Positions 1 through 64,000 of a stretch of DNA of 64,000 nucleotides are shown piece after piece. The DNA is taken from positions 1,179,010-1,243,009 of the forward strand of contig CP051235.1 of NCBI GenBank assembly GCA_017794705.1. Direction: 5' to 3'. The stretch comes from Devosia sp. (GTDB lineage: Bacteria; Pseudomonadota; Alphaproteobacteria; Rhizobiales; Devosiaceae). Numbering within the stretch: position 1 is the first letter of the stretch; every line of letters begins with the position of its first letter. The translations under genes and the position numbers were made by a program. The notes under the pieces were generated by a model that was given only the letters and a program-made list of their open reading frames with translations, was not told where the DNA came from and ran no database searches.

Positions 1-1
1 G

Positions 2-175
2 CGGGGCGAAGCGATGGTGCCGATGAAATCGAGCATAGGGCTGGCATTGACGCGGTCGCTCGTCGCGGCAAATGCCTGCCGGCTCGATATCGATCCCTCC
101 AGCGGCACTGGCACGGTCATGAGCCTTCATATCCCGGCGGACCTTGTCCGGACGGCGCGGCGGCAAGCCGACTGA
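2..175 (+). CDS. Sensor histidine kinase, C-terminal fragment (5' truncated)
   Basis: Open frame from the window edge to a TGA at 173-175. It reads as the last 57 residues of a GHKL ATPase domain: a G2-box-like stretch (SSIGLALTRSLVAANACRLDI) followed by GTGTVMSLHIPADL, which matches the end of histidine-kinase HATPase_c domains. The upstream domains lie outside the window, so sensor type and partner regulator cannot be seen. No terminator follows. It is probably unrelated to the iron transporter downstream, which has its own regulatory site. Confidence 0.6.
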   Translation, partial: RGEAMVPMKSSIGLALTRSLVAANACRLDIDPSSGTGTVMSLHIPADLVRTARRQAD

Positions 176-251
176 TCAAAAAAATCTTCATCGGATGCGC
201 GGATTCGCGTTTCGCTAGCGCGCTGAAATCACGGCGAATTCTTTCGGGAAC

Positions 252-266
252 TTAGAACGCTTCTAA
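252..266 (+). promoter_or_regulatory. Irr-type iron control element (ICE box) upstream of the ferric transporter
   Basis: TTAGAACGCTTCTAA is a perfect 6-bp inverted repeat (TTAGAA / TTCTAA) with a 3-base spacer. This is the core of the ICE motif bound by Irr in rhizobia and their relatives. It sits 119 bases before the start of the ferric-iron binding protein, and a near-identical element (one mismatch) precedes the bacterioferritin operon at 46199-46213. Site identity is inferred from motif and context; no irr gene is in the window. Confidence 0.7.
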
Positions 267-385
267 CCTACGAGACCTGCAGTAACTTATTGTTTTTCAA
301 TCACTTCTTGACACGGGCCGGCTCAACACCCAAAACGCTCCTCGACTTGCTCGGGACCTTTGATCCCCTGGAAAAGGAGAATGAA

Positions 386-1414
386 ATGAGCCTATTTGGA
401 ACGTGGCTTCCCGCCACGCTTGGCGCAATTGCGCTGGGCCTGCCTGTCACCGCCCTGGCGCAGGGCCAGGTGAACATCTACAGCTACCGTCAGCCTGAAC
501 TGATTGCCCCGGTCCTCGAGGCTTTCACCGCTGAAACCGGTATCGAGACCCGTGTCTTGAGCCTGACCGACGGCGTGCTGGAACGCGTGCAGGCGGAAGG
601 CGCCAATTCTCCCGCCGACGTGTTGCTGACCGTGGACATCGGACGGCTGACGGGTTTGGCCGAAGGCGGCGTTACCCAGGCCGTCGACAGCGCCGAAATC
701 AATGCCAACATCCCCGCCCAGTACCGCGATCCCGACGGACACTGGTTTGGCCTGACCATGCGCGGGCGCGTGGTTTACGCGTCGGTCGACCGGGTCGAAC
801 AGGACACCATCACCTATGCCGAACTGGCGGACGAGGCATGGCGCGGCCGCATCTGTACCCGGTCCGGGCAGCATCCCTACAATATCGCGCTGTTTGCCTC
901 GATCATCGCTCACGAGGGCGAAGCGGCGGCCGAGGAATGGCTCGCCGGGCTGAAGGCCAATCTGGCACGCTCGCCCAACGGAAATGACCGGGCGCAGGCG
1001 CAGGGCATCTTTGCCGGTGAATGCGACCTGGCGCTGGGCAACACCTATTATGTCGGTCTGATGATGACCAACGAGGAAAACCCGGAGCAGAAGGATTGGG
1101 CGGCAGCAATCAAGGTGCTGTTCCCCAACAGCGAGGACCGCGGCACGCATATCAACCTGTCGGGCATGGCTATGGCCGCAAATGCGCCAAACCCGGAAAA
1201 TGCGCTCAAGCTGATGGAATTCCTGTCCAGCGCAGAAGCCCAGGAAATCTATGCCGAGCAGGTGTTTGAATATCCGCTCCTGCCGGGCGCCAGTGCTTCG
1301 GAACTGGTGCAGAGCTTCGGCGAATTGCACCCTGACGATCTTCCCCTGTCCGAGGTGGCAGCCAATCGTGCGCTCGCCTCGCAGCTTGTCGATCGTGTCG
1401 GCTACGACAATTAG
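386..1414 (+). CDS. Ferric iron ABC transporter, periplasmic substrate-binding protein (FutA/FbpA type)
   Basis: Encodes 342 residues. Captures Fe(III) in the periplasm for an inner-membrane ABC importer. ATG at 386 is chosen over the in-frame TTG at 290 because an AAAGGAGA ribosome site lies 5-6 bases before it and the protein then opens with a normal signal peptide (LGAIALGLPVTALAQG). The mature start VNIYSYRQPELIAPVLEAFTAETGI is typical of FutA/AfuA proteins, and the paired tyrosines in GNTYYVGLM fit the family's iron ligands. The permease starts on the very next base. An Irr-like box at 252-266 suggests induction under iron limitation. Confidence 0.85.
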   Translation: MSLFGTWLPATLGAIALGLPVTALAQGQVNIYSYRQPELIAPVLEAFTAETGIETRVLSLTDGVLERVQAEGANSPADVLLTVDIGRLTGLAEGGVTQAVDSAEINANIPAQYRDPDGHWFGLTMRGRVVYASVDRVEQDTITYAELADEAWRGRICTRSGQHPYNIALFASIIAHEGEAAAEEWLAGLKANLARSPNGNDRAQAQGIFAGECDLALGNTYYVGLMMTNEENPEQKDWAAAIKVLFPNSEDRGTHINLSGMAMAANAPNPENALKLMEFLSSAEAQEIYAEQVFEYPLLPGASASELVQSFGELHPDDLPLSEVAANRALASQLVDRVGYDN

Positions 1415-3109
1415 GTGAACACGGGCGCGGCGCAGATGGAAGGACGCGGGGCGAATGCCTCCGTTTCCGGCCGGATGCGCCGTGATCCCCTCACCTATGC
1501 CGCGATTGGAGCGGCGCTTCTGGTGATCTTCCCCATCGCCGCGCTTGCCGTCATGGCGTTCTCGGGAGAAACCGGCAATCTGGCACGGGCGGCGCAAACG
1601 GTGCTGCCGCATGCCGCCGGCACCACGGCGGGCCTGCTGATCGGGCTGGCGCTTTGCACCGGACTGATCGGCGCCATGTGCGCCTGGCTGGTCAGTTTTT
1701 TCGAGTTTCCCGGCCGCCGGTTCTTTGCCTGGGCGCTGATGCTGCCCCTGGCGGTACCGACCTATATCAGCGCTTATGCGTTCGTGGAGTTTTTCACCTT
1801 CACCGGGCCGATCCAGCAGATCGTGCGGTCGGTGGGCGGTTTCGAACTGGCCCGCGACTACTGGTTTCCGGACATCCGCAGCCTGCCCGGTGCGGTGCTG
1901 GTGCTCAGCCTTGTGCTCTATCCTTATGTTTATCTGTCAATGCGGGCGCTGTTTGTGCTGCAGGGGCGGCGCGCCATCGAGGCGGCGATGCTGTTGGGCG
2001 CCGGCCAGCGCACCATACTTGGGTCAGTGCTGATCCCCCTCGCCCGCCCGGCACTGGCGTTGGGCGTGGTGCTGGCGCTGATGGAGGCGATCAACGATGT
2101 CGGCGCCATGCAGGTGTTGGGTGTGCAGACGCTGACCTTTTCCGTGTTCTCGCTGTGGGTGAACCAGGGCGACATGGCCGGGTCGGCGCAATTGGCGCTG
2201 CTGCTCTTGGGCGTTGTGATCCTGTTGATCTGGATCGAACGGGCGGCACGGCGTGGCCAGCAGATTTCGGAAGGCAGCCAGTCGGCGGCGGACGTGCCTT
2301 TCCAGCGGCTGCGGCTGAGCCCCATGCGGCAAGCCGGAGCGATCGTCGCCTGCGCCCTTCCCCTGCTTTTGGGGTTCGGCGTGCCGTTTTTCACTTTGGG
2401 GCTCTACGCCTGGCGCTACCTGCCGCAAGGCATCGACGAGCGGCTGTGGGGTGCCATCGGCACCACCATCACGCTGGCTGGTCTCGCCGCACTGATCACG
2501 GTTCTGGTGGCGCTGGTTTTGGGCTACGCGGTGCGGGTTAACGGGACACGGATGGTACGGGGACTAGTGCGGCTCGCCTCTGTTGGCTACGCGATCCCGG
2601 GGACGATCATCGCCCTTGGCATCTTCCTGCCGCTGGCGCGGTTCGACAATCTGGTCGATGCGTTCATGCGTGACTGGTTCGGGATTTCAACGGGTCTCTT
2701 GATCACCGGTTCAGGCGCAACGCTGGTGTTTGCCTATGCCGTGAGGTTCATGGCGGTGGCGGAAGGCTCGATTGACGGCAGTTTCCGGAAGCTTTCCCCC
2801 AATCTCGACCTGGCGGCGGCAAGTTATGGGTACGGACGTTGGGCGACGCTGCAAAAGATCCTGTTGCCGCTGATGCGTCCGGCGATCGCGACAGCGGCGT
2901 TGCTGGTGTTCATCGACAGCGTCAAGGAGCTGTCGGCGACACTTCTGCTGCGGCCGTTCGGAATCGATACGATCTCGATCTATGTCCACGAACTGGCGTC
3001 GCGCGGGCGCGTCGAGCAGGCGGGGCTGGCCTCGCTGATCATCATGGCAGTCAGTATCCTGCCGGTGATCTTTGTCACCCGCGCCGCCTTCAAGGACCAA
3101 TCGGTTTAG
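1415..3109 (+). CDS. Ferric iron ABC transporter permease (FutB/FbpB type)
   Basis: A 564-residue inner-membrane permease made of two fused halves, each with about six hydrophobic spans, as in FbpB/FutB. The EAA-type loops are seen near 190-215 (AAMLLGAGQRTILGSVLIPLARPAL) and 465-490 (AAASYGYGRWATLQKILLPLMRPAI). GTG start directly abuts the TAG of the binding-protein gene, so the two are co-translated; an internal ATG at 1436 is an alternative. The usual third component, an ATPase (FutC/FbpC), is absent: the next gene is convergent and overlaps this stop by 4 bases. The ATPase must come from elsewhere or be shared. Confidence 0.85.
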   Translation: MNTGAAQMEGRGANASVSGRMRRDPLTYAAIGAALLVIFPIAALAVMAFSGETGNLARAAQTVLPHAAGTTAGLLIGLALCTGLIGAMCAWLVSFFEFPGRRFFAWALMLPLAVPTYISAYAFVEFFTFTGPIQQIVRSVGGFELARDYWFPDIRSLPGAVLVLSLVLYPYVYLSMRALFVLQGRRAIEAAMLLGAGQRTILGSVLIPLARPALALGVVLALMEAINDVGAMQVLGVQTLTFSVFSLWVNQGDMAGSAQLALLLLGVVILLIWIERAARRGQQISEGSQSAADVPFQRLRLSPMRQAGAIVACALPLLLGFGVPFFTLGLYAWRYLPQGIDERLWGAIGTTITLAGLAALITVLVALVLGYAVRVNGTRMVRGLVRLASVGYAIPGTIIALGIFLPLARFDNLVDAFMRDWFGISTGLLITGSGATLVFAYAVRFMAVAEGSIDGSFRKLSPNLDLAAASYGYGRWATLQKILLPLMRPAIATAALLVFIDSVKELSATLLLRPFGIDTISIYVHELASRGRVEQAGLASLIIMAVSILPVIFVTRAAFKDQSV

Positions 3110-4779
3110 TCGATTGCCCCTATGAAAGTTCCGAACGCCGGCAGGTTGAGCGTGTCGCCGTTGGGAGCGGGCACCGAACCCGGCGCGTCGAGCGAACGGA
3201 CGGACATGGCCCTGGGCAGGGCAAAATCCGCACTTTCCGGCGACATGTTGAACACGCAGAGGGTCTTGTGGTCACCCTTTTGGCGGATGAAGGCCAGGAT
3301 GTCGTCGGGCGCGTCGACAAGTTCGATGCTGCCGTCGATCAATTCCGGCCGCGACTTCCGGAAATTCAGCATCTGCCGGTAGGCCGAAAGGGTCGACTCC
3401 GGATCGTTGGCCTGCACGTCAACGGCTTTGGCGCGGTGATCCTCGGGGATCGGCAGCCAGGTTCTGTCGGCTGTGCTGAACCCGGCATTGTCGACCTCGG
3501 CCTGCCAGACCATCGGGGTGCGGCACCCGTCACGGCCCTTGAAGTTGGGCCAGAATTCCTTGCCGTAGGGGTCCTGTAGATCCTCAAAGGCGATATCGGC
3601 CTCTGTCAGGCCCAGTTCCTCGCCCTGATAGAGGCAGACCGAACCACGCATGGTCAGAAGCAGGTTTGCGGCCTGTTTGATGGCGCCCTCGGCGTGGCCG
3701 TGGCGGCCCCAGCGGGTGGCGTGACGCACCACATCATGGTTGGAGAAGGCCAGACACTGCCAGCCTTCCGCCGCCCCGCTCTCGGATTCGGAGATGGCTT
3801 GCTTGAAATGTTCCGCCGAGAATTCGCCGCCGAGAAACTCAAACGTATAGGCCATGTGCAGCCGTTCCTTGCCGGCTGTGTAGGTCGACATGATCTCAAG
3901 CTGGCGCTGAGCGTCCCCCACCTCACCCACACTGGTGGTGTTGGGATAGGAATCCATCAATTCACGGAAGCGCTTGAGAAACTCGAGGTTTTCCGGCTGA
4001 GACTTGTCGTAGAGGTGATCCTGCAGATTGTAAGGGTTCACGTCGGGTGCGGTGGAGGCATTGTAATCCTCCGGCTTCACCGGCGGGTTGGATTCCAGCC
4101 CTTGCGAGTGGAAATAGAAATTGACCGTGTCGAGCCGGAATCCGTCGACGCCACGCTCTAGCCAGAAGCGCATCTCGCGCAACAGGGCGTCTTGCACATC
4201 GGTATTGTGGAAGTTGAGGTCGGGCTGGCTGGCGAGGAAATTGTGCAGGTAATACTGCTTGCGGCGCGCGTCCCAGGTCCAGGCCGAGCCACCAAATATC
4301 GACAGCCAGTTGTTGGGCGGTGTGCCATCGGGATTGGGATCGGCCCACACATACCAGTCGTGGCGCTGGTTGGTGCGCGAGACGCGGCTTTCCTGGAACC
4401 AGTGGTGCTGGTCGGAGGTGTGTGAGATGACCTGGTCGATCATCACCTTCAGCCCCAGTTCGTGGGCCTTTTGCACCAACCGGTCGAAATCGGCGAGCGT
4501 GCCGAACATGGGATCAACGTCGCGGTAGTCGGAGACGTCATAGCCGAAATCCTTCATCGGCGAAGTGAAGAACGGGCTGAGCCAGATCGCGTCGACGCCG
4601 AGGCTGGCAACATATTCCAGCCGCTGGGTGATGCCCACCAGATCGCCGATACCGTCGCCGTTGAAGTCCTGATAGGAGCGCGGGTAGATCTGGTAGATCA
4701 CCGCGCCGCGCCACCAGTTCTTGTCGGTCGAGGACTGATCTTCGGATGTCTGGTTATGGTCTTCACTGTCGTGGAGCAC
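3106..4779 (-). CDS. Alpha-glucosidase, glycoside hydrolase family 13
   Basis: A 557-residue cytoplasmic enzyme of the oligo-1,6-/alpha-glucosidase branch, hydrolysing alpha-glucosidic bonds in maltose-, trehalulose- or isomaltose-like sugars. Diagnostic blocks in order: WWRGAVIYQIYPRSYQDFNGDGIGDL, DAIWLSPFF, nucleophile Asp217 in DGFRLDTVNF, acid/base Glu286 in SVGEVGD, and Asp349 in FSNHDVVRH. No signal peptide. The start is GTG with AGGAA about 8 bases ahead. It follows the beta-glucosidase gene on the same strand with a 158-base gap holding a hairpin, and its stop shares TTAG with the stop of the convergent permease. It resembles rhizobial AglA, but substrate is not decided by sequence. 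Confidence 0.88.
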   Translation of the reverse strand: MLHDSEDHNQTSEDQSSTDKNWWRGAVIYQIYPRSYQDFNGDGIGDLVGITQRLEYVASLGVDAIWLSPFFTSPMKDFGYDVSDYRDVDPMFGTLADFDRLVQKAHELGLKVMIDQVISHTSDQHHWFQESRVSRTNQRHDWYVWADPNPDGTPPNNWLSIFGGSAWTWDARRKQYYLHNFLASQPDLNFHNTDVQDALLREMRFWLERGVDGFRLDTVNFYFHSQGLESNPPVKPEDYNASTAPDVNPYNLQDHLYDKSQPENLEFLKRFRELMDSYPNTTSVGEVGDAQRQLEIMSTYTAGKERLHMAYTFEFLGGEFSAEHFKQAISESESGAAEGWQCLAFSNHDVVRHATRWGRHGHAEGAIKQAANLLLTMRGSVCLYQGEELGLTEADIAFEDLQDPYGKEFWPNFKGRDGCRTPMVWQAEVDNAGFSTADRTWLPIPEDHRAKAVDVQANDPESTLSAYRQMLNFRKSRPELIDGSIELVDAPDDILAFIRQKGDHKTLCVFNMSPESADFALPRAMSVRSLDAPGSVPAPNGDTLNLPAFGTFIGAID

Positions 4780-4807
4780 TGGCTTTTCCTCAGGAACATG
4801 CGCGCTA

Positions 4808-4832
4808 CCGCCGGGCCTTTCCGGCCGGGCGG
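4808..4832 (-). other. Intercistronic hairpin between the two glucosidase genes
   Basis: Arms CCGCCGGGCC and GGCCGGGCGG pair over 9 bp with one central mismatch and a 5-base loop. It lies between the beta-glucosidase stop and the alpha-glucosidase start. No T-run follows on the coding strand, so it is not a plain terminator; an mRNA-end stabiliser is possible. Confidence 0.4.
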
Positions 4833-4937
4833 GCTGTCATCAAAATCGTCAGCAGCGCCCAAGGCTACTCACGCGGGCGCGGAGCCGTCAACTGTTCCAC
4901 AGTCCGCGATCAGCGGCCAATTCGCACAGGCGACCGG

Positions 4938-6257
4938 CTATCTGGTGTTGTGCAGCATGCCTTGGAAGGCCCGGTAGGAGGCCTTGGGGGTGCGTTTCTG
5001 GGTCTTGAAGTCGACATGCACGATGCCGAAGCGTTTGGCGTAGCCTTCGGCCCATTCGTAATTGTCGAGCAGCGACCAGGCGAAATATCCCTGCATGTTG
5101 GCGCCGCGTTGTTGGGCGTTGCTCACGGCCTGCAGGTGGGCATCATAGTAAGCAACGCGGCGCGGATCATCGTCGCCCTCGACTTCGGCCATGCCGTTTT
5201 CGGTGACAAACAGCGGCAGGTCGCCAACGTATTCCTCGTGGATGCGCACCAGGATTTTTTCGAGCCCCTCGGGATAGATTTCCCAGCCGATGTCGGTCTT
5301 TTCCAGCGACCCGTCGATTTTCTTCAGCGGGAAGACATCCCGGTCCGGGTCGTGGGCATAGATGCCGCGCGTGTAGTAATTCACCCCCATCCAGTCGATG
5401 GGGGTCGAAACGGTTTTCATGTCGTCCTGAAAGCCGCGGGGCATGTTGTCGCCGAACCCTTCAAGGATGTCGGCGGGGTATTGGCCCTTGTGCAGCCCGT
5501 CGAGGAACCAGCGGTTGAATATGCCGTCCCAGGTGTGGGCGGCGACCCTGTCGGCGTCGCTGTCGGTTTCAGGCTCGGTCCATTCGAAATTGCAGACAAT
5601 GCCGAGGTTCTTGCCACCGGCGGCACGCATGGCTTCGATGCCCTTGCCGTGGGCAAACAGCACGTGGTGCATGGCCCTCGCCGCAGCGCGGACATCGCGG
5701 TAGCCGGGCGCATGAATGCCGAGGAAATGGCTGAGGAAGGCCACGCACCAGGGCTCGTTGATGGTGGCCGTGGCATGCAGCCGGTCACCGAATTTCTCGG
5801 TCACCAGCGTCGCATAGTCGGCAAACCGGCCAGCTATATCGCGGTTCATCCAGCCGCCCTTGTCCTGCAATTCGGACGGCAGGTCCCAATGATAAAGGGT
5901 GGCGAATGGCTTGATGCCGCGCTCAAGCATGCCGTCGATCAGCCGGTCATAAAAGTCGACGCCAGCGGGATTGGCCTGCCCGGTGCCGCCCGGGATCAGA
6001 CGCGGCCAGGCGAAGGAAAAGCGGTAGGCGTCAAACCCCGCGTCACGCAGCAGATCAAGGTCTTCGGGCCAGCGATGATAGTGGTCGCAGGCCACCTCCC
6101 CGGTGTCGCCGCCGATGACGTTTCCGGGGGTGCGGGAGAACGTATCCCAGATGGAGGTGCCCATGCCGCCGGTCTGGCCACCCTCGATCTGGTAGCTGGC
6201 CGTGGCGGCGCCAAACACGAACTCCGGGCCAAACTGGCCGCGTGAAACTGAAAACAT
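4938..6257 (-). CDS. Beta-glucosidase, glycoside hydrolase family 1
   Basis: Encodes 439 residues from ATG 6257, preferred to an upstream in-frame start because GAGAGGA lies about 6 bases ahead and the protein then begins just before the family's usual opening (EFVFGAATASYQIEGG). Retaining beta-glycosidase: acid/base Glu168 in TINEPW, nucleophile Glu353 in FVTENGM, and the aglycone-side WSLLDNYEWAEGYAKRFGIVHVD near the end. No signal peptide, so it acts on imported disaccharides. First gene of a probable two-gene unit with the GH13 enzyme; a LacI-type palindrome sits 33 bases before the start. Confidence 0.92.
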   Translation of the reverse strand: MFSVSRGQFGPEFVFGAATASYQIEGGQTGGMGTSIWDTFSRTPGNVIGGDTGEVACDHYHRWPEDLDLLRDAGFDAYRFSFAWPRLIPGGTGQANPAGVDFYDRLIDGMLERGIKPFATLYHWDLPSELQDKGGWMNRDIAGRFADYATLVTEKFGDRLHATATINEPWCVAFLSHFLGIHAPGYRDVRAAARAMHHVLFAHGKGIEAMRAAGGKNLGIVCNFEWTEPETDSDADRVAAHTWDGIFNRWFLDGLHKGQYPADILEGFGDNMPRGFQDDMKTVSTPIDWMGVNYYTRGIYAHDPDRDVFPLKKIDGSLEKTDIGWEIYPEGLEKILVRIHEEYVGDLPLFVTENGMAEVEGDDDPRRVAYYDAHLQAVSNAQQRGANMQGYFAWSLLDNYEWAEGYAKRFGIVHVDFKTQKRTPKASYRAFQGMLHNTR

Positions 6258-6289
6258 CGATGTCCTCTCCCCCGCAGGCGGTTTTCCGT

Positions 6290-6309
6290 CCATGCAATCG
6301 ATTACATGG
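6290..6309 (-). promoter_or_regulatory. LacI-family-type operator upstream of the beta-glucosidase gene
   Basis: CCATGCAATCGATTACATGG is symmetric around its centre except for one base pair, with the AATCGATT core typical of LacI/GalR-family operators of sugar genes in alphaproteobacteria. Position 33-52 bases before the beta-glucosidase ATG suits repression. No LacI-family gene is in the window, so the repressor is encoded elsewhere. Confidence 0.6.
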
Positions 6310-6380
6310 ACAATGCTCGTGCCTGTGAAACGCTGCGCTGTCAAGCCATCGCGACGATTAGATGGGGAAGCTGAACGGGC

Positions 6381-7454
6381 TCAGGCCAGTTGCGCGGCAA
6401 GCGCCTTTGCCGCCGCGATAAAGGCGGCGGACTTGGGCGCATCGGGATCAGTGGCGACAACCGGTGATCCGGCGTCCGACTGTTCGCGGATGGCCATATC
6501 GAGGGGGATTTCGCCGAGGAACGGCATGCCGAGATCGGTTGCCGCCTTTTGCGCGCCGCCGTGGCCGAAAATGTCATAGCGGTTACCGGTGTCCGGGGCG
6601 ACAAAATAGGACATGTTCTCGATCAGCCCGAGCAGCGGGATCGAGAGGCGCTGGAACATGTTGATGGCCTTGCGCGCGTCGATCAGCGACAGGTCCTGGG
6701 GCGTGGAAACGATGACCGCGCCGGCGAGCGTGACCTGCTGGCAAAGCGATATCTGAATGTCTCCGGTGCCCGGCGGCAAGTCGATAACCAGCACGTCCAG
6801 TTCGCCCCAATCTGTCTCGCGCAGCAATTGCCGCAGCGCCGAACTGGCCATCGGGCCGCGCCAGACCACAGCCTGATCCGCCTCGACCATGGGGCCGATG
6901 GACATTGCCTTGAGACCAAACGCCTCGAAGGGCGTGAAAATGCCGTCCTCGCGCATGGCGGGCTTGCCTTCGAGACCCAGCAATTTCGGGATGGAGGGGC
7001 CGTAAAGATCGGCATCAAGAATGCCGACCTTCAGACCCTGCGGCTTCAGCGCCAGCGCCAGATTGACCGAGCATGTGGACTTGCCCACGCCGCCCTTGCC
7101 GGAGGCCACGGCAACGATCTTCTTGATGCCCTTGACCGGTTGCTGCGGGCTTTGCGGCGGGGGCTGTTGTGCGCCGACGCTCGGTCCGCTGCCGGTTGGC
7201 GGCGCCTTGTCGGCGGTGATCGAGACCAGGACCTTGTGCCCGGGGGCGGCCGATTGTGCGGCCTCGGTTGCCGCTGCCCGCACCGGCCCGAAGGCGCCTT
7301 CCATGCCGGGCTCGACCGCGATGGCAAAAGCCACGGCGCTGGGCGTGACGATGATCTCGCTCAGGCCCTGATAGTCGGCCAGCGAGCCGCCACCGGGCAC
7401 CTGAACGGCACCCAGCGCGGCCTTGATGGCATTGGCAAGCTTTGGATCAGCCAT
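6381..7454 (-). CDS. mrp: Mrp/ApbC-family P-loop ATPase (iron-sulfur cluster carrier type)
   Basis: A 357-residue cytoplasmic ATPase. N-terminal MIP18/DUF59-like domain (about 1-85), a Pro/Gln-rich linker, then the ParA/Mrp ATPase with deviant Walker A GKGGVGKST at 119-127, LVIDLPPGTGD and the C-terminal ENMSYF region. The family carries Fe-S clusters between scaffold and targets. Oddity: where many homologues have a CxxC pair after ENMSYF, this protein reads VAPDTG (285-289 region), so the bridging cysteines are missing. It lies 18 bases after the transaldolase gene on the same strand. Confidence 0.88.
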   Translation of the reverse strand: MADPKLANAIKAALGAVQVPGGGSLADYQGLSEIIVTPSAVAFAIAVEPGMEGAFGPVRAAATEAAQSAAPGHKVLVSITADKAPPTGSGPSVGAQQPPPQSPQQPVKGIKKIVAVASGKGGVGKSTCSVNLALALKPQGLKVGILDADLYGPSIPKLLGLEGKPAMREDGIFTPFEAFGLKAMSIGPMVEADQAVVWRGPMASSALRQLLRETDWGELDVLVIDLPPGTGDIQISLCQQVTLAGAVIVSTPQDLSLIDARKAINMFQRLSIPLLGLIENMSYFVAPDTGNRYDIFGHGGAQKAATDLGMPFLGEIPLDMAIREQSDAGSPVVATDPDAPKSAAFIAAAKALAAQLA

Positions 7455-7472
7455 GAAGACGGAGGATCAGCC

Positions 7473-8126
7473 TCAAATGATCGACTGGCCGGTCGACTTC
7501 CAGTCCTTGACGAAGGCGGCGAGGCCTTTGTCGGTCAACGGATGGTCATACATCTTGCGGATGACGCTGGCCGGGATCGTGGCCACGTCCGCACCGGCAA
7601 GCGCTGCCTCGGACACATGGTTGGCCGAGCGGATCGAGGCCGCCAGGATTTCCGTAGTGAAGGCATAATTGTCATAGATGGTGCGGATATCGGCGATCAG
7701 GTCCATGCCCGGCAGGTTGATGTCATCCAGACGGCCGATGAACGGCGAGATGAAGGTGGCGCCCACCTTGGCGGCCAGCAGGGCCTGATTGGCCGAGAAG
7801 CACAGGGTTACGTTGACCATTGTGTCGTGGTCACGGAAATATTTGCAGGCCTTCAGCCCGTCGACGGTGAGCGGCACCTTGATGGCGACATTTTCGGCGA
7901 TCTTGCGCAGCACATTGCCCTCGGCAACCATGCCGTCGTAGTCGGTGGCGGCGACTTCTGCAGACACCGGACCATCCACCACATCGCAGATCTCGGCGAT
8001 GACTTCCTTGAAGTCGCGGCCGGACTTGGCAACAAGGCTCGGGTTGGTGGTCACACCGTCGAGCAGGCCGGTGGCCTGCAGTTCGCGGATTTCGTCGATT
8101 TCGGCAGTATCTACAAAGAACTTCAT
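7473..8126 (-). CDS. Small transaldolase / fructose-6-phosphate aldolase family protein
   Basis: 217 residues, the length of the short transaldolase subfamily (TalC/Fsa/MipB). Opens [13 protein letters not shown] with the substrate-phosphate motif GVTTNPSL; the Schiff-base lysine is Lys83 in VAIKVPLT. It would act in the non-oxidative pentose phosphate pathway (sedoheptulose-7-P + glyceraldehyde-3-P) or as a fructose-6-phosphate aldolase; sequence alone does not separate the two. Between the aminotransferase gene upstream (115-base gap with two palindromes) and mrp downstream (18 bases), so it may have its own promoter. Confidence 0.88.
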
Positions 8127-8156
8127 TTCGGCTCCCCTTCAAGTGAAAGTGCGGCC

Positions 8157-8221
8157 GGCGCTGATCAGCGCCCCGCGAAAACAGTTGCGGTCAGATGTAA
8201 CACTCGCCACGCCGACCGCAA
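8157..8221. repeat. Two inverted repeats in the aminotransferase-transaldolase gap
   Basis: First, GGCGCTGATCAGCGCC at 8157-8172 is a perfect 16-base palindrome. Second, TTGCGGTC (8185-8192) and GACCGCAA (8214-8221) form 8-bp arms around a 21-base loop. Neither is followed by a T-run on the minus strand. They could end the aminotransferase transcript, stabilise an mRNA end, or bind a regulator of the transaldolase gene. Confidence 0.4.
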
Positions 8222-8241
8222 GGCATAATGGCTGAACTTGC

Positions 8242-9426
8242 CTATCGTGTGACGCCGATCAGGGCTTCAGCCAGGGCATCGGTATTGTCTTCGGGCACAC
8301 CGGCGATGTTCACGCGGCTGTCGTCGATAATGTAGATGCCGTGCTCTTCCTTGAGCTTTTCGACCTGCTCCTTGCTGAGCCCCAGAAGCGAAAACATGCC
8401 GCGGTGCTCGGCAATGAAATCGAATTCGTCGGAATTGGACTGTTTGCGCATGGATGCGGCCAGCTTCTGGCGGTTACGCAGCATATGGTCGCGCATTTCG
8501 CCCAATTCCTTTTCCCACTCGGCGCGGAGCGCCTTGTCTGTGAGAATCCGACGGACGATCTCGGCACCGTGGTCCGGCGACTGCGAGAAGGAGGCACGAA
8601 TAACGTTGCCCATCTGCGAGAGCACGATGGCGGCCTGATCCTTGTCCTTGCCGATGGCGATCGCAACACCTGCACGCTCGCGGTACAGACCGAAGTTCTT
8701 GGAGGCGGAAAAGCCGACCATGGCTTCCGGACAGGTCTGGGCAATCTTGCGCACGCCGTAGGCGTCGGTTTCCAGCCCGTCGCCGAAACCGAGATAGGCA
8801 AGATCGATCAGCGGGAAGGCGCCGGTGCGCTTCAGGCTGTCAGCGACCACGTCCCATTGTTCGGGGGTGAGGTTGGCACCGGTGGGATTGTGGCAACAGC
8901 CGTGCAGCAGAACGATATCGTCCGGCCCCAACTGGTCGAGATGGGCCATCATCTCCTCGAACCGCACCTGGCGGGTTTCGGGATCGAAATAGGGATAGGA
9001 CTGCGGATTGAGGCCCGCCAGTTCCATCATCGGCCAGTGGTTCGGCCATGACGGATCGGAAATCCACACCTTGCCGCCCGGCCGGGCGCGGTTCAGCAAC
9101 TGGATGATCACCCACAGTGAACCGGTGCCGCCCGGCGCCTGCACGGAGGCCACACGGTCAAGATCAATCGAATCCCCGAAAATCAGGTCCACGACCGCGT
9201 CGCAGTAGCCGCGATTGCCGGTGACGCCCACATAGGTCTTGGTGGTCTGCTCATCGAGCATCTGCTGCTCGACCTTGGTGACCGCGCGCATGACCGGCGT
9301 GTTGTTGGAGGCGTCCTTGTAGACGCCAATACCGAGGTCCATTTTCTCGGGCCGGGGGTCGGCGCGGAACTCGCCGAGCAGGGCGAAAATCTTGTCTACG
9401 GGGGCTTTCTTGAGCGTTTCGAACAT
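8242..9426 (-). CDS. Aromatic amino acid / aspartate aminotransferase (class I, fold type I)
   Basis: 394 residues, PLP-dependent cytoplasmic enzyme of the AspC/TyrB branch. The signature LLHGCCHNPTGANLT (174-187) and PLP lysine Lys243 in GFSASKNFGLYRERAG are both present. The second block is closest to the aromatic/aspartate SKNFGLYxER motif rather than to the other class I branch found in most rhizobia. It probably transfers amino groups from aromatic amino acids and aspartate to 2-oxoglutarate. Transcribed divergently from the FG-GAP protein gene. Confidence 0.87.
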   Translation of the reverse strand: MFETLKKAPVDKIFALLGEFRADPRPEKMDLGIGVYKDASNNTPVMRAVTKVEQQMLDEQTTKTYVGVTGNRGYCDAVVDLIFGDSIDLDRVASVQAPGGTGSLWVIIQLLNRARPGGKVWISDPSWPNHWPMMELAGLNPQSYPYFDPETRQVRFEEMMAHLDQLGPDDIVLLHGCCHNPTGANLTPEQWDVVADSLKRTGAFPLIDLAYLGFGDGLETDAYGVRKIAQTCPEAMVGFSASKNFGLYRERAGVAIAIGKDKDQAAIVLSQMGNVIRASFSQSPDHGAEIVRRILTDKALRAEWEKELGEMRDHMLRNRQKLAASMRKQSNSDEFDFIAEHRGMFSLLGLSKEQVEKLKEEHGIYIIDDSRVNIAGVPEDNTDALAEALIGVTR

Positions 9427-9594
9427 TGTGGGTCCACCCTTTGTGCAACGGCGCCTTTATAGGCGGATAGCGGACAATTGCAATTGGTCCGGCGGGAGAG
9501 TTTTGCCGTTGCTCGCGTGAGCGTGATGGGGATGTTGCTGGTCAATCCGGGCGGAGCATCTATGCTCGGGTACCGACTTGAAAAGGGTACGAAC

Positions 9595-10437
9595 ATGCGG
9601 GCATGGCTGTGTCTTTTGGTGTCAATGCTGGCGCTGGCGAGCGGGCCGGTTCTGGCGCAGTCGGCAGCGGATGATCCGGCGGCCCTGCCAGACGGGATTG
9701 CAGCAACCGGCAACCGCGACATCGCCGAGGTGTGGCTGATTGAACCCACCACCCGCTATGACCATCACGTGGAAGGCACGCCCTGGGAAGCGGCGGGACT
9801 GCGCCTGCGCCGGGCGGACGGGGAAGTGCTCACGCTGATGCTCGACGAAGGACATGTGTTCGAGGATCGGCGGCCGCGGCTGGCGGACCTTGACGGCAAC
9901 GGGCGCGATGAGGTGGTGGTCGTGCTTTCCTCGATCACCGAAGGAGCATCGCTGGCGGCCTATTCAGTCGTCGGCAGTTCAATCCTGTTGAAGGCACGGA
10001 CGCCCTATATCGGCACGTCACACCGCTGGCTCAATCCGGCAGGGATTGCCGACTACGATGGTGACGGTCAACTGGACGTTGCATTTGTCGCCATGCCGCA
10101 TCTTGCCAAGCGGCTGGAAATCTGGAGCATCGGCGATCGCGGGTTCCGGCAGATCATGTTCGCCGAGGACTTCTCCAACCACCGCAACGGATCGCCGCAC
10201 ACGGGCATGTCGGCGAGTGCCGATTTCGATGGTGACGGGGTCACCGATCTGGCCATTCCAGACGGCAGCCGACAGGTGGTCCGGGTAGTGGGATTTGCCG
10301 GCATGGGGCGGCGGGAAATCAACCGGATCCCCCTGCCCGCCCCTGCCGATGGCGACTTCCAACTGGAGCAGACGAGCGACGGTTATCTGTTGCGTGTGCC
10401 GCTCAGTGATGGCCGCGTTCACGAACTGAACCTCTGA
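9595..10437 (+). CDS. Exported FG-GAP/VCBS repeat protein
   Basis: 280 residues from ATG 9595, chosen over the in-frame start at 9478 because it gives a clean signal peptide (MRAWLCLLVSMLALASGPVLAQ) and has AAGGG 8 bases ahead. Three Ca-binding-like loops are visible: DLDGNGRDEV, DYDGDGQLDV and DFDGDGVTDL, each starting a beta-blade as in FG-GAP propellers. Such proteins are periplasmic or surface-located and lack known catalysis. No partner is suggested by the context; it stands alone between the aminotransferase and the M20 peptidase genes. Confidence 0.7.
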   Translation: MRAWLCLLVSMLALASGPVLAQSAADDPAALPDGIAATGNRDIAEVWLIEPTTRYDHHVEGTPWEAAGLRLRRADGEVLTLMLDEGHVFEDRRPRLADLDGNGRDEVVVVLSSITEGASLAAYSVVGSSILLKARTPYIGTSHRWLNPAGIADYDGDGQLDVAFVAMPHLAKRLEIWSIGDRGFRQIMFAEDFSNHRNGSPHTGMSASADFDGDGVTDLAIPDGSRQVVRVVGFAGMGRREINRIPLPAPADGDFQLEQTSDGYLLRVPLSDGRVHELNL

Positions 10438-10551
10438 CCGGGGGCTTGCGTTCCCCGCTCAAAGGGCGTCAATCTGGGCCATTCCACATGTTGACGCGTC
10501 ACGCGTTGAGGGTCACCTGTTGGCCCGCGTATTCAGTTCCAAAGGTTTCAA

Positions 10552-11724
10552 ATGCCGATCATCAACCGGTTTGCCGACTTCCACGACGAAATCACGGCGT
10601 GGCGCCGAGATTTCCATGCCAATCCCGAATTGCTTTACGACGTGCATCGCACCGCCGGCAAAGTCGAGGAGATGCTGAAGGAATTTGGTGTCGACGAAGT
10701 GGTGACGGGGCTGGGGCAAACCGGCGTCGTCGGCATCATCAACGGCAAGACGGACAAGTCCGGCAAGACTATCGGACTGCGCGCGGACATGGATGCCCTG
10801 CCTATTCATGAAAAGACCGGCAAGCCCTATGCCTCTACCATCAAGGGCAAGATGCACGCCTGCGGACATGACGGGCATACCGCCATGCTGTTGGGCGCCG
10901 CGAAATACCTCGCCGAAACGCGCAATTTCGACGGCAAGGTCGCCGTCATTTTTCAGCCGGCTGAAGAAGGCGGCGGCGGCGGCGACGCCATGGTCAAGGA
11001 CGGAATGATGGAGCGGTTCGACATCGGCGAGGTGTACGGGATGCACAATTTCCCGGGCATCCCGTTCGGCACCTTCGCCATCCGTGAGGGTGGCATCATG
11101 GCCGCGACCGACGAGTTCACCATCGAAATCGAGGGCGTCGGCGGCCACGCCGCCATGCCGCACAAGACGGTCGACCCGCTTATCATCGGCGCACAGATGA
11201 TTGTAGGGTTGCAAACGCTGGTCAGCCGCAACGTCAACCCGGTGGAATCCGCCGTGTTGTCGGTGACGGTGATGAACGTCGGTGAAGCGTCCAACGTCAT
11301 TGCGCAGTCTGCGCGGATAAAAGGCACTGTCAGAACCCTTTCCGCACCGGTCCGGGACCTGATGGAGCGGCGGCTGGGCGAATTCGTGCCGCAATTCGCC
11401 ACCGCCTTTGGCGCGACCGCCACGGTCAATTACCGGCGCGGCTACCCCCCGACCGTCAACCATCCGGCCCAGACCCATTTCGCGGCCGATGTCGCGGCCC
11501 AGATTGCCGGCGTCGACAATGTCGACCGCAATACCGAGCCGTCGATGGGCGGTGAGGACTTCGCATTCATGCTCAACGCACGACCTGGCGCCTACATCAT
11601 GCTCGGCCAGGGCGACGGCCCGGGCCTGCATCAGGATACCTATGATTTCAACGACGAGATCATCCCGATCGGCTGTTCGTACTGGGTGAAACTGGTCGAA
11701 ACTGCCCTGCCTGCCCGGCAGTGA
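10552..11724 (+). CDS. M20-family amidohydrolase (N-acyl amino acid / hippurate hydrolase type)
   Basis: 390 residues, cytoplasmic metallohydrolase. Metal-binding and catalytic blocks are intact: GLRADMDALPI, MHACGHDGHTAMLLGAA, FQPAEEGGGGG, the dimerisation lid with GVGGHAAMPHKTVDP, and C-terminal PSMGGEDFAFML. The enzyme removes acyl groups from N-acyl amino acids. The downstream membrane gene overlaps its stop (GTGA), indicating co-translation, so the substrate might be delivered or the product removed by that protein. Confidence 0.88.
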   Translation: MPIINRFADFHDEITAWRRDFHANPELLYDVHRTAGKVEEMLKEFGVDEVVTGLGQTGVVGIINGKTDKSGKTIGLRADMDALPIHEKTGKPYASTIKGKMHACGHDGHTAMLLGAAKYLAETRNFDGKVAVIFQPAEEGGGGGDAMVKDGMMERFDIGEVYGMHNFPGIPFGTFAIREGGIMAATDEFTIEIEGVGGHAAMPHKTVDPLIIGAQMIVGLQTLVSRNVNPVESAVLSVTVMNVGEASNVIAQSARIKGTVRTLSAPVRDLMERRLGEFVPQFATAFGATATVNYRRGYPPTVNHPAQTHFAADVAAQIAGVDNVDRNTEPSMGGEDFAFMLNARPGAYIMLGQGDGPGLHQDTYDFNDEIIPIGCSYWVKLVETALPARQ

Positions 11725-12764
11725 AATTTGACAGGTACATTCCGGTTGCGCTGACGCTGGCCATCGCCCTGGCTGGCGGGCTGATCGCCATGTTCTTGCG
11801 CATGCCGGCTGCCCTGTTGGTCGGGGGCGCCGTCACGGTTTCGATCGCCTCGCTGGCGGGTATGAAGACTGAAGTTCCGAACGGGCTTCGCAATACCGCC
11901 TTCGTCATCGTCGGCATGTCGCTGGGCACCAACGTCGCCCGTGACTCGCTGGCCCTGTTGCCGCAATGGCCGGTAACGCTCGTCGGCCTGCTGGTGGCGC
12001 TGGTGCTGATCGTGGTGCTGACCACATTCATGCTGCACAAGCTGTTCGGCTACGACTGGGCAACCTCCTATCTCTCCTCGTTTCCCGGGCATCTCTCGTT
12101 TGCGCTGGGGATGGCGGAATCGGGATATGGCGATCCGCGCAAGATTGCCGTTCTGCAAAGCATCCGCGTTTTGCTTCTGACCATTTTCGTTCCCATCGTC
12201 GCGCTGTTTTCTTCCCATGGGGAACTGGACGGCATGCCGAGCGGAAATGAAATGGACCTCTCAATTCTTGCCGCGCTCACTGCCGCCTGTATCGTTGGCG
12301 GGTTCGTCTTCCGGTTCCTGAAAATCCCGGCGGCCTTCGTTCTCGGCCCGATGCTCGTTGCCACCGCCGCCAAGCTGATGGGCCTTTACGACGGGCATCT
12401 GCCGATTCTGCTAACCTATGCAGGCTTTCTGGTCATGGGCGCGCTGATCGGCTCGCGTTTTGCCGGAACCAGCCCTAGGGAAATCTCCCGGATGGCCGTC
12501 GGTGGCGTCGCGGGCACATTCATCTGCGTGACGGTTGTGTCCGGTGTGGCCTTTGTTGCCGGGCTCTTTGTGGATATGCCGTTCGGCCAGATCTGGCTGG
12601 GGCTGGCGCCGGGCGCGCTTGAATCCATGGGCGCCCTGGGCCTTGCCCTGGGTTTTGATACGGCCTTCATCGCCGCGCACCATACGGCACGGTTTTTCGC
12701 GCTGTCCCTCGCCATCCCCACCGTTGCCGCCATGTTCGGCAAGCGGACCGAGGACGAAGCCTAG
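11721..12764 (+). CDS. AbrB-family integral membrane protein (duplicated AbrB domain)
   Basis: 347 residues with about ten hydrophobic spans and two repeats, each ending in a glycine-rich segment (GMSLGTNVARDS near 65-75; GALIGSRFAG near 243-252). This is the PF05145 family, often mis-labelled ammonia monooxygenase and unrelated to the AbrB transcription factor. Function is not established for the family; some members are treated as transport or regulatory membrane proteins. GTG start overlaps the M20 stop by 4 bases. The stop overlaps that of the convergent dehydrogenase gene (CTAG, 12761-12764). Confidence 0.82.
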   Translation: MKFDRYIPVALTLAIALAGGLIAMFLRMPAALLVGGAVTVSIASLAGMKTEVPNGLRNTAFVIVGMSLGTNVARDSLALLPQWPVTLVGLLVALVLIVVLTTFMLHKLFGYDWATSYLSSFPGHLSFALGMAESGYGDPRKIAVLQSIRVLLLTIFVPIVALFSSHGELDGMPSGNEMDLSILAALTAACIVGGFVFRFLKIPAAFVLGPMLVATAAKLMGLYDGHLPILLTYAGFLVMGALIGSRFAGTSPREISRMAVGGVAGTFICVTVVSGVAFVAGLFVDMPFGQIWLGLAPGALESMGALGLALGFDTAFIAAHHTARFFALSLAIPTVAAMFGKRTEDEA

Positions 12765-13690
12765 ACGACAGGCGTCAGCAGCGGGTCACCGTTGAAAAAG
12801 GCGCTGAGATTGTCGACCACCAGCGCACCCATGGCGTAGCGGGTCTGGTGGGTGGCGCTGCCCTGGTGCGGTGACAGGACGACATTGTCGAGACCAAACA
12901 GGGCTTCGGGTACCTGCGGCTCCTTCTCGAACACATCGAGCGCGGCACCGGCAATCTTGTTGTTGACCAGCGCATCAACCAGCGCCGCCTCATCCACGAC
13001 GGTGCCTCGTGCCATGTTGACCAGAAAACCATCCTTGCCGAGCGCCTCGATCACGTCGGCGCTGACCAGTTTGTCGGTTGCAGCCCCGCCTGGAGTGATG
13101 ACCACCAGCCAGTCGCTGTCGCGGGCCATTTCAACGAGTTTGTCGTAATAGACGTGAGGAATACCGGTTTGCTTGCGGCGGCCGTAGTAAACCACCCGCA
13201 TTTTCATGGCCTGACAGCGTTCGGCAATTTCCTTGCCGATACGGCCCAGCCCGACAATGCCCACGGTCTTGCCGGTCAGTTCGGACTGTAGCGGAAAATT
13301 GCCGCCCGGCCATTTGCCCTGCCTGACGAATTGATCAGCCTGCGGGATACGCCGCGCAAGCCCGACCATCAGGCCGATGGTGATTTCGGCCATCGCATCG
13401 TTGAGCACGTTCGGCGTGTTGGTGACGCGGATATCGCGCTTTTTGGCTTCGGCGGTATCGATGGAATCATAGCCGACGCCGAAGTTGGAAATCATCTTCA
13501 GGTTCGGCATCCGGTCCATCAGCGCCGGATCGACATTGCCGCCGGCAATGGCGATGAATGAAGCGCCGTTTTCGGTCAGAAAGGCATCGCGGTCGGCTTT
13601 TTCGTAGAGACGGGTTGCGTCAAATTTTTCGAAGATGGCCTTCTCACAACTGTCCAGCAATTTCTGGGTGATGAGCACTTTGTTGGTCAT
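12761..13690 (-). CDS. D-isomer-specific 2-hydroxyacid dehydrogenase (glyoxylate/hydroxypyruvate reductase-like)
   Basis: 309 residues from the ATG at 13690; the longer frame upstream runs antisense into the next gene and is rejected. Rossmann motif GIVGLGRIGKEIAERC with basic residues after beta-2 (YYGRRKQ), which favours NADPH. Also the conserved NMARGTVVDEAAL stretch, Glu in FEKEPQVP, and the catalytic histidine in SPHQGSATHQTR. Expected reaction: reduction of glyoxylate or hydroxypyruvate, or a related 2-oxoacid. On the same strand and 23 bases after the AEC carrier gene, possibly co-transcribed with it. Confidence 0.88.
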   Translation of the reverse strand: MTNKVLITQKLLDSCEKAIFEKFDATRLYEKADRDAFLTENGASFIAIAGGNVDPALMDRMPNLKMISNFGVGYDSIDTAEAKKRDIRVTNTPNVLNDAMAEITIGLMVGLARRIPQADQFVRQGKWPGGNFPLQSELTGKTVGIVGLGRIGKEIAERCQAMKMRVVYYGRRKQTGIPHVYYDKLVEMARDSDWLVVITPGGAATDKLVSADVIEALGKDGFLVNMARGTVVDEAALVDALVNNKIAGAALDVFEKEPQVPEALFGLDNVVLSPHQGSATHQTRYAMGALVVDNLSAFFNGDPLLTPVV

Positions 13691-13713
13691 TGAACGTCTC
13701 CCTCGAATGCAAT

Positions 13714-14649
13714 TCAGAACGTCAGAATGTAGAGCCACACGCTGGCGGTGATGACCGACAGGGTGGTGGTGATCAGAATCGTGTTGGCCGCAATGTCCTG
13801 CCCGCGTTTGTAATAGGTGGCGAAAATATATGCGTTGATGCCGGTCGGCATAGCCGACAGCAGGATCGGGTAGCGGGCGATATTGTGATCCACCTTGAGA
13901 ATGGGGATCATGATCACCCAGACGATCAGCGGATGCAGGATAAGCTTCAGCAGGCTGAGATTGAGCGCCAGCACCCAATTGTCGGCCAGCTTGTATTCGT
14001 TGAGCGCGCCGCCGAGCCCGAACAGGGCAACGGGCACAATGGCCTGAGCCATGATCAGGGTGAAGGCGTCGACGGCCTCTGGCAATGTGATCCCGGCAAG
14101 ATTGCCCGCCAGCCCCAAGGCGATGCCTATGAGCAGCGGATTTTGTGCGATGCGCAACAGAGCTCCGAGCAACGCGCGGCCCAAGGGTTCACCGTCGCGG
14201 CGGGCGAATTCCATAGTCAGCATGGCCGAGGTCATCAGGATGGCCGCATGGGTGCCGACAATGGTGAAAATGATCGGCATGGCCGCATCGCCATAAGCAC
14301 GCTGCAGGATCGGAATACCGAGCAGCACCGTGTTGGTGAACATGCCGGAAAAGCCGGCGGCCACGGATTCTCCCGGCGAACGCCGGAAGCTGGCGCGGGC
14401 GATGAGAATGCCCGCAACGAACACCAAAAGAGCGCCGATATAATAGGGTCCGATCAGCCGGAACGAGAATGTCTCGGCGAAATCAACGTTCAGCATGGCC
14501 CGGAACAGCAGGCAGGGCGTGGCGAAATTGTTGACGAAGGTGATGAGCCCCTTCACGCCCTCTGCCGGGTAGAGCCTGAAACGCACCGCCAGATAGCCGA
14601 GCGCAACGATTGCGAAGACAGGCGCAACAACATTGAGAACGGTGAACAT
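13714..14649 (-). CDS. Auxin efflux carrier (AEC/MdcF) family transporter
   Basis: 311 residues, ten predicted membrane spans, in two five-helix halves, opening MFTVLNVVAPVFAIVALGYLAVRF. Bacterial AEC members such as MdcF carry malonate or other small carboxylates. It sits just upstream of a 2-hydroxyacid dehydrogenase gene on the same strand, which makes a small hydroxy- or dicarboxylate a reasonable guess for the cargo. Direction of transport cannot be read from sequence. Confidence 0.85.
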   Translation of the reverse strand: MFTVLNVVAPVFAIVALGYLAVRFRLYPAEGVKGLITFVNNFATPCLLFRAMLNVDFAETFSFRLIGPYYIGALLVFVAGILIARASFRRSPGESVAAGFSGMFTNTVLLGIPILQRAYGDAAMPIIFTIVGTHAAILMTSAMLTMEFARRDGEPLGRALLGALLRIAQNPLLIGIALGLAGNLAGITLPEAVDAFTLIMAQAIVPVALFGLGGALNEYKLADNWVLALNLSLLKLILHPLIVWVIMIPILKVDHNIARYPILLSAMPTGINAYIFATYYKRGQDIAANTILITTTLSVITASVWLYILTF

Positions 14650-14819
14650 GGTGACGTCCGGCGGGCGGGTGGATGAGCGTTCAAATGGTCAGAAAAGGGG
14701 GGACAGGTCAATGGCGGGCCCTCCGCATTCGGTGCCAAACACTGCCCAACCCCTTGTGACAAGTCAGGTTTCGGCTGATAGTTTCGCGCAACATCGAATG
14801 GACGAAAAACCGGGCACAC

Positions 14820-16319
14820 ATGACTGACTACATTCTGGCCATCGACCAGGGCACGACCTCGAGCCGGGCCATCCTGTTTGACGATCAACAGCGGGTTGTG
14901 GGATCGAGCCAAAGAGAGTTTCCGCAGCGGTTTCCGGAATCCGGATGGGTTGAACACGACCCGGAGGACATCTGGCTCAGCGTGCTGATCACCTGCCGGG
15001 AGGCCATGGAAAAGGCGGGGGTGGTGGCCAGCCAGGTGGCGTCGATCGGCATCACCAACCAGCGCGAAACGGTTGTTGTCTGGGATCGGGAAACCGGCGA
15101 ACCGATGCACAATGCCATAGTCTGGCAGGACCGGCGCACCGCCGACATGTGTCACACGCTCAAGCTGGCGGCCAAGGAAAAGCTGGTCACCAAGAAGACC
15201 GGGTTGCTGCTCGATCCCTATTTCTCCGGCACCAAGCTGCGCTGGCTGTTCGAGAATGTCGCGGGCCTGCGCGAACCGGCGCGAAAGGGGGAGTTGGCGT
15301 TTGGCACCATCGACACGTTCCTGATCTGGAGGCTGACGGGCGGTGCGGTTCACGCCACCGACGTGACCAATGCCAGCCGTACATTGCTCATGGATCTGGA
15401 AACCCAGCAATGGGACGATGAATTGCTCGACCTGTTCAAGGTGCCGCGCGAGATACTGCCCGAGATCAAGGATTGTGCGGACAATTATGGCGTCACTGAC
15501 GCCGATCTGTTCGGCGCCCCAATTGCCATTCGCGGCGTGGCCGGCGACCAGCATGCGGCCACCATCGGGCAGGCCTGTTTCCAGCCCGGCATGATGAAAT
15601 CCACCTACGGCACCGGCTGCTTCGCGCTGATGAACACCGGTGAGGAGGTCGTGCGGTCGAAGAACCGGCTGCTGACCACGATCGCCTACCGGTTCAACGG
15701 CAAAACCGCCTATGCGCTCGAGGGCTCGATCTTTGTGGCCGGGGCGGCGGTGCAGTGGCTGCGCGACGGGTTGAAGATTATCGACAATGCCGCCCAGTCC
15801 GGGGAACTGGCGGCCGAGGCTGACGAGGGTCAGAACGTTTATCTGGTGCCCGCCTTTGTCGGGCTCGGTGCCCCCTATTGGGATGCGGATGCGCGCGGCG
15901 CCATGTTCGGGCTGACGCGCAACACCGGTCCGGCCGAACTGGCCCGGGCGGCGCTTGAAGCGGTGTGCTACCAGACGCGCGACCTGCTGGAGGCGATGAA
16001 ACGCGACTGGAAAGAGGGCGCCGAGGATACCGTGTTGCGGGTCGATGGCGGCATGGTCGCCTCCGACTGGACCATGCAATTCCTTGCCGACATCCTCGAC
16101 GCGCCCGTGGACCGGCCGACCATTCTGGAAACCACAGCGCTGGGCGCGGCATGGCTTGCCGGCATGCACGTGGGTGTGTGGCCCAACGAGCGGCATTTTG
16201 CAGCGGCGTGGGCGCTGGACCGCCAGTTCACACCGAACATGGACCGGCGGTTGCGCAACACCAAGATCAAGGGCTGGCAGGACGCGGTGGAGCGTACGCT
16301 GTCGCGGCGCCGTGACTAA
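14820..16319 (+). CDS. glpK: Glycerol kinase
   Basis: 499 residues, the normal length. Phosphorylates glycerol to sn-glycerol 3-phosphate with ATP. FGGY-family blocks are complete: [93 protein letters not shown] and [21 protein letters not shown]. No glpF or glpD is adjacent. The gene stands alone; its TAA overlaps the stop of the convergent DUF3422 gene. Confidence 0.95.
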
Positions 16320-17605
16320 TGATCGGCGATGCTGCGCCGGATACGGCGCACGGCCAGAAACACCAGCAGGATTACAATCGGGGCGCTGATGCCCGTCGCC
16401 AGGGTGGGCTCAAGCCAGGGCCACGGCTTGGCAAGTGCCTCGAACAGTTTGCCCAGAATTGAAATGGCATAGTAGCTGATCGCAACGACCGACAGGCCCT
16501 CGACCGTTTGTTGAAGGCGTAGCTGCATGTCCGAGCGGCGGTTCATCGAGGCCAGCAATTGCTGGTTCTGATGGGCCAGTTCCACATCGATCCGCGAGCG
16601 CAACAGGTCCGAAGTGCGCGAAATGCGCTCCGACATTTCGCGCTGGCGGGTCAGGATTGAGCGGTAGGTGCGCGCGGCGGGCCGCAAACGGCGGTTGATC
16701 AGGCTGGATATGCGCTGATTGCCTTCGATCCGTTCCTCGCGCAGTTCCTCCAGCCGACGCTGCACCAGATCGGCATAGGCAAGCGAGGCGTTGAGGCGAA
16801 AGTGGGTTTGGGCGCTGGTGTGCTCGAGTTCCCGGGCCAGGTCGGTCAGACGCACCAGCAGTGCCCGCTCCCCATCCTCGCCACTTTGCCCGGCCACCGC
16901 GAGTTGATCTGTCAGTGCTGACAGACCGGCATCGATCGTGTTCAGCACCGGGCCGAGGGCCTGCACATCCGGCCAGGCGCAAAGCGCCAGTTCGCGGTAG
17001 GTCTCGATTTCGATCAGCCGCTGTACCAGCCGGCCCACCCTGTGGGCCTGCGGCTCGCGGGTCGTGACATTCATTTCGAGAAAGCCATCGGGCTGAACGG
17101 TGTAAGCCACGGAAACTTCGGCCGTGCCGCCGTTGACCAGCGATCGCCCCTGACGGTCAGCGAACTGTTCACCCGTCGGCAGAGTGGGCGCCTGTTCGGG
17201 ATCAAAGACATTGATCTTGAGCGCCACCAGCAGATCGCCCGGGCAGGCCGCGCCCCATTCGGCTTCGAGCGGGGGCCAGGCCCTTTGACTATCCACATCC
17301 GATATCAGCGTGATCGAGCAGAATTCGGTATGCCGTTCCCATTTGAGTGTCACATCGGGTGTGGCCGCGATGATCTGATCAAACCGGTCGAGCTCTATCT
17401 CGGCGCCCCACCCTTCCAGTAGCTTGCGGACATGCGCGTGCTGGGCGTTGGCCTGTTCGAGCGTGGTCATGAAAGCCAGATGGGCGCAGCGGCCGGGGGC
17501 CGGTACCGGCAGCGGCGGGCGGCGCAGGGTTTCCTCGGCCACCGCCTGGCGGCGCGGATCGATGGTAAAGCCCGCCGGTGCAGGCAATGCGTTTTGTTCG
17601 CTCAT
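16316..17605 (-). CDS. DUF3422 family inner-membrane protein
   Basis: 429 residues from ATG 17605 (a GTG five codons upstream is possible; no clear ribosome site distinguishes them). N-terminal soluble part with [15 protein letters not shown] near 90-105, a long helical middle (about 270-365, coiled-coil-like, rich in Arg/Glu/Gln) and two hydrophobic spans at the C-terminus ([33 protein letters not shown]). This matches DUF3422, a proteobacterial family of unknown role. Nothing in the neighbourhood suggests a pathway. Confidence 0.82.
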
Positions 17606-17693
17606 GTCAGTGCGGCCCACGCTTTGCGATACCCGACACTAGCACAGCACCGGCGGCGCGCCGATTTGCCATTTGCGCGCAGGAGCAGCGGTT

Positions 17694-18209
17694 CTAGAGG
17701 CGCCAGTTCTCGAACGGACCGCCGAGGATCATGGCCCAGTAAGTGCCCAATTGCCCCCGCCCCTGGGAGACCGACAGGCCGAATTCGACAAAGTTCGGCG
17801 ACAGCAGTGTGCTGCGGTGGCTGGATGAATTGAGCCAGCCTTCGATGGCGCCTTCAAGGGTGGTCTGGCCGCCGGCGAGATTTTCGCCCACTGCACCGAC
17901 ATAACCGACCGCTGTCACCCGCTCGCGCAGGGTGCCGCCGAGCGTATGCGACAGCTCGCCTTCGGCGGCCATCAGACGTGTGTGGTTCTGGGCAGCGCGG
18001 GCCAGCACCGAACTGTAGCGCAACGGCGCCCGGCCATTGGCGGCGCGGGTCGCGTTGATCTTTTCCATGATCACTTCGCGGCTGAGCCCGGTCGGCCGCG
18101 TGGTGCCTTCCGGCACGTACGAACTGCACGCGGTCAGCGTCCCTGCCCCGATCAGGGTCAGGGCCGTACGGCGTGTGAATATCGGCAGACGCGGCGCAGG
18201 CGGGTTCAT
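17694..18209 (-). CDS. CAP/SCP-superfamily secreted lipoprotein
   Basis: 171 residues from ATG 18209; an upstream in-frame extension is not credible. Starts with a short N-region then TLIGAGTLTACSS, a lipobox ending in Cys, so it is probably lipid-anchored. The CAP domain follows: ATRAANGRAPLRYSSVLARAAQNHTRLMAAEGELSHTLGG, GENLAGGQTTLEGAIEGWLNSSSHRSTLLSPNFVEFGLSV and WAMILGGPF, with both CAP histidines and glutamates. Bacterial members are exported proteins of uncertain function. The 108 bases downstream of DUF3422 hold no obvious structure. Confidence 0.85.
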   Translation of the reverse strand: MNPPAPRLPIFTRRTALTLIGAGTLTACSSYVPEGTTRPTGLSREVIMEKINATRAANGRAPLRYSSVLARAAQNHTRLMAAEGELSHTLGGTLRERVTAVGYVGAVGENLAGGQTTLEGAIEGWLNSSSHRSTLLSPNFVEFGLSVSQGRGQLGTYWAMILGGPFENWRL

Positions 18210-18261
18210 GCCGATGTTTTGCCCAATCGGAGCCGGTTCAACAAGGCCGAAGTTGTGGGGT

Positions 18262-19476
18262 TCACCGCAATCCGAATTCGGGGTGGTCCAGCGCCTTGAT
18301 GATGCCGCGCAGCTCAGCGAGCCCCTTGAGCCGGCCAACAGTGGGATAGCCGGGTTGGGCCGCCCGCTTCAGGTCATCGACAATGTCCTGACCGTGATCG
18401 GGGCGCATGGGGATTTGCGCATCGGCCCGCCCTTCGGCGGCGCGGCGGCGTTCCTCTGCCAGCAAGGCGGCGATGGTTGCGACCATATCGGTACCGCCGT
18501 TCAGATGTTCGTCTTCGAAGAAGGAACCAAACTCGGCATCGCCGTCGCGCGTGACATTGCGCAAATGGACGAAGTGGATCTTCGGGGCAAATTGTCTGGC
18601 AATTGCGGGCAGGTCATTGTCGGCGCGCGCGCCCAGGGAGCCGGAGCACAGGGTCATGCCATTTGCAGGTCTGTCGACAGCGCTCAAAACCTTTTCATAG
18701 TCATCGGCGGTCGACATGACACGCGGCAGGCCCATCAGGGCAAACGGGGGATCGTCCGGGTGACAGCAGAGGCGCAGGCCCAGTTTCTCTGCGGTTGGCA
18801 CCACTTCAGACAGGAAGTCGATCAAGTTGGCACGCAGCTGATCAGCGGAGATGTGATCATATTCGGCGAGGTGCTCGCGCACCTGATCGAGGGTCAGATG
18901 TTCATTGGCACCGGGCAATCCGGCCACGATGTTGGCGATCAGTTCCGCCGCCCGTTCGTCGGAAAGGCTGGCGAACCTCTCAGCGGTCTTTTCCACGATG
19001 TCCTCGGGGTAGTCCTTCGTGGCACCATCACGCTTGAGCAGATGAATGTCGAACAGCGCGAAATCGGCGATGTCGAAGCGCATGGCGGTGCCACCATGCG
19101 GCACCCGCCAGCGCAGGTCGGTGCGGGTCCAGTCGAGCACCGGCATGAAGTTGTAGCAGATGGTCTCAATCCCGGCCTTCGCGAGATTCTCGAGACTCTC
19201 GCGGTAGTTGGCGTAGTGCGTACGGAATTCACCCTGCTGCTTCTTGATGTCCTCCGAAACTACAAGGCTTTCGACCACCGACCAGACCAGGCCGCTCGGC
19301 TGGCCGTCGGGCATCACCTCGATCTCGCGCTGGCGCTTTTCGATCTCGGCAGGAGACCACACATCACCGCTCGCCATATGGTGCAAGGCGCTGACCACGT
19401 CGGTGGCGCCGGCCTGCCTTATGTCGCTGATGCTTGTCAGGTCATGGGGACCGAACCAACGCCAAGACTGTTTCAT
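18262..19476 (-). CDS. uxuA: D-mannonate dehydratase
   Basis: 404 residues. Converts D-mannonate to 2-keto-3-deoxy-D-gluconate in glucuronate catabolism. Opens MKQSWRWFGPHDLTSISDIRQAGATDVVSALHHM as in UxuA; Fe/Mn ligands are visible in LRLCCHPDDPPF, TLCSGSLGARAD, IHFVHLRNV and the C-terminal PDHGQDI. It is the last gene of a leftward run with a TRAP transporter, 34 bases after dctM. The co-location identifies the TRAP cargo as a hexuronate or mannonate. No uxuB (fructuronate reductase) or kdgK is adjacent. Confidence 0.93.
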   Translation of the reverse strand: MKQSWRWFGPHDLTSISDIRQAGATDVVSALHHMASGDVWSPAEIEKRQREIEVMPDGQPSGLVWSVVESLVVSEDIKKQQGEFRTHYANYRESLENLAKAGIETICYNFMPVLDWTRTDLRWRVPHGGTAMRFDIADFALFDIHLLKRDGATKDYPEDIVEKTAERFASLSDERAAELIANIVAGLPGANEHLTLDQVREHLAEYDHISADQLRANLIDFLSEVVPTAEKLGLRLCCHPDDPPFALMGLPRVMSTADDYEKVLSAVDRPANGMTLCSGSLGARADNDLPAIARQFAPKIHFVHLRNVTRDGDAEFGSFFEDEHLNGGTDMVATIAALLAEERRRAAEGRADAQIPMRPDHGQDIVDDLKRAAQPGYPTVGRLKGLAELRGIIKALDHPEFGLR

Positions 19477-19510
19477 TTCTCGTCAACTCCAGGGCCCGGC
19501 AGGGCGGCAA

Positions 19511-20794
19511 TCACGAACCAAAGGCCATGCGCGGCAGGAACAGCACCAGGTCCGGTGCGAACAACAGGACGGCAACCAGCGCGAGGATGGCCACAATGAA
19601 GGGGATGGATTCGCGCACATAGTCCTCAACCTTGCAGTCGAGCAGGCTGCAGACCGTGTACATGGCGACGCCAACAGGCGGGGTCATAGACCCCAATGTG
19701 ACCAGTGTCATCATCAGGATGCCGAAATGCACCGGATCGACGCCAACCTGCTGGATGATCGGCACGAAAATAGGGGTGAGCAGCAGCACCAGCACGGTGC
19801 TTTCGATGAACAGGCCCGCTACGAACAGCATGGTGAGAATGATCGCGACAATGGCCACCGGTACAGTCACTCCGCCGAGCAGCGTGCCGGCGATCTGTTG
19901 CGGCACCTGCAGGAAGATGATGGCGAAGCCGATCATGCCGGACATGACGATGATCAGCATGATCATGCCGATGTCGGAAATGGCGTCACCGATGGCCTTC
20001 TTGACTTTTTCGAGATTGAGTTCGCGATGGGCGAGAAATCCGATCAGGAAGGCATAGACCACCGCGAAGGCGCCCACCTCGGAGGGCGTGAAAAGCCCGC
20101 CCCGGATCGAGACGATCAACAGGATCGGGAACAGCAGTGCCCACTTGGCTTCCCAGGTCGCTTCGAGCACCCGTTTGAGGCTGGGCGGTTCGACATCGGT
20201 CGAGACATAGTTGCGGCGCCGCGCCACCAGCCAGGCCGTCAACATCAGGAAGGCCATCATCAAAATGCCGGGCACAATGCCGGCAAGGAACAGCCGGCCG
20301 ATGGAAACCTGCCCCACATAACCGTAAAGGATCAGCCCGATGGAGGGCGGGATGGTGGCGGTGATCAGCGAACTCAGCGCAATGACGGAAGCCGTATACC
20401 CCTTTGAATAGCCGCGGCTCAGCATTTGCGGTCCAAGGATCCGCGCTTCCATCGCCGCGTCGGCGACGGCGGAGCCGGAAACGCCGCCCATCAGGGTGGA
20501 GAGGATGATTGAGACCTGGGCCAGCCCTCCGGCCATCCACGAGACGGTGACATTTGCGAATTTGAACAAACGATCAGTGATGCCGCTTTCGTTCATCAGG
20601 TGCCCGGCAAAAACGAAGAAGGGCACGGCCAGAAGCGGGAAGCTCTGCGAGACCGAGGCAATCTTCTGCACACCGATGGAGAGCGGCATGATGGGCGAAT
20701 TCAAAAAGAAGACGAAACCGGAAATGCCGATAGCGAACGCGACAGGGGCGCCGACAACGAGCAGAACCAGAAAGACGATGCCAATCGCGGCCAT
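19511..20794 (-). CDS. TRAP transporter, large membrane subunit (DctM type)
   Basis: 427 residues, about twelve membrane spans. Family blocks: PIAVPFFVFAGHLMNESGI-like segment near 55-72, GSAVADAAMEARILGPQM, and SLITATIPPSIGLILYGYVG. It forms the sodium-driven translocation subunit with DctQ and receives substrate from DctP. TAG of dctQ ends 3 bases before its ATG, so translation is coupled. Probable cargo is a hexuronate, given uxuA downstream. Confidence 0.92.
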   Translation of the reverse strand: MAAIGIVFLVLLVVGAPVAFAIGISGFVFFLNSPIMPLSIGVQKIASVSQSFPLLAVPFFVFAGHLMNESGITDRLFKFANVTVSWMAGGLAQVSIILSTLMGGVSGSAVADAAMEARILGPQMLSRGYSKGYTASVIALSSLITATIPPSIGLILYGYVGQVSIGRLFLAGIVPGILMMAFLMLTAWLVARRRNYVSTDVEPPSLKRVLEATWEAKWALLFPILLIVSIRGGLFTPSEVGAFAVVYAFLIGFLAHRELNLEKVKKAIGDAISDIGMIMLIIVMSGMIGFAIIFLQVPQQIAGTLLGGVTVPVAIVAIILTMLFVAGLFIESTVLVLLLTPIFVPIIQQVGVDPVHFGILMMTLVTLGSMTPPVGVAMYTVCSLLDCKVEDYVRESIPFIVAILALVAVLLFAPDLVLFLPRMAFGS

Positions 20795-20797
20795 GAC

Positions 20798-21421
20798 CTA
20801 GAGCGCCCTTTGCTGTTCGGGCGCCGCGTCGGGCCGGGCAAAAATCAGCTTCGTGCCGTCCGGATCGCGCAAGGCTTCAACAACATTGGCGATGATGGTC
20901 AGGCTCAGAAGGATGCAGCCGACCGGCACCGCGATGGTGACGAAACTGTAGGACATGCCGCTGTCGCCAAAGATGCGCTCGGCATTGAGGAGCGTCAGCT
21001 TGTAGCCTTCAATGGCCAGCACCCCCATGAACAGAATGAAGGTGAGCGCCAGCACCAGTTCCAGTGCCAGCCGGAAGCGCCGCGGCAGAAAGCGTACCAG
21101 CAGATCGACGCCAAGGTGCGCCCGCTCCCGCATGGCACGGGTTGCGCCAAAGAAGCACAGCCAGATCAACAAGAGTTGCGCCATGTCGACCGACCAAATC
21201 AGCGGATGACCGAAAAAGCGCATGACTGCAGCGGAGAACACCAGCCCCGTGATGAGGAGCAGCAGCAGCGCTCCGGCGAAATATTCGAGGTTCAGAAAAG
21301 TGATCTCCCGCCCGACCCACAGCGAGCCGAAACGCACGGCGACGGCCAGGGCAGTGACCAGCAGGATCCAGCCGAGGGGGCCGGAGATTTGGCTCATCAA
21401 TTGAGGGAAAAATTCGTTCAT
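20798..21421 (-). CDS. TRAP transporter, small membrane subunit (DctQ type)
   Basis: 207 residues, four hydrophobic spans, with the family motif VMRFFGHPLIWSVDMAQLLLIWLCFFGATRAMRERAHLGVD. Partners the DctM subunit immediately downstream. It lies 78 bases after the binding-protein gene, and that gap holds a strong hairpin. No clear Shine-Dalgarno precedes its ATG, which suggests modest translation relative to dctP. Confidence 0.9.
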   Translation of the reverse strand: MNEFFPQLMSQISGPLGWILLVTALAVAVRFGSLWVGREITFLNLEYFAGALLLLLITGLVFSAAVMRFFGHPLIWSVDMAQLLLIWLCFFGATRAMRERAHLGVDLLVRFLPRRFRLALELVLALTFILFMGVLAIEGYKLTLLNAERIFGDSGMSYSFVTIAVPVGCILLSLTIIANVVEALRDPDGTKLIFARPDAAPEQQRAL

Positions 21422-21441
21422 CGGAGTTTACCGGAACCGGT

Positions 21442-21470
21442 TCTGGGCAGGTCGATGAGACCCGCCCAGA
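21442..21470 (-). other. Intercistronic RNA hairpin between dctP and dctQ
   Basis: Arms TCTGGGC-GGTC and GACC-GCCCAGA (11 Watson-Crick pairs) with a 5-base loop. The single internal non-Watson-Crick position (21449/21463) is A.C if read as plus-strand RNA but a G.U wobble in the minus-strand, coding RNA, giving 12 continuous pairs. No U-run follows. Likely a 3' barrier that stabilises dctP mRNA or lowers read-through into the membrane subunits. Confidence 0.6.
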
Positions 21471-21499
21471 GCTGAGATGTCCAGTTCGTAGAGTGACGG

Positions 21500-22480
21500 T
21501 TACTCGGCGGCCAGCGCGCGCACGGTGTCGCGCAACTCGCCATAGCCAAGGTCGTCGTAGACCACAGAGGTCAGGCTCTTGAACTCGGTGGTATCGATTT
21601 CGGAAACCGTAACGCCGGCGGCGACAAGTTCGGCTTCCAGCGTCTCAAGCGAATCCTGGGTGCCGTATGAGGCGATGTCGCCGGCTTCCAGGGCTTCTTC
21701 GAACAGGATGGCCTGCAGGTCTTCAGGCAGGCTGTCGACCCATTGGGCGCTGGTCACCATGCCGGTGATCAGGTTGATGTGACCGGTCTTGGTGACGTGG
21801 GAAATGACCTCGTCCAGATTGGCGCCGACGATTGCCGGAATCTGGGCCTCGGCGGCGTCGAGCACATTGGTCTGCAGTGCGTTGTAGACATCACCCCAGG
21901 CCATCGGCGTCGGGGTGGCGCCCATCGCGCCGATCGTGCCGACCCAGACAGGAGCGCCGGGAGTGCGCATGCGCACACCGGCCAGGTCTTCGGGGCCGCT
22001 GATCGGCTTATTGGTGAGAAGATGACGTTCGCCCTGCCACCAGTTGAAGCTGAGTACCTGCAGGCCGGATCCTTCGGCAAGCGCATCGGCCCAGCCCCAG
22101 AACATGTCGGAGGTGACGACCTTGCGGATGCCGTCATAACCGGAGGCCAGGAAGGGTGCGCCGAGGATGCCGAATTCGTTCTGGAACACAGCCAGTCGGC
22201 CGCCGTCGACAATGACCGCGACCGGCGCACCGGCGCGGGCCTGTTCAAGCACGTCCTCATCCGGACCCAGTTGAGAATTGGGGAAAAGCTGCACGGTCAG
22301 GCGTCCATCGCTGGCTTCCGCGACATTTGCCTGAAATGCTTCAAGACCCTTGTAAAGCGGGTCAGAGGTGGCCAGCGCGGTGTTCACGCTGAGCGTATAT
22401 TCCTGCGCAAGGCCCGGAACCGCGAGTGCGATCAACAGGGCGCCGGACGCAATGAACTTGGATGCTGAATTGAATTTCAT
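21500..22480 (-). CDS. TRAP transporter, periplasmic substrate-binding protein (DctP type)
   Basis: 326 residues with an N-terminal signal peptide (ASGALLIALAVPGLAQ). DctP fold markers: YKGLEAFQANVAEASDGRLTVQLFPNSQLG, and the carboxylate-binding arginine region LAGVRMRTPGAPVWVGTIGAMGATPTPMAWGDVYNALQTNVLDAAE. Strong ribosome site GGGAGGAAATC before ATG. First gene of the operon dctP-dctQ-dctM-uxuA, divergent from the GntR gene. Cargo inferred as a hexuronate or related acid from uxuA. Confidence 0.92.
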   Translation of the reverse strand: MKFNSASKFIASGALLIALAVPGLAQEYTLSVNTALATSDPLYKGLEAFQANVAEASDGRLTVQLFPNSQLGPDEDVLEQARAGAPVAVIVDGGRLAVFQNEFGILGAPFLASGYDGIRKVVTSDMFWGWADALAEGSGLQVLSFNWWQGERHLLTNKPISGPEDLAGVRMRTPGAPVWVGTIGAMGATPTPMAWGDVYNALQTNVLDAAEAQIPAIVGANLDEVISHVTKTGHINLITGMVTSAQWVDSLPEDLQAILFEEALEAGDIASYGTQDSLETLEAELVAAGVTVSEIDTTEFKSLTSVVYDDLGYGELRDTVRALAAE

Positions 22481-22521
22481 GATTTCCTCCCGTAAACGGT
22501 CCAGGTTCGACCGCTTGTCCC

Positions 22522-22541
22522 TATACTAGAATGGTAGTATA
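22522..22541. promoter_or_regulatory. GntR-type operator in the dctP-gntR intergenic region
   Basis: TATACTAGAATGGTAGTATA: 7-bp arms TATACTA / TAGTATA around 6 bases. It lies between the divergent starts, 12 bases before the regulator ATG and 41 bases before dctP, so bound protein could repress both directions. The AT-rich arms match FadR/UxuR-like GntR sites in form. Confidence 0.75.
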
Positions 22542-22553
22542 AGAAGTGTCAAC

Positions 22554-23267
22554 ATGACAGAGATATTCGCCCTGAACAGGCTTGAGGAGCTGCCCGGTGC
22601 GGCGCGTGTCGCGACCATCGGCAACAGGGTCTATGAGACGCTGAAAACAGCGATCGTTGAGCTGGGCCTGAGGCCCGGAAACCTGCTGTCAGAGGCCGAT
22701 GTCGCCAAGCAACTCGGGGTTTCCCGGCAGCCGGTGCGCGAGGCCTTCATCAAGCTCGCAGAGGTGGGGCTCGTGGAGATCCGGCCGCAGCGCGGCACTT
22801 TCGTACTGCTGATCTCCCGCAAGGAGGTGGTCAATGCCCGCTTCATCCGTGAGGCGGTTGAAGTGGCGCTCGCACGGCGGGCCGCGGAACAGGACATCTC
22901 CCCCGTCGACGTCAAGCGTATCAGGGACAATCTGGCCGCGCAGAAAAAGGCCGCGGCGGAAAACGAACAGACGCTTTTCCTGCATCTGGACGAGCACTTC
23001 CATCACATGCTGGCGCTGAGCGTTGATTGCGAACACGCCTGGCGGTTCCTTGAAAACATCAAGGTGCAGCTCGACCGGGTGCGGTACCTCAGCCTGCCGC
23101 ACACCACACCACTCGACAAGCTTCTGGAACAGCACACGCAAATCGCTGAGGCGATCTTTGCAGGTGATGCGGAAGCCGCAGAAACGGCCATGCGCAATCA
23201 CCTTGCCGAAGTGCTCACCTCAATGCCCGAGATCACCGCCGAGCATCCCGACCTGTTCAGCGAATAG
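22554..23267 (+). CDS. GntR-family transcriptional regulator, FCD (FadR) subfamily
   Basis: 237 residues. Winged helix at about 20-90 (VYETLKTAIVELGLRPGNLLSEADVAKQLGVSRQPVREAFIKLAEVGLVEIRPQRGTFV), then an all-helical FCD effector domain with putative metal/ligand residues in HLDEHFHHMLAL, EQHTQIAEAI and AMRNHL. Divergent from the uronate TRAP operon, with a palindrome between them, so it most likely represses dctPQM-uxuA and itself until a uronate-derived inducer binds. Ends 14 bases from the convergent imelysin stop. Confidence 0.92.
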   Translation: MTEIFALNRLEELPGAARVATIGNRVYETLKTAIVELGLRPGNLLSEADVAKQLGVSRQPVREAFIKLAEVGLVEIRPQRGTFVLLISRKEVVNARFIREAVEVALARRAAEQDISPVDVKRIRDNLAAQKKAAAENEQTLFLHLDEHFHHMLALSVDCEHAWRFLENIKVQLDRVRYLSLPHTTPLDKLLEQHTQIAEAIFAGDAEAAETAMRNHLAEVLTSMPEITAEHPDLFSE

Positions 23268-23281
23268 GCCGCGCCCGACCC

Positions 23282-24553
23282 TCAGCCGGCGTCAGCCGAC
23301 AGCCGGAGCGGCGTCTCGAAGCTTCCGAGTTCAGTGCCCAGCGCTTCACCCACCCGCTCGATGGTTTCGGTCTGGGCCGCCAGCGCCTGGACCACAGCGA
23401 GCACGGTATCCCGGCCCTCGTCATTGCCCTCGCCAATCATCTGATCAAAGGTTTCCACGTCGCGGCCGCGGCGGATCAGCATGCGCAGGCGCGCCATCGT
23501 GTTGGAGATGGCCAGACGCAGTTCCTCGTCCAGGGCCGGGTCTTCTGCCTTGATCAGATCGGCCAGCGACGGGCCGGTGACCAGATCACCCTGAAGGGTG
23601 AAATATTCACCCAGGAACAGGTTGACGATGCCCCGGGCCGACAGCAGGTAGCTGACGTGGCTATAGTCGGCAAAGTCATCCATCTCCCATTCGGGATTGT
23701 TGCTTTCCAGGGCGCCGTTCAGATAGTTGCCGGCCAGTTCGCCGCTGCCCAGTGAGCCGATGCCCTGCAGCATGGCGCTGAGGCCGGCCTCGGGATCGTC
23801 GGTCACGGCTCGGCGGGCGGCGCCGGTGACGGCCCAGTTGCTGACCATTTCTTCCAGATCATTGATCAAAAGATCGATCGCGGCGAACAGATATTCGGCG
23901 CGGCGCTGGCAATTGCCGCCCGTGCAATCCTCACCTGTGACAAAGTCAGTCACCGGACGCAGTCCCATGCGATCTTCAGCCTTTTCGGTGTCCGGACCCC
24001 AGAGGAGATATTCGATGACATGGAAGCCCGAGGCGACATTGGTCTTGATCCCGCCGGCACCGTCCAGCGTGTTGCGGATCAGGTCCGGTGTGAAGCGGTC
24101 GATAGTGATTGTTTCGCCATCAAGCGTGATTTCACCGGTACCGATAAGGTTGGCGGTGTAGTATGGATTGTCGGATTCCTCGGACAGGTAGGCGTCGTCC
24201 ACATAATCGATGAACCCTTCATCGATCGGCCAGGCATTCACCCGGTCCACCCATTCGTCGACAATCGGGTTGCCGAACCGGAACACTTCGGTCTGCTGAT
24301 AGGCGATGCGGGCCAATTGCCACTGGCGCTGGGCTTCGAGCAGATTTTCCTCGGTTGGCTGTTCCAGCATGGTCTCGACGGCCAGCTTGAGGTCCTCGGC
24401 GGCCTGCAACGTGTCGCGGTATCCGGCGAGCGCGATCTCGACATAGGTCTCGACCACGTCTGCCGCATCCACCGTCTGGGCGCTGGCGGGGACGGCGCTT
24501 GCTCCGAACGCCATTGATGCTGCGAGAGCCAGGGCGGCCCAGGACATTCTCAT
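23282..24553 (-). CDS. Imelysin family periplasmic protein (iron-regulated, paralogue 1)
   Basis: 423 residues from ATG 24553, chosen because AAAGGAG precedes it and a clean signal peptide follows (MRMSWAALALAASMAFGASAVPASAQ). Imelysin/M75 features: QQTEVFRFGNPIVDEWVDRVNAWPIDEGFIDYVD, the GxHxxE motif as ASGFHVIEYLLWGPD, and NCQRRAEYL. Members bind or process iron-containing ligands in the periplasm in iron uptake; peptidase activity is doubtful. Close in sequence to the imelysin at 44752-46023, but stands alone and has no visible Irr-like box. Confidence 0.88.
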   Translation of the reverse strand: MRMSWAALALAASMAFGASAVPASAQTVDAADVVETYVEIALAGYRDTLQAAEDLKLAVETMLEQPTEENLLEAQRQWQLARIAYQQTEVFRFGNPIVDEWVDRVNAWPIDEGFIDYVDDAYLSEESDNPYYTANLIGTGEITLDGETITIDRFTPDLIRNTLDGAGGIKTNVASGFHVIEYLLWGPDTEKAEDRMGLRPVTDFVTGEDCTGGNCQRRAEYLFAAIDLLINDLEEMVSNWAVTGAARRAVTDDPEAGLSAMLQGIGSLGSGELAGNYLNGALESNNPEWEMDDFADYSHVSYLLSARGIVNLFLGEYFTLQGDLVTGPSLADLIKAEDPALDEELRLAISNTMARLRMLIRRGRDVETFDQMIGEGNDEGRDTVLAVVQALAAQTETIERVGEALGTELGSFETPLRLSADAG

Positions 24554-24756
24554 ATTCTTGCTCCTTTGGCGGCACGCGCCGCGATGCGAACTCATCCCTA
24601 ACCCGGACGTCAGGGAGTTTCAATGATATCAAGACTTTATCGCGCTCCGCCTCGGCGCGTGTAAGCCGTTGTTTCCTTGTGCGAATTGTCCGCACGCGCT
24701 TGGCATGCTCGTGCTCAATATGTTCAAAACGAGGTGAAACCGGGCGTGAGGATCAG

Positions 24757-25338
24757 ATGCTGATCAAACTTGAGATTCTCGAAGCGATCAAGGCGGGCGA
24801 AATCGACCTGCAGTTCCGGCGCTGGAAACGGGCGACCGTCAAACCGGGCGGTACGCTGAAGACCCGGGTCGGTGTGATGCAGATCGGCGAAATCACGCCG
24901 CTCACCGTCGATCAGGTGGAACTCAAGGATGTCAAACGGGCCGGTTTTGCCGACCTTGATGATTTTCGCCGCTGGCTCGACACAATGAAACCGGGCGACC
25001 TGTGCAAGATCGAGATTTCCTATCTGGGCGAAGATCCCCGGGTGACACTGCGCAACAAGGCAGACCTGTCTGCTGCTGATCTGGCCGAGGTGCTCACCAA
25101 GCTCGACCAGATGGACGCGCGGTCCGAAGGCGATGCGTGGACCACGCCCTATCTTCAAAAGATCGCCGACAACCCTGCCCGTCTTGCGGAAGAGCTGGCC
25201 CACGAATTCGGCATGGAAAAACACCCGTTCAAAGCTCGGGTCCGGCGGCTGAAGGAGATTGGGCTGACCGAGAGCCTTGAGGTGGGCTATCGCCTGTCAC
25301 CGCGCGGCAAGACCGTGCTCGCCGCGCGGATCAAATAG
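24757..25338 (+). CDS. ASCH-like domain protein of unknown function
   Basis: 193 residues from ATG 24757; an in-frame extension back to 24499 runs antisense through the imelysin promoter and is rejected. The first 105 residues have the ASCH pattern: IKAGEIDLQFRRWKRATVKPGG, TRVGVMQIGEITPLTVDQV, DFRRWLDTMKPGDLCKIEISYLGEDPR. The rest is helical and charged with a winged-helix-like end (LKEIGLTESLEVGYRLSPRGKTVLAARIK). ASCH domains share the PUA-like fold and are thought to bind RNA or modified bases. No partner gene. Ends 6 bases from the convergent GH4 stop. Confidence 0.6.
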   Translation: MLIKLEILEAIKAGEIDLQFRRWKRATVKPGGTLKTRVGVMQIGEITPLTVDQVELKDVKRAGFADLDDFRRWLDTMKPGDLCKIEISYLGEDPRVTLRNKADLSAADLAEVLTKLDQMDARSEGDAWTTPYLQKIADNPARLAEELAHEFGMEKHPFKARVRRLKEIGLTESLEVGYRLSPRGKTVLAARIK

Positions 25339-25344
25339 CCGGCC

Positions 25345-26787
25345 TCAGTGCGCGTGCGCCGGCCGGGCTTTCAGATCGACATCAAGGCGGGCGGCACCTT
25401 TCCACTCGCGGGTCTTGACCGTGGCCTTGGCCAGCCGTTCCTTGGCAGCCGGAATAGCCTCGGCATATTGCGGCAGCCATTCGGCCTGGGCGACGACCAT
25501 CTCGTCGACCATCTGCCAGACTTCGTCCGGCGTGCAAATGGCGCCGACCAGCGGGTCGTGCAGCACTGAAAGTTTGAGCATGTCGAGATCGCCGTTGACC
25601 GCGGCCTCAACGCTCATGCGCTGCACATTGATCGAGGCTGAACACGTGGCAACGCACTGCATGGGCAGGGTGATGCCTTCCACCATGTTGATGCCAAACC
25701 GGTCGACAAAGCCCGGGCTTTCGATGATCGCGTCGGCCGGCAGGTTTGTGATCGCACCCTTGTTGGGCACGTTGAAGTGACCGCGATAGGTGCGCCCGGT
25801 CTCGATCGCCTCAAGGATATGGCTGGCATGTTCGCTTGAGCGCTTGTACTCGCTCAGGGGGCGGTCGGCCCGGGCCAGGAAGCGCGGAAAGTCGGTTTCA
25901 AACCAGTTGCGGTGTTCGGTGGTGTGGCGCAGGTAGCCGCCGGTCTCACCGTGGATCCAGTCCGACATATCGATCCAGTTGGTGATTTCGTCGGGCCGCT
26001 TGCGGTACCAGGGCAGATATTCGGAAAGGTGGCCGTTGCTTTCCGTCGAGTAGTAGCCGAAGCGCTTGAGCACATCGAGGCGCACCTTTTCCTGGGACGC
26101 GAAACGCTCGTGGGCGAGGAACTTTTCAAGCAGTTCGTCAGCCTCGATCTTGCGGCCCTTGACGCGCACGTCGATGTACCAGGTCTGGTGGTTGATACCC
26201 GAGCAGATGTAATCGACCTCATCGTTCTCGACGCCAAAGATCTCCGCGATCTGCTCTGCGCCATGCTGCACACCGTGGCACAGTCCGATGGTTTCCACGC
26301 CGCCATAGGTGTTTGCCGCCCACGTGTTCATGGCCATGGGGTTGGCATAGTTCAAGAAACGCGCGCCGGGCTCGGCGACTTCGCGGATGTCCTTGCAGAA
26401 ATCCAGAATGACGGGAATGTTGCGCTGACCATAAAGAATGCCACCGGCGCAGATCGTGTCGCCGACGCACTGGTCGACGCCATATTTCAACGGAATGTTG
26501 ATGTCGGTGGCGAAGGCTTCCAGCCCGCCGACCCGCACGCAGGACATGATGTATCGCGCACCGGTGATGGCCTCACGGCGATTGGTTGTGGCTTCAACCT
26601 TGGCCGGCAATTTGTTGACCGAAACCACGCGCTCGATGATCTGGCGGATCATGTCGAGGTTGTGCGGATTGATGTCCGTCAGCGCGAATGTGCAGGTCTG
26701 GAACTCTTCAACCTTGAGAATGTCCGAAACGAGCTTTTGGGTGAAACCGATGGAGCCGGCTCCGATGATGGCAATTTTGAACGACAT
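25345..26787 (-). CDS. Glycoside hydrolase family 4 enzyme, CHG-type (galactosidase/glucuronidase-like)
   Basis: 480 residues. NAD- and divalent-metal-dependent glycosidase: NAD site IAIIGAGSIGFTQKL, ANPMAMNTWA, metal Cys170 and His200 in GLCHGVQHG and SGINHQTW. GH4 subfamilies differ in the CHx motif; CHG is characteristic of alpha-glucuronidases, whereas the neighbour at 28368 has CHS. It is the last gene of the galactoside operon and occupies the place of a second alpha-galactosidase in the rhizobial agp/aga layout, so both activities are plausible. Cytoplasmic. Starts 23 bases after the halogenase stop. Confidence 0.85.
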   Translation of the reverse strand: MSFKIAIIGAGSIGFTQKLVSDILKVEEFQTCTFALTDINPHNLDMIRQIIERVVSVNKLPAKVEATTNRREAITGARYIMSCVRVGGLEAFATDINIPLKYGVDQCVGDTICAGGILYGQRNIPVILDFCKDIREVAEPGARFLNYANPMAMNTWAANTYGGVETIGLCHGVQHGAEQIAEIFGVENDEVDYICSGINHQTWYIDVRVKGRKIEADELLEKFLAHERFASQEKVRLDVLKRFGYYSTESNGHLSEYLPWYRKRPDEITNWIDMSDWIHGETGGYLRHTTEHRNWFETDFPRFLARADRPLSEYKRSSEHASHILEAIETGRTYRGHFNVPNKGAITNLPADAIIESPGFVDRFGINMVEGITLPMQCVATCSASINVQRMSVEAAVNGDLDMLKLSVLHDPLVGAICTPDEVWQMVDEMVVAQAEWLPQYAEAIPAAKERLAKATVKTREWKGAARLDVDLKARPAHAH

Positions 26788-26810
26788 GGTCTTGTCCTTG
26801 GGGATTGAAT

Positions 26811-28349
26811 TCAGGCGGCGAGGCCAGCGAGGAACTCCCGGTGGCCCAAAGCTTTGAGTGAGGCAGACTTGTATTCACGGGTCAGGCTGTCGGCGGTCTT
26901 GCGGGCATGGGCGCGCAGTTTGGGCATGGCGTCCATCTCCGCCTTTGCAGTCTGCCGCGACAACAGTCCCAGCCCGTCGAGGACTGGGTAATAGAGCTGC
27001 TCCTCAATATGCGGCAGGTTGCCGGGGAAGGGTTTGAAATCATCATGGCGCGGCAATCGTTCGCGCCACCTGGCGAGCCGCTCGCGGTTCTCGGGCAGGA
27101 TGTATTTTTCGCGCACGTCGCGCCAGAACGCACTGTCGTCGCGCTCCGAGACATAGTGCAGGTTGATGAAGCGCATGAAATCATCGACCTGCCGGGCCAC
27201 TGCCTGGTTGTAGGCGTTGCGGTGCCGGTCCTCTTCGCCCGGTTTGCGGTTCAGGTGGAACATGGCGAACATCAGCAATTGCACGATGGTGCCGTGGATC
27301 GAAGTCGCTTCGAGCGGCTCAAGAAAGCTCGAACTTAGTCCCACCGCGATGCAATTGTTGATCCAGACCCGGTCCAGCCGTCCGGCGTTGATCTTGATAT
27401 CGTTGCGCGGCTCGATCGGTTGACCCAGAGCCTTTTCGATTTCGGCCTGCGCCTCTTCGGGCGTCGTGTGCCGGTCGGAATAGACATAGCCGCAGCCGTA
27501 GCGCGACTGGGTGGGGATCGACCACATCCACCCCGCGGTCTGCGCCCATGCCAATGTGAACGGGGTCAGTTCGGCACCCTCTTCAATGTCCAGCCAGAAC
27601 GGCATGGCGCGATTGACGGGCAGTTGGTCGGCATAGCTGACCCATTCGGCGCCCAGTTCCTTGCCGATGATCTGTTTGCGAAAGCCTGTGCAGTCGAAAA
27701 CGAAATCAACCGGCAAGTCATCGGCATCCTCGAAATGCAGCACCTCGATGTCACCGCTTTCCGCATGGCGCGTCACGCCGCTGACCAGCCCGTCGACATG
27801 GTCCACGCCTTTTGACTTGGACTTGAGGTACTTCGCCACCAGCGACTGGTCGAAATGATAGGCGTGATGGAACGGCCCGAGCGGCACATAGGAGCCGTCC
27901 GGCTTTTTCGCATAAGGCGCTTTCTGCCGGTCGAGCAGATAGGCGAACAGGTGCGGTTCCTGCACAGGTTTGCCTGAGGCGACGCAATATTGATTGAGCC
28001 AGCTTGATCCCTTCGCCTCCGGCGTCTGGCTCACCAGATGCGGGTCGTCGATCGGCCCGTCATAGGTCACACCCAGCCGCCGCCAGTCCTTGTGGCGGAT
28101 GCCGTATTTGATCGTCGCCTCGGTTTCGCTCAGGAATTCCAACTCGTCAAAGCCGAAATGCTGCAGCATCTGTCGAAACACCGCGGTCGAGCCCTCGCCC
28201 ACCCCGATGGTGGGGATTTTCGAACTCTCCACCATGGTGATGCGCAGGGTGCTGCCGGCGCGAGCCGCGCTGTCGGACAAGACGAGCGCCGCCAGCCAGC
28301 CGGCGGTCCCTCCCCCGACAATCGCGATATGTTGTTCCCGCGCGGACAT
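26811..28349 (-). CDS. Flavin-dependent tryptophan-halogenase-family protein
   Basis: 512 residues. FAD site HIAIVGGGTAGWLAALVL (GxGxxG), the halogenase hallmark WxWxIP as GWMWSIP (274-279), the active-site lysine position Lys81 in ATIKYGIRHKDW, and catalytic-glutamate region SFLEPLEATSIHG with Glu347. These residues suggest a working flavin halogenase that needs a flavin reductase from elsewhere. Substrate unknown: the family also includes carbohydrate-locus members that accept indole rather than tryptophan. It sits between two GH4 genes with gaps of 18 and 23 bases, clearly inside the operon, although the known galactoside operons have no such gene. Confidence 0.87.
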   Translation of the reverse strand: MSAREQHIAIVGGGTAGWLAALVLSDSAARAGSTLRITMVESSKIPTIGVGEGSTAVFRQMLQHFGFDELEFLSETEATIKYGIRHKDWRRLGVTYDGPIDDPHLVSQTPEAKGSSWLNQYCVASGKPVQEPHLFAYLLDRQKAPYAKKPDGSYVPLGPFHHAYHFDQSLVAKYLKSKSKGVDHVDGLVSGVTRHAESGDIEVLHFEDADDLPVDFVFDCTGFRKQIIGKELGAEWVSYADQLPVNRAMPFWLDIEEGAELTPFTLAWAQTAGWMWSIPTQSRYGCGYVYSDRHTTPEEAQAEIEKALGQPIEPRNDIKINAGRLDRVWINNCIAVGLSSSFLEPLEATSIHGTIVQLLMFAMFHLNRKPGEEDRHRNAYNQAVARQVDDFMRFINLHYVSERDDSAFWRDVREKYILPENRERLARWRERLPRHDDFKPFPGNLPHIEEQLYYPVLDGLGLLSRQTAKAEMDAMPKLRAHARKTADSLTREYKSASLKALGHREFLAGLAA

Positions 28350-28367
28350 GTGTGTTGCTCTCGACCT

Positions 28368-29738
28368 CTATGCCGCCCGGCGGCGGGCCGGTTTGCGGGC
28401 CCAGGCCGGCAACCAGTCGCCATGCGCGGTGATCAATTCGTCCATCAGGTCCCAGATCTGAGAAAGGTCCAGTTCGGCCCCGGTGTGCGGGTCCATCATG
28501 GCGGCGTGATAGAGGTTCTCGACATTCTCGTTGATCAGCGCCGAAACGGTGAGCTCCTGCACATTGATGTTGGTGCGCATCATGGCTGTCAGCTGCGGCG
28601 GCAGCGTGCCGATCTTGGTCGGCTGGATGCCGTTGCGGTCGACAAGGCACGGCACTTCGACGGCGCAGCCTTCAGGCAGCGAGTCGATCAGGCCGGTGTT
28701 TCGGACGTTGCCGTAGATCACCGAAGGCTCACCGATCCAGGCTGAGTTCATGATCTCGGAAGCATATTCGTGGCTCGCCTCGACCTTGATCTCATTGGCC
28801 GAACGATATTCGGCGGCCTGCCTGTCCCAGCGCTCGACCTGTTCGACGCAGCGCACCGGATATTCATCGAGCGGGATGCCGAACTTCTCGATCAAATCGG
28901 GCCGGTCGCGCTTGATGAACCAGGGGGTATATTCGGCGAAGTGCTCGGAGCTTTCGGTGACGAAATAGCCGAGCCTTGTGAGCATTTCATAGCGCACCTT
29001 GTTCGGGCAGCGCGGGTTCCAGCCGGGTTTCGGGGCTCTTCCCTCGGCATATGATTTTAAGAGGTCCGGATAAAGATCGCGATAGGTGCCATCTTCCATG
29101 ATCTCCTCGAACTTGAGATAGAAGGCCATGTGGTTGATGCCGGCGGCACGGTAACGGATCTTCTCGTAAGGAATGTCGAGATCCTTGGCCAGTTCGCTGG
29201 CGGTACCCTGCACCGAGTGGCAAAGGCCGACCTGCTTGATGTGCGGATATTTTTCCGCGATCGCCCAGGTGTTGATCGCCATCGGGTTCACATATTGCAG
29301 CATGATCGCGTCCGGACAGACCTCGGTCATGTCCTCGCAGATGGACCAGAGATGCGGCACGGTGCGCACGCCGCGCATGATGCCGCCAACGCCCAGCGTA
29401 TCGGCAATCGTGTGGCGCAGGCCGAACTTCTTGGGCACCTCGAAATCGGTGATCGTGCACGGGTCATAGCCGCCGATCTGGAAGCAGACGACAACGAAAT
29501 CCGTACCGTCGAGCGCCGCCCGCTGGTTGTCGAATGTCTCCACTTTCGCCCCAACACCCAGCGTGTTGGCAATCTTGGTGGCGACGATGGCGCTTTCTTC
29601 CAGCCGCTTCGGATTGATGTCCATCAGGCGCACATTGGCCTCGGACAGGTCGGGGCGCTGCAATACGTCGCCGACGATATTTTTCATGAACACGGTCGAG
29701 CCGGCGCCAATGAATGTGATGGTGGGGTGAGCCGCCAT
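28368..29738 (-). CDS. Alpha-galactosidase, glycoside hydrolase family 4 (CHS type)
   Basis: 456 residues, NAD/Mn-dependent cytoplasmic glycosidase of the MelA group: ITFIGAGSTVFMKNIVGDVL, YVNPMAINTWA, metal ligands Cys173 in GLCHSVQG and His203 in GINHMAF. CHSV is the alpha-galactosidase version of the motif, so melibiose/raffinose-type substrates fit. Lies 23 bases after the ABC ATPase gene and 18 bases before the halogenase gene in the same leftward operon. ATG 29738 has CGGAGA upstream. Confidence 0.9.
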   Translation of the reverse strand: MAAHPTITFIGAGSTVFMKNIVGDVLQRPDLSEANVRLMDINPKRLEESAIVATKIANTLGVGAKVETFDNQRAALDGTDFVVVCFQIGGYDPCTITDFEVPKKFGLRHTIADTLGVGGIMRGVRTVPHLWSICEDMTEVCPDAIMLQYVNPMAINTWAIAEKYPHIKQVGLCHSVQGTASELAKDLDIPYEKIRYRAAGINHMAFYLKFEEIMEDGTYRDLYPDLLKSYAEGRAPKPGWNPRCPNKVRYEMLTRLGYFVTESSEHFAEYTPWFIKRDRPDLIEKFGIPLDEYPVRCVEQVERWDRQAAEYRSANEIKVEASHEYASEIMNSAWIGEPSVIYGNVRNTGLIDSLPEGCAVEVPCLVDRNGIQPTKIGTLPPQLTAMMRTNINVQELTVSALINENVENLYHAAMMDPHTGAELDLSQIWDLMDELITAHGDWLPAWARKPARRRAA

Positions 29739-29761
29739 GAATAGTCTCCGAAAAAATTACG

Positions 29762-31426
29762 TCAGGCTGCGATTTCGAACGCCGCCTTGACCAGTCGTTT
29801 GGTGTAGTCGGTTTGTGGATCGGTCAGCACCTGGTTGACCGGCCCCTGCTCAACGATCTTGCCATATTGCATGACCATGACGCGGTGACACAGGGCCCGC
29901 ACCACTTTCAGATCGTGGGAAATGAACAGGTAGCTGAGCCCCTTTTCGTCCTGCAGCTTGCGCAACAGATCGATGATCTGGGCCTGGACGCTGAGATCGA
30001 GCGCCGAAGTGGGTTCGTCGAGCAGGATGAATTCCGGCTCCAGCGCCACTGCACGCGCGATGGCAATGCGCTGGCGCTGGCCGCCGGAAAACTCATGCGG
30101 GAAGCGCGACAGGATGTTGGTGGGCAGGCCGGCATCCTGCAGAGCCTGTTTCACGCGTTCCAGCCGTTCCTTGCCATTGCCGAGTTGGTTGACGATCAGC
30201 CCTTCCTCGATGATCTGGCGGATCGACATGCGCGGGTTGAGCGAGGCAAACGGGTCCTGGAAGACGATTTGCATGCGCGAACGCAAGGGCCGCATCTGGC
30301 CGCGATCCTTTGTGTGGATCGGCTCGCCGTCAAAAAAGATCTCGCCCTGATTGTTGTGGATCAGCCGGATCAGCGCCTGCCCGAAGGTGGTCTTGCCGGA
30401 GCCGGATTCCCCCACCAGTCCCAGCGTCTCGTATTTCTTCAGATCAAGGCTGAGATTGTCGACCGCATGCAATTCGAAGAAGTCGGGCCGGAAAAAGCCG
30501 CCGCGTTTAAGTGTGAAGGTGACCTTGACGTCTTTGGCCTCAAGGATGGTGCCCGTGTCGGTGGTCAGCGGATTGGCGACGCCTTTGGGTTCGGACGCCA
30601 GCAGATGCTGCGTATAGGCGTGCCTCGGGTTGGAGAATACGGATTCGGTGCGGTTGTGTTCCTTCACCTCGCCGGCCTGCATCACATAAACGTAGTCGGA
30701 GAACTGGCGGACAATGGTCAGGTCGTGGGTGATCAGGATCACGGCCATGCCATAGCGGGCCTGCAAATCCTTGATCAGGTTGAGGATCTGGGCCTGCACC
30801 GTCACGTCGAGCGCCGTGGTGGGCTCGTCGGCAATCAGAATGTCGGGGCGGTTGGCCAGCGCCATGGCGATCATCACGCGCTGGCGCTGTCCGCCTGACA
30901 TCTGGTGCGGATATTGTTTCAGCCGCGCCACGGGTTCGGGAATCTGGACTTCCTCGAGCAGTTCGCGGGCGCGGTCCATTGCCGCGCTGCGGCTCATCTT
31001 GTTGTGCAGATGCAGGATCTCGCAAAGCTGCTGGCCGATCGTATAGACCGGGTTCAGCGATGACATCGGCTCCTGAAAGATCATCGAAATCTGGTTGCCG
31101 CGCAGGCGGCGTTTCTGCACTTCGGTGAACTTCAGCACGTCCTTGCCGTTGAGCTTGATCACCGCGTTCGGGGAGACGGTGGCGCGCTTGGTCAACAGCC
31201 CCATGATGGTGCGGGCCGTCACCGACTTGCCCGAGCCGCTTTCGCCCACGATGGCGACGGTTTCGCCCTTGTGGAGCTGGAAAGAGACATCCTTCACCGC
31301 TTCGACGGTGCCGTGCTCGACCTTGAAATTGACGCCGATATTGCGCGCATCGAGGATCAGTTCGCGGCCGTGTTCGCCAAGGTCGAACCGTTCGGGTGGG
31401 GCTATCATGTTGCTTTGCTCATTCAT
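29762..31426 (-). CDS. ABC transporter ATP-binding protein, fused OppD-OppF type
   Basis: 554 residues with two complete ATPase domains: Walker A GESGSGKSVTA near 60-70 and GESGSGKTTFG near 342-352; two LSGGQ-like signatures ([24 protein letters not shown]) and Walker B motifs (ILIADEPTTALD, FILLDEPTSALD). Opp/Dpp-class importers of rhizobia that carry galactosides use this fused form. It powers the permeases encoded just upstream (13-base gap). Confidence 0.92.
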   Translation of the reverse strand: MNEQSNMIAPPERFDLGEHGRELILDARNIGVNFKVEHGTVEAVKDVSFQLHKGETVAIVGESGSGKSVTARTIMGLLTKRATVSPNAVIKLNGKDVLKFTEVQKRRLRGNQISMIFQEPMSSLNPVYTIGQQLCEILHLHNKMSRSAAMDRARELLEEVQIPEPVARLKQYPHQMSGGQRQRVMIAMALANRPDILIADEPTTALDVTVQAQILNLIKDLQARYGMAVILITHDLTIVRQFSDYVYVMQAGEVKEHNRTESVFSNPRHAYTQHLLASEPKGVANPLTTDTGTILEAKDVKVTFTLKRGGFFRPDFFELHAVDNLSLDLKKYETLGLVGESGSGKTTFGQALIRLIHNNQGEIFFDGEPIHTKDRGQMRPLRSRMQIVFQDPFASLNPRMSIRQIIEEGLIVNQLGNGKERLERVKQALQDAGLPTNILSRFPHEFSGGQRQRIAIARAVALEPEFILLDEPTSALDLSVQAQIIDLLRKLQDEKGLSYLFISHDLKVVRALCHRVMVMQYGKIVEQGPVNQVLTDPQTDYTKRLVKAAFEIAA

Positions 31427-31438
31427 GATCGGCCAGCC

Positions 31439-32617
31439 TCAATAGGGATCGACGGCGTCGCGCAGCCCGTCACCGAGCGCGTTGAACGCAAAGACCGTGA
31501 TCAGCACGAATACCACCGGGGTCAGGATCCAGGGGTAGGAGCCGATCACCGAGAAGGTGGAGGTGTCCTGCAGCATCAGGCCCCAGGAGATGAGCGGCGG
31601 CTTCACGGCAAATCCGAGGAACCCCAGGAAACTCTCGAGCAGCACGATGGTGGGCACGGCCAGCGTGATGGCGACGATCACATGGCTGAGCACGTTCGGC
31701 AGGATATGGCGGGTGATGATCCGCATGTCGGACGAACCGACGGCGATGGCGGCCCTCACATATTCGATCCGCGCCAAGGACAGGGTCTTGGAGCGCACTT
31801 CGCGGCTCAGTTGCGCCCAGCCGATCGCTGCCATCACCCCGATCACGAAAGCGATGAACAGGTTGGACGGGGCCGTTACCGGGATCAGCGAGGTCAGCGC
31901 CAGATAGAGCGGCAGCTGCGGAAAGGCGAGGACGAACTCGACGAATTTTTGCACCCAGCCATCCACCGCGCCGCCGATATAGCCGGAGGTGATGCCGACG
32001 AGCGTGCCGATGGTGGTGGTCAGCGCCACAACGGTCAGCGCGATCAGCAGCGAGATGCGCGAGCCGATGATGCCGCGCGACAGGATATCCCGCCCCAGCT
32101 TGTCGGTGCCGAGGAAGTGGATCGGCCGCCCGTCGGTCGAGCCGAAGAAGTGGATGTTGGCCGGGATGACCCAGAAGAGATAATAGGGAGCCCCCGTCAC
32201 GAAGAAGCCGGTCGGTGTCGGGTTGGACTTGTCGACGCCCGAGATCGGCTGGAACGTCACCGGATCGAATTCGCCCGTGTCGCCGATCGGATAGACGTAA
32301 GGGATGATGCTGAATTCACCTTCCGGGTTCTCGAACGCGATCACGTCGGGCGGTGAAAAGGGAATGTCCGCGAACTTGGGGTCCATGGGCGCGAAAAAGT
32401 CGGCGAACAACATGACAATCATCAGCGTGCTGACCAGCACCAGGCCGATCATGCCCATGACCGACCGGCGGAAGCGCCGCCAGACCAGGGTGGCATAGGT
32501 TTCGTTGTGCCCGGGATGCGCCGATGCGGCCGGTTCGGTGAATGCGGTGTCTGTGTCGGTGACGACATCCACCTCGTGATCCGGATTGGTGTTCTGGATG
32601 GGGCGTGGATCGTTCAT
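31439..32617 (-). CDS. ABC transporter permease, OppC/DppC type
   Basis: 392 residues. Long N-terminal cytoplasmic tail, then a first span (VMGMIGLVLVSTLMIVML), a large periplasmic loop (about 70-165), and five more spans with the EAA loop ARIEYVRAAIAVGSSDMRIITRHILPNVLSHVIV. Ends NALGDGLRDAVDPY, typical of DppC. Its ATG overlaps the preceding oppB-type stop (ATGA), so the two permeases are translationally coupled. Confidence 0.92.
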   Translation of the reverse strand: MNDPRPIQNTNPDHEVDVVTDTDTAFTEPAASAHPGHNETYATLVWRRFRRSVMGMIGLVLVSTLMIVMLFADFFAPMDPKFADIPFSPPDVIAFENPEGEFSIIPYVYPIGDTGEFDPVTFQPISGVDKSNPTPTGFFVTGAPYYLFWVIPANIHFFGSTDGRPIHFLGTDKLGRDILSRGIIGSRISLLIALTVVALTTTIGTLVGITSGYIGGAVDGWVQKFVEFVLAFPQLPLYLALTSLIPVTAPSNLFIAFVIGVMAAIGWAQLSREVRSKTLSLARIEYVRAAIAVGSSDMRIITRHILPNVLSHVIVAITLAVPTIVLLESFLGFLGFAVKPPLISWGLMLQDTSTFSVIGSYPWILTPVVFVLITVFAFNALGDGLRDAVDPY

Positions 32618-33627
32618 GCCGATTTCTCCCCACCCAGCCGGATACGCGGGTCGAGTACGGCCAGCAAAATGTCGGCGATGATGTTGCCGACGATCAGCGT
32701 CGCGGCCAGCACCAGCATGAACGTCGCGGTGACGAACACATCGCCAACCCCCATCGAGCCCACAATCGCCGGGCCGACAGTGGCGAGGCCGAAGACAATC
32801 GCGACCTCGATCTCGCCGGTCAGCATGTAGGGCAGCACGACGCCCTGATAGGCGACCAGCGGATGCAGCGCATTGGGCACCGCGTGCCGCATGATGACGG
32901 CGCCTTCCGGCAGTCCTTTGGCGCGCGCCGTTTCCACATATTGCGCATTCAGCACGTCAAGCAGATTGGCCCGCATCACGCGCATATTGTAGGCGAGCCC
33001 GCCGAATGTGGCGATGAAGACCACCGGCCATATGTGCTGCACGAGGTTGACGAATTTCCCCCAGCTCCATTCGGCGCCGCCGTAGCGGGCGGAGAAGAAC
33101 ATGCCGATTTCACTGACGTTCAGCTGAAATACGAGCAGGTAAAGAATGATGATCGCCATCAAAAATCGCGGGATCGTCATGCCGAGAAACGAGATGATGC
33201 CGAGGGTCGTATCGATCCAGCTATATTGTCGGGTCGCCGCTATGATCCCCAGCGATATTCCGAACAGTGACGCAAGGAAGTGGCACGTCAGCGCCAGCAT
33301 GATGGTGGCGGGCAGCCGCTCGGCCACGACATTGCCGACGGGCTTGTTGTAATAGAGCGAGTGGCCGAAATCGAAGCGGGTGACGATACCGGTGATCCAG
33401 TTGACGTACTGGATCGGCAGCGGATCGTTGAGCCCATTGGCTTCGCGATAGGCCTCGGCCTGCTGGTCGGCCTGTTCCTGGGTGGCGCCGCCCTGATTGA
33501 TCAGCATGGAACGGATGTAGTCGCCATAGTCGCCCGGGGGCGCCTGGATGATCGCAAAGGTCACGACGCTGAGCAGGAACAGCAGCGGGATCGCGCCTAA
33601 TATGCGAACTGTGAGAAAGCGGAACAT
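32614..33627 (-). CDS. ABC transporter permease, OppB/DppB type
   Basis: 337 residues, six spans: MFRFLTVRILGAIPLLFLLSVVTFAIIQAPPGDY at the N-terminus and the EAA loop YVETARAKGLPEGAVIMRHAVPNALHPLVAY. It forms the channel with the OppC-type partner. Separated from the binding-protein gene by 64 bases containing a very stable hairpin; GAGAGG lies about 10 bases before its ATG. Confidence 0.92.
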   Translation of the reverse strand: MFRFLTVRILGAIPLLFLLSVVTFAIIQAPPGDYGDYIRSMLINQGGATQEQADQQAEAYREANGLNDPLPIQYVNWITGIVTRFDFGHSLYYNKPVGNVVAERLPATIMLALTCHFLASLFGISLGIIAATRQYSWIDTTLGIISFLGMTIPRFLMAIIILYLLVFQLNVSEIGMFFSARYGGAEWSWGKFVNLVQHIWPVVFIATFGGLAYNMRVMRANLLDVLNAQYVETARAKGLPEGAVIMRHAVPNALHPLVAYQGVVLPYMLTGEIEVAIVFGLATVGPAIVGSMGVGDVFVTATFMLVLAATLIVGNIIADILLAVLDPRIRLGGEKSA

Positions 33628-33647
33628 ACCGATGGCCTCTCGTTAAG

Positions 33648-33675
33648 TGCGGGCGGAGCCGGAGCCCCGCCCGCA
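33648..33675 (-). other. Intercistronic RNA hairpin with UNCG tetraloop after the binding-protein gene
   Basis: Outer arms TGCGGGCGG and CCGCCCGCA pair perfectly (9 bp). In the minus-strand RNA the helix continues with a G.U pair, two G-C pairs and closes on C(UCCG)G, a UNCG tetraloop. Read as plus-strand RNA the same place has an A.C mismatch and no such loop. No U-run. It fits an mRNA 3'-end stabiliser that keeps binding-protein mRNA in excess over the permeases. Confidence 0.7.
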
Positions 33676-33691
33676 TTGGTTCTTTCAGAGC

Positions 33692-35776
33692 CTAGGAGGC
33701 GGGGCCGTCGGAACCGGGCGCGCCGGGCAGCGTCTCAGGGTGCAACTCATAGTCACCCTGATCTGCTTCAGGCACGTACACACGTTCACGGATGATATTA
33801 TCCTCCGCCCAGTTGAACATGAAGATTGGTGCCCCTGCCGGGATGTTGGCAAAGCGCTTGTTGATGATCAGCGCACCAGGATACTGGGTCAGACCAACCG
33901 AGTAGACGTTCTCGGTAAAGATCTGCTGGTACTGTTTCATCAGGTCGGCACGTTCAGCATTGTCGCCGGTCGAGACGAACGCATTCACGATGTCGACCAG
34001 TTCCTGCTCGAACGGCAGCAAGTCCAGCGTGCCGTCAGAGCCGGCGCGGTGGAACTGATGGTTGCGCGGACCCACCGGGGCGAGACCCACGGTGCCCTGC
34101 ACCACCGACACATACTCGGCACCCTGACGAACGACCGCCCAGTCAAACTGACCGGATTGGGCCATGTCGTCGCGGGCCGTGCCCTGCTGGAAGTTGGCGA
34201 TGGCACGAATGCCCACCGATTCCATCATGGCAATCACGCCTTCGGCGAGATTGGTGTCGGTTGCATAGTCGGTGTTGGCCAGAACGGTGATTTCAACGTC
34301 CTGTCCACCGGCCGTGCCTTCGGGGAAGTTGCGCACACCGTTGCCGTCGGTATCGGTCAGACCGAGCCCGTCGAGCATGGCATTGGCGGCCCCGAGACTG
34401 TGCGGATAGTAGACGGTGGAGTCGGCATCATAGAAGCCGGTCCCCGCATACAGGCCGCCCGGATAGATGGCTGTGAACGGGCCGCGCACCAGGGATTCAC
34501 CCAGCCGCTGCCGGTCGATGGCAATCGTGATGGCCTTGCGGAAGTCCAGATCGCGGTTCAGCTCGCGAACGGCCTGGGCACGGGCATCGGGTTCACCCCA
34601 GCCATTGCCGGACATGTTCATCTGCAAGGCATAGCCAATGGTCCGGGCGCCGAACTGCAGACGGGCCGGCGCATCATCATCAGCCGAGCGGCGCAGGGCT
34701 TCGACATAGCTTTCAGCCTGTTCGAGGTTCGAGAAGTCGCCCGAGCCTGCCACGGCCTGCACGTCACGGTCAGCCCATGTCGAGAGACGATAGTGCATTT
34801 CGTTCAGGTAGGGCAGTTGATTGCCGTTCTCGTCAACCTTCCAGTAGAAAGGATTGCGGCGCAGGACGATGATGTCGTCCGCACGATACTCGACGGGCAC
34901 CCATGCACCCATTACCGGGATATTCAGATATTCTGGTGGGAAGGCATTCTTGTACTCGTCGTAGGTATTGTCCGAGTAGTTCGGATGCTCGGGCTTGAGG
35001 ATATGGCTCGGTCCCGGGCAGAATGTGCCGTAGGCCATCTGGTACAGGTACTGGGTGGGCCGCTCTTCCTCGAAGGTCCACTTGATTGTGTAGGCGTCGA
35101 TGGCTTCAAGCGTCGTGCCGTTGCCGAAGCTTTCCGGCGTGGCGCCGTTCAGCGGCGAGACATTGGGATCCAGAACATTGTCTTCCCAGTAGAACATCAC
35201 GTCTTCGGAATCGAACGGATCGCCGTCAGACCACTTTGCTCCCTCGATCAGATGCATGGTCAGTTCATGGCCGTCTTCGGACCATTCCCAGCTCATGGCG
35301 AGGTTGGGCATGGGCTCGAGTTCTTCGGCCGTGATGGTGAACAGCGGACCGGTGCGGGTCAGACATTCGGACATGCCGATGTCGATACCGCCCCAACCCT
35401 GGGACTGGCCGCCGATATAGTTCCAGCCTTCGGGACGACCACCGATGACGTGACGCATCACGTCGCCGTAAACGCCTGCACCATCAGGCATGTTGGCGAT
35501 CTTGTAGACCAGCGGTTCGGCCGGCAAACGTTCGGCAACGGGCGGCAGTGCACCTGTGTCGACGAAGTTTGCGGTTACCCAGTCGGGCTCATGATATTCG
35601 TCGAGCGCGCGATATTCCTGAATGTCGCTGATGCTGACGAAGATCGGAGATTGCTGGGCTTCAAAGGTTGGCGGGGGCGGCGGCGTGGTGGGTTCCACCA
35701 TTTGCGCCTGGGTCGCCAGGGACGTGGCGCCAAGCAGTATTGCGGCGCCTCCTATTGCTTTCAGATGTGCTCTCAT
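33692..35776 (-). CDS. ABC transporter substrate-binding protein, family 5 (Opp/Dpp type; AgpA-like)
   Basis: 694 residues from ATG 35776, selected because GGGAGGAAAT stands just before it and a signal peptide follows (IGGAAILLGATSLATQAQ). SBP_bac_5 features: TTPPPPPTFEAQQSP, YPGGLYAGTGFYDADSTVYYP, and ALIINKRFANIPAGAPIFMFNWAE. It is longer than peptide-binding OppA, as are rhizobial alpha-galactoside-binding AgpA proteins. First gene of the operon, divergent from an AraC activator; two GH4 glycosidases downstream make oligosaccharides such as melibiose or raffinose the probable cargo rather than peptides. Confidence 0.88.
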   Translation of the reverse strand: MRAHLKAIGGAAILLGATSLATQAQMVEPTTPPPPPTFEAQQSPIFVSISDIQEYRALDEYHEPDWVTANFVDTGALPPVAERLPAEPLVYKIANMPDGAGVYGDVMRHVIGGRPEGWNYIGGQSQGWGGIDIGMSECLTRTGPLFTITAEELEPMPNLAMSWEWSEDGHELTMHLIEGAKWSDGDPFDSEDVMFYWEDNVLDPNVSPLNGATPESFGNGTTLEAIDAYTIKWTFEEERPTQYLYQMAYGTFCPGPSHILKPEHPNYSDNTYDEYKNAFPPEYLNIPVMGAWVPVEYRADDIIVLRRNPFYWKVDENGNQLPYLNEMHYRLSTWADRDVQAVAGSGDFSNLEQAESYVEALRRSADDDAPARLQFGARTIGYALQMNMSGNGWGEPDARAQAVRELNRDLDFRKAITIAIDRQRLGESLVRGPFTAIYPGGLYAGTGFYDADSTVYYPHSLGAANAMLDGLGLTDTDGNGVRNFPEGTAGGQDVEITVLANTDYATDTNLAEGVIAMMESVGIRAIANFQQGTARDDMAQSGQFDWAVVRQGAEYVSVVQGTVGLAPVGPRNHQFHRAGSDGTLDLLPFEQELVDIVNAFVSTGDNAERADLMKQYQQIFTENVYSVGLTQYPGALIINKRFANIPAGAPIFMFNWAEDNIIRERVYVPEADQGDYELHPETLPGAPGSDGPAS

Positions 35777-35881
35777 ATTTCCTCCCAATCGAACACGCGT
35801 TGAGATCGACGCCTCCCCCGAAACTCCTCCGTTTCGACAGATCGCCAGCGTGTCCCGCTCATGCTAGAACCGCTCGAATTT

Positions 35882-35917
35882 CTGATTCAATCCGGTTTGC
35901 TAATCAGTTATTCCGGT
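35882..35917. promoter_or_regulatory. Probable AraC-family binding region in the divergent promoter
   Basis: TCCGGT occurs at 35891 and again at 35912, exactly 21 bases apart, the two-helical-turn spacing typical of AraC-family direct repeats. An inverted pair CTGATT (35882-35887) and AATCAG (35902-35907) overlaps it. The site lies between the binding-protein start at 35776 and the AraC gene at 35958, as expected for an activator of the galactoside operon. Confidence 0.5.
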
Positions 35918-35957
35918 ATATTAAGGTGGCTGAAAATGTGATCGAAGTGGGGGAAAA

Positions 35958-36866
35958 TTGGCGAAAAAGCCTGGAAAACTAACGGTTTCCAAGCCCATCG
36001 GGCGGCCGGACCGGACCTTTTATGCCAAGTCGCAGGCCTTTGGCCGCTTCGGCATGCGCTGGTTCCGCCCGGTGCTGATGGACAGTCCGCACAGCCATGG
36101 TCATGTCGAACTCAACTGGCTGAGCGCCGGCAGCATGGACTATGAATTCGACGGCAGGGCCCTGACCGTCACCGCCGGCCGGGTTGCCATATTCTGGGCC
36201 GGCATTCCGCACCAGACCACCGGCATCGACTATGGGCCCGACGACGACGCGCAGCAATGCAATATCTATCTGCCGCTCGATGCCTTTCTGCACCTTCCGC
36301 ATATCGACAGGATGCATGAAGTGATGATGGGTGGCGGCGTCATCTGCTTGCAACCTGACGCGGTCGGGCGCGGCACGCTCAACCGCTGGTACGGCGATTA
36401 TCGCACAGGCGATCCGGAGCGGCAGGACATTCTCAAGCTGGAAATTGGTGCCATGCTGCGCCGGGCCGTTCTGATTGGCTGGGACGAAATGCTGCCGGCC
36501 TGGATCGAGCCAACCAATGCCGTGCCGCGCCAAGCGCCGCCGGTGCGGTACGTCGTGGCAATGGTTCGGCACATCCTGGAGAATCTTTCCGAACCGCTGA
36601 AGGTCGACGATGTCGCAAAAGTGGCCGGGCTGCACCCCAACTATGCGCTCAGCCTGTTCACCAGCGTCATGCGGGTGCCGATCCAGAAATTCATCGTGCG
36701 CATGCGGCTGGTGCGGGCCCGGGACCTGTTGTTCGAAAGCAACCTGTCGATCGCCAACGTGGCCTTTCACTCCGGCTTCAATTCACTCAGCCAGTTCTAC
36801 GCGCAGTTCCGCCGCGCCTATGGGGTGACGCCGCTTGAACTGCGCCGCCATCTCATCCGCGAGTAG
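35958..36866 (+). CDS. AraC-family transcriptional regulator of the galactoside operon
   Basis: 302 residues; start is TTG at 35958 behind GGGGGAAAA because no suitable ATG exists. N-terminal cupin sugar-sensing half (SHGHVELNWLSAGSMDYEFDG, AIFWAGIPHQTTG), C-terminal pair of helix-turn-helices (VDDVAKVAGLHPNYALSLFTSVMRVPIQKFIVRMRLVRARDLLFES, IANVAFHSGFNSLSQFYAQFRRAYGVTPLELR). Divergent from the ABC/GH4 operon, matching the AraC-type activator of alpha-galactoside genes in Sinorhizobium. Its end overlaps the convergent DUF1365 gene by 14 bases. Confidence 0.9.
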   Translation: MAKKPGKLTVSKPIGRPDRTFYAKSQAFGRFGMRWFRPVLMDSPHSHGHVELNWLSAGSMDYEFDGRALTVTAGRVAIFWAGIPHQTTGIDYGPDDDAQQCNIYLPLDAFLHLPHIDRMHEVMMGGGVICLQPDAVGRGTLNRWYGDYRTGDPERQDILKLEIGAMLRRAVLIGWDEMLPAWIEPTNAVPRQAPPVRYVVAMVRHILENLSEPLKVDDVAKVAGLHPNYALSLFTSVMRVPIQKFIVRMRLVRARDLLFESNLSIANVAFHSGFNSLSQFYAQFRRAYGVTPLELRRHLIRE

Positions 36867-37641
36867 GCGGCGAGCCGAGCACGGGTGGCGCGGGCTCTTG
36901 CTTTGGCGCAACGTGCGGGTTGGGCCGCAGCCGCATGCCCTTGAACCAGAGTTTCAGCGCCTCCCAGTGAATGGCGGCGACCACGTTGACCGTCATCCAG
37001 CCGAACGAAATCAGTGCCTTTGCCAATTGGCCATCCGTTATCGGATGCCGCTCACCGTGGAAATGCGCGCGCAGTAAAGGCCCTTCTCCGGTCCGCAATG
37101 CCACGCCGACGGTCACCTCGTCTTCCGGCGGAATGACGTGGAACAGGTATTCCCCCTCCACGTCGTTGAACGGCGAAACATAAAGCTGCTTGTCGCAGCG
37201 CTGCACGATCAGCCCGTCATCGCGGGTGGTTTCGACCGGCAGAACATAAGTCTGGTTCTGCCCGAACGTGTTGTTGACCTCATAGATCATCAGCACCGGT
37301 TCATCGTCGGCATCAAGGCCGTAGTAGACCGTGATCGGGTTGAACACGAAGCCCAGAATACGGGGATAGGCCAGCATCAGGTAGCGGCTGACCTTGTCTT
37401 TGAGACCACCACCTGCCGCCTTGCGGTCCAGCCAGTCCCGCAGGCCGCCGCCGTCGCCGTGATCCTTTTCATAAATGGAGACCAGCCGGGGCCGGTTGGC
37501 GCCGAACAGGCGCAAACCATTTGCCAGTTCATCCAGCCGGTCGACGTCGACCAGCATTGAAAACACCTTGTAGCTGAGGCGATGGTGCACGGGCTGTTGC
37601 CGGACATGCACCACCTCGCCACGATAAAGACCGGGTTGCAT
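36853..37641 (-). CDS. DUF1365 family protein
   Basis: 262 residues from ATG 37641; a longer in-frame extension overlaps the neighbouring gene and is rejected. Blocks match DUF1365: LYRGEVVHVRQQPVHHRLSYKVFSMLVDVDRLDEL, YPRILGFVFNPITVYY, EVNNTFGQNQTYVLPV, KQLYVSPFNDVEGEYLFHV. The family is usually encoded with a flavin amine oxidase and a cyclopropane fatty acid synthase-like enzyme and is connected with lipid modification under oxidative stress. Here it is directly coupled to the amine oxidase gene (TAATG), but no cfa-like gene follows. Confidence 0.87.
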   Translation of the reverse strand: MQPGLYRGEVVHVRQQPVHHRLSYKVFSMLVDVDRLDELANGLRLFGANRPRLVSIYEKDHGDGGGLRDWLDRKAAGGGLKDKVSRYLMLAYPRILGFVFNPITVYYGLDADDEPVLMIYEVNNTFGQNQTYVLPVETTRDDGLIVQRCDKQLYVSPFNDVEGEYLFHVIPPEDEVTVGVALRTGEGPLLRAHFHGERHPITDGQLAKALISFGWMTVNVVAAIHWEALKLWFKGMRLRPNPHVAPKQEPAPPVLGSPPTRG

Positions 37642-38972
37642 TATTCTGCCGCCGCGACGTGGGGCAGGTTGGCCCGGCTCGGCAGGCGGCTGACGCGGCC
37701 CTCGGTGCTCCAGGGCCGGTTCATGCCCCCCAACGCCTCGGCGACAGCCAAGCCGCTTTCGGCTCCGTCCTCGTGGAAGCCGTGGCCGAAATAGGCGCCG
37801 CAAAACCAGGTGTGGTTCTCGCCCTGCAGGGACCACAGATCACGCTGGGCGTCGACGGCCGCGGCGTCAAACACGGGGTGATCGTAGATGATCTCGCGTT
37901 CGACCATTTCCGGGGCGATTTCCTCGGGCGGATTGAGGGTCAGGAACAGGTCGGTGCGGGTCGGCAGGTTCTGCAAATTGTTCATCCAGTAGGTCACGCA
38001 CAGGTTCTGATCGAAGCCGATGCCCGACTTCAGATAGTTCCAGCTTGACCACAACCGGCGCCGCTTCGGCATGAATTTGGGGTCGCGGTGCACAATGGCG
38101 CGGTTCTCCTGATAGGGGAACCTGGACAGAAGTTGCTGTTCCATGAATGTGGGGTGATCGAGCAGTTTCAGGGCCTGGTCCGCATGGGTGGCAATCACCA
38201 CCTGATCGAACGGGCGTTCGGCGCCGCTTTCTTCCACGATATGGACATAGCCGGGGTGACGCACGACCTTCTGAATGGCGTTGCCTGCCTTCAGTTCGAC
38301 GCCGGCATTGGCCAGCAGCTTTTGCACATAGTTGCGGCTGCCGCCCGACACCGTCCGCCACACCGAGCGGTCGGTGAAAGACATCAGATCATGGTTGGAA
38401 TAGAAATTGACGAAGGTGCGGGCCGGATAATTCAGCATCTCGCGCATCGAGGTCGACCAGATGGCCGCGCCCATGGGAATGATGTGTTCGGTGATGAACT
38501 GCTGCGAATAGCCTTCGGCCATAAGGAAGTCGCCCAACGCGACCTGCGGCTCATACTGGTCCAGACGGGATTTCGCATCCTTGAAGAAGCGGGAAATGTC
38601 GGCCAGCATCTTCCAGTGCGGCAGCCAGAACAAGTTGCGGCGCTGGCCGAAGAAACCATTGGCGCCTGTGCCGGAATATTCGTAGCGCCCGCCATCGATG
38701 GAAAGCGCAAAGGTCATGTCCGAGAACTCGGTCTCAACGCCCAGCCGGTCGAACAGCGCCACCAGATTGGGATAGTTCTTTTCGTTGTAGACGATGAAAC
38801 CGGCGTCCATCGCAACAGGTCCATCGGGCGTGTCTATGTCCAGCGTATTGGCGTGTCCGCCGAATGTCTGTCCTTGTTCGTAGAGCGTTACCTGATGGTT
38901 TTTTGAGAGCAGCCAGGCCGCTGAAAGGCCTGAAATTCCGGAGCCAACTATGGCAATCTTCAACCCGGTCAT
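37641..38972 (-). CDS. FAD-dependent amine-oxidase-type protein (lipid-modification cluster)
   Basis: 443 residues. Start ATG 38972 is preferred to ATG 38984 because GAGGA lies 5 bases ahead. Dinucleotide-binding LKIAIVGSGISGLSAAWLL, GG doublet LYEQGQTFGGHANTL, and a C-terminal FAD contact in WFCGAYFGHGFHEDGAESGLAVAEALGG. This branch of NAD(P)/FAD proteins accompanies DUF1365 and acts on fatty-acyl chains or is otherwise unassigned. Stop/start overlap with DUF1365 (TAATG) shows translational coupling. Divergent from the DUF2177 gene. Confidence 0.85.
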   Translation of the reverse strand: MTGLKIAIVGSGISGLSAAWLLSKNHQVTLYEQGQTFGGHANTLDIDTPDGPVAMDAGFIVYNEKNYPNLVALFDRLGVETEFSDMTFALSIDGGRYEYSGTGANGFFGQRRNLFWLPHWKMLADISRFFKDAKSRLDQYEPQVALGDFLMAEGYSQQFITEHIIPMGAAIWSTSMREMLNYPARTFVNFYSNHDLMSFTDRSVWRTVSGGSRNYVQKLLANAGVELKAGNAIQKVVRHPGYVHIVEESGAERPFDQVVIATHADQALKLLDHPTFMEQQLLSRFPYQENRAIVHRDPKFMPKRRRLWSSWNYLKSGIGFDQNLCVTYWMNNLQNLPTRTDLFLTLNPPEEIAPEMVEREIIYDHPVFDAAAVDAQRDLWSLQGENHTWFCGAYFGHGFHEDGAESGLAVAEALGGMNRPWSTEGRVSRLPSRANLPHVAAAE

Positions 38973-39100
38973 TATTTTCCTCATGTGTGCTAGCGTCTGA
39001 TTGGAGCCGCTGGCCCCGCCTGTTAATGAGGAAGTTACGCGTGGGCGGATGCGTAAGTTTCACTATGGGCAAAGTTTTTGCCCCGGATGGAGAAGTGAGA

Positions 39101-39511
39101 ATGACCAAGTTCGCCCTGATGTATGCCGTGACCGCCGTGACCTTTCTGGCGGTGGATTTCATCTGGCTCGCCTTCGTGGCCCGCAACCTTTATTTCAGCC
39201 AGATCGGCCATTTGATGCGGGAGCAGCCGAACCTTGCGGTTGCCGCCATTTTCTACGTCGCCTTCGCGGCCGGCGTCGTCTATTTCGCCGTTGCCCCGGC
39301 AGTCGAACAGGGGTCGGCGATGACCGCCATGATCAACGGTGCCCTGTTGGGCTTCCTTGCCTATGCGACCTATGATGTGACCAATTATTCGACCCTCAAG
39401 GACTGGCCGCTGATGGTGTCGGTGATCGACACAATCTGGGGTACGGTGCTGACCGCATTCGCCGCCTGGGTCGGCTATGTCGGCACCACAGCCCTGTCCG
39501 GCGGCAGCTGA
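39101..39511 (+). CDS. DUF2177 family small membrane protein
   Basis: 136 residues from ATG 39101 (GGAGAAG ahead); longer in-frame starts are in antisense sequence. Four hydrophobic spans: FALMYAVTAVTFLAVDFIWLAFVARNLYF, LAVAAIFYVAFAAGVVYFAV, ALLGFLAYATYDVTNYSTLKDW and a last one. This is DUF2177, often found with DUF1365/amine oxidase genes in singlet-oxygen or ECF-sigma regulons. Divergent from the amine oxidase gene with a 128-base gap; no rpoE-chrR pair is in the window. Confidence 0.8.
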   Translation: MTKFALMYAVTAVTFLAVDFIWLAFVARNLYFSQIGHLMREQPNLAVAAIFYVAFAAGVVYFAVAPAVEQGSAMTAMINGALLGFLAYATYDVTNYSTLKDWPLMVSVIDTIWGTVLTAFAAWVGYVGTTALSGGS

Positions 39512-39538
39512 CCGGCAGCAAATTATCGAGGAGTGATC

Positions 39539-40216
39539 ATGTCCCTTTCAGCCAAAGCCAAGGATGCTCTCAGCCAGCTTGAGGCGCTCGGCAGCGAGCG
39601 AATGCGCGAGCAGAATGCCAAGCGCGGGGCCGGGCCCAACCAGTTCGGTGTCAAGCGTGGCGATGTGCGCAATATTGCCAAGAAGCTGAAGGTCGATCAC
39701 CCGCTCGCACTGGAACTTTGGGAGACGGGCAATATCGATGCCCGTTTCCTCGCCGTCCTTCTGATGAAGCCGAAGGAGATCTCGGCCGACCAACTGGACC
39801 AGATGGTGCGCGATGTCGATTTCCAGGACCTGGCCGACTGGCACAACAATTACATCGTCAAGAACCACCCGGACAAGGAAACGCTTCGTCTCAAATGGCT
39901 GAAGGAAGATCACCCGATGGCGCAGCGGGCCGGGTGGAGCCTGACCTCACGGCGGATTTCCCACGAGCCCGAAGGGTTGGACCTCAAGGCCATCCTTGAC
40001 CGGCTGGAAAAGGAAATGGCCGATGCCGATCCCAATCCACAATGGACGATGAACAATTGCCTCGCCGAGATCGGCATCAACTTCCCGGAACACAGGAAGC
40101 GGGCGCTGGCCATCGGCGAGAAGCTGGGGATCTACCGCGACTATCCGGTCTCCAAGGGCTGCACTTCACCCTTCGCGCCGATCTGGATCAACGAAATGGT
40201 CAGCCGGCAAGCGTGA
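39539..40216 (+). CDS. DNA alkylation repair protein (AlkD-like HEAT-repeat family)
   Basis: 225 residues, ATG 39539 behind GAGGAG. Helical repeat protein of PF08713: RGAGPNQFGVKRGDVRNIAKKL, LALELWETGNIDARFLAVLLMKP, DVDFQDLADWHNNYIVKNHPDKETLRLKWLKEDHPMAQRAGWSLTSRRI. AlkD-type proteins remove N3/N7-alkylpurines without base flipping, but many homologues are untested. Lies 27 bases after DUF2177 on the same strand; its last 17 bases overlap the convergent DUF1513 gene. Confidence 0.8.
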   Translation: MSLSAKAKDALSQLEALGSERMREQNAKRGAGPNQFGVKRGDVRNIAKKLKVDHPLALELWETGNIDARFLAVLLMKPKEISADQLDQMVRDVDFQDLADWHNNYIVKNHPDKETLRLKWLKEDHPMAQRAGWSLTSRRISHEPEGLDLKAILDRLEKEMADADPNPQWTMNNCLAEIGINFPEHRKRALAIGEKLGIYRDYPVSKGCTSPFAPIWINEMVSRQA

Positions 40217-41279
40217 GCAGGTGATGGTCGAAGCCGGTCTCCTGCTGCACGGGCTCGGTCGACGCGGTTCCGAACAGGCCGCTGCCTGACGAAAATCTGA
40301 AGGCATCGCCGCGCCAGGCCACCCCGCACACATCGGCAAGCGTGCGGCTTAGCAGCACTTCCCCGTTGGCACCCACCACCAGCAGGCTGTTGCCTACCGG
40401 TGAGCCCAGCGCCACCTGAGCCCCGTCGGGGGAACTGGCGATGGAGCCGACATAGTTGCGCAGGCTCTGGCGCGCACCCTCGGGGATGTCGGCCCACAGG
40501 ATGTCCTCGTCGGGCGCGATCCGGCCAAGCAACGGCACCGGATCGCTCACCTGCCCCTCGTGCTGGCAGGCAAACCAGATCGACCCTTCCGGCCCCGCTG
40601 CCAGATGACGGGTCGACAGTTGATGCCATTCCGGCGGCAGCGAATGGGTCGCCACCACGTGCCCGCTTTCACGCTCGATCCAGCAAAGGTTGGGCTGCAT
40701 GGTAGCAAGGTTCAACTTGGCCCGGCCAAAATCGGGATGGGTTTCGATGCCGCCATTGGCCACGCACAGATACCGCGCGTCGGCGCTCAACAGCATGTCG
40801 TGCGGCCCGACGCCGCCTGAAGACCATTCATCGATACGACGAAACCCGTCGGTCGCGTCGTAGATACCGACAATCCCGCGCGCGTTGTCGAAATCATTCT
40901 CGCTGGCATAGAGCAGCTTGCCGTCCGGCGAGAACGCGCCATGCCCGTAAAAGTGCCGCCCCTCCGCCGCTGTCAGCATCTCATGGTCATCAGACCGCGG
41001 GTCCATGACCAGCGCAAAGGTGCCCGGGCGGCGGGCAAAGGTCACCGTCTTGCCGGTCATCGGGCATTGGGTCACGTCATGTCCCCTGCCCGGCAGGTCG
41101 ATGGCGCGGACCAGATCCCCCCGGTCGGTCACCAGCGCTGCAGCGTGGACGCCATCGGGTTTCAGGATGCTGGTGGCAAACACCGCATCCGCGCGCTCCA
41201 GCGCCCACGTCTCCGCCGGCAGTAGCGACGCGGTAAATCCCGCCCCTGCCGCCTTGAGAAACGTGCGGCGCGACCACAT
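40200..41279 (-). CDS. DUF1513 family periplasmic protein, Tat-exported
   Basis: 359 residues from ATG 41279, where a twin-arginine signal begins (SRRTFLKAAGAGFTASL); the longer frame is rejected. Beta-propeller-like repeats: GHDVTQCPMTGKTVTFARRPGTFALVMD, HFYGHGAFSPDGKLLYASENDFD, GVGPHDMLLSADARYLCVANGGIETHPDFGRAKLNL. DUF1513 is regularly the last gene of imelysin/di-heme oxidoreductase iron clusters; role unknown. Starts 4 bases after the imelysin stop, so it is the final gene of the iron operon. Confidence 0.87.
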   Translation of the reverse strand: MWSRRTFLKAAGAGFTASLLPAETWALERADAVFATSILKPDGVHAAALVTDRGDLVRAIDLPGRGHDVTQCPMTGKTVTFARRPGTFALVMDPRSDDHEMLTAAEGRHFYGHGAFSPDGKLLYASENDFDNARGIVGIYDATDGFRRIDEWSSGGVGPHDMLLSADARYLCVANGGIETHPDFGRAKLNLATMQPNLCWIERESGHVVATHSLPPEWHQLSTRHLAAGPEGSIWFACQHEGQVSDPVPLLGRIAPDEDILWADIPEGARQSLRNYVGSIASSPDGAQVALGSPVGNSLLVVGANGEVLLSRTLADVCGVAWRGDAFRFSSGSGLFGTASTEPVQQETGFDHHLLTLAG

Positions 41280-41283
41280 CGGT

Positions 41284-42357
41284 TCAATCCCCGTCCAGCG
41301 AGGAGAATCCGGCCGATAGGCCGAGTTCGACCGCAATCTGTTGCGTGGCCATGGCCTGCAGGCTCTGGGTGACGATGCGCAAATAGCCCAGCTTGCCCTG
41401 CACCTCTTCGTCAGCCACAGCCGCCTCGATGGGCATGTCGGCGATCTGGTCCGCAGTCGAAGCAAAATTGTCGAGTTCGAAGTGCATGGAATCCGGCACC
41501 CAGCTCAAGTCGCCGGTGAACAGTTCAGCCAGCCCGGAAACATTGAACAGGTCTTCCAAACCCGCCACATTGGCCGCAATGGACTCGATGGTCATTTCCG
41601 AGCGCCGATAGAGCGCCACCCGTGCATTGGGTTCGGTGCCCTCAAATTCGGTGATCGGGCCGAGACGAACGTCGCGGAGCAGTTCATAGCCGTGGATGAA
41701 AATGCCCAGCACCTCGCTCAGCACCTCGTCATCGGTTCGATAGTCAGCGTTTTCCGGCACCGGGTTGGCCAAGTGCGCAGCAATGCCTTCGGAGACCTGC
41801 CAGTCAGCCAGCACCTCTTCGGCAGTGGCACGGATGGCCCCGGCAATCGCCAGCCCCAACGCGCATCGATAGTCATTGGGCGCGGCCAATTCGTCAGCAC
41901 CGGTGCCGAACAGCACATATTCGAGGCTGCCCAGCCCCTGCAGCGCAACGCTTTTCTGACGCAGGTTTTCCGCGTCGAGCGCGGCCAAATCCCGTTCCGC
42001 CAGCAGACCTTGAATCTGCCGCAACGCAATACCGCGCCGGTCCGGCCAGAACAGGATGCGGTCGATGCGATTGTCGGCCAGTACCGGTCCGAAACGGATC
42101 AGTTCGATGCGCGACCAGGCGATGACAAGATCCCGGAATTCCTGCCTCGCAAAATCCAGCGCTTCGTCGCCAGGCGCAGCGCAAAGTGTTTCGATGGCGG
42201 ACTGTTCTGCTTCTGCCGCCTCTACCAGCGCCGCATAGCCGGGCAGGATGAAATTCGCCGCCACGGCTTCGCCAATGGGTGACGGTTCCGCGCGGACAGA
42301 GGCGAGTGGCAAGAACAACGCTAGCAGCGCTGCAACGACTATGGAAATCTGCTTCAT
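41284..42357 (-). CDS. Imelysin family periplasmic protein, short form (paralogue 2)
   Basis: 357 residues with signal peptide (VVAALLALFLPLASVRAEP). ATG 42357 overlaps the preceding stop (TGATG); a GTG one codon earlier is possible. Imelysin-fold markers: LVIAWSRIELIRFGPVLADNRIDRILFWPDRRG and LQGLGSLEYVLFG. The family GxHxxE motif is GLGSLE here, so the histidine is replaced by glycine, unlike the paralogues at 23282 and 44752. It may bind a partner or ligand rather than metal. Second imelysin of the same operon, next to the di-heme protein. Confidence 0.85.
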   Translation of the reverse strand: MKQISIVVAALLALFLPLASVRAEPSPIGEAVAANFILPGYAALVEAAEAEQSAIETLCAAPGDEALDFARQEFRDLVIAWSRIELIRFGPVLADNRIDRILFWPDRRGIALRQIQGLLAERDLAALDAENLRQKSVALQGLGSLEYVLFGTGADELAAPNDYRCALGLAIAGAIRATAEEVLADWQVSEGIAAHLANPVPENADYRTDDEVLSEVLGIFIHGYELLRDVRLGPITEFEGTEPNARVALYRRSEMTIESIAANVAGLEDLFNVSGLAELFTGDLSWVPDSMHFELDNFASTADQIADMPIEAAVADEEVQGKLGYLRIVTQSLQAMATQQIAVELGLSAGFSSLDGD

Positions 42358-43874
42358 CACAGGGACTCCAGAAAGGCGATCAGCGCGTCACGGTCCTCGG
42401 CACTCATGTCGATAACAGCCTGCTGTGAAGCCTCCGCTTCGCCGCCATGCCAGAGCACCGCTTCGAGGAGGTTACGGGCACGGCCGTCATGCAGGAAGAA
42501 TGTATGATCGCTGACGGTTTCGGTCAGCCCAATGCCCCACAGCGGTGGCGTGCGCCATTCGGTGCCGCTCGCAGCGCCCTCGGGCCGATGATCGGCCAGC
42601 CCCTCGCCCATGTCGTGCAACAGCATGTCGGTATAGGGCCAAATCAGCTGGAACCGGTGTTCTTCCTGTTCCGCGTCGCGGCTGGTCACGAATTTGGGCG
42701 TGTGACAGGAGGTGCAACCGCTTTCATAAAACATCTGCTTGCCGCGCAGCACTTGCGGATCGTCGGAATTGCGGCGCTGCGGCACGGCCAGGTTGCGCGA
42801 ATAGAATGCGACCAGTTCCAGCACCGGATCGGGCGCTTCGGTGTCGCCCAGGTGCGGCTGCACGCCGGTCGCCGCATGCAGACATGCGGTTTGCGCGGAG
42901 GTGCAGTCGCCGTAAGCCGAGCTCGCAAGCGGCGAGGAAATGCCAATATCTCCAGCGAAGGCCCCGGCGGCCTGTTGGGCGATATTGGGTTCGCCCGCCT
43001 TCCAGCCGAAGCGGCCGAGTTCGACGTCACCGGTCAGATGATCCAGCGCCCAGTTCGGCCGCCCGGAAATGCCGTCGCCGTCCAGATCGTCGGGGTCGGC
43101 CAGCGCCTGAATATCTTCCTCGGCAATCGCTTCGAGCAGACCCAACCCGATCATCTGCGGCGTCAGACGCGGCGAGATCATCAAGTCCGGCCCGGGATCG
43201 CCATGGTGGAAACCGGTAATGGTGTAGGTAGGTTCCCGGAGCGTTACCACAGTACCGTCAGCCAGTTCGACCGGCCGGTCCTCGTAAGTGATCTGCATCT
43301 CGCCTTCTGCCGGCACGCCGGGCACGGCAAAATTCTGTAATTGCGTGCCATAGACCGGGTGGCCGATGACGCTCAATTCGTGATTTTCCAGCGCCGCCGC
43401 CTCGGCTTCGGTCGATGGCGGCACCGACAGGCGCAGGAACATGGAAATCGCCTGTTCCCCTTCCAGCGGCGGCCGCCCGCGTCCATCTTTCAGATGGCAG
43501 GACTGGCAGGCGTGGGAGTTGAACAGCGGCCCCAGTCCGTCCGAAGCCAGCGTTGAAGAAGGCGAGGACACCCAGACCTTCCGAAACAGCGCGTTGCCGA
43601 GATTGAACTGTTCCTGTCCGGCAAAATCGAGATTCTCGGAAGGATGCGAAAAGGCGTCGGCGTTGATCAGGTCGACGTATGTGCCCGCCCCGCCCTGCCG
43701 GTTTTCGAACCGTTCGGGCGCGGAAAAGTCCGTGGTCGGTGCGGTGATCTGATCAACCCGCGCTTGATCCTCTGGCGTCAGATCGCTTCGCACCAGCGCG
43801 GCGTCCGCCGCAATTGCAGCGCCTGCCAGCGCCAGCATGGCGGCGAACAGCAAAACGGACACAGTGCGGGTCAT
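42357..43874 (-). CDS. Di-heme oxidoreductase (DHOR, DUF1111 family), periplasmic
   Basis: 505 residues with signal peptide (LFAAMLALAGAAIAADA). Two c-type heme sites: CQSCH at 123-127 and CTSCH at 387-391, with GTEWRTPPLWGIGLTETVSDHTFFLHDGRARNLLEAVLWHGGEA near the end, as in the DHOR/putative thiol oxidoreductase family. It probably moves electrons in periplasmic iron handling, for example changing Fe oxidation state for the imelysins; this is inference from its constant gene association. GAAGGA lies before ATG 43874. A hairpin separates it from bfr. Confidence 0.9.
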   Translation of the reverse strand: MTRTVSVLLFAAMLALAGAAIAADAALVRSDLTPEDQARVDQITAPTTDFSAPERFENRQGGAGTYVDLINADAFSHPSENLDFAGQEQFNLGNALFRKVWVSSPSSTLASDGLGPLFNSHACQSCHLKDGRGRPPLEGEQAISMFLRLSVPPSTEAEAAALENHELSVIGHPVYGTQLQNFAVPGVPAEGEMQITYEDRPVELADGTVVTLREPTYTITGFHHGDPGPDLMISPRLTPQMIGLGLLEAIAEEDIQALADPDDLDGDGISGRPNWALDHLTGDVELGRFGWKAGEPNIAQQAAGAFAGDIGISSPLASSAYGDCTSAQTACLHAATGVQPHLGDTEAPDPVLELVAFYSRNLAVPQRRNSDDPQVLRGKQMFYESGCTSCHTPKFVTSRDAEQEEHRFQLIWPYTDMLLHDMGEGLADHRPEGAASGTEWRTPPLWGIGLTETVSDHTFFLHDGRARNLLEAVLWHGGEAEASQQAVIDMSAEDRDALIAFLESL

Positions 43875-43893
43875 CTGAACTCAAGTTTCCTTC

Positions 43894-43919
43894 AGCCGAC
43901 CCGCCTAGGCAGGTCAGCT
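43894..43919 (-). other. Intercistronic RNA hairpin immediately after bfr
   Basis: AGCCGACCCGCCT and AGGCAGGTCAGCT are 13-base arms with two non-Watson-Crick positions. As plus-strand RNA both are C.A mismatches; as minus-strand, coding RNA both are U.G wobbles, giving an uninterrupted helix. It begins at the bfr stop codon and has no U-run. It likely marks the 3' end of a stable bfd-bfr message and limits expression of the di-heme gene. Confidence 0.6.
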
Positions 43920-44404
43920 TATTCGGCTTCGTCAGCGCTCGCAGCGTTGAGCTGGCCGTATTTTTCCACGCCCAGATTTTCGAGCAGGTCCAACTGGGTC
44001 TCGAGGAAGTCGATATGGCCCTCCTCGTCTTCCAGCAATTCTTCAAACAGCCGCATCGAGACGATATCGCCTTGCTTGTGGCAGATTTCGCGCGACTTCG
44101 AATAGGAAGCGCGGGCCGCCCGTTCGCCTTCCAGATCGGCCTCAAGCACTTCCTTGATGTTCTGGCCGATTTTCAGAGGGGCCACCTGTTGCAGGTTCGG
44201 ATGGCCTTCCAGAAAGATGATCCGCGCCACCAGCTTGTCGGCGTGGTGCATTTCCTCGATCGATTCAGCCCGCTCCTTGGCGGCCAGTTTGGCGTAGCCC
44301 CAATCTTCGGTCAGCCGATAGTGCAGCCAGTACTGGTTGACCGCGCCAAGCTCAAGAAACAGGGCCTCGTTGAGCCTTTCGATTACTTCTGGTGCGCCTT
44401 GCAT
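43919..44404 (-). CDS. bfr: Bacterioferritin
   Basis: 161 residues. Iron-storage 24-mer subunit. Aligned by count to E. coli Bfr, every key residue is in register: ferroxidase ligands Glu18, Glu51, His54, Glu94, Glu127, His130 and heme-ligand Met52. Start ATG 44404 has GGAGG about 10 bases ahead. The gene begins 53 bases inside the bfd frame, so ribosomes ending bfd could feed bfr. In an operon with import-type imelysins under an Irr-like box, which is unusual because storage and uptake are normally controlled oppositely. Confidence 0.96.
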
Positions 44405-44681
44405 ATTGTTTGACCTCCTGCCGGGTTCCGAATGCCGCAAGCCGCTGCATCAGTGCGGCCACATCGCGTTCCGCTGAGTCTAGATCACGGTGATAGGCTT
44501 CGACAACCTTGGAGATGGTCGCCGAGATGTTGGGAATGCAGCCGCAGCACTTGCCGCGCGCTTCTGCGGCCCGGAACACTTTTGCGGGCACGATCAGCTG
44601 CCAGGGGTCTTCGTCGAGAAGGCCCCGGATCAAATCTTCCATCTCGCTTTGGGAGATGACGTTGCAGTGACAGACAAGCAT
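44352..44681 (-). CDS. bfd: Bacterioferritin-associated ferredoxin
   Basis: 109 residues, longer than the 60-70 residues of well-studied Bfd. [2Fe-2S] ligands as CHC near the N-terminus ([12 protein letters not shown]) and CCGC ([11 protein letters not shown]), in the fer2_BFD pattern. Delivers electrons to bacterioferritin heme to release stored iron. Its C-terminal 53 bases overlap the start of bfr in another frame. No clear Shine-Dalgarno before ATG 44681; a hairpin precedes it. Confidence 0.92.
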
Positions 44682-44701
44682 CAGAACTACCGGAGGAATT
44701 C

Positions 44702-44727
44702 GGGTGCGGCACTAGGGCACCGCACCC
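44702..44727 (-). other. Intercistronic RNA hairpin between imelysin and bfd
   Basis: GGGTGCGG and CCGCACCC pair perfectly (8 bp). In minus-strand RNA the helix extends with U.G, G.U and C-G to a tetraloop (11 pairs); in plus-strand RNA those two positions are A.C and C.A. ATTTTATTT flanks it on the plus strand, so as DNA it could also act as a plus-strand terminator, but no plus-strand gene ends here. Confidence 0.55.
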
Positions 44728-44751
44728 ATTTTATTTGGGGTTCAGGGTGAC

Positions 44752-46023
44752 CTATTCAAAGACCGCGTCGGGATCGTCCAGACTGTCGGAGCCTTCGACC
44801 GAGATGGCGCCGAGATCAAGTGCGGCCACAGCGCGTTCGATGGACGCCGTCTGGTCAACCAGCCCGTCGATGACGGCCTGAACCACCGCATTGCCCTCGG
44901 CGTTGCCCTCGCCGATCATCTGGTCATAGGCCTCGCCGCCCTCGGCGCGGGCCACCATGGCTTCAGCGGCGGCATAGGTCTGTTCGATCTTCATGCCCAG
45001 TTCTGCCGAAACGGTCTCGTCGGACGCGGCAATCAGGTCGGCCAGGGAAGCACCGGAAATTATGCCGCCCGTGCCATTGTAGGTGCCGAAATAGACGTTG
45101 CGGATGCCCTTGATATCGTTGAAGTGCGAGGCGTGCGTGTTGTCCGAGAAGCAGTCATGCTCTTCTTCCGGGTCATGCAGCAACAGGCCCAGCTTCATGC
45201 GCTCACCGGCCAGTTCGCCGTAAGAGAGCGATCCCATGCCGGTCAGCATGGCGATCAGGCCCGCCTGCGGGTCTTCGGTCACCGCGGCGCGGGCGGCGCC
45301 ACCGGCGTCCCAGGCATCGACCATTTCTTCGAGGTCGGAGACCAGCAATTCTGCGGCGGCCGTCAGATATTCTGCGCGGCGCTCACAATTGCCGTTGGTG
45401 CAGTTGGCCGGGTCATAGTCGCTGGCCGGGCGGTCGCCGGCTCCGGCGTCCGTGCCGTTCAGATCCTGCCCCCACAGCAAAAACTCGATGGCGTGATAGC
45501 CCGAGGCGACATTGGCCTCAACGCCGCCCGCTTCCTGAAGCGTGTCGGCGATCACAGCGGGTGTGATTTCGGGGATCGATACGGCCGAACCGTTGATCAT
45601 GATTTCTTCGTTGGCGATCACGTTGGCGGCGTAAAGCCCGTTGAAATCGCTTTCGACACCATAGCTGGCATCGACATAATCGATCAGGCCCTCGTCGAGC
45701 GGCCAGGCGTTGACCTTGCCTTCCCACTCATCGACCAGCGGATTGCCGAAGCGATAGACTTCCGTCTGCTGATAGGGCACGCGGGCGGCAATCCAGGCCG
45801 CTTTGGCGGCGTCCAGATTGGCTTCCGTCGGTGCGGCAACCAAGGTGGCAATGGCGTCCTGCAGCCATTCGGCAGTCGTCAGCGAGTCCGAGTAAACGGC
45901 CAGCGCGATGTCGGCGTAGTTGGTGACAACCGCTTCGGCGGTGACATCCTGAGTAAACGCAGGCTGCGCGGAAATCGCGGCAATGGCGGAAACCGCCAAC
46001 AGGGTGGCGTGAGTGCCCTTCAT
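44752..46023 (-). CDS. Imelysin family periplasmic protein, IrpA-like (paralogue 3)
   Basis: 423 residues with signal peptide (LLAVSAIAAISAQPAFTQ). Markers: PYQQTEVYRFGNPLVDEWEGKVNAWPLDEGLIDYVD, GxHxxE as ASGYHAIEFLLWGQDLNGTDAG, CERRAEYLTAAAELL, and a C-terminal GGEAYDQMIGEGN. Same family as cyanobacterial iron-regulated protein A. First gene of the leftward iron operon (imelysin, bfd, bfr, DHOR, imelysin, DUF1513); an Irr-like box lies 176 bases upstream. Probable periplasmic iron-ligand binding for uptake. Confidence 0.9.
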   Translation of the reverse strand: MKGTHATLLAVSAIAAISAQPAFTQDVTAEAVVTNYADIALAVYSDSLTTAEWLQDAIATLVAAPTEANLDAAKAAWIAARVPYQQTEVYRFGNPLVDEWEGKVNAWPLDEGLIDYVDASYGVESDFNGLYAANVIANEEIMINGSAVSIPEITPAVIADTLQEAGGVEANVASGYHAIEFLLWGQDLNGTDAGAGDRPASDYDPANCTNGNCERRAEYLTAAAELLVSDLEEMVDAWDAGGAARAAVTEDPQAGLIAMLTGMGSLSYGELAGERMKLGLLLHDPEEEHDCFSDNTHASHFNDIKGIRNVYFGTYNGTGGIISGASLADLIAASDETVSAELGMKIEQTYAAAEAMVARAEGGEAYDQMIGEGNAEGNAVVQAVIDGLVDQTASIERAVAALDLGAISVEGSDSLDDPDAVFE

Positions 46024-46198
46024 TATTCTCTCCTTCCGGGTTCAAGGCCCTGGGGTGACATGCGTGCGCTCAGATTTTCGCGAAACGAGCCAGAGGAGTT
46101 GAAGGCTCCACCGCAGTTCGCTCGACTCGTGAAAAACCGGGCGCGACAGGGTGTTGCTAACGCCGCATCAGCGGAAATTCAACAAATAGTTCAATAAG

Positions 46199-46213
46199 TT
46201 GGAATGGTTCTAA
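46199..46213 (-). promoter_or_regulatory. Irr-type ICE-like box upstream of the iron operon
   Basis: TTGGAATGGTTCTAA (minus strand TTAGAACCATTCCAA) matches the box at 252-266 with one mismatch in one arm and the same 3-base spacer. It sits 176 bases before the imelysin start with only non-coding sequence between. No other copy was seen by eye elsewhere in the window. Confidence 0.6.
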
Positions 46214-46268
46214 ACTGGCGCTCCTAAGTGCTTGAAGGCACACGGATCACAAATTTGGCACTTCTGGA

Positions 46269-47414
46269 TCAATCCAGCGTCTGCCGGTAACGCAACAGCG
46301 CAATGGTGACGATCACCGCCATGATGATGCCCATCGCCAGCATATCCGAACTGATTTCGGGCAGGCCCGCCCCCTTCAGCATGACCTTGCGCACCACCCG
46401 CAAAAAGTGGGTCGCCGGGATAGCCGTGCCCAGCGCCTGCGCCCAGCCCGGCATGCCGGCAAAGGGAAACATGAAACCGGACAGCAGCACCGACGGCAGG
46501 ATGGTGAAGAACGATATCTGCATCGCCTGCATCTGGTTGCGCGTGACCGTCGAGATCAGGAAGCCCAGCGCCAGGTTGACGATTATGAACAAGTTGAACC
46601 CCAGGAAGAAGGCTAGCGGACTGCCTTCGAATGGCACCGCGAAGATTAGCTTTGCGGCGATCAGGAACACAAAGGTTTGCACATACCCCACGATCACATA
46701 GGGCAGGATCTTGCCCAGCATGACCTCTAGCGGACGCACCGGGGTCGCGATCAGGGTTTCCATCGTGCCCTTCTCGTTCTCGCGCACGATGGCGACGGCG
46801 GTGATCAGCACCATGGTCATTGACAGGATGATGGCCAGAAGCCCCGGCACGATATTGGTCGCCGTGCGCCCTTCCGGATTGTACTGGCGGTGTACTGAAA
46901 TCGAGAAGGGCATCGGTGCACCCGCAACCGCGTGCAGCGGTCCGGTCAATGTCTCGGCAATGGCCACCTGCACGATCCCGTTCAGCGCGCCTACCGCACC
47001 GCCGACAGCACTTGGGTCAGAGGCATCGGCCGTGACCAGTATGTCGGGGTGCAGCCCACGGATGACGTCGCGTTCGAAGTCGGGCGGAATGACCACGACG
47101 AAATTGGCCGTGCCGTCACGCAGCGCCAGATCGCCCGCCGCCTGATCAGTCACCACGCCGGTGAACTGAAAATATTCCGAGTTCTCCATGCCCGAGAGGA
47201 TGGCGCGGACCACCGGTCCCTCGTCAGCCATCTCGATCAGGGTCGGCAGGTTTTTCGGATCGGAATTGATGGCGAAACCAAACAGGATCAGCTGCATGAT
47301 CGGCAGGCCGATCATCATGGCAAAGGTCACGTGATCGCGGCGCATCTGGATGAATTCCTTGATCAGCACCGCGCCAAAGCGCGCGAACGAGAACAGCGAC
47401 GGCTTCGCGCTCAT
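46269..47414 (-). CDS. ABC-2 type transporter permease (YbhR/YhhJ-like)
   Basis: 381 residues. One N-terminal span (FAMMIGLPIMQLILFGFAIN), a large periplasmic loop, and five C-terminal spans with NIVPGLLAIILSMTMVLITAVAIVRENEKGTMETLIATPVRPLEVMLGKILPY, the ABC-2 signature. Works with the ATPase and the membrane-fusion protein encoded upstream as a tripartite exporter. Overlaps the ATPase gene by 4 bases. Substrate unknown; related systems export cationic drugs or antibiotics. Confidence 0.9.
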   Translation of the reverse strand: MSAKPSLFSFARFGAVLIKEFIQMRRDHVTFAMMIGLPIMQLILFGFAINSDPKNLPTLIEMADEGPVVRAILSGMENSEYFQFTGVVTDQAAGDLALRDGTANFVVVIPPDFERDVIRGLHPDILVTADASDPSAVGGAVGALNGIVQVAIAETLTGPLHAVAGAPMPFSISVHRQYNPEGRTATNIVPGLLAIILSMTMVLITAVAIVRENEKGTMETLIATPVRPLEVMLGKILPYVIVGYVQTFVFLIAAKLIFAVPFEGSPLAFFLGFNLFIIVNLALGFLISTVTRNQMQAMQISFFTILPSVLLSGFMFPFAGMPGWAQALGTAIPATHFLRVVRKVMLKGAGLPEISSDMLAMGIIMAVIVTIALLRYRQTLD

Positions 47415-48355
47415 GCCGCCTCCCCATTGCCGGCGAAATTGTCAGAGGCGCCAGCCATCAGATAAATGAAGGCTTCCTCCAGTTCCGCCTTTTTCTCGGT
47501 CCAGTTGGATTTGCCGCCGGCGGACATCTCAGCCGCAATCTCGCGCAGCCGCTTCTCATTGGTGCCCGAGACATGCAGCACGGCGCCAAAACGGGCCACC
47601 TGTTCCACCCCTTCGGTGTTGCGCAGTTCGGCTTCGAGCGCGGTCAGTTTCGGCCCGTCGACCCGCCATGTATGCAGCCCGATCATGCCCGGTATTTCGC
47701 TGGCCGCACCGGAAATCAGCTTCTTGCCGTAGGCGATATAGGCGATGAAATCGCACTGCACAGCCTCGTCCATATAGTGGGTTGAGACCAGGACTGTTAC
47801 GCCCTCGGCCGACAGGCGCCGGATTTCGTCCCAGAAGTCACGCCGCGCCTTGGGGTCCACGCCGGCCGTCGGCTCGTCGAGCAGCAGCAGTTTGGGCTCA
47901 TGCAGCAGGCAGGCGGCCAGCGCCAGCCGTTGTTTCCAGCCGCCCGACAGGGTGCCGGCCAACTGGTGCTGCCGGTCTGCCAGCCCCAGGTCGTCCAGTG
48001 CCGCGTCGACCCGCTGCCTGCGCCGGTCGAGCCGGTACATGCGGGCCATGAAGTCCAGGTTCTCGCGGATCGACAGGTCCTCGTAGAGCGAGAACTTCTG
48101 GGTCATGTAGCCGACCTGTTCCTTGATCGCGGAAGACTCGGTCAGAATGTCGAGCCCCAGGCATTGCCCGTCCCCCGCATCGGGGGTCAAAAGTCCGCAC
48201 ATCATGCGAATGGTGGTGGTCTTGCCAGAGCCGTTCGGCCCCAGAAAGCCATAGATCGCGCCGCGCGGCACGTCCATGTCGAGGTGGTCGACCACCACCT
48301 TGTCACCGAACTGTTTGGTGAGGCCCTTCACCGAAATGGCGGGCATTTCACTCAT
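47411..48355 (-). CDS. ABC exporter ATP-binding protein
   Basis: 314 residues, one ATPase domain: Walker A GPNGSGKTTTIRM (about 38-50), signature LSGGWKQRLALA, Walker B LLLLDEPTAGVDP. Note W rather than Q after LSGG, common in this YbhF-like branch, which in Escherichia has two ATPase domains while this protein has one. Overlaps both neighbouring genes (4 and 8 bases), so the exporter is made as a unit. Confidence 0.92.
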   Translation of the reverse strand: MSEMPAISVKGLTKQFGDKVVVDHLDMDVPRGAIYGFLGPNGSGKTTTIRMMCGLLTPDAGDGQCLGLDILTESSAIKEQVGYMTQKFSLYEDLSIRENLDFMARMYRLDRRRQRVDAALDDLGLADRQHQLAGTLSGGWKQRLALAACLLHEPKLLLLDEPTAGVDPKARRDFWDEIRRLSAEGVTVLVSTHYMDEAVQCDFIAYIAYGKKLISGAASEIPGMIGLHTWRVDGPKLTALEAELRNTEGVEQVARFGAVLHVSGTNEKRLREIAAEMSAGGKSNWTEKKAELEEAFIYLMAGASDNFAGNGEAA

Positions 48356-49295
48356 TCGAAACGCTCACCGTCACCGGCTGTCCGGGCAACAGGTCGGTTG
48401 CCCCCTCGATCCTGGCCTCGGCCATGAACACCAGCCGCGCCCGTTCATCCCGGCTGTAGATGATCGGCGGGGTATGCTGGGGGTCGGAGGCCATATAGGT
48501 GATGGTCGCCGTCAGCCCGTCCGGGCAATTGTCGCAGGTCAGCCCCAGTGTCTCGCCCAGCGTGAAACGGGCACGCTCAGTCTCGGGAATGAAGAACCGC
48601 GCCTTCAGTTCGCCCGGCGGCAGAAGCGCCATGATGGCCGCCCCCGTGCCCGCCACTTCGCCCGGCTTGAAGTAGATGGATTCCACCAGACCGTCCGTCG
48701 GCGCCATCACATTACGGTCCGCCAATTGGTCACGCGCCCGGTCGGCATCGGCAATCGCGGCCTGCAGTGCCGCTTCGGCACTTACGCGTTGTGCATCGCG
48801 GGCCGGCAGTTCGGCCACATCCAGTTGCGCCTGCAATTGTTCCACCTGGGCGCTGGCGCTTTCCAGATTTGCCCGGTCAGTATCCACTTTAGCGGGCGCC
48901 ACCAGATCACGCTCGAGCAGCTGAAGCGAGCGGTCGAGGGTCTGCTGCGCCAGTTGCCGGTCCGCCATGGCCCGGGATAGCGAGGCGCGGATGACGGCGA
49001 TTTCGGCCTCGCGGCTGCCGGTTTCCAGGTTGTCGCGGTTGGCGCGGGCGACAGCCACCCGCGCCTCGGCGGCGCGCAGGGCGGACTGGAATTCGTCATC
49101 CTCCAGCGCGAACAGCATCTGGCCTTCGCTCACATGATCACCTTCGGCAACGCTGATCGCCTCGATGCGGCCGGGGCTGACGGCGCTGACATAGGTAAAG
49201 TCGGCCTCGATATAGCCGTGGAATTCGGTGATCGGCCCGTGCATGGGCAGAAGCGCGGTAAAAAAGGCCAGAATGCCGGCAAGGAATTCGTTCAT
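48348..49295 (-). CDS. HlyD-family membrane-fusion protein (YbhG-like)
   Basis: 315 residues. N-terminal signal/anchor (FLAGILAFFTALLPMHG), barrel-sandwich half-motifs GYIEADFTYVSAVSPGRIEAISVAEGDHVSEGQMLFALE and VMAPTDGLVESIYFKPGEVAGTGAAIMALLPPG, and between them about 110 residues of heptad-like helix that would form the hairpin. Links the inner-membrane ABC exporter to an outer-membrane factor encoded elsewhere. Overlaps the TetR gene by 4 bases. Confidence 0.92.
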   Translation of the reverse strand: MNEFLAGILAFFTALLPMHGPITEFHGYIEADFTYVSAVSPGRIEAISVAEGDHVSEGQMLFALEDDEFQSALRAAEARVAVARANRDNLETGSREAEIAVIRASLSRAMADRQLAQQTLDRSLQLLERDLVAPAKVDTDRANLESASAQVEQLQAQLDVAELPARDAQRVSAEAALQAAIADADRARDQLADRNVMAPTDGLVESIYFKPGEVAGTGAAIMALLPPGELKARFFIPETERARFTLGETLGLTCDNCPDGLTATITYMASDPQHTPPIIYSRDERARLVFMAEARIEGATDLLPGQPVTVSVSNE

Positions 49296-49933
49296 GACGC
49301 CTGCCCTCTGGGTGCGGAAACGCCGTTGATCAGGATGTCGAGGTGATTGTCCACCAGCCGGTCCATCGCCAGCCCTTCCGACGGCTGAAGTCCGAACACT
49401 TCCGACATCATGAGATGCAGCATGATGGGCCCGACGATGGAGCGCACCGTCAGTTCGGGGTCGACCGGACGCAGATAACCGTCGGCAATGCCTTTGCGGA
49501 TCAGCGCCACCATCACGGGGATGACCTTGTCGAGCACTGCCTTTCGGTAGGTTTCGGCGATCTCGGGGTCGATGATCGCCTCACGCAGAACCAGTTTTGG
49601 GATCTTGAAGGTGTGCGGGTCGGCGAGTTGCTGGCCCACCATCTTGAGAACCATGGACAACAGGTGCCGGGGATCGCCCTCGAATGACGTGCCGAGCCCC
49701 GCCACATTCTCGGCAATCGGGCTGACGGCCCTCTGGATCAGCCCTTCGAGAATGGCCCGCTTGGACTGGAAATAAAGATAGACCGCGCCTTTGGAAATGC
49801 CGGCCCGGTTGGCAATGTCATCCACCCGCGTCGCCTCGAATCCGCGCTCAATAAAAAGATCCAGCGCCGCATCCAGCACCTCTTCCGGCCGCGCTTCCGC
49901 CCGGCGTCTGAATTTCGGTTTCCGCGCTGTCAT
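49292..49933 (-). CDS. TetR-family transcriptional repressor of the ABC exporter
   Basis: 213 residues. N-terminal helix-turn-helix ILDAALDLFIERGFEATRVDDIANRAGISKGAVYLYFQSKRAILEGLI; C-terminal ligand domain of the CerR/YbiH-like type. First gene of the four-gene operon tetR-mfp-ATPase-permease, all overlapping. A perfect palindrome 99 bases before its ATG is the likely operator, implying autorepression relieved by an exported compound. Confidence 0.93.
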   Translation of the reverse strand: MTARKPKFRRRAEARPEEVLDAALDLFIERGFEATRVDDIANRAGISKGAVYLYFQSKRAILEGLIQRAVSPIAENVAGLGTSFEGDPRHLLSMVLKMVGQQLADPHTFKIPKLVLREAIIDPEIAETYRKAVLDKVIPVMVALIRKGIADGYLRPVDPELTVRSIVGPIMLHLMMSEVFGLQPSEGLAMDRLVDNHLDILINGVSAPRGQAS

Positions 49934-50032
49934 CTGGTCCGCCTTTTCACTCCCACACCGGGTTCCGGGCTTCTCTCTCGCGCCGCCCGCCTCGCCAATG
50001 GCCAGCCATCAAGCCATCGATTTCGTTCCTAC

Positions 50033-50052
50033 ATAACTGACCGGTCAGTTAT
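50033..50052. promoter_or_regulatory. TetR operator, perfect 20-bp palindrome
   Basis: ATAACTGACCGGTCAGTTAT is its own reverse complement over all 20 bases. It stands 99 bases upstream of the tetR start in otherwise low-structure sequence, the standard place and form for a TetR-family operator. Confidence 0.8.
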
Positions 50053-50120
50053 TTGCAACATTGGGATTGGGGCCGGGCTTTTGCCCAGGGCGTAAGCCAA
50101 GTGATGACAGTGGGCTGCAG

Positions 50121-50268
50121 CGCCTTGCTCCCCTCCCCCTTGTGGGGAGGGGTTGGGGGTGGGGGTCGCGCGAAGCGCAATAAAAATATATTTCCGGATT
50201 GCCATCTCGAGCTGGCCCTTGCGGGCCAACCCCCACCCTGACCCTCCCCACAAGGGGGAGGGAAGGCG
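50121..50268. repeat. Palindromic intergenic repeat (MITE/REP-like element)
   Basis: About 148 bp bounded by CGCCTT / AAGGCG. Each end carries a 21-base C/G-rich hairpin unit (50131-50151 and 50242-50262) that are exact inverted copies, followed inwards by imperfectly matching G-rich / C-rich tracts (50152-50166 and 50226-50241). The middle is AT-richer (AATAAAAATATATTT). Such elements are scattered between genes in many alphaproteobacteria. No coding capacity. Confidence 0.7.
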
Positions 50269-50846
50269 CGCGCTGAAAAAACTTATCCCCGCTTGTTGGG
50301 GTGCCCCTAGTATCTTCCTCACAAGCCGCGCGTTGAGCTGAGGTGTACACGAGCACTTTGCGGGGTTTGGGCCGGTGTGGAGCGGGAGTCGTCCCGTTTC
50401 AGGGTAAAGCGGTCAGGTAGCCCTCGGCCAGGGGGCAAGTGTAGGACGCTGCGCAGCCGTCTGATATGGGTTGCGCCTGTTTCTCCCAACTATCGGGAGG
50501 AACAGATGCCCGTCTGGAAGGCCGGTCTAGAATCCGGCAACTGGACAAATCAGGGGCATGGCGCATCCGCGGGGCTCCGGAGGGCCCCGGCCTGTTCGTC
50601 ATAGTCCACAAATCCCGGTTGCGCGGGGCGTTGTGCGCCTCACTTTTACTACTTAGGATCGAGGTGTTCACCGCCCCGCGCCTGCTCTGCCTATTCCGAT
50701 GATCCCGAAGAGGGAGGTTTGGCATGGGCGAACTCCTATCCCCTATCCCCTCGCGTCCAAATCTGTGATCACATACCCTCACCTGCGCCGGCAAATTCTG
50801 ACGCATTCGTGTGTCACGCCGCAGCCAGAGAATCTGAGGAGAGGCC
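50269..50846. other. Gene-free, hairpin-rich intergenic region; candidate structured RNA
   Basis: 578 bases with no credible gene on either strand. Hairpins seen: CGGGA-GTCG-TCCCG near 50389, a near-palindrome at about 50447-50463, CTCCC/GGGAG at 50486-50502, CAGA/TCTG, GCCGG/CCGGC near 50520-50538, GGGGC/GCCCC near 50573-50589, and 10-bp arms GCGCGGGGCG (50621-50630) / CGCCCCGCGC (50672-50681). A weak minus-strand terminator (CCCC/GGGG then six T on that strand) lies at 50274-50301. I recognised no RNA family. Confidence 0.35.
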
Positions 50847-51386
50847 ATGTCCATCTACGCACTGAACGGCAAGTCACCGGAATTGCCGGACGGGTTCCAC
50901 TGGATTGCGCCGAGCGCGGATGTGATGGGTCATGTCCGGATCGGCGAGAATGTGGGCATCTGGTTCGGCGCCGTGCTGCGCGGGGATGGCGAACTGATCG
51001 ACATCGGCGCCGGCACCAATATCCAGGACAATTGCGTCGTCCACACTGATCCCGGTTTCCCGGTCAGCATCGGGGCGAATTGCACGATTGGGCACAAGGC
51101 AATCATTCACGGCTGCAGCATTGGCGAAAACGCGCTGATCGGCATGGGTGCGACGGTGCTTAATGGCGCCAAAATCGGCAACAACTGCCTGATCGGCGCC
51201 GGGGCGCTGGTTACCGAAAACAAGGTCATCCCGGACGGGTCGCTGGTGGTCGGCGCGCCGGGCAAGGTGGTCCGCGAACTTGACGAAGGGGCCATCGAAG
51301 GGCTGCGCCGCTCGGCGCTGCATTATCAGGAGAATGCAAAAATGTTCGCCGCAGGCCTCACAAGAATCGACGAAGGAGCCGACTGA
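50847..51386 (+). CDS. Gamma carbonic anhydrase-like hexapeptide-repeat protein
   Basis: 179 residues, left-handed beta-helix of hexapeptide repeats: GHVRIGENVGIWFGAVLRGDGELIDIGAGTNIQDNCVVHTD, ANCTIGHKAIIHGCSIGENALIGMGATVLNGAKIGNNCLIGAGALVTENKVIPDGSLVVGAPGKVVREL. The three zinc histidines of the family (NIQDNCVVHTD, CTIGHKAIIHGC) are present. Related to YrdA/PaaY; carbonic anhydrase or thioesterase roles are reported in the family. TGA overlaps the kbl ATG. Confidence 0.88.
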   Translation: MSIYALNGKSPELPDGFHWIAPSADVMGHVRIGENVGIWFGAVLRGDGELIDIGAGTNIQDNCVVHTDPGFPVSIGANCTIGHKAIIHGCSIGENALIGMGATVLNGAKIGNNCLIGAGALVTENKVIPDGSLVVGAPGKVVRELDEGAIEGLRRSALHYQENAKMFAAGLTRIDEGAD

Positions 51387-52582
51387 TGGGCAAGGCCGAC
51401 AGTTTTCTGGCGCACGTTTCCCAAACCCTCTCCGAAATCGAGAGCGACGGTTTGTTGAAACGCGAGCGCATGATCGAGGGGCCGCAGGGCGCCCGCATCC
51501 AGGTCAACGGCCGCGAGATGATCAATCTGTGCGCCAACAATTATCTGGGCCTCGCCAATCATCCCGAGATCGAAACCGCCGCCCGCCAGGCGATCAACGA
51601 TTACGGGTTCGGCATGAGTTCGGTCCGTTTCATCTGCGGCACGCAGACCCTGCACCGCGAACTGGAAAATGCCATCGCCGCCTACCTCGGCAAGGATGAC
51701 GCCATCCTGTTCGCCGCCTGTTTCGACGCCAACGGCGGCATATTCGAAACCCTGCTCACAGCCGAAGACGCCATCATATCAGACAGTCTCAACCATGCCT
51801 CGATCATCGACGGGGTGCGTCTGTCGAAGGCGAAGCGCTACCGGTTTGCCAATTCGGACATGAATGAACTCGAGGATCAGCTCAAGCAGGCCGACAAGGA
51901 TGGCGCGCGCTTCAAGCTGGTGGTCACCGACGGCGTTTTCTCGATGGATGGCTATGTCGCCAAGCTCCCCGAGATCTGCGCCCTCGCCGAGCGCTACGGC
52001 GCGCTGGTCATGGTCGATGATTGCCATGCCACCGGCCATCTCGGTGAAAAGGGCCGCGGCACATCTGCCCTCACCGGCGCGGGGGATGGCGTCGACATCA
52101 TCACCGGCACCTTCGGCAAGACGCTGGGTGGGGCGATGGGCGGGTTCATCGCGGCACGCAAGGAAATCATTGATCTGCTGCGGCAGCGGGCGCGGCCCTA
52201 TCTGTTCTCGAATTCCCTCGCCCCGGCCGTCGCCGCCGGGTCGCTCAAGGCGGTAGAGCTTTGCGAGTCGGGCGATCATCTGCGCGAGAAGATGACGAAA
52301 AACACGCAAAAATTCCGCGCCAAAATGACCGAAGCCGGGTTTGAGCTGCTTGAAGGCGAAACGCCGATTATTCCCGTCATGACCCATGATGCCAAACTGG
52401 CGCAGCGGATGGCGTCGGCGCTCGATGAGCGCGGCGTCTATGTGGCCGGGTTCTTTTTCCCGGTGGTGCCGAAAGGCAAGGCGCGCATCCGCACCCAGAT
52501 CTCGGCGGCGCTGGGCGAAAAGGATGTCGACGAGGCGGTTGCCGCCTTTATCGACGCAGGACAGGAAGTTGGGCTGATTTGA
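51386..52582 (+). CDS. kbl: Glycine C-acetyltransferase (2-amino-3-ketobutyrate CoA ligase)
   Basis: 398 residues, PLP enzyme of the alpha-oxoamine synthase family. Splits 2-amino-3-oxobutyrate with CoA to glycine and acetyl-CoA, the second step of threonine degradation. [49 protein letters not shown] and PLP lysine in [14 protein letters not shown]. Start and stop overlap neighbours (TGATG at both ends), so the three genes are translationally coupled. Confidence 0.96.
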
Positions 52583-53619
52583 TGAAGGCGCTTTCCAAAC
52601 TCAAGAACGAGCCGGGCATCTGGATGGTCGATGTGCCCATGCCCGAAATCGGGCCGGACGATGTGCTGGTCAAGGTCCACAAGACAGGCATCTGCGGCAC
52701 TGACGTCCACATCTACAAGTGGGACGAGTGGGCCCAGCAGACCGTGCCCTGGCCGATGGTCACCGGCCATGAATATGCCGGCGAAATCGTCGAACTCGGC
52801 CAGAACGTCAAGGATCTGAAGATCGGCCAGCGCGTCTCCGGCGAAGGCCATGTGGTGGGCCACAATTCCCGCGCCAGCCGCGCAGGCAAATATCACCTCG
52901 ATCCGGACACCAAGGGCATCGGGGTCAACCTGCCCGGCGCCTTTGCAGAATATGTCAAGATTCCCGCCTTCAACATCGTCTCCCTGCCCGATGCGGTGGA
53001 CGACGAGATCGGTGCCATCCTCGATCCGCTCGGCAATGCGGTGCACACCGCCCTCGCCTTCGATCTGGTCGGCGAGGATGTGATCATCACCGGCGCAGGT
53101 CCCATCGGCATCATGGGTGCGGCGGTCGCCAAGCGCGCCGGGGCGCGGCATGTGGTCATCACCGATCTGAGCGACGAGCGGCTGGCGCTGGCCAAACAGG
53201 TCGCGCCCGAGGCCCGCGCCGTCAATGTCGGGACGGAAAACCTGCGCGACGCCATGAAAGGCCTCGGCATGAAAGAAGGGTTCGACGTCGGCCTCGAAAT
53301 GAGCGGCGCCCCCGCCGCCCTCGACCAGATGCTCGATCACCTGGTGATGGGGGGAAAGGTGGCCCTGCTCGGCGTCCCCGCCCGCCCCTTCGTCTTCGAC
53401 CTCAGCAAGGTCGTGTTCCGCATGGTCACGCTCAAGGGCATCTACGGCCGCGAAATGTTCGAGACCTGGCACAAGATGCTGGGCATGCTGGAAACCGGCC
53501 TCGACGTCCGCAAGGTCATCACCCACCGCATGGCCGCAAAAGACTACGCCGAAGCCTTCAAGATCGCGGCGGATGGCAAGTCAGGCAAAGTGGTGCTGGA
53601 TTGGGGGGAGGCCCAATAG
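52582..53619 (+). CDS. tdh: L-threonine 3-dehydrogenase
   Basis: 345 residues, NAD-dependent medium-chain dehydrogenase, oxidising threonine to 2-amino-3-oxobutyrate for Kbl. Catalytic zinc Cys in [15 protein letters not shown] and [10 protein letters not shown]; Rossmann [33 protein letters not shown]. Oddity: the structural zinc lobe, which in E. coli Tdh has four cysteines, reads [18 protein letters not shown] with none; the protein contains a single cysteine. ATG 52582 overlaps the kbl stop. Confidence 0.95.
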
Positions 53620-53701
53620 AGTAAACAAAGTTCTAATATGCTTGCCTGAAGCACAAATACGACTTTTACTGGGTGCCTGCATTTCTCACGGGGGACTGAG
53701 A

Positions 53702-54028
53702 ATGAAATATGCAAAGTACCTAATATTATCGCTTCTGTTTCTTGCGCCAACTGAGGCGCAACTGCTGCTGCCGACCGAGGCAAAAGCCCAGAGCCAATGT
53801 GCCCACTATTACATGAACTATGACACGATGTACTGGCAGAACCTGTGTAACGTGCCGATCATCATCAAGTGGCGGACCGCTTATGGCAATTGCTCGGGCT
53901 CAGGGTGCGGCACGGGCAAGTTCGATGCCGGAAGCCATATGGTCACCTCGTCGCGAAGAGGCGACGGGAATTTCGACTATTGGGTCTGCTACTACGACGA
54001 TTGGGTAAACAGCAGCTGTTCGCTCTAG
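53702..54028 (+). CDS. Small secreted cysteine-rich protein, no recognised family
   Basis: 108 residues from ATG 53702; in-frame extension to 53573 lies within tdh. Signal peptide (YLILSLLFLAP... cleaved near EAKAQSQ), then a mature part of about 78 residues with six cysteines (QCAHYY, NLCNVP, NCSGSGCGTG, WVCYYDDW, SSCSL), rich in Tyr, Trp and Asn. Even cysteine number suggests three disulfides. The leader and 80 bases upstream are much more AT-rich than neighbours, a sign of transfer. GGGGGACTGAGA precedes ATG. Flanked by tdh and a P450. Confidence 0.6.
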   Translation: MKYAKYLILSLLFLAPTEAQLLLPTEAKAQSQCAHYYMNYDTMYWQNLCNVPIIIKWRTAYGNCSGSGCGTGKFDAGSHMVTSSRRGDGNFDYWVCYYDDWVNSSCSL

Positions 54029-54114
54029 ATCGGTCACAGTTTCTTTTTCACGGCCGTCAATAGCCTGCTAGACTGTCTGACGTTGAATTCCACAATGTCT
54101 GAGGCGCGCAGACC

Positions 54115-55449
54115 ATGTTGGATACCAAGGCCATTCCTCCCGGCCCTCCGGGCTTGCCGCTGGTCGGCAATGCCCTGGAAGTGCGCGGGCTGGATATTCT
54201 GCAGTACTGGATCAGGCTGCACGGCACCTATGGGCCGGTGGTCAAGCTGAAGCTGGGGCCGATGCCGGCCTATTCGTTCGCGGCGGCGCCGGAAATCTAT
54301 GAGGTCCTGGTTACGCTCAACAAGCAGATGGCCAAGGGCATGGGCTATGCCGGGTTGCGGCTGCTGCTCGGCGAGGGGCTGATCACCACCGACCTGCCGC
54401 AATGGGCCAGCCAGCGCCAGAAGCTCAATCCGCTATTCACCCCCGCCGCCATCGAGGGCTATGCTGGCTCGGTGCATGACGCCCTCATCCGCGCCATCAG
54501 GGAACTGTTGCCTGAAGACGCGCAATCAGGCGAGATCGACATCACCGATGCGATGACGCGGCTGACCATGCGGGTGATTTCTGGGGCGGCCTTCGGCGTC
54601 GACCTGGGGCAGAACCACAAACATGTCGCCGACGCGATCAATTTCGCATTCGGGTTCGTGGCCGATCTCACGTCCAACCCGTTGCGCATTCCGCTGTTCG
54701 TCCCCACCACCAGAAACCGCCGTTACAAACAGGAACTGGCCGTCATCAATGATTTCATTGCCGGGCTGATCCGCGATGCACGCACCTCGCCCGACACACG
54801 TTCGATGAGCGGGCAGATTTTCGAGGCGCTGAAGGAGAATGACGAAAAGCTGCTGCGTGACGAGGTGATCAGCCTTTATTTCGCAGGCTACGAGACCACC
54901 GCGCGGGCCATGACCTTTGCCCTGCACCTTCTGGCCAAACACCCCGAGGTGATGGCGCGGGTCAGGGCGGAAGCGCAAGGCTTCACCCGGCCGGAAAGCG
55001 ATATCGAGGTGATGCGGCGGCTGCCGTTCGCGGCGGAGGTGGCCAGCGAAGTGCTGCGGCTCTACCCGCCGGTCGCCATGATGGCCCGGCAGCCCAAGGA
55101 GGACTGTGTCATCGGCGGCTATGAGGTGAAGGCCGGGTCGCTGGTGGTCGTTCATCCGTACCTCGCGCAACGCGACCCCGCCTACTGGCCCGAGCCCAAT
55201 ATCTTCGCGCCCAATCCGGACACGCCGCTGCCGAAACGGCTGAAGCATCGCGGCGCCTTCGTGCCCTTCGGTGGCGGTCCGCGCCTGTGTCTGGGCAAGC
55301 AGTTCGCCATGGTCGAGATGACCCTCGCCATCGCCCTGATGGTGCAGAGGTTCGACTGGACGACCGATGGAAGCGAAGATCTGGCCCTGTCGTTCAACGG
55401 CACGATCCGCCCGGCGGAACAGGTCAAGGCGAAGTTGACCCGGGTATGA
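54115..55449 (+). CDS. Cytochrome P450
   Basis: 444 residues, soluble. Proline-rich start (IPPGPPGLPLVGNALEVRG), I-helix AGYETT (257-262), ExxR in SEVLRLYPP (312-315), and heme-binding FVPFGGGPRLCLGKQFA with Cys392. All catalytic hallmarks are intact, so it is a working monooxygenase; substrate unknown. No ferredoxin or reductase gene is adjacent. The pattern resembles CYP4/CYP102-like bacterial enzymes more than small-molecule CYP101 types. Convergent with a sulfotransferase-like gene, 15 bases between stops. Confidence 0.93.
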   Translation: MLDTKAIPPGPPGLPLVGNALEVRGLDILQYWIRLHGTYGPVVKLKLGPMPAYSFAAAPEIYEVLVTLNKQMAKGMGYAGLRLLLGEGLITTDLPQWASQRQKLNPLFTPAAIEGYAGSVHDALIRAIRELLPEDAQSGEIDITDAMTRLTMRVISGAAFGVDLGQNHKHVADAINFAFGFVADLTSNPLRIPLFVPTTRNRRYKQELAVINDFIAGLIRDARTSPDTRSMSGQIFEALKENDEKLLRDEVISLYFAGYETTARAMTFALHLLAKHPEVMARVRAEAQGFTRPESDIEVMRRLPFAAEVASEVLRLYPPVAMMARQPKEDCVIGGYEVKAGSLVVVHPYLAQRDPAYWPEPNIFAPNPDTPLPKRLKHRGAFVPFGGGPRLCLGKQFAMVEMTLAIALMVQRFDWTTDGSEDLALSFNGTIRPAEQVKAKLTRV

Positions 55450-55464
55450 CTTCGCCGCTTGTCG

Positions 55465-56589
55465 TCAGTCACCCAGAACGGGCAACCGCTCATCGACAAA
55501 GTCCGAAAGGCCCCAGCGCGCCACCAGTTCGGCCACCCGCGCCCGCTGCTCTGGGGAAATGGGTTCCGCGGGCACCGTGTTCTCGCCGGCGCTTCCCGCA
55601 TGGGCGTCGCTCTCGAAGCCTTGCAAGGCGAGATCGAGATGCTCGGGGCCGATACCGCACCCTTTCAGAAGAAGGGCGGTCTGGGTGCGGCGGTCGGCAT
55701 TGAGGTCGGCGTAGTGCAACGGCGCGACACGCATGCCGCCCGACGACGCTTCCATGTACGCGCGCATGCGAAGCGCCCAGCCCAGCACCATCAGGTCCAG
55801 CACCTGAATGTCTTCACCTTCCCCGAAGAATTCACACAGCACGGCATCCGGCGCGTTGATCGTCGACAGTACCCGCGCAACGTGCCACTCTTGGCTGCCC
55901 GGCGCCGGGTCCTTGACCCCCTGCACCCGCTGGGCAAATCGATAGAGCGAATTCACGTAGCCAAAACAGTCGCGGTACATGAACACCGCGCTGGCCCCGG
56001 GCAGAGCCTTCACATAGGAGGGTGCCTGCACCAGCATTTCGCTGCGCGGCTTGATGACAATTGTGTCGGCAGCCACACTCTCGGGCGGTCGGCAGGTCAG
56101 CCGGGCACAGGCCGCAATCAGCGTTTCGAGCCGGTCCGGCTGCAGGTCAGCGCGGGCAAAGGCAAGGTTGGTGAACCAGTCCGGCTCGGAAAGGCTCCAG
56201 ACCCCGGGGATTTGCGCCAGGATGCGCGAGGCCAGTGTGGACCCACAGCGGCCGGTCGACATGAGAATGGCGAGATGCTTCGGCGGGCGCACCTGCGCGG
56301 CAAGACCGGGCAAATCGTCAAGCGCGACCGTCGCGGCCCGCTCCGCCAGTTGATATTGCATGCCGAACACGAAGGGAGCCTTCGACAGGTCGGCACCCTT
56401 CGGCAGTTCAACAAACAGCGCCTGTTCGTTGGCCATGTCGAGGCAATAAAGTGACCACTTCGGCCCCAGCACCAACTCAGCATCAACAGACGTCGGCTCC
56501 TGCAGGGTGAACTGGCCGGGATGTCGTACCTCAACGGGAAACAGTTCGTTTCGAGCAGCGATGCGATAGAGTGTGGCCGGCAATGTCAT
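55465..56589 (-). CDS. Sulfotransferase-like P-loop protein
   Basis: 374 residues. N-terminal 100 residues of unassigned sequence, then the PAPS-binding-like loop LAILMSTGRCGSTLASRIL (107-125), IVIKPRSEMLVQAPSYVKALPGASAVFMYRDCFGYVNSLYRF with the conserved Arg/Ser 3'-phosphate-contact pattern, and a helical C-terminus. Probably moves a sulfuryl group from PAPS to an alcohol, but could be a non-catalytic relative. Separated from the BCCT gene upstream by a terminator, so it has its own promoter. Confidence 0.75.
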   Translation of the reverse strand: MTLPATLYRIAARNELFPVEVRHPGQFTLQEPTSVDAELVLGPKWSLYCLDMANEQALFVELPKGADLSKAPFVFGMQYQLAERAATVALDDLPGLAAQVRPPKHLAILMSTGRCGSTLASRILAQIPGVWSLSEPDWFTNLAFARADLQPDRLETLIAACARLTCRPPESVAADTIVIKPRSEMLVQAPSYVKALPGASAVFMYRDCFGYVNSLYRFAQRVQGVKDPAPGSQEWHVARVLSTINAPDAVLCEFFGEGEDIQVLDLMVLGWALRMRAYMEASSGGMRVAPLHYADLNADRRTQTALLLKGCGIGPEHLDLALQGFESDAHAGSAGENTVPAEPISPEQRARVAELVARWGLSDFVDERLPVLGD

Positions 56590-56663
56590 CGTCTCCGTTT
56601 GTCGTGTCCCGGCAGCAGCTTAGCGATCACAGCGGAATTTCCCAAACTTCGAAGACCATTCGT

Positions 56664-56695
56664 AAAAAAACCGGCCGGAGCGTACCCCCGGCCGG
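56664..56695 (-). terminator. Rho-independent terminator of the BCCT transporter gene
   Basis: CCGGCCGG at 56671-56678 and again at 56688-56695 (self-complementary arms) with a 9-base loop, followed on the minus strand by seven T (plus-strand A-run 56664-56670). It stands 27 bases past the BCCT stop. The clearest intrinsic terminator in the window. Confidence 0.88.
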
Positions 56696-56721
56696 CTCAA
56701 ATTTGCGTCAGGCGTCAGGGG

Positions 56722-58359
56722 TTACGACTTGCCGCGCGGCTCGCTGTGAAGTCCCATGATCAGGGCCACACAGGCCAGCAGCAGGATCACCGCGAAGGGG
56801 AACCCGGTCGATACGGCCATGGCCTGCAGCGCCGCCAGCCCGCCGCCGAGCAGCAGCGCGATGGCCACCAGCCCTTCGAAGGTCGCCCAGAAGACGCGTT
56901 GCGGCGTCGGGGCGTTGACCTTGCCGCCGGCTGTAATCGTGTCGATGACCAGCGAACCGGAATCCGACGAGGTCACAAAGAACACAATCACCAGAACGAT
57001 GCCGACAAAGCTTGTGACCTGCGCCATGGGCAGCACGGCCAGCATCTCGAACAGCTGGGTCGGCAGACCCGCTTCAGCGATGCCGGTCACGCCTTCGTTG
57101 ACCAGCGAGATGGCTGTGCCGCCAAAGGCTGTCATCCACAAGACCGAGACCAGCGAGGGGATCAGCAGAACGCAGGTGATGAACTCGCGCACCGTGCGCC
57201 CCCGGCTGACCCGGGCAATGAACATGCCAACGAACGGTGACCAGGAAATCCACCAGGCCCAGTAAAAGGCCGTCCAGCCCTGCCGGAAGTTATCATCGGC
57301 CCGTCCCACCGGGTTAGAAAGCGGGATGAGCTCCTGGGCATAGGCCCAAAGGTTGGTGAAGAAGCCGGTGATGATCGCAAGGGTCGGCCCGACGATGATG
57401 ACGAACAGCAGCAGCAGCGCCGCCAGTACCATGTTGATTTCCGACAGACGCTTTACCCCTGCCTCCAGTCCTGCCACCACCGACACCAATGCAATGGCGG
57501 TGATGAAGACGATCAGCAGCACCATGAACAGATTGTTCGAGGGCAATCCGAACAGGAAGCTCAGCCCGGCGCTGGCCTGCTGGGCGCCGATGCCCAGCGA
57601 GGTGGCAAGGCCGAAAAGCGTGGCAAACACGGCCATGATGTCGATCACGTGACCGGTCCAGCCCCAGACGCGTTCGCCGAAAATCGGATAAAAGATCGAG
57701 CGGACGGAAAGCGGCAGGCCCTTGTTGAAGGCAAACAGCGCCAGCGACAGGGCAACGATGGCGTAGACCGCCCAGGGATGCAGGCCCCAATGGAAGATGG
57801 TTGCGGCCATGGCCAGATGCTGGGATTGTGCGGCATCTCCCGCGGCGCCGCCGAGCGGCGCCCAGCTTTCAGGCGAACCGGCGCCTTCGGCAAAGGATGA
57901 GCTGAAGTGCCCCAGCGGTTCGGAAACGCCATAGAACATCAGTCCGATGCCCATGCCGGCGGCAAACAGCATGGCGAACCAGCCGGGATAGGAATAGTCG
58001 GGCGTCGCCTCGGTACCGCCGATGCGGATCTTGCCATAGGGCGAAACAAGAATGCCCAGGATCACCAGCACGAAAATGTTGCCGGCGCTCAGAAAGAACC
58101 AGTCCAGGTTCGCGGTCAGCCAGTTGCGCAAATCGACATAGGCCGGGCCAAGTTGCGCCTGGAAAGCCAGTGTGATCAGCACAAAGGCGACCACCACAAG
58201 TCCGGACACCATGAAAACCGGATTGTGGATATCAAGCCCGAAGGGGCCGATTTTGGTTTCCACGTTGTGTTGGCCGATTTCGTATTCGGTGTCGATGATT
58301 TCTGTCGCGCCCTCAGGCGCGGGAATTGCATCCACATCGCTTTCGGTAACGTCTGCCAT
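56722..58359 (-). CDS. BCCT-family transporter (choline / betaine / carnitine)
   Basis: 545 residues from ATG 58359 (AAAGGAG ahead); the longer frame is rejected. Twelve spans plus an acidic N-terminal tail. Family signature in GWTAFYWAWWISWSPFVGMFIARVSRGRTVREFI, and GMGIGLMFYGVSEPLGHFSSSF near the substrate site. Transports betaine-type osmolytes with Na+ or H+. Monocistronic: terminator downstream, 310-base region upstream with a palindrome. Confidence 0.93.
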   Translation of the reverse strand: MADVTESDVDAIPAPEGATEIIDTEYEIGQHNVETKIGPFGLDIHNPVFMVSGLVVVAFVLITLAFQAQLGPAYVDLRNWLTANLDWFFLSAGNIFVLVILGILVSPYGKIRIGGTEATPDYSYPGWFAMLFAAGMGIGLMFYGVSEPLGHFSSSFAEGAGSPESWAPLGGAAGDAAQSQHLAMAATIFHWGLHPWAVYAIVALSLALFAFNKGLPLSVRSIFYPIFGERVWGWTGHVIDIMAVFATLFGLATSLGIGAQQASAGLSFLFGLPSNNLFMVLLIVFITAIALVSVVAGLEAGVKRLSEINMVLAALLLLFVIIVGPTLAIITGFFTNLWAYAQELIPLSNPVGRADDNFRQGWTAFYWAWWISWSPFVGMFIARVSRGRTVREFITCVLLIPSLVSVLWMTAFGGTAISLVNEGVTGIAEAGLPTQLFEMLAVLPMAQVTSFVGIVLVIVFFVTSSDSGSLVIDTITAGGKVNAPTPQRVFWATFEGLVAIALLLGGGLAALQAMAVSTGFPFAVILLLACVALIMGLHSEPRGKS

Positions 58360-58669
58360 TCGGCTTCTCCTTTCTTGTGCAGCCACGATGCAAAGACCTC
58401 GCAAGCGGCCGCAAATTCAAACTTGATAATCTCAATTATCTATTGGCTTGTTCCAGAGAGTTCTAAGTCTTGTTCATGTTATAGTTTGTCACTCTCCGCC
58501 AATTTTTTGGCTGCACCCGCACCAACTTTAATGAACACTCGGCATAAAAATATGCGCTTCCCGCCGAGGCGGGCTGGGTCAGTGCTATCAATATGTTGGA
58601 ATTAGTTGAATATCACACTTCCGCCACGATTTGTACCTTCGGGCGCGAACCGGGGATTTGCGTTGTGGA
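58360..58669. other. Intergenic region upstream of the BCCT gene with a GATAAT palindrome
   Basis: 310 bases without a gene, AT-richer than flanks. GATAATCTCAATTATC (58425-58440) is a 6-bp inverted repeat with a 4-base spacer, 66 bases before the BCCT start, a plausible regulator site. A second half holds a weak terminator for the polyol operon. Nothing else recognised. Confidence 0.45.
58546..58573 (-). terminator. Weak terminator downstream of the polyol operon
   Basis: CCCGCC / GGCGGG (58560-58573) with a 2- to 4-base loop; on the minus strand five T follow only after about nine bases. It lies 97 bases past the last gene. The loose spacing makes it marginal. Confidence 0.3.
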
Positions 58670-60934
58670 TTAATCCAGTTCGTCCAGCGCCTTACGCTGG
58701 GCATGCATCGCCAGAAATATGCGGTAGTCGCGGTCATAGGCGGCGCGGAGGTCCGGGTTGGGATGGCGGACCGTGACGGCTCCCGCCATGCGCGTGCAGG
58801 CTTCGGTCAGGCTGGCCCAGGTGCCGCTCGCCGCAGCAGCGGCCATGGCAGTGCCGACCAGCAGCGCATCGGCCTCGGTGCGCTGGATGACGTCGCAACC
58901 GGTGACGTCGGCATAAAGTTCCATGAGCAGCGGATTGCGGGTGTGGCCGCCGGTGACATGCAGCGAATCGATGCCGTAGCCACTGTCGTTGAGCGCTTCG
59001 AGAATGTGCCTGAGCCCCAGGGCGATGCCAACGGCGGTCCGCCAGTAGAGCGCGCAGAGGCTGTCAAACGAGGTGTCGAGCGTGAGCCCCGAGATGACGC
59101 CCACCGCATCGGGCTCGGCAAGCGGCGAGCGGTTGCCGTGAAAGTCGGGCAGTACGTGCAGCCTTGCGGCGAAGTCGGCGCCCTGCTCGGCCCTGAGCGC
59201 CTGGATGCGCTCGATGATCTTCTTATGCTGTCGGTGATCGGGCTCGCCCCCCGCCGAGTGCCAGCGGATGATGTGGTCGAGAAGGGCGCCGGTCGCGGAC
59301 TGCCCGCCCTCGTTGAGCCAGACGTCAGGCAGCACCGCCCCGAAATAGGGGCCCCAGACGCCGTGGATCGGGCGCGGTTCGGCACTCAGCGCCATGACGC
59401 AACTCGACGTGCCGGCGATAAGGCCGAGGTGACGGTGCAGGTCTTCGGGATCGCCGAGATAGTTGCCGAGCACGCCCAACGCCCCGGCATGGGCGTCGAT
59501 CATGCCGGTGGCCACCACGCATTCGGTGCTCAAGCCCAGATCGGCAGCCGCCTCCCTTGTCAGCGTGCCGATGCGTCCACCCACCGGGGCGCTGGCTTCC
59601 GGCAACCGGCCGCGCTGGCGCAGGTCATCGAGGCCGAGCCCGGCGTAGAATTCCGGTTTCCAGCCCTGGTCTTCGTGCGCCAGAAAGGCCCATTTCGCCG
59701 TGAGCGTCGATTGCGAGCGCTCGATTTCGCCGGTGGCTTTCCAGGTCAGAAAGTCCGCCAGATCGAACAGATACCCGGCCCGCTCCCAGGTGTCCGGCAT
59801 ATGGCGTTTCAGCCACATGAGTTTGGGCACTTCCATTTCCGGACTGACGACACCACCCGAATAGGTCAGCACCCGGTGCCCGCTCGCCGTCGCCTCCTCT
59901 GCTTCGCTAAGCGCCCGGTGATCGAACCAGGCGATGGTGTCATAACCGCCCCTGCCCGGATTGGAGACGTTGAGGCCACGCCCCGCTTCATCAAGCACCA
60001 CCAGCGAACAGGTCGCATCAAAGCCGATGCCCGCGATGTCCGTGCCCAGCACCCCGGCCCGGCCCAGTGCCTCGCGTACTGCCGCGCAGCAGGCGGCCCA
60101 GATTTCCGCGGAACTGTATTCGCCGCGATCGGCGCCCTGCCGGTCGACATTGATCGGATGTTCGACCCGCATCAGCAGCTTGCCGGCGCTGTTCACAATG
60201 CCGGCGCGAACGCTCGCCGTGCCTACGTCAACAGCAACGAAATGATCGACGCCTTCAGGTTGCACCGCGTCAAGCGCCTCCACCAGGCTCGGCAGGTCAC
60301 GCATGTCTTCGAATATCCGGTCGGGCCCGGCGGCGGAAACCGCTTCGCGCAGGTTGGCCTGTTCCACATGCGAACCACCGCAATAGGCAAAGACCTTCAT
60401 GCCCGCCGCTCTGGCCGCCGCAATGCCAGCGGGGCTGTCTTCGATCACCAGGCACTCGCCGGGCACAACGCCACACTTCTCGGCGGCGTGCAGAAACAGG
60501 TCGGGCGCCGGCTTGCCGTTGCGCACCTGGGCCGCCGAGAAAATCCGGTCACCGAAGCGGTTGCGGAGACCGGTCACCTCCAGGGAGTGGCGAATACGTT
60601 CAGGCTGCGAAGAAGAGGCGACGCAAACTTGATATTGCACCGCCAACCTGTCCAGCGCCTCGCCGAGACCGGGCGACGGCTGCAGCTCATTGCTGAAGGC
60701 TGTGAACAGCTCGTCGCGCATGGCCTGCAACGCCTGATCGTCAAGCTCCAGACGGTGCTCGTCGCGCAGACTGTTGCGTACCGTCGACAGGCTGCGGCCG
60801 AGGAAATTGTCAAATGCGTCGGCGGGGTCGACCTTCAGTCCCTGCGCGTCCAGCGTTTCCAGCAGCACACGCATGGCAATGGGTTCGCTGTCGACCAGCA
60901 CACCGTCGCAGTCAAATATGATCAACCGGATCAA
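58670..60934 (-). CDS. HAD phosphatase - FGGY pentulose kinase fusion protein
   Basis: 754 residues, TTG start. Residues 1-222: HAD-IA phosphatase (beta-phosphoglucomutase/Gph branch) with nucleophile in DCDGVLVDSEP (Asp8), SSSQP, GKPAPD and IEDSPAGIAAA. Residues 230-754: FGGY kinase with VAVDVGTASVRAGIV, GIGFDATCSLVV, WFDHRA, GMIDAHAGALGVLG and HVTGGHTRNPLLMEL; the GFDATCSL and DHRA blocks resemble D-ribulokinase-type enzymes rather than xylulokinase. Both halves keep their catalytic residues. In polyol operons these are usually separate genes. Likely phosphorylates the ketose made by the dehydrogenase encoded upstream. Confidence 0.9.
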   Translation of the reverse strand: MIRLIIFDCDGVLVDSEPIAMRVLLETLDAQGLKVDPADAFDNFLGRSLSTVRNSLRDEHRLELDDQALQAMRDELFTAFSNELQPSPGLGEALDRLAVQYQVCVASSSQPERIRHSLEVTGLRNRFGDRIFSAAQVRNGKPAPDLFLHAAEKCGVVPGECLVIEDSPAGIAAARAAGMKVFAYCGGSHVEQANLREAVSAAGPDRIFEDMRDLPSLVEALDAVQPEGVDHFVAVDVGTASVRAGIVNSAGKLLMRVEHPINVDRQGADRGEYSSAEIWAACCAAVREALGRAGVLGTDIAGIGFDATCSLVVLDEAGRGLNVSNPGRGGYDTIAWFDHRALSEAEEATASGHRVLTYSGGVVSPEMEVPKLMWLKRHMPDTWERAGYLFDLADFLTWKATGEIERSQSTLTAKWAFLAHEDQGWKPEFYAGLGLDDLRQRGRLPEASAPVGGRIGTLTREAAADLGLSTECVVATGMIDAHAGALGVLGNYLGDPEDLHRHLGLIAGTSSCVMALSAEPRPIHGVWGPYFGAVLPDVWLNEGGQSATGALLDHIIRWHSAGGEPDHRQHKKIIERIQALRAEQGADFAARLHVLPDFHGNRSPLAEPDAVGVISGLTLDTSFDSLCALYWRTAVGIALGLRHILEALNDSGYGIDSLHVTGGHTRNPLLMELYADVTGCDVIQRTEADALLVGTAMAAAAASGTWASLTEACTRMAGAVTVRHPNPDLRAAYDRDYRIFLAMHAQRKALDELD

Positions 60935-60938
60935 TGCG

Positions 60939-60974
60939 CTGATACTCCCGACGCGGTACGACCGCCGGGATCAG
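60939..60974 (-). other. Hairpin overlapping the ribosome site of the HAD-FGGY gene
   Basis: In minus-strand RNA: CUGA, UCCCG and GCGG pair with CCGC, CGGGA and UCAG, with small bulges (13 pairs) and a 5-base loop. The GGGAG before the TTG start of the fusion gene lies in the 3' arm, and the mtlK-type stop lies in the 5' arm. Ribosomes finishing the dehydrogenase gene would open it, coupling translation. Confidence 0.45.
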
Positions 60975-62452
60975 CTGGTCAGCGTACCGGCGAGATAGGC
61001 TTGCAAGATCTGTTCGGTGCCCGTCGACCAGATGGTCTTGAGGGCGTGGGAGAAAGCTTGGACATAGGAGGGCGAATTTGCAAGCGGGCCGAAAATGTCC
61101 GTCATCGTCAAAAAAGCGGCAGGGTCGTCTTTCGCCACGCGGGCCCGTTCCTGCAGACGGTCCCAGTTGGGGTCGTTCGGCGCGATGTGTTTTCCGCTTT
61201 CCGTTTCGCCGAAGCAGTAGCGGCACCAGAGCGCGGAAACCAACGCCAGCCCTTCAATGGAAGCGCCATCGCGCAGCCGGTCGTTGACCGTGGGCAGGAT
61301 GAACTTGGGCTGCCGGTTGGAACCATCGAGGCACAGCCGCCGCACCGTATCGCCGACCGTGGGGTTGGCGAAGCGCTCCTCGACCTTTTCGAGATAGGCG
61401 TGAAGATCAGTGTCGGGCACTGGCGGGACGACCGGAATGACTTCGGTCTCGACCAGCTTTCTGAGGAACCCCGAGACCAGCGGATTGGCCATCGCTTCAT
61501 GGACGAACTCGATGTCCATCAGCCCGGCCGGATAGGCGATCGCGGCGTGACCGCCATTGAGGATGCGGATTTTCATCATCTCGAAAGGAGCGACATCGGA
61601 GACAAAGGTGACGCCTGCTCTTTCCAGCGCCGGGCGGCCTTGGGGGAAGATGTCTTCCACCACCCATTGCCGGAAGGTCTCGCAGGTGACCGGCCAATTG
61701 TCTCCGATGCCGTATGTGCCAGCGACCAGGCTGCGTTCCAGGTCTGAAGTCGCCGGCGTTATGCGATCCACCATGGCGTCGGGGAACGCAACCTGCGTTC
61801 GGACCCAATCCGCCAGAGCCGGATCGATGAGGTGGGCAAGGCCCGCCACCGCGTCGCGGGTGACGTGGCCGTTGCCGGGGATGTTGTCGCAGCTCATGAC
61901 GGTAAACGGCGCAAGGCCCGCACCGCGCCGCGCTGTCAGACCGGCGAGGATGAGACCGAACACGGTCTGTGGGGTGGCCATGTTGGCAGCATCCATCACG
62001 ATGTCAGGATGGGTGGCGTCGAACCTGCCGCTTGAATCGAGGAAATACCCGCCTTCGGTGATGGTCAGCGACACGATGCGAATGGCCGGGTTGACCAGCC
62101 AGGCCATCAGGGTTGGCACGTCACCCGGTTCGACGTAATCGATCATGGCGCCGGTGACCCGGGCGCTCTGGGTGCGCGCATCACGTTCGACGACTGTCGT
62201 CAACCAGTCCTGCGCCTGAAGCTTGCCGCGCATTTCGGCATCATGTGCTCGCACCCCGGCACCGACGATTGCCCAGTCGTGGTCAAGGCCGAGATTAAAC
62301 AGGTCGTCGAGATAAACCGCCTGATGGGCGCGGTGAAAATTGCCAACCCCGAAGTGCAGTATGCCGGGCTTCAGGTCGGCGCGCCTGTAGGCGGGCACCT
62401 TCACATCGTCCGGCAACTCGCCCAGCGCACTCAAAGACAGCGGAATAGTCAA
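60971..62452 (-). CDS. Mannitol dehydrogenase family polyol 2-dehydrogenase
   Basis: 493 residues, long-chain, zinc-independent NAD polyol dehydrogenase. N-terminal LKPGILHFGVGNFHRAHQAVYLDDL, middle TVMSCDNIPGNGHVTRDAV, and the catalytic Lys-Asn-His motif as KIRILNGGHAAIAY. Oxidises a sugar alcohol (mannitol, arabitol or similar) to the 2-ketose in the cytoplasm. Lies 27 bases after the ABC ATPase gene. The downstream kinase type suggests that a pentitol may be the physiological substrate. Confidence 0.92.
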   Translation of the reverse strand: MTIPLSLSALGELPDDVKVPAYRRADLKPGILHFGVGNFHRAHQAVYLDDLFNLGLDHDWAIVGAGVRAHDAEMRGKLQAQDWLTTVVERDARTQSARVTGAMIDYVEPGDVPTLMAWLVNPAIRIVSLTITEGGYFLDSSGRFDATHPDIVMDAANMATPQTVFGLILAGLTARRGAGLAPFTVMSCDNIPGNGHVTRDAVAGLAHLIDPALADWVRTQVAFPDAMVDRITPATSDLERSLVAGTYGIGDNWPVTCETFRQWVVEDIFPQGRPALERAGVTFVSDVAPFEMMKIRILNGGHAAIAYPAGLMDIEFVHEAMANPLVSGFLRKLVETEVIPVVPPVPDTDLHAYLEKVEERFANPTVGDTVRRLCLDGSNRQPKFILPTVNDRLRDGASIEGLALVSALWCRYCFGETESGKHIAPNDPNWDRLQERARVAKDDPAAFLTMTDIFGPLANSPSYVQAFSHALKTIWSTGTEQILQAYLAGTLTS

Positions 62453-62479
62453 CTTGGTGTCCTTGTTCTTCGAATGCGT

Positions 62480-63478
<999 letters not shown>

Positions 63479-63492
63479 TGTGGTGACTCCCC

Positions 63493-64000
63493 CTATTTAA
63501 CCGCGCCGAAGGTCAGGCCGCGGACAAGCTGTTTCTGAGAGAACCAGCCGAGAATGAGAATTGGCGCGATGGCCATGGTCGAGGCTGCGGAAAGCTTGGC
63601 GTAGAACAGGCCCTCGGGGCTCGAATAGCTGGCAATGAATGCCGTCAGTGGCGCAGCCTGCGCGGCCGTCAGATTGAGCGTCCAGAACGCCTCGTTCCAG
63701 GCCAGGATGAAGTTGAGCAGGATGGTCGAGGCGATGCCGGGCACCGCCATCGGCGTCAGCACGTAAAGAATTTCATTGCGCAGGTTGGCGCCGTCCATGC
63801 GGGCCGCTTCGAGGATCTCGCCGGGGATTTCGCGGAAGTAAGTGTAGAGCATCCACACGATGATCGGCAGGTTGATCAGCATGAGGACGATGACCATGCC
63901 GAACCGCGAATCCAGCAACCCGAGCTGAATGAACAGCAGGTAGATCGGGTAGAGCACACCTACAGCCGGCAGCATCTTGGTCGACAGCATCCACAACAGG
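63493..64000 (-). CDS. Polyol ABC transporter permease (MalG/SmoG type), 5' part outside the window
   Basis: C-terminal 168 residues visible. Spans and EAA loop [53 protein letters not shown] identify the MalG-type CUT1 permease. Ends [16 protein letters not shown]. The frame is open to the window edge, so the start, the partner permease and the binding protein lie beyond 64000. Confidence 0.92.

Follow-up and report, generated by a model that had tools for sequence, protein, structure and literature searches.

Known systems and organization of the locus

Flavin-dependent halogenase chemistry normally requires an electron-rich aromatic ring, and the LodB, GoxB and QhpG maturases and MibH act on proteins or peptides. 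In RebH, which belongs with PyrH, SttH, Tar14 and PrnA to the variant-A tryptophan halogenases, the tryptophan-binding lid comprises Tyr454, Tyr455, Glu461, Phe465 and Trp466, according to an excerpt of PMC5945002. BrvH, the natural substrate of which is given there as not known, and the halogenases of TonB-linked carbohydrate loci have intact catalytic residues and a shortened lid (same excerpt, PMC5945002). The closest known operon type is the AgpABCD-AgaL operon of Rhizobium, with which the Agrobacterium mel operon is grouped; the ligands named for importers of this type in an excerpt of PMC6683767 are melibiose, galactinol, raffinose and stachyose.

The window (the whole stretch of 64 000 nucleotides that was analysed) contains an operon of this type, in which a halogenase gene lies between two glycoside hydrolase family 4 (GH4) genes:

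25345..26787, minus strand: GH4 α-galactosidase 'b' (GH4b), AgaL1 type, 75% identical to R. etli agaL1
26811..28349, minus strand: Agp-linked flavin-dependent halogenase (FDH), PF04820, 512 aa (ORF list, Pfam)
28368..29738, minus strand: GH4 α-galactosidase 'a' (GH4a), AgaL2 type, 78% identical to R. etli agaL2
29762..31426, minus strand: fused ABC ATPase of the Opp/Agp importer (ORF list, Pfam, NCBIfam)
31439..32617, minus strand: ABC permease, OppC type (ORF list, Pfam)
32614..33627, minus strand: ABC permease, OppB type (ORF list, Pfam)
33692..35788, minus strand: α-galactoside periplasmic binding protein, AgpA/MelB type, 66% identical to R. etli AgpA
35958..36866, plus strand: divergent AraC-family regulator (Pfam, NCBIfam)

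The initial annotation had described a complete halogenase-family protein wedged between two GH4 genes downstream of an Opp-type galactoside importer, and the coordinates bear this out. The FDH reading frame begins with ATG, has no internal stops and is complete at 512 residues; it is separated from GH4a by 18 nt (28350-28367) and from GH4b by 23 nt (26788-26810), and the importer genes, encoding a family 5 binding protein (SBP5), two permeases and the fused ATPase, lie upstream on the same strand. Both GH4 neighbours carry PF02056 and PF11975 and score 585 and 672 bits against an NCBIfam α-galactosidase cut-off of 486 bits. The binding protein, which may start at 35776 instead of at the TTG at 35788, matches the solved α-galactoside-binding protein 6epy with 1050 bits, and the top NCBIfam match of the AraC regulator is MelR, at 165 bits under a cut-off of 253. 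An AgpA-type binding protein, two permeases, an ATPase, GH4 α-galactosidases and an AraC regulator are thus all present and, given the 6epy match and the identities to R. etli AgpA and AgaL, the locus is an Agp α-galactoside operon plus one further gene. In R. etli the importer genes stand in the same order and an AraC-type regulator is present, but the operon lacks a halogenase and its agaL1 lies upstream of agpA.

No indole or tryptophan gene was recognized among the 20 window ORFs scanned with Pfam, in agreement with the initial annotation. No flavin-reductase domain was found among the operon ORFs scanned; one PF01613 flavin reductase is encoded elsewhere in the same genome, and the ORFs of the long FDH loci contain no match to it. 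Promoter and terminator scans gave signals no more frequent than in shuffles and a tRNA search gave none. The genome has a further GH4 gene (G000:C1:1785022-1786353), 74% identical to GH4a, but only one FDH. Adjoining the α-galactoside operon at 18262-23267 are a TRAP transporter (DctM and neighbours), the mannonate dehydratase UxuA and a GntR regulator, likely a hexuronate-uptake locus.

Catalytic residues, fold and phylogeny

FDH matches the Pfam family Trp_halogenase (PF04820) over residues 8-467 with an E value of 1.7e-102 and a score of 344 bits against a gathering score of 21; its only PHROGs label is 'tryptophan halogenase'. The motifs expected of a halogenase are all present, namely a GxGxxG FAD motif (GGGTAGW, 12-18), the catalytic lysine (Lys81), W274-x-W276-x-I278-P and the catalytic glutamate (Glu347-A-T-S), together with GPIDD at 98-102. 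Thirty-five members of the FDH clade were aligned with a PrnA reference from a locus (L096) which, from its ORFs, we take to be the Burkholderia prn cluster. PrnA Lys79 and Glu346 align with Lys81 and Glu347 and, with no more than one exception among the sequences, WxWxIP and Thr348 fall on identical residues. Lys81, Glu347, Thr349 and both tryptophans of WxWxI are found in 35/35 members; in a 34-sequence alignment Lys81, Trp274, Trp276, Ile278 and Glu347 are invariant, and Pro279 is kept in 34/35. The lysine, WxWxIP and glutamate singled out in the initial annotation therefore stand where it placed them and are invariant or nearly so throughout the clade.

An AlphaFold2 model of FDH (pLDDT 92.4, pTM 0.90) has the FDH fold, its best match being PyrH (TM 0.88; Z = 44.2, 2.1 Å over 483 residues). 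The variant-A tryptophan halogenases share the whole fold (Z = 40-44), the FAD motif, the catalytic Lys/Glu pair and WxWxIP with FDH at about 30% sequence identity; unlike them, FDH has no biosynthetic cluster visible around its gene. MibH is also a fold match (Z = 38.5). The N-terminus, as read from the sequence, has no signal-peptide-like start, so that FDH should act in the cytoplasm.

FDH is under purifying selection. In the locus comparison, in which the GH4a and GH4b matches coincide at loci with a single GH4 gene, dN/dS was 0.04-0.11 in seven of ten close FDH pairs; the other three gave 0.30 (L072/L073), 0.25 at a dS of about 0.9 (window/L091) and an uninformative value (L062/L064, dS 0.003). 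The intact reading frame and the low ratios in the seven pairs rule out a pseudogene. A quick maximum-likelihood tree separates the 35 clade members from the other sequences by a branch with 100% SH-aLRT support, and the stem of the clade is long (1.79 changes per column).

Substrate pocket

PrnA His101 and Phe103, which we take to contact the indole as the aromatic clamp of tryptophan halogenases, are replaced in the clade by Gly98 (35/35) and Ile100 (34/35), followed by Asp101 (35/35) and Asp102 (34/35). At the same two sites, 30 other alphaproteobacterial PF04820 proteins have His (26) or Asn (4) and Phe (30/30), a sample that leans towards model-like proteins because each genome contributes its single best-scoring place (the 30 loci returned out of all PF04820 matches). 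The lid is also shortened. With the numbering of RebH and PrnA presumably offset by 11, the equivalents of PrnA Tyr443, Tyr444 and Glu450 are not conserved and those of Phe454 and Trp455 are deleted in 35/35, so that the clade has neither the His/Phe clamp nor the tryptophan-binding lid of a tryptophan halogenase. Several residues are specific to the clade and invariant or nearly so: His86 (Phe in 30/30 of the other PF04820 proteins), Asp292 (Ser in 29/30), Trp236, Trp252, His133 and His447. This remodelling, seen in a ligand-free comparison of sequences, argues against tryptophan or indole as the substrate, and the 'tryptophan halogenase' annotations in the clade are probably wrong in this respect.

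The initial annotation had proposed that the importer takes up a galactoside of an aromatic aglycone, which the GH4 enzymes release and FDH halogenates. The intact catalytic residues, the tight operon shared with both GH4 genes and the usual need of this chemistry for an aromatic ring speak for such a route. Yet none of the ligands named for this importer type is aromatic (excerpt of PMC6683767), the clamp is gone in 34-35 of the 35 members and no recurring aromatic-metabolism or aromatic-handling gene was found beside FDH in the neighbourhoods and gene clusters labelled by inspection, rare clusters being left unannotated. We therefore regard an aromatic aglycone as unlikely: possible, but unsupported.

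GH4 chemistry is redox-based, and FDH might accordingly not halogenate at all, acting instead as a flavin oxidase or monooxygenase on sugar-derived metabolites or merely turning over FADH2/NADH from the NAD-dependent GH4 enzymes. Such a role would suit the strongly altered pocket, the polar character of its invariant residues and the long stem branch; against it, relaxed halogenases would be expected to drop at least one of the Lys, Glu, Thr and WxWxI residues that are retained in 35/35, and this makes it doubtful.

As a further alternative, the target of halogenation or oxidation by FDH could be an amino-acid residue in a partner protein such as AgpA or one of the GH4 enzymes. The fold match to MibH would fit this, and the shortened lid suggests an open pocket as in BrvH and MibH (excerpt of PMC5945002). 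The NCBIfam models for GoxB, QhpG and LodB recognize FDH weakly, at 29-33 bits, but these scores are far under the cut-offs of 240-400 bits and do not place it among the maturases. In addition, the Rhizobium operon combines the same GH4 and AgpA types but has no FDH, so that maturation is not generally required, and we consider modification of a protein highly doubtful.

BrvH itself was compared with FDH by fold and sequence score only. The initial annotation had also drawn attention to related halogenases of carbohydrate loci beside TonB receptors. Two such loci were viewed and indeed carry a TonB receptor with a β-glucosidase or GH68 gene alongside, but their halogenases keep the clamp His and Phe and fall outside the FDH clade; the closest relatives of FDH belong to the Agp system, with an ABC importer and GH4 enzymes in place of a TonB receptor.

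Distribution and co-occurrence with AgpA

A scan of named genomes gave 51 loci with FDH relatives (51-64% identity in the best segment) in Devosia, Pelagibacterium, many Rhodobacterales, a Robiginitomaculum MAG, two Trueperaceae MAGs and an Oceanospirillaceae MAG. GH4 is present in 43/51 loci, within 250 nt of FDH in 35/51, and an AgpA-type gene in 37/51, several contigs being short; AgpA lies elsewhere in the genome for seven of eight named loci without a linked gene, and was found in 13/15 genomes checked for it outside the FDH locus. The GH4-halogenase-GH4 order, which the initial annotation had suggested surveying, is uninterrupted (GH4a-FDH-GH4b, read by eye) in 11/51. Successive genes of this trio overlap by 4 nt on a Sulfitobacter plasmid, and a 1.6-Mb genome with an FDH only 46% identical retains the order GH4b-AgpA-permeases-ATPase-FDH. 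Several Rhodobacterales loci have, as the gene following FDH, one of the De Ley-Doudoroff galactose route or one for a GH42 β-galactosidase in place of GH4b (named by eye from the sequence), a further pointer to galactose-containing substrates. In a class-wide scan of 385 genomes only three passed 1e-90: the window's own, G296 (agp-linked) and G221, the FDH of which is 38% identical and has no agp gene in its 19 kb.

Among 136 genomes of the window's family, apparently Devosiaceae, the FDH clade is found in 63 (two of 65 FDH genomes, G082 with a stop-containing fragment and G085 at 34% identity, being left out) and AgpA in 87. Both are present in 62, FDH only in 1, AgpA only in 25 and neither in 48 (Fisher p = 5e-17, ignoring phylogeny). 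The sole FDH-only genome (G106) has GH4b-FDH-GH4a-ATPase reaching the contig end. The same test within one genus (g5, 75 genomes) gave 43 with both, 0 with FDH only, 21 with AgpA only and 11 with neither (p = 2.6e-5), and in 248 genomes sampled from the family of Flavimaricola marinus (Rhodobacterales) the corresponding counts were 10, 0, 1 and 237 (p = 5e-17). These p values overstate independence because the genomes are related, and part of the co-occurrence is shared ancestry; the agreement between two orders is the stronger point. The recurrence in the window's family and in Rhodobacterales rejects a recent insertion in one strain, which the initial annotation had named among the grounds for refutation, and the association is a conserved feature, more regular than the view from a single window had shown.

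Physical linkage is common but not universal. Of 64 FDH places in the window's family, 44 are less than 20 kb from AgpA, seven are 330-450 kb away on the same contig and 13 are on other contigs, so that operon membership is not always required. In the Flavimaricola marinus family, ten of 11 FDH places have GH4 or the ATPase in the short flank; 19.5 kb of sequence at the eleventh (L138) contain no agp gene, AgpA being on another contig. F. marinus itself (G529; L102 and L107) has two AgpA and two FDH, and a GH4a lies next to either FDH. Across loci, the distances of FDH correlate with the distances of GH4a, the binding protein and the ATPase (r = 0.70, 0.71 and 0.78 over 35, 40 and 36 loci; 0 of 2000 permutations).

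Proposed role

Both the enzyme family and the kind of operon are known, and FDH is a variant within them. We propose, with a probability of about one half, that the clade is a distinct, old FDH subfamily serving as a dedicated accessory of AgpABCD-AgaL uptake and acting on a polar, non-tryptophan substrate tied to α-galactosides. An α-galactoside would enter via AgpABCD and be split by the two NAD-dependent GH4 enzymes, with FADH2 supplied by a general flavin reductase encoded elsewhere. The flavin hydroperoxide and halide would give hypohalous acid, which Lys81 and Glu347 may direct onto a substrate held in the reshaped pocket, with the invariant or nearly invariant Asp101, Asp102, His86, His447 and Trp252; the intact catalytic residues argue for these steps. 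That FDH is so strictly tied to AgpA is an argument for a substrate that comes with α-galactoside metabolism. This substrate would be polar rather than free tryptophan and would accompany or derive from the imported galactoside, candidates being the glycoside, its non-sugar part or a GH4-derived product, and the pathway would yield a modified metabolite rather than supply carbon.

A bolder form of this proposal, which we consider quite unlikely, is a class of the halogenase fold that acts on a carbohydrate-linked molecule, such as an enolizable GH4 keto-sugar or the intact galactoside, instead of an indole or phenol, with Lys/Glu-directed hypohalite in a sugar-type pocket. If true, it would give a halogenase a physiological role in sugar uptake. 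In the open-licence PMC literature, subscription papers being outside the scope of the search, no paper was found on a halogenase in an α-galactoside operon. The present loci place 'tryptophan halogenase' genes inside sugar-uptake loci and tie one FDH subfamily to one defined sugar system, a known importer type with its hydrolases, which narrows the search for the substrate to α-galactoside metabolism. Culturable strains with FDH exist in Devosia, Pelagibacterium, Sulfitobacter and Flavimaricola.

Loci without FDH and displaced copies

We call FDH an accessory because the R. etli operon and the 25 AgpA-only genomes of the window's family do without it. Four Devosiaceae operons that were viewed (L141-L144) likewise have no FDH, and such operons indicate that the enzyme is unnecessary for α-galactoside breakdown. 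The identities of AgpA to the window's AgpA overlap between genomes with and without FDH, some of the latter reaching 81-83%, so that genomes with FDH do not have an importer type of their own. The GH4b of one FDH-less operon (L141:13496-14904) was matched as two adjoining pieces, possibly because of a frameshift.

In two Devosia genomes (L045:11295-13436 and L049:11533-13412), a relocated FDH has no agp gene nearby; a phosphotransferase-like gene and another conserved gene come after it (named by eye). In a 2.0-Mb genome without AgpA, the locus L093 (G082:C1:36000-52000) holds an FDH remnant with stop codons, which suggests decay of FDH following loss of the operon.
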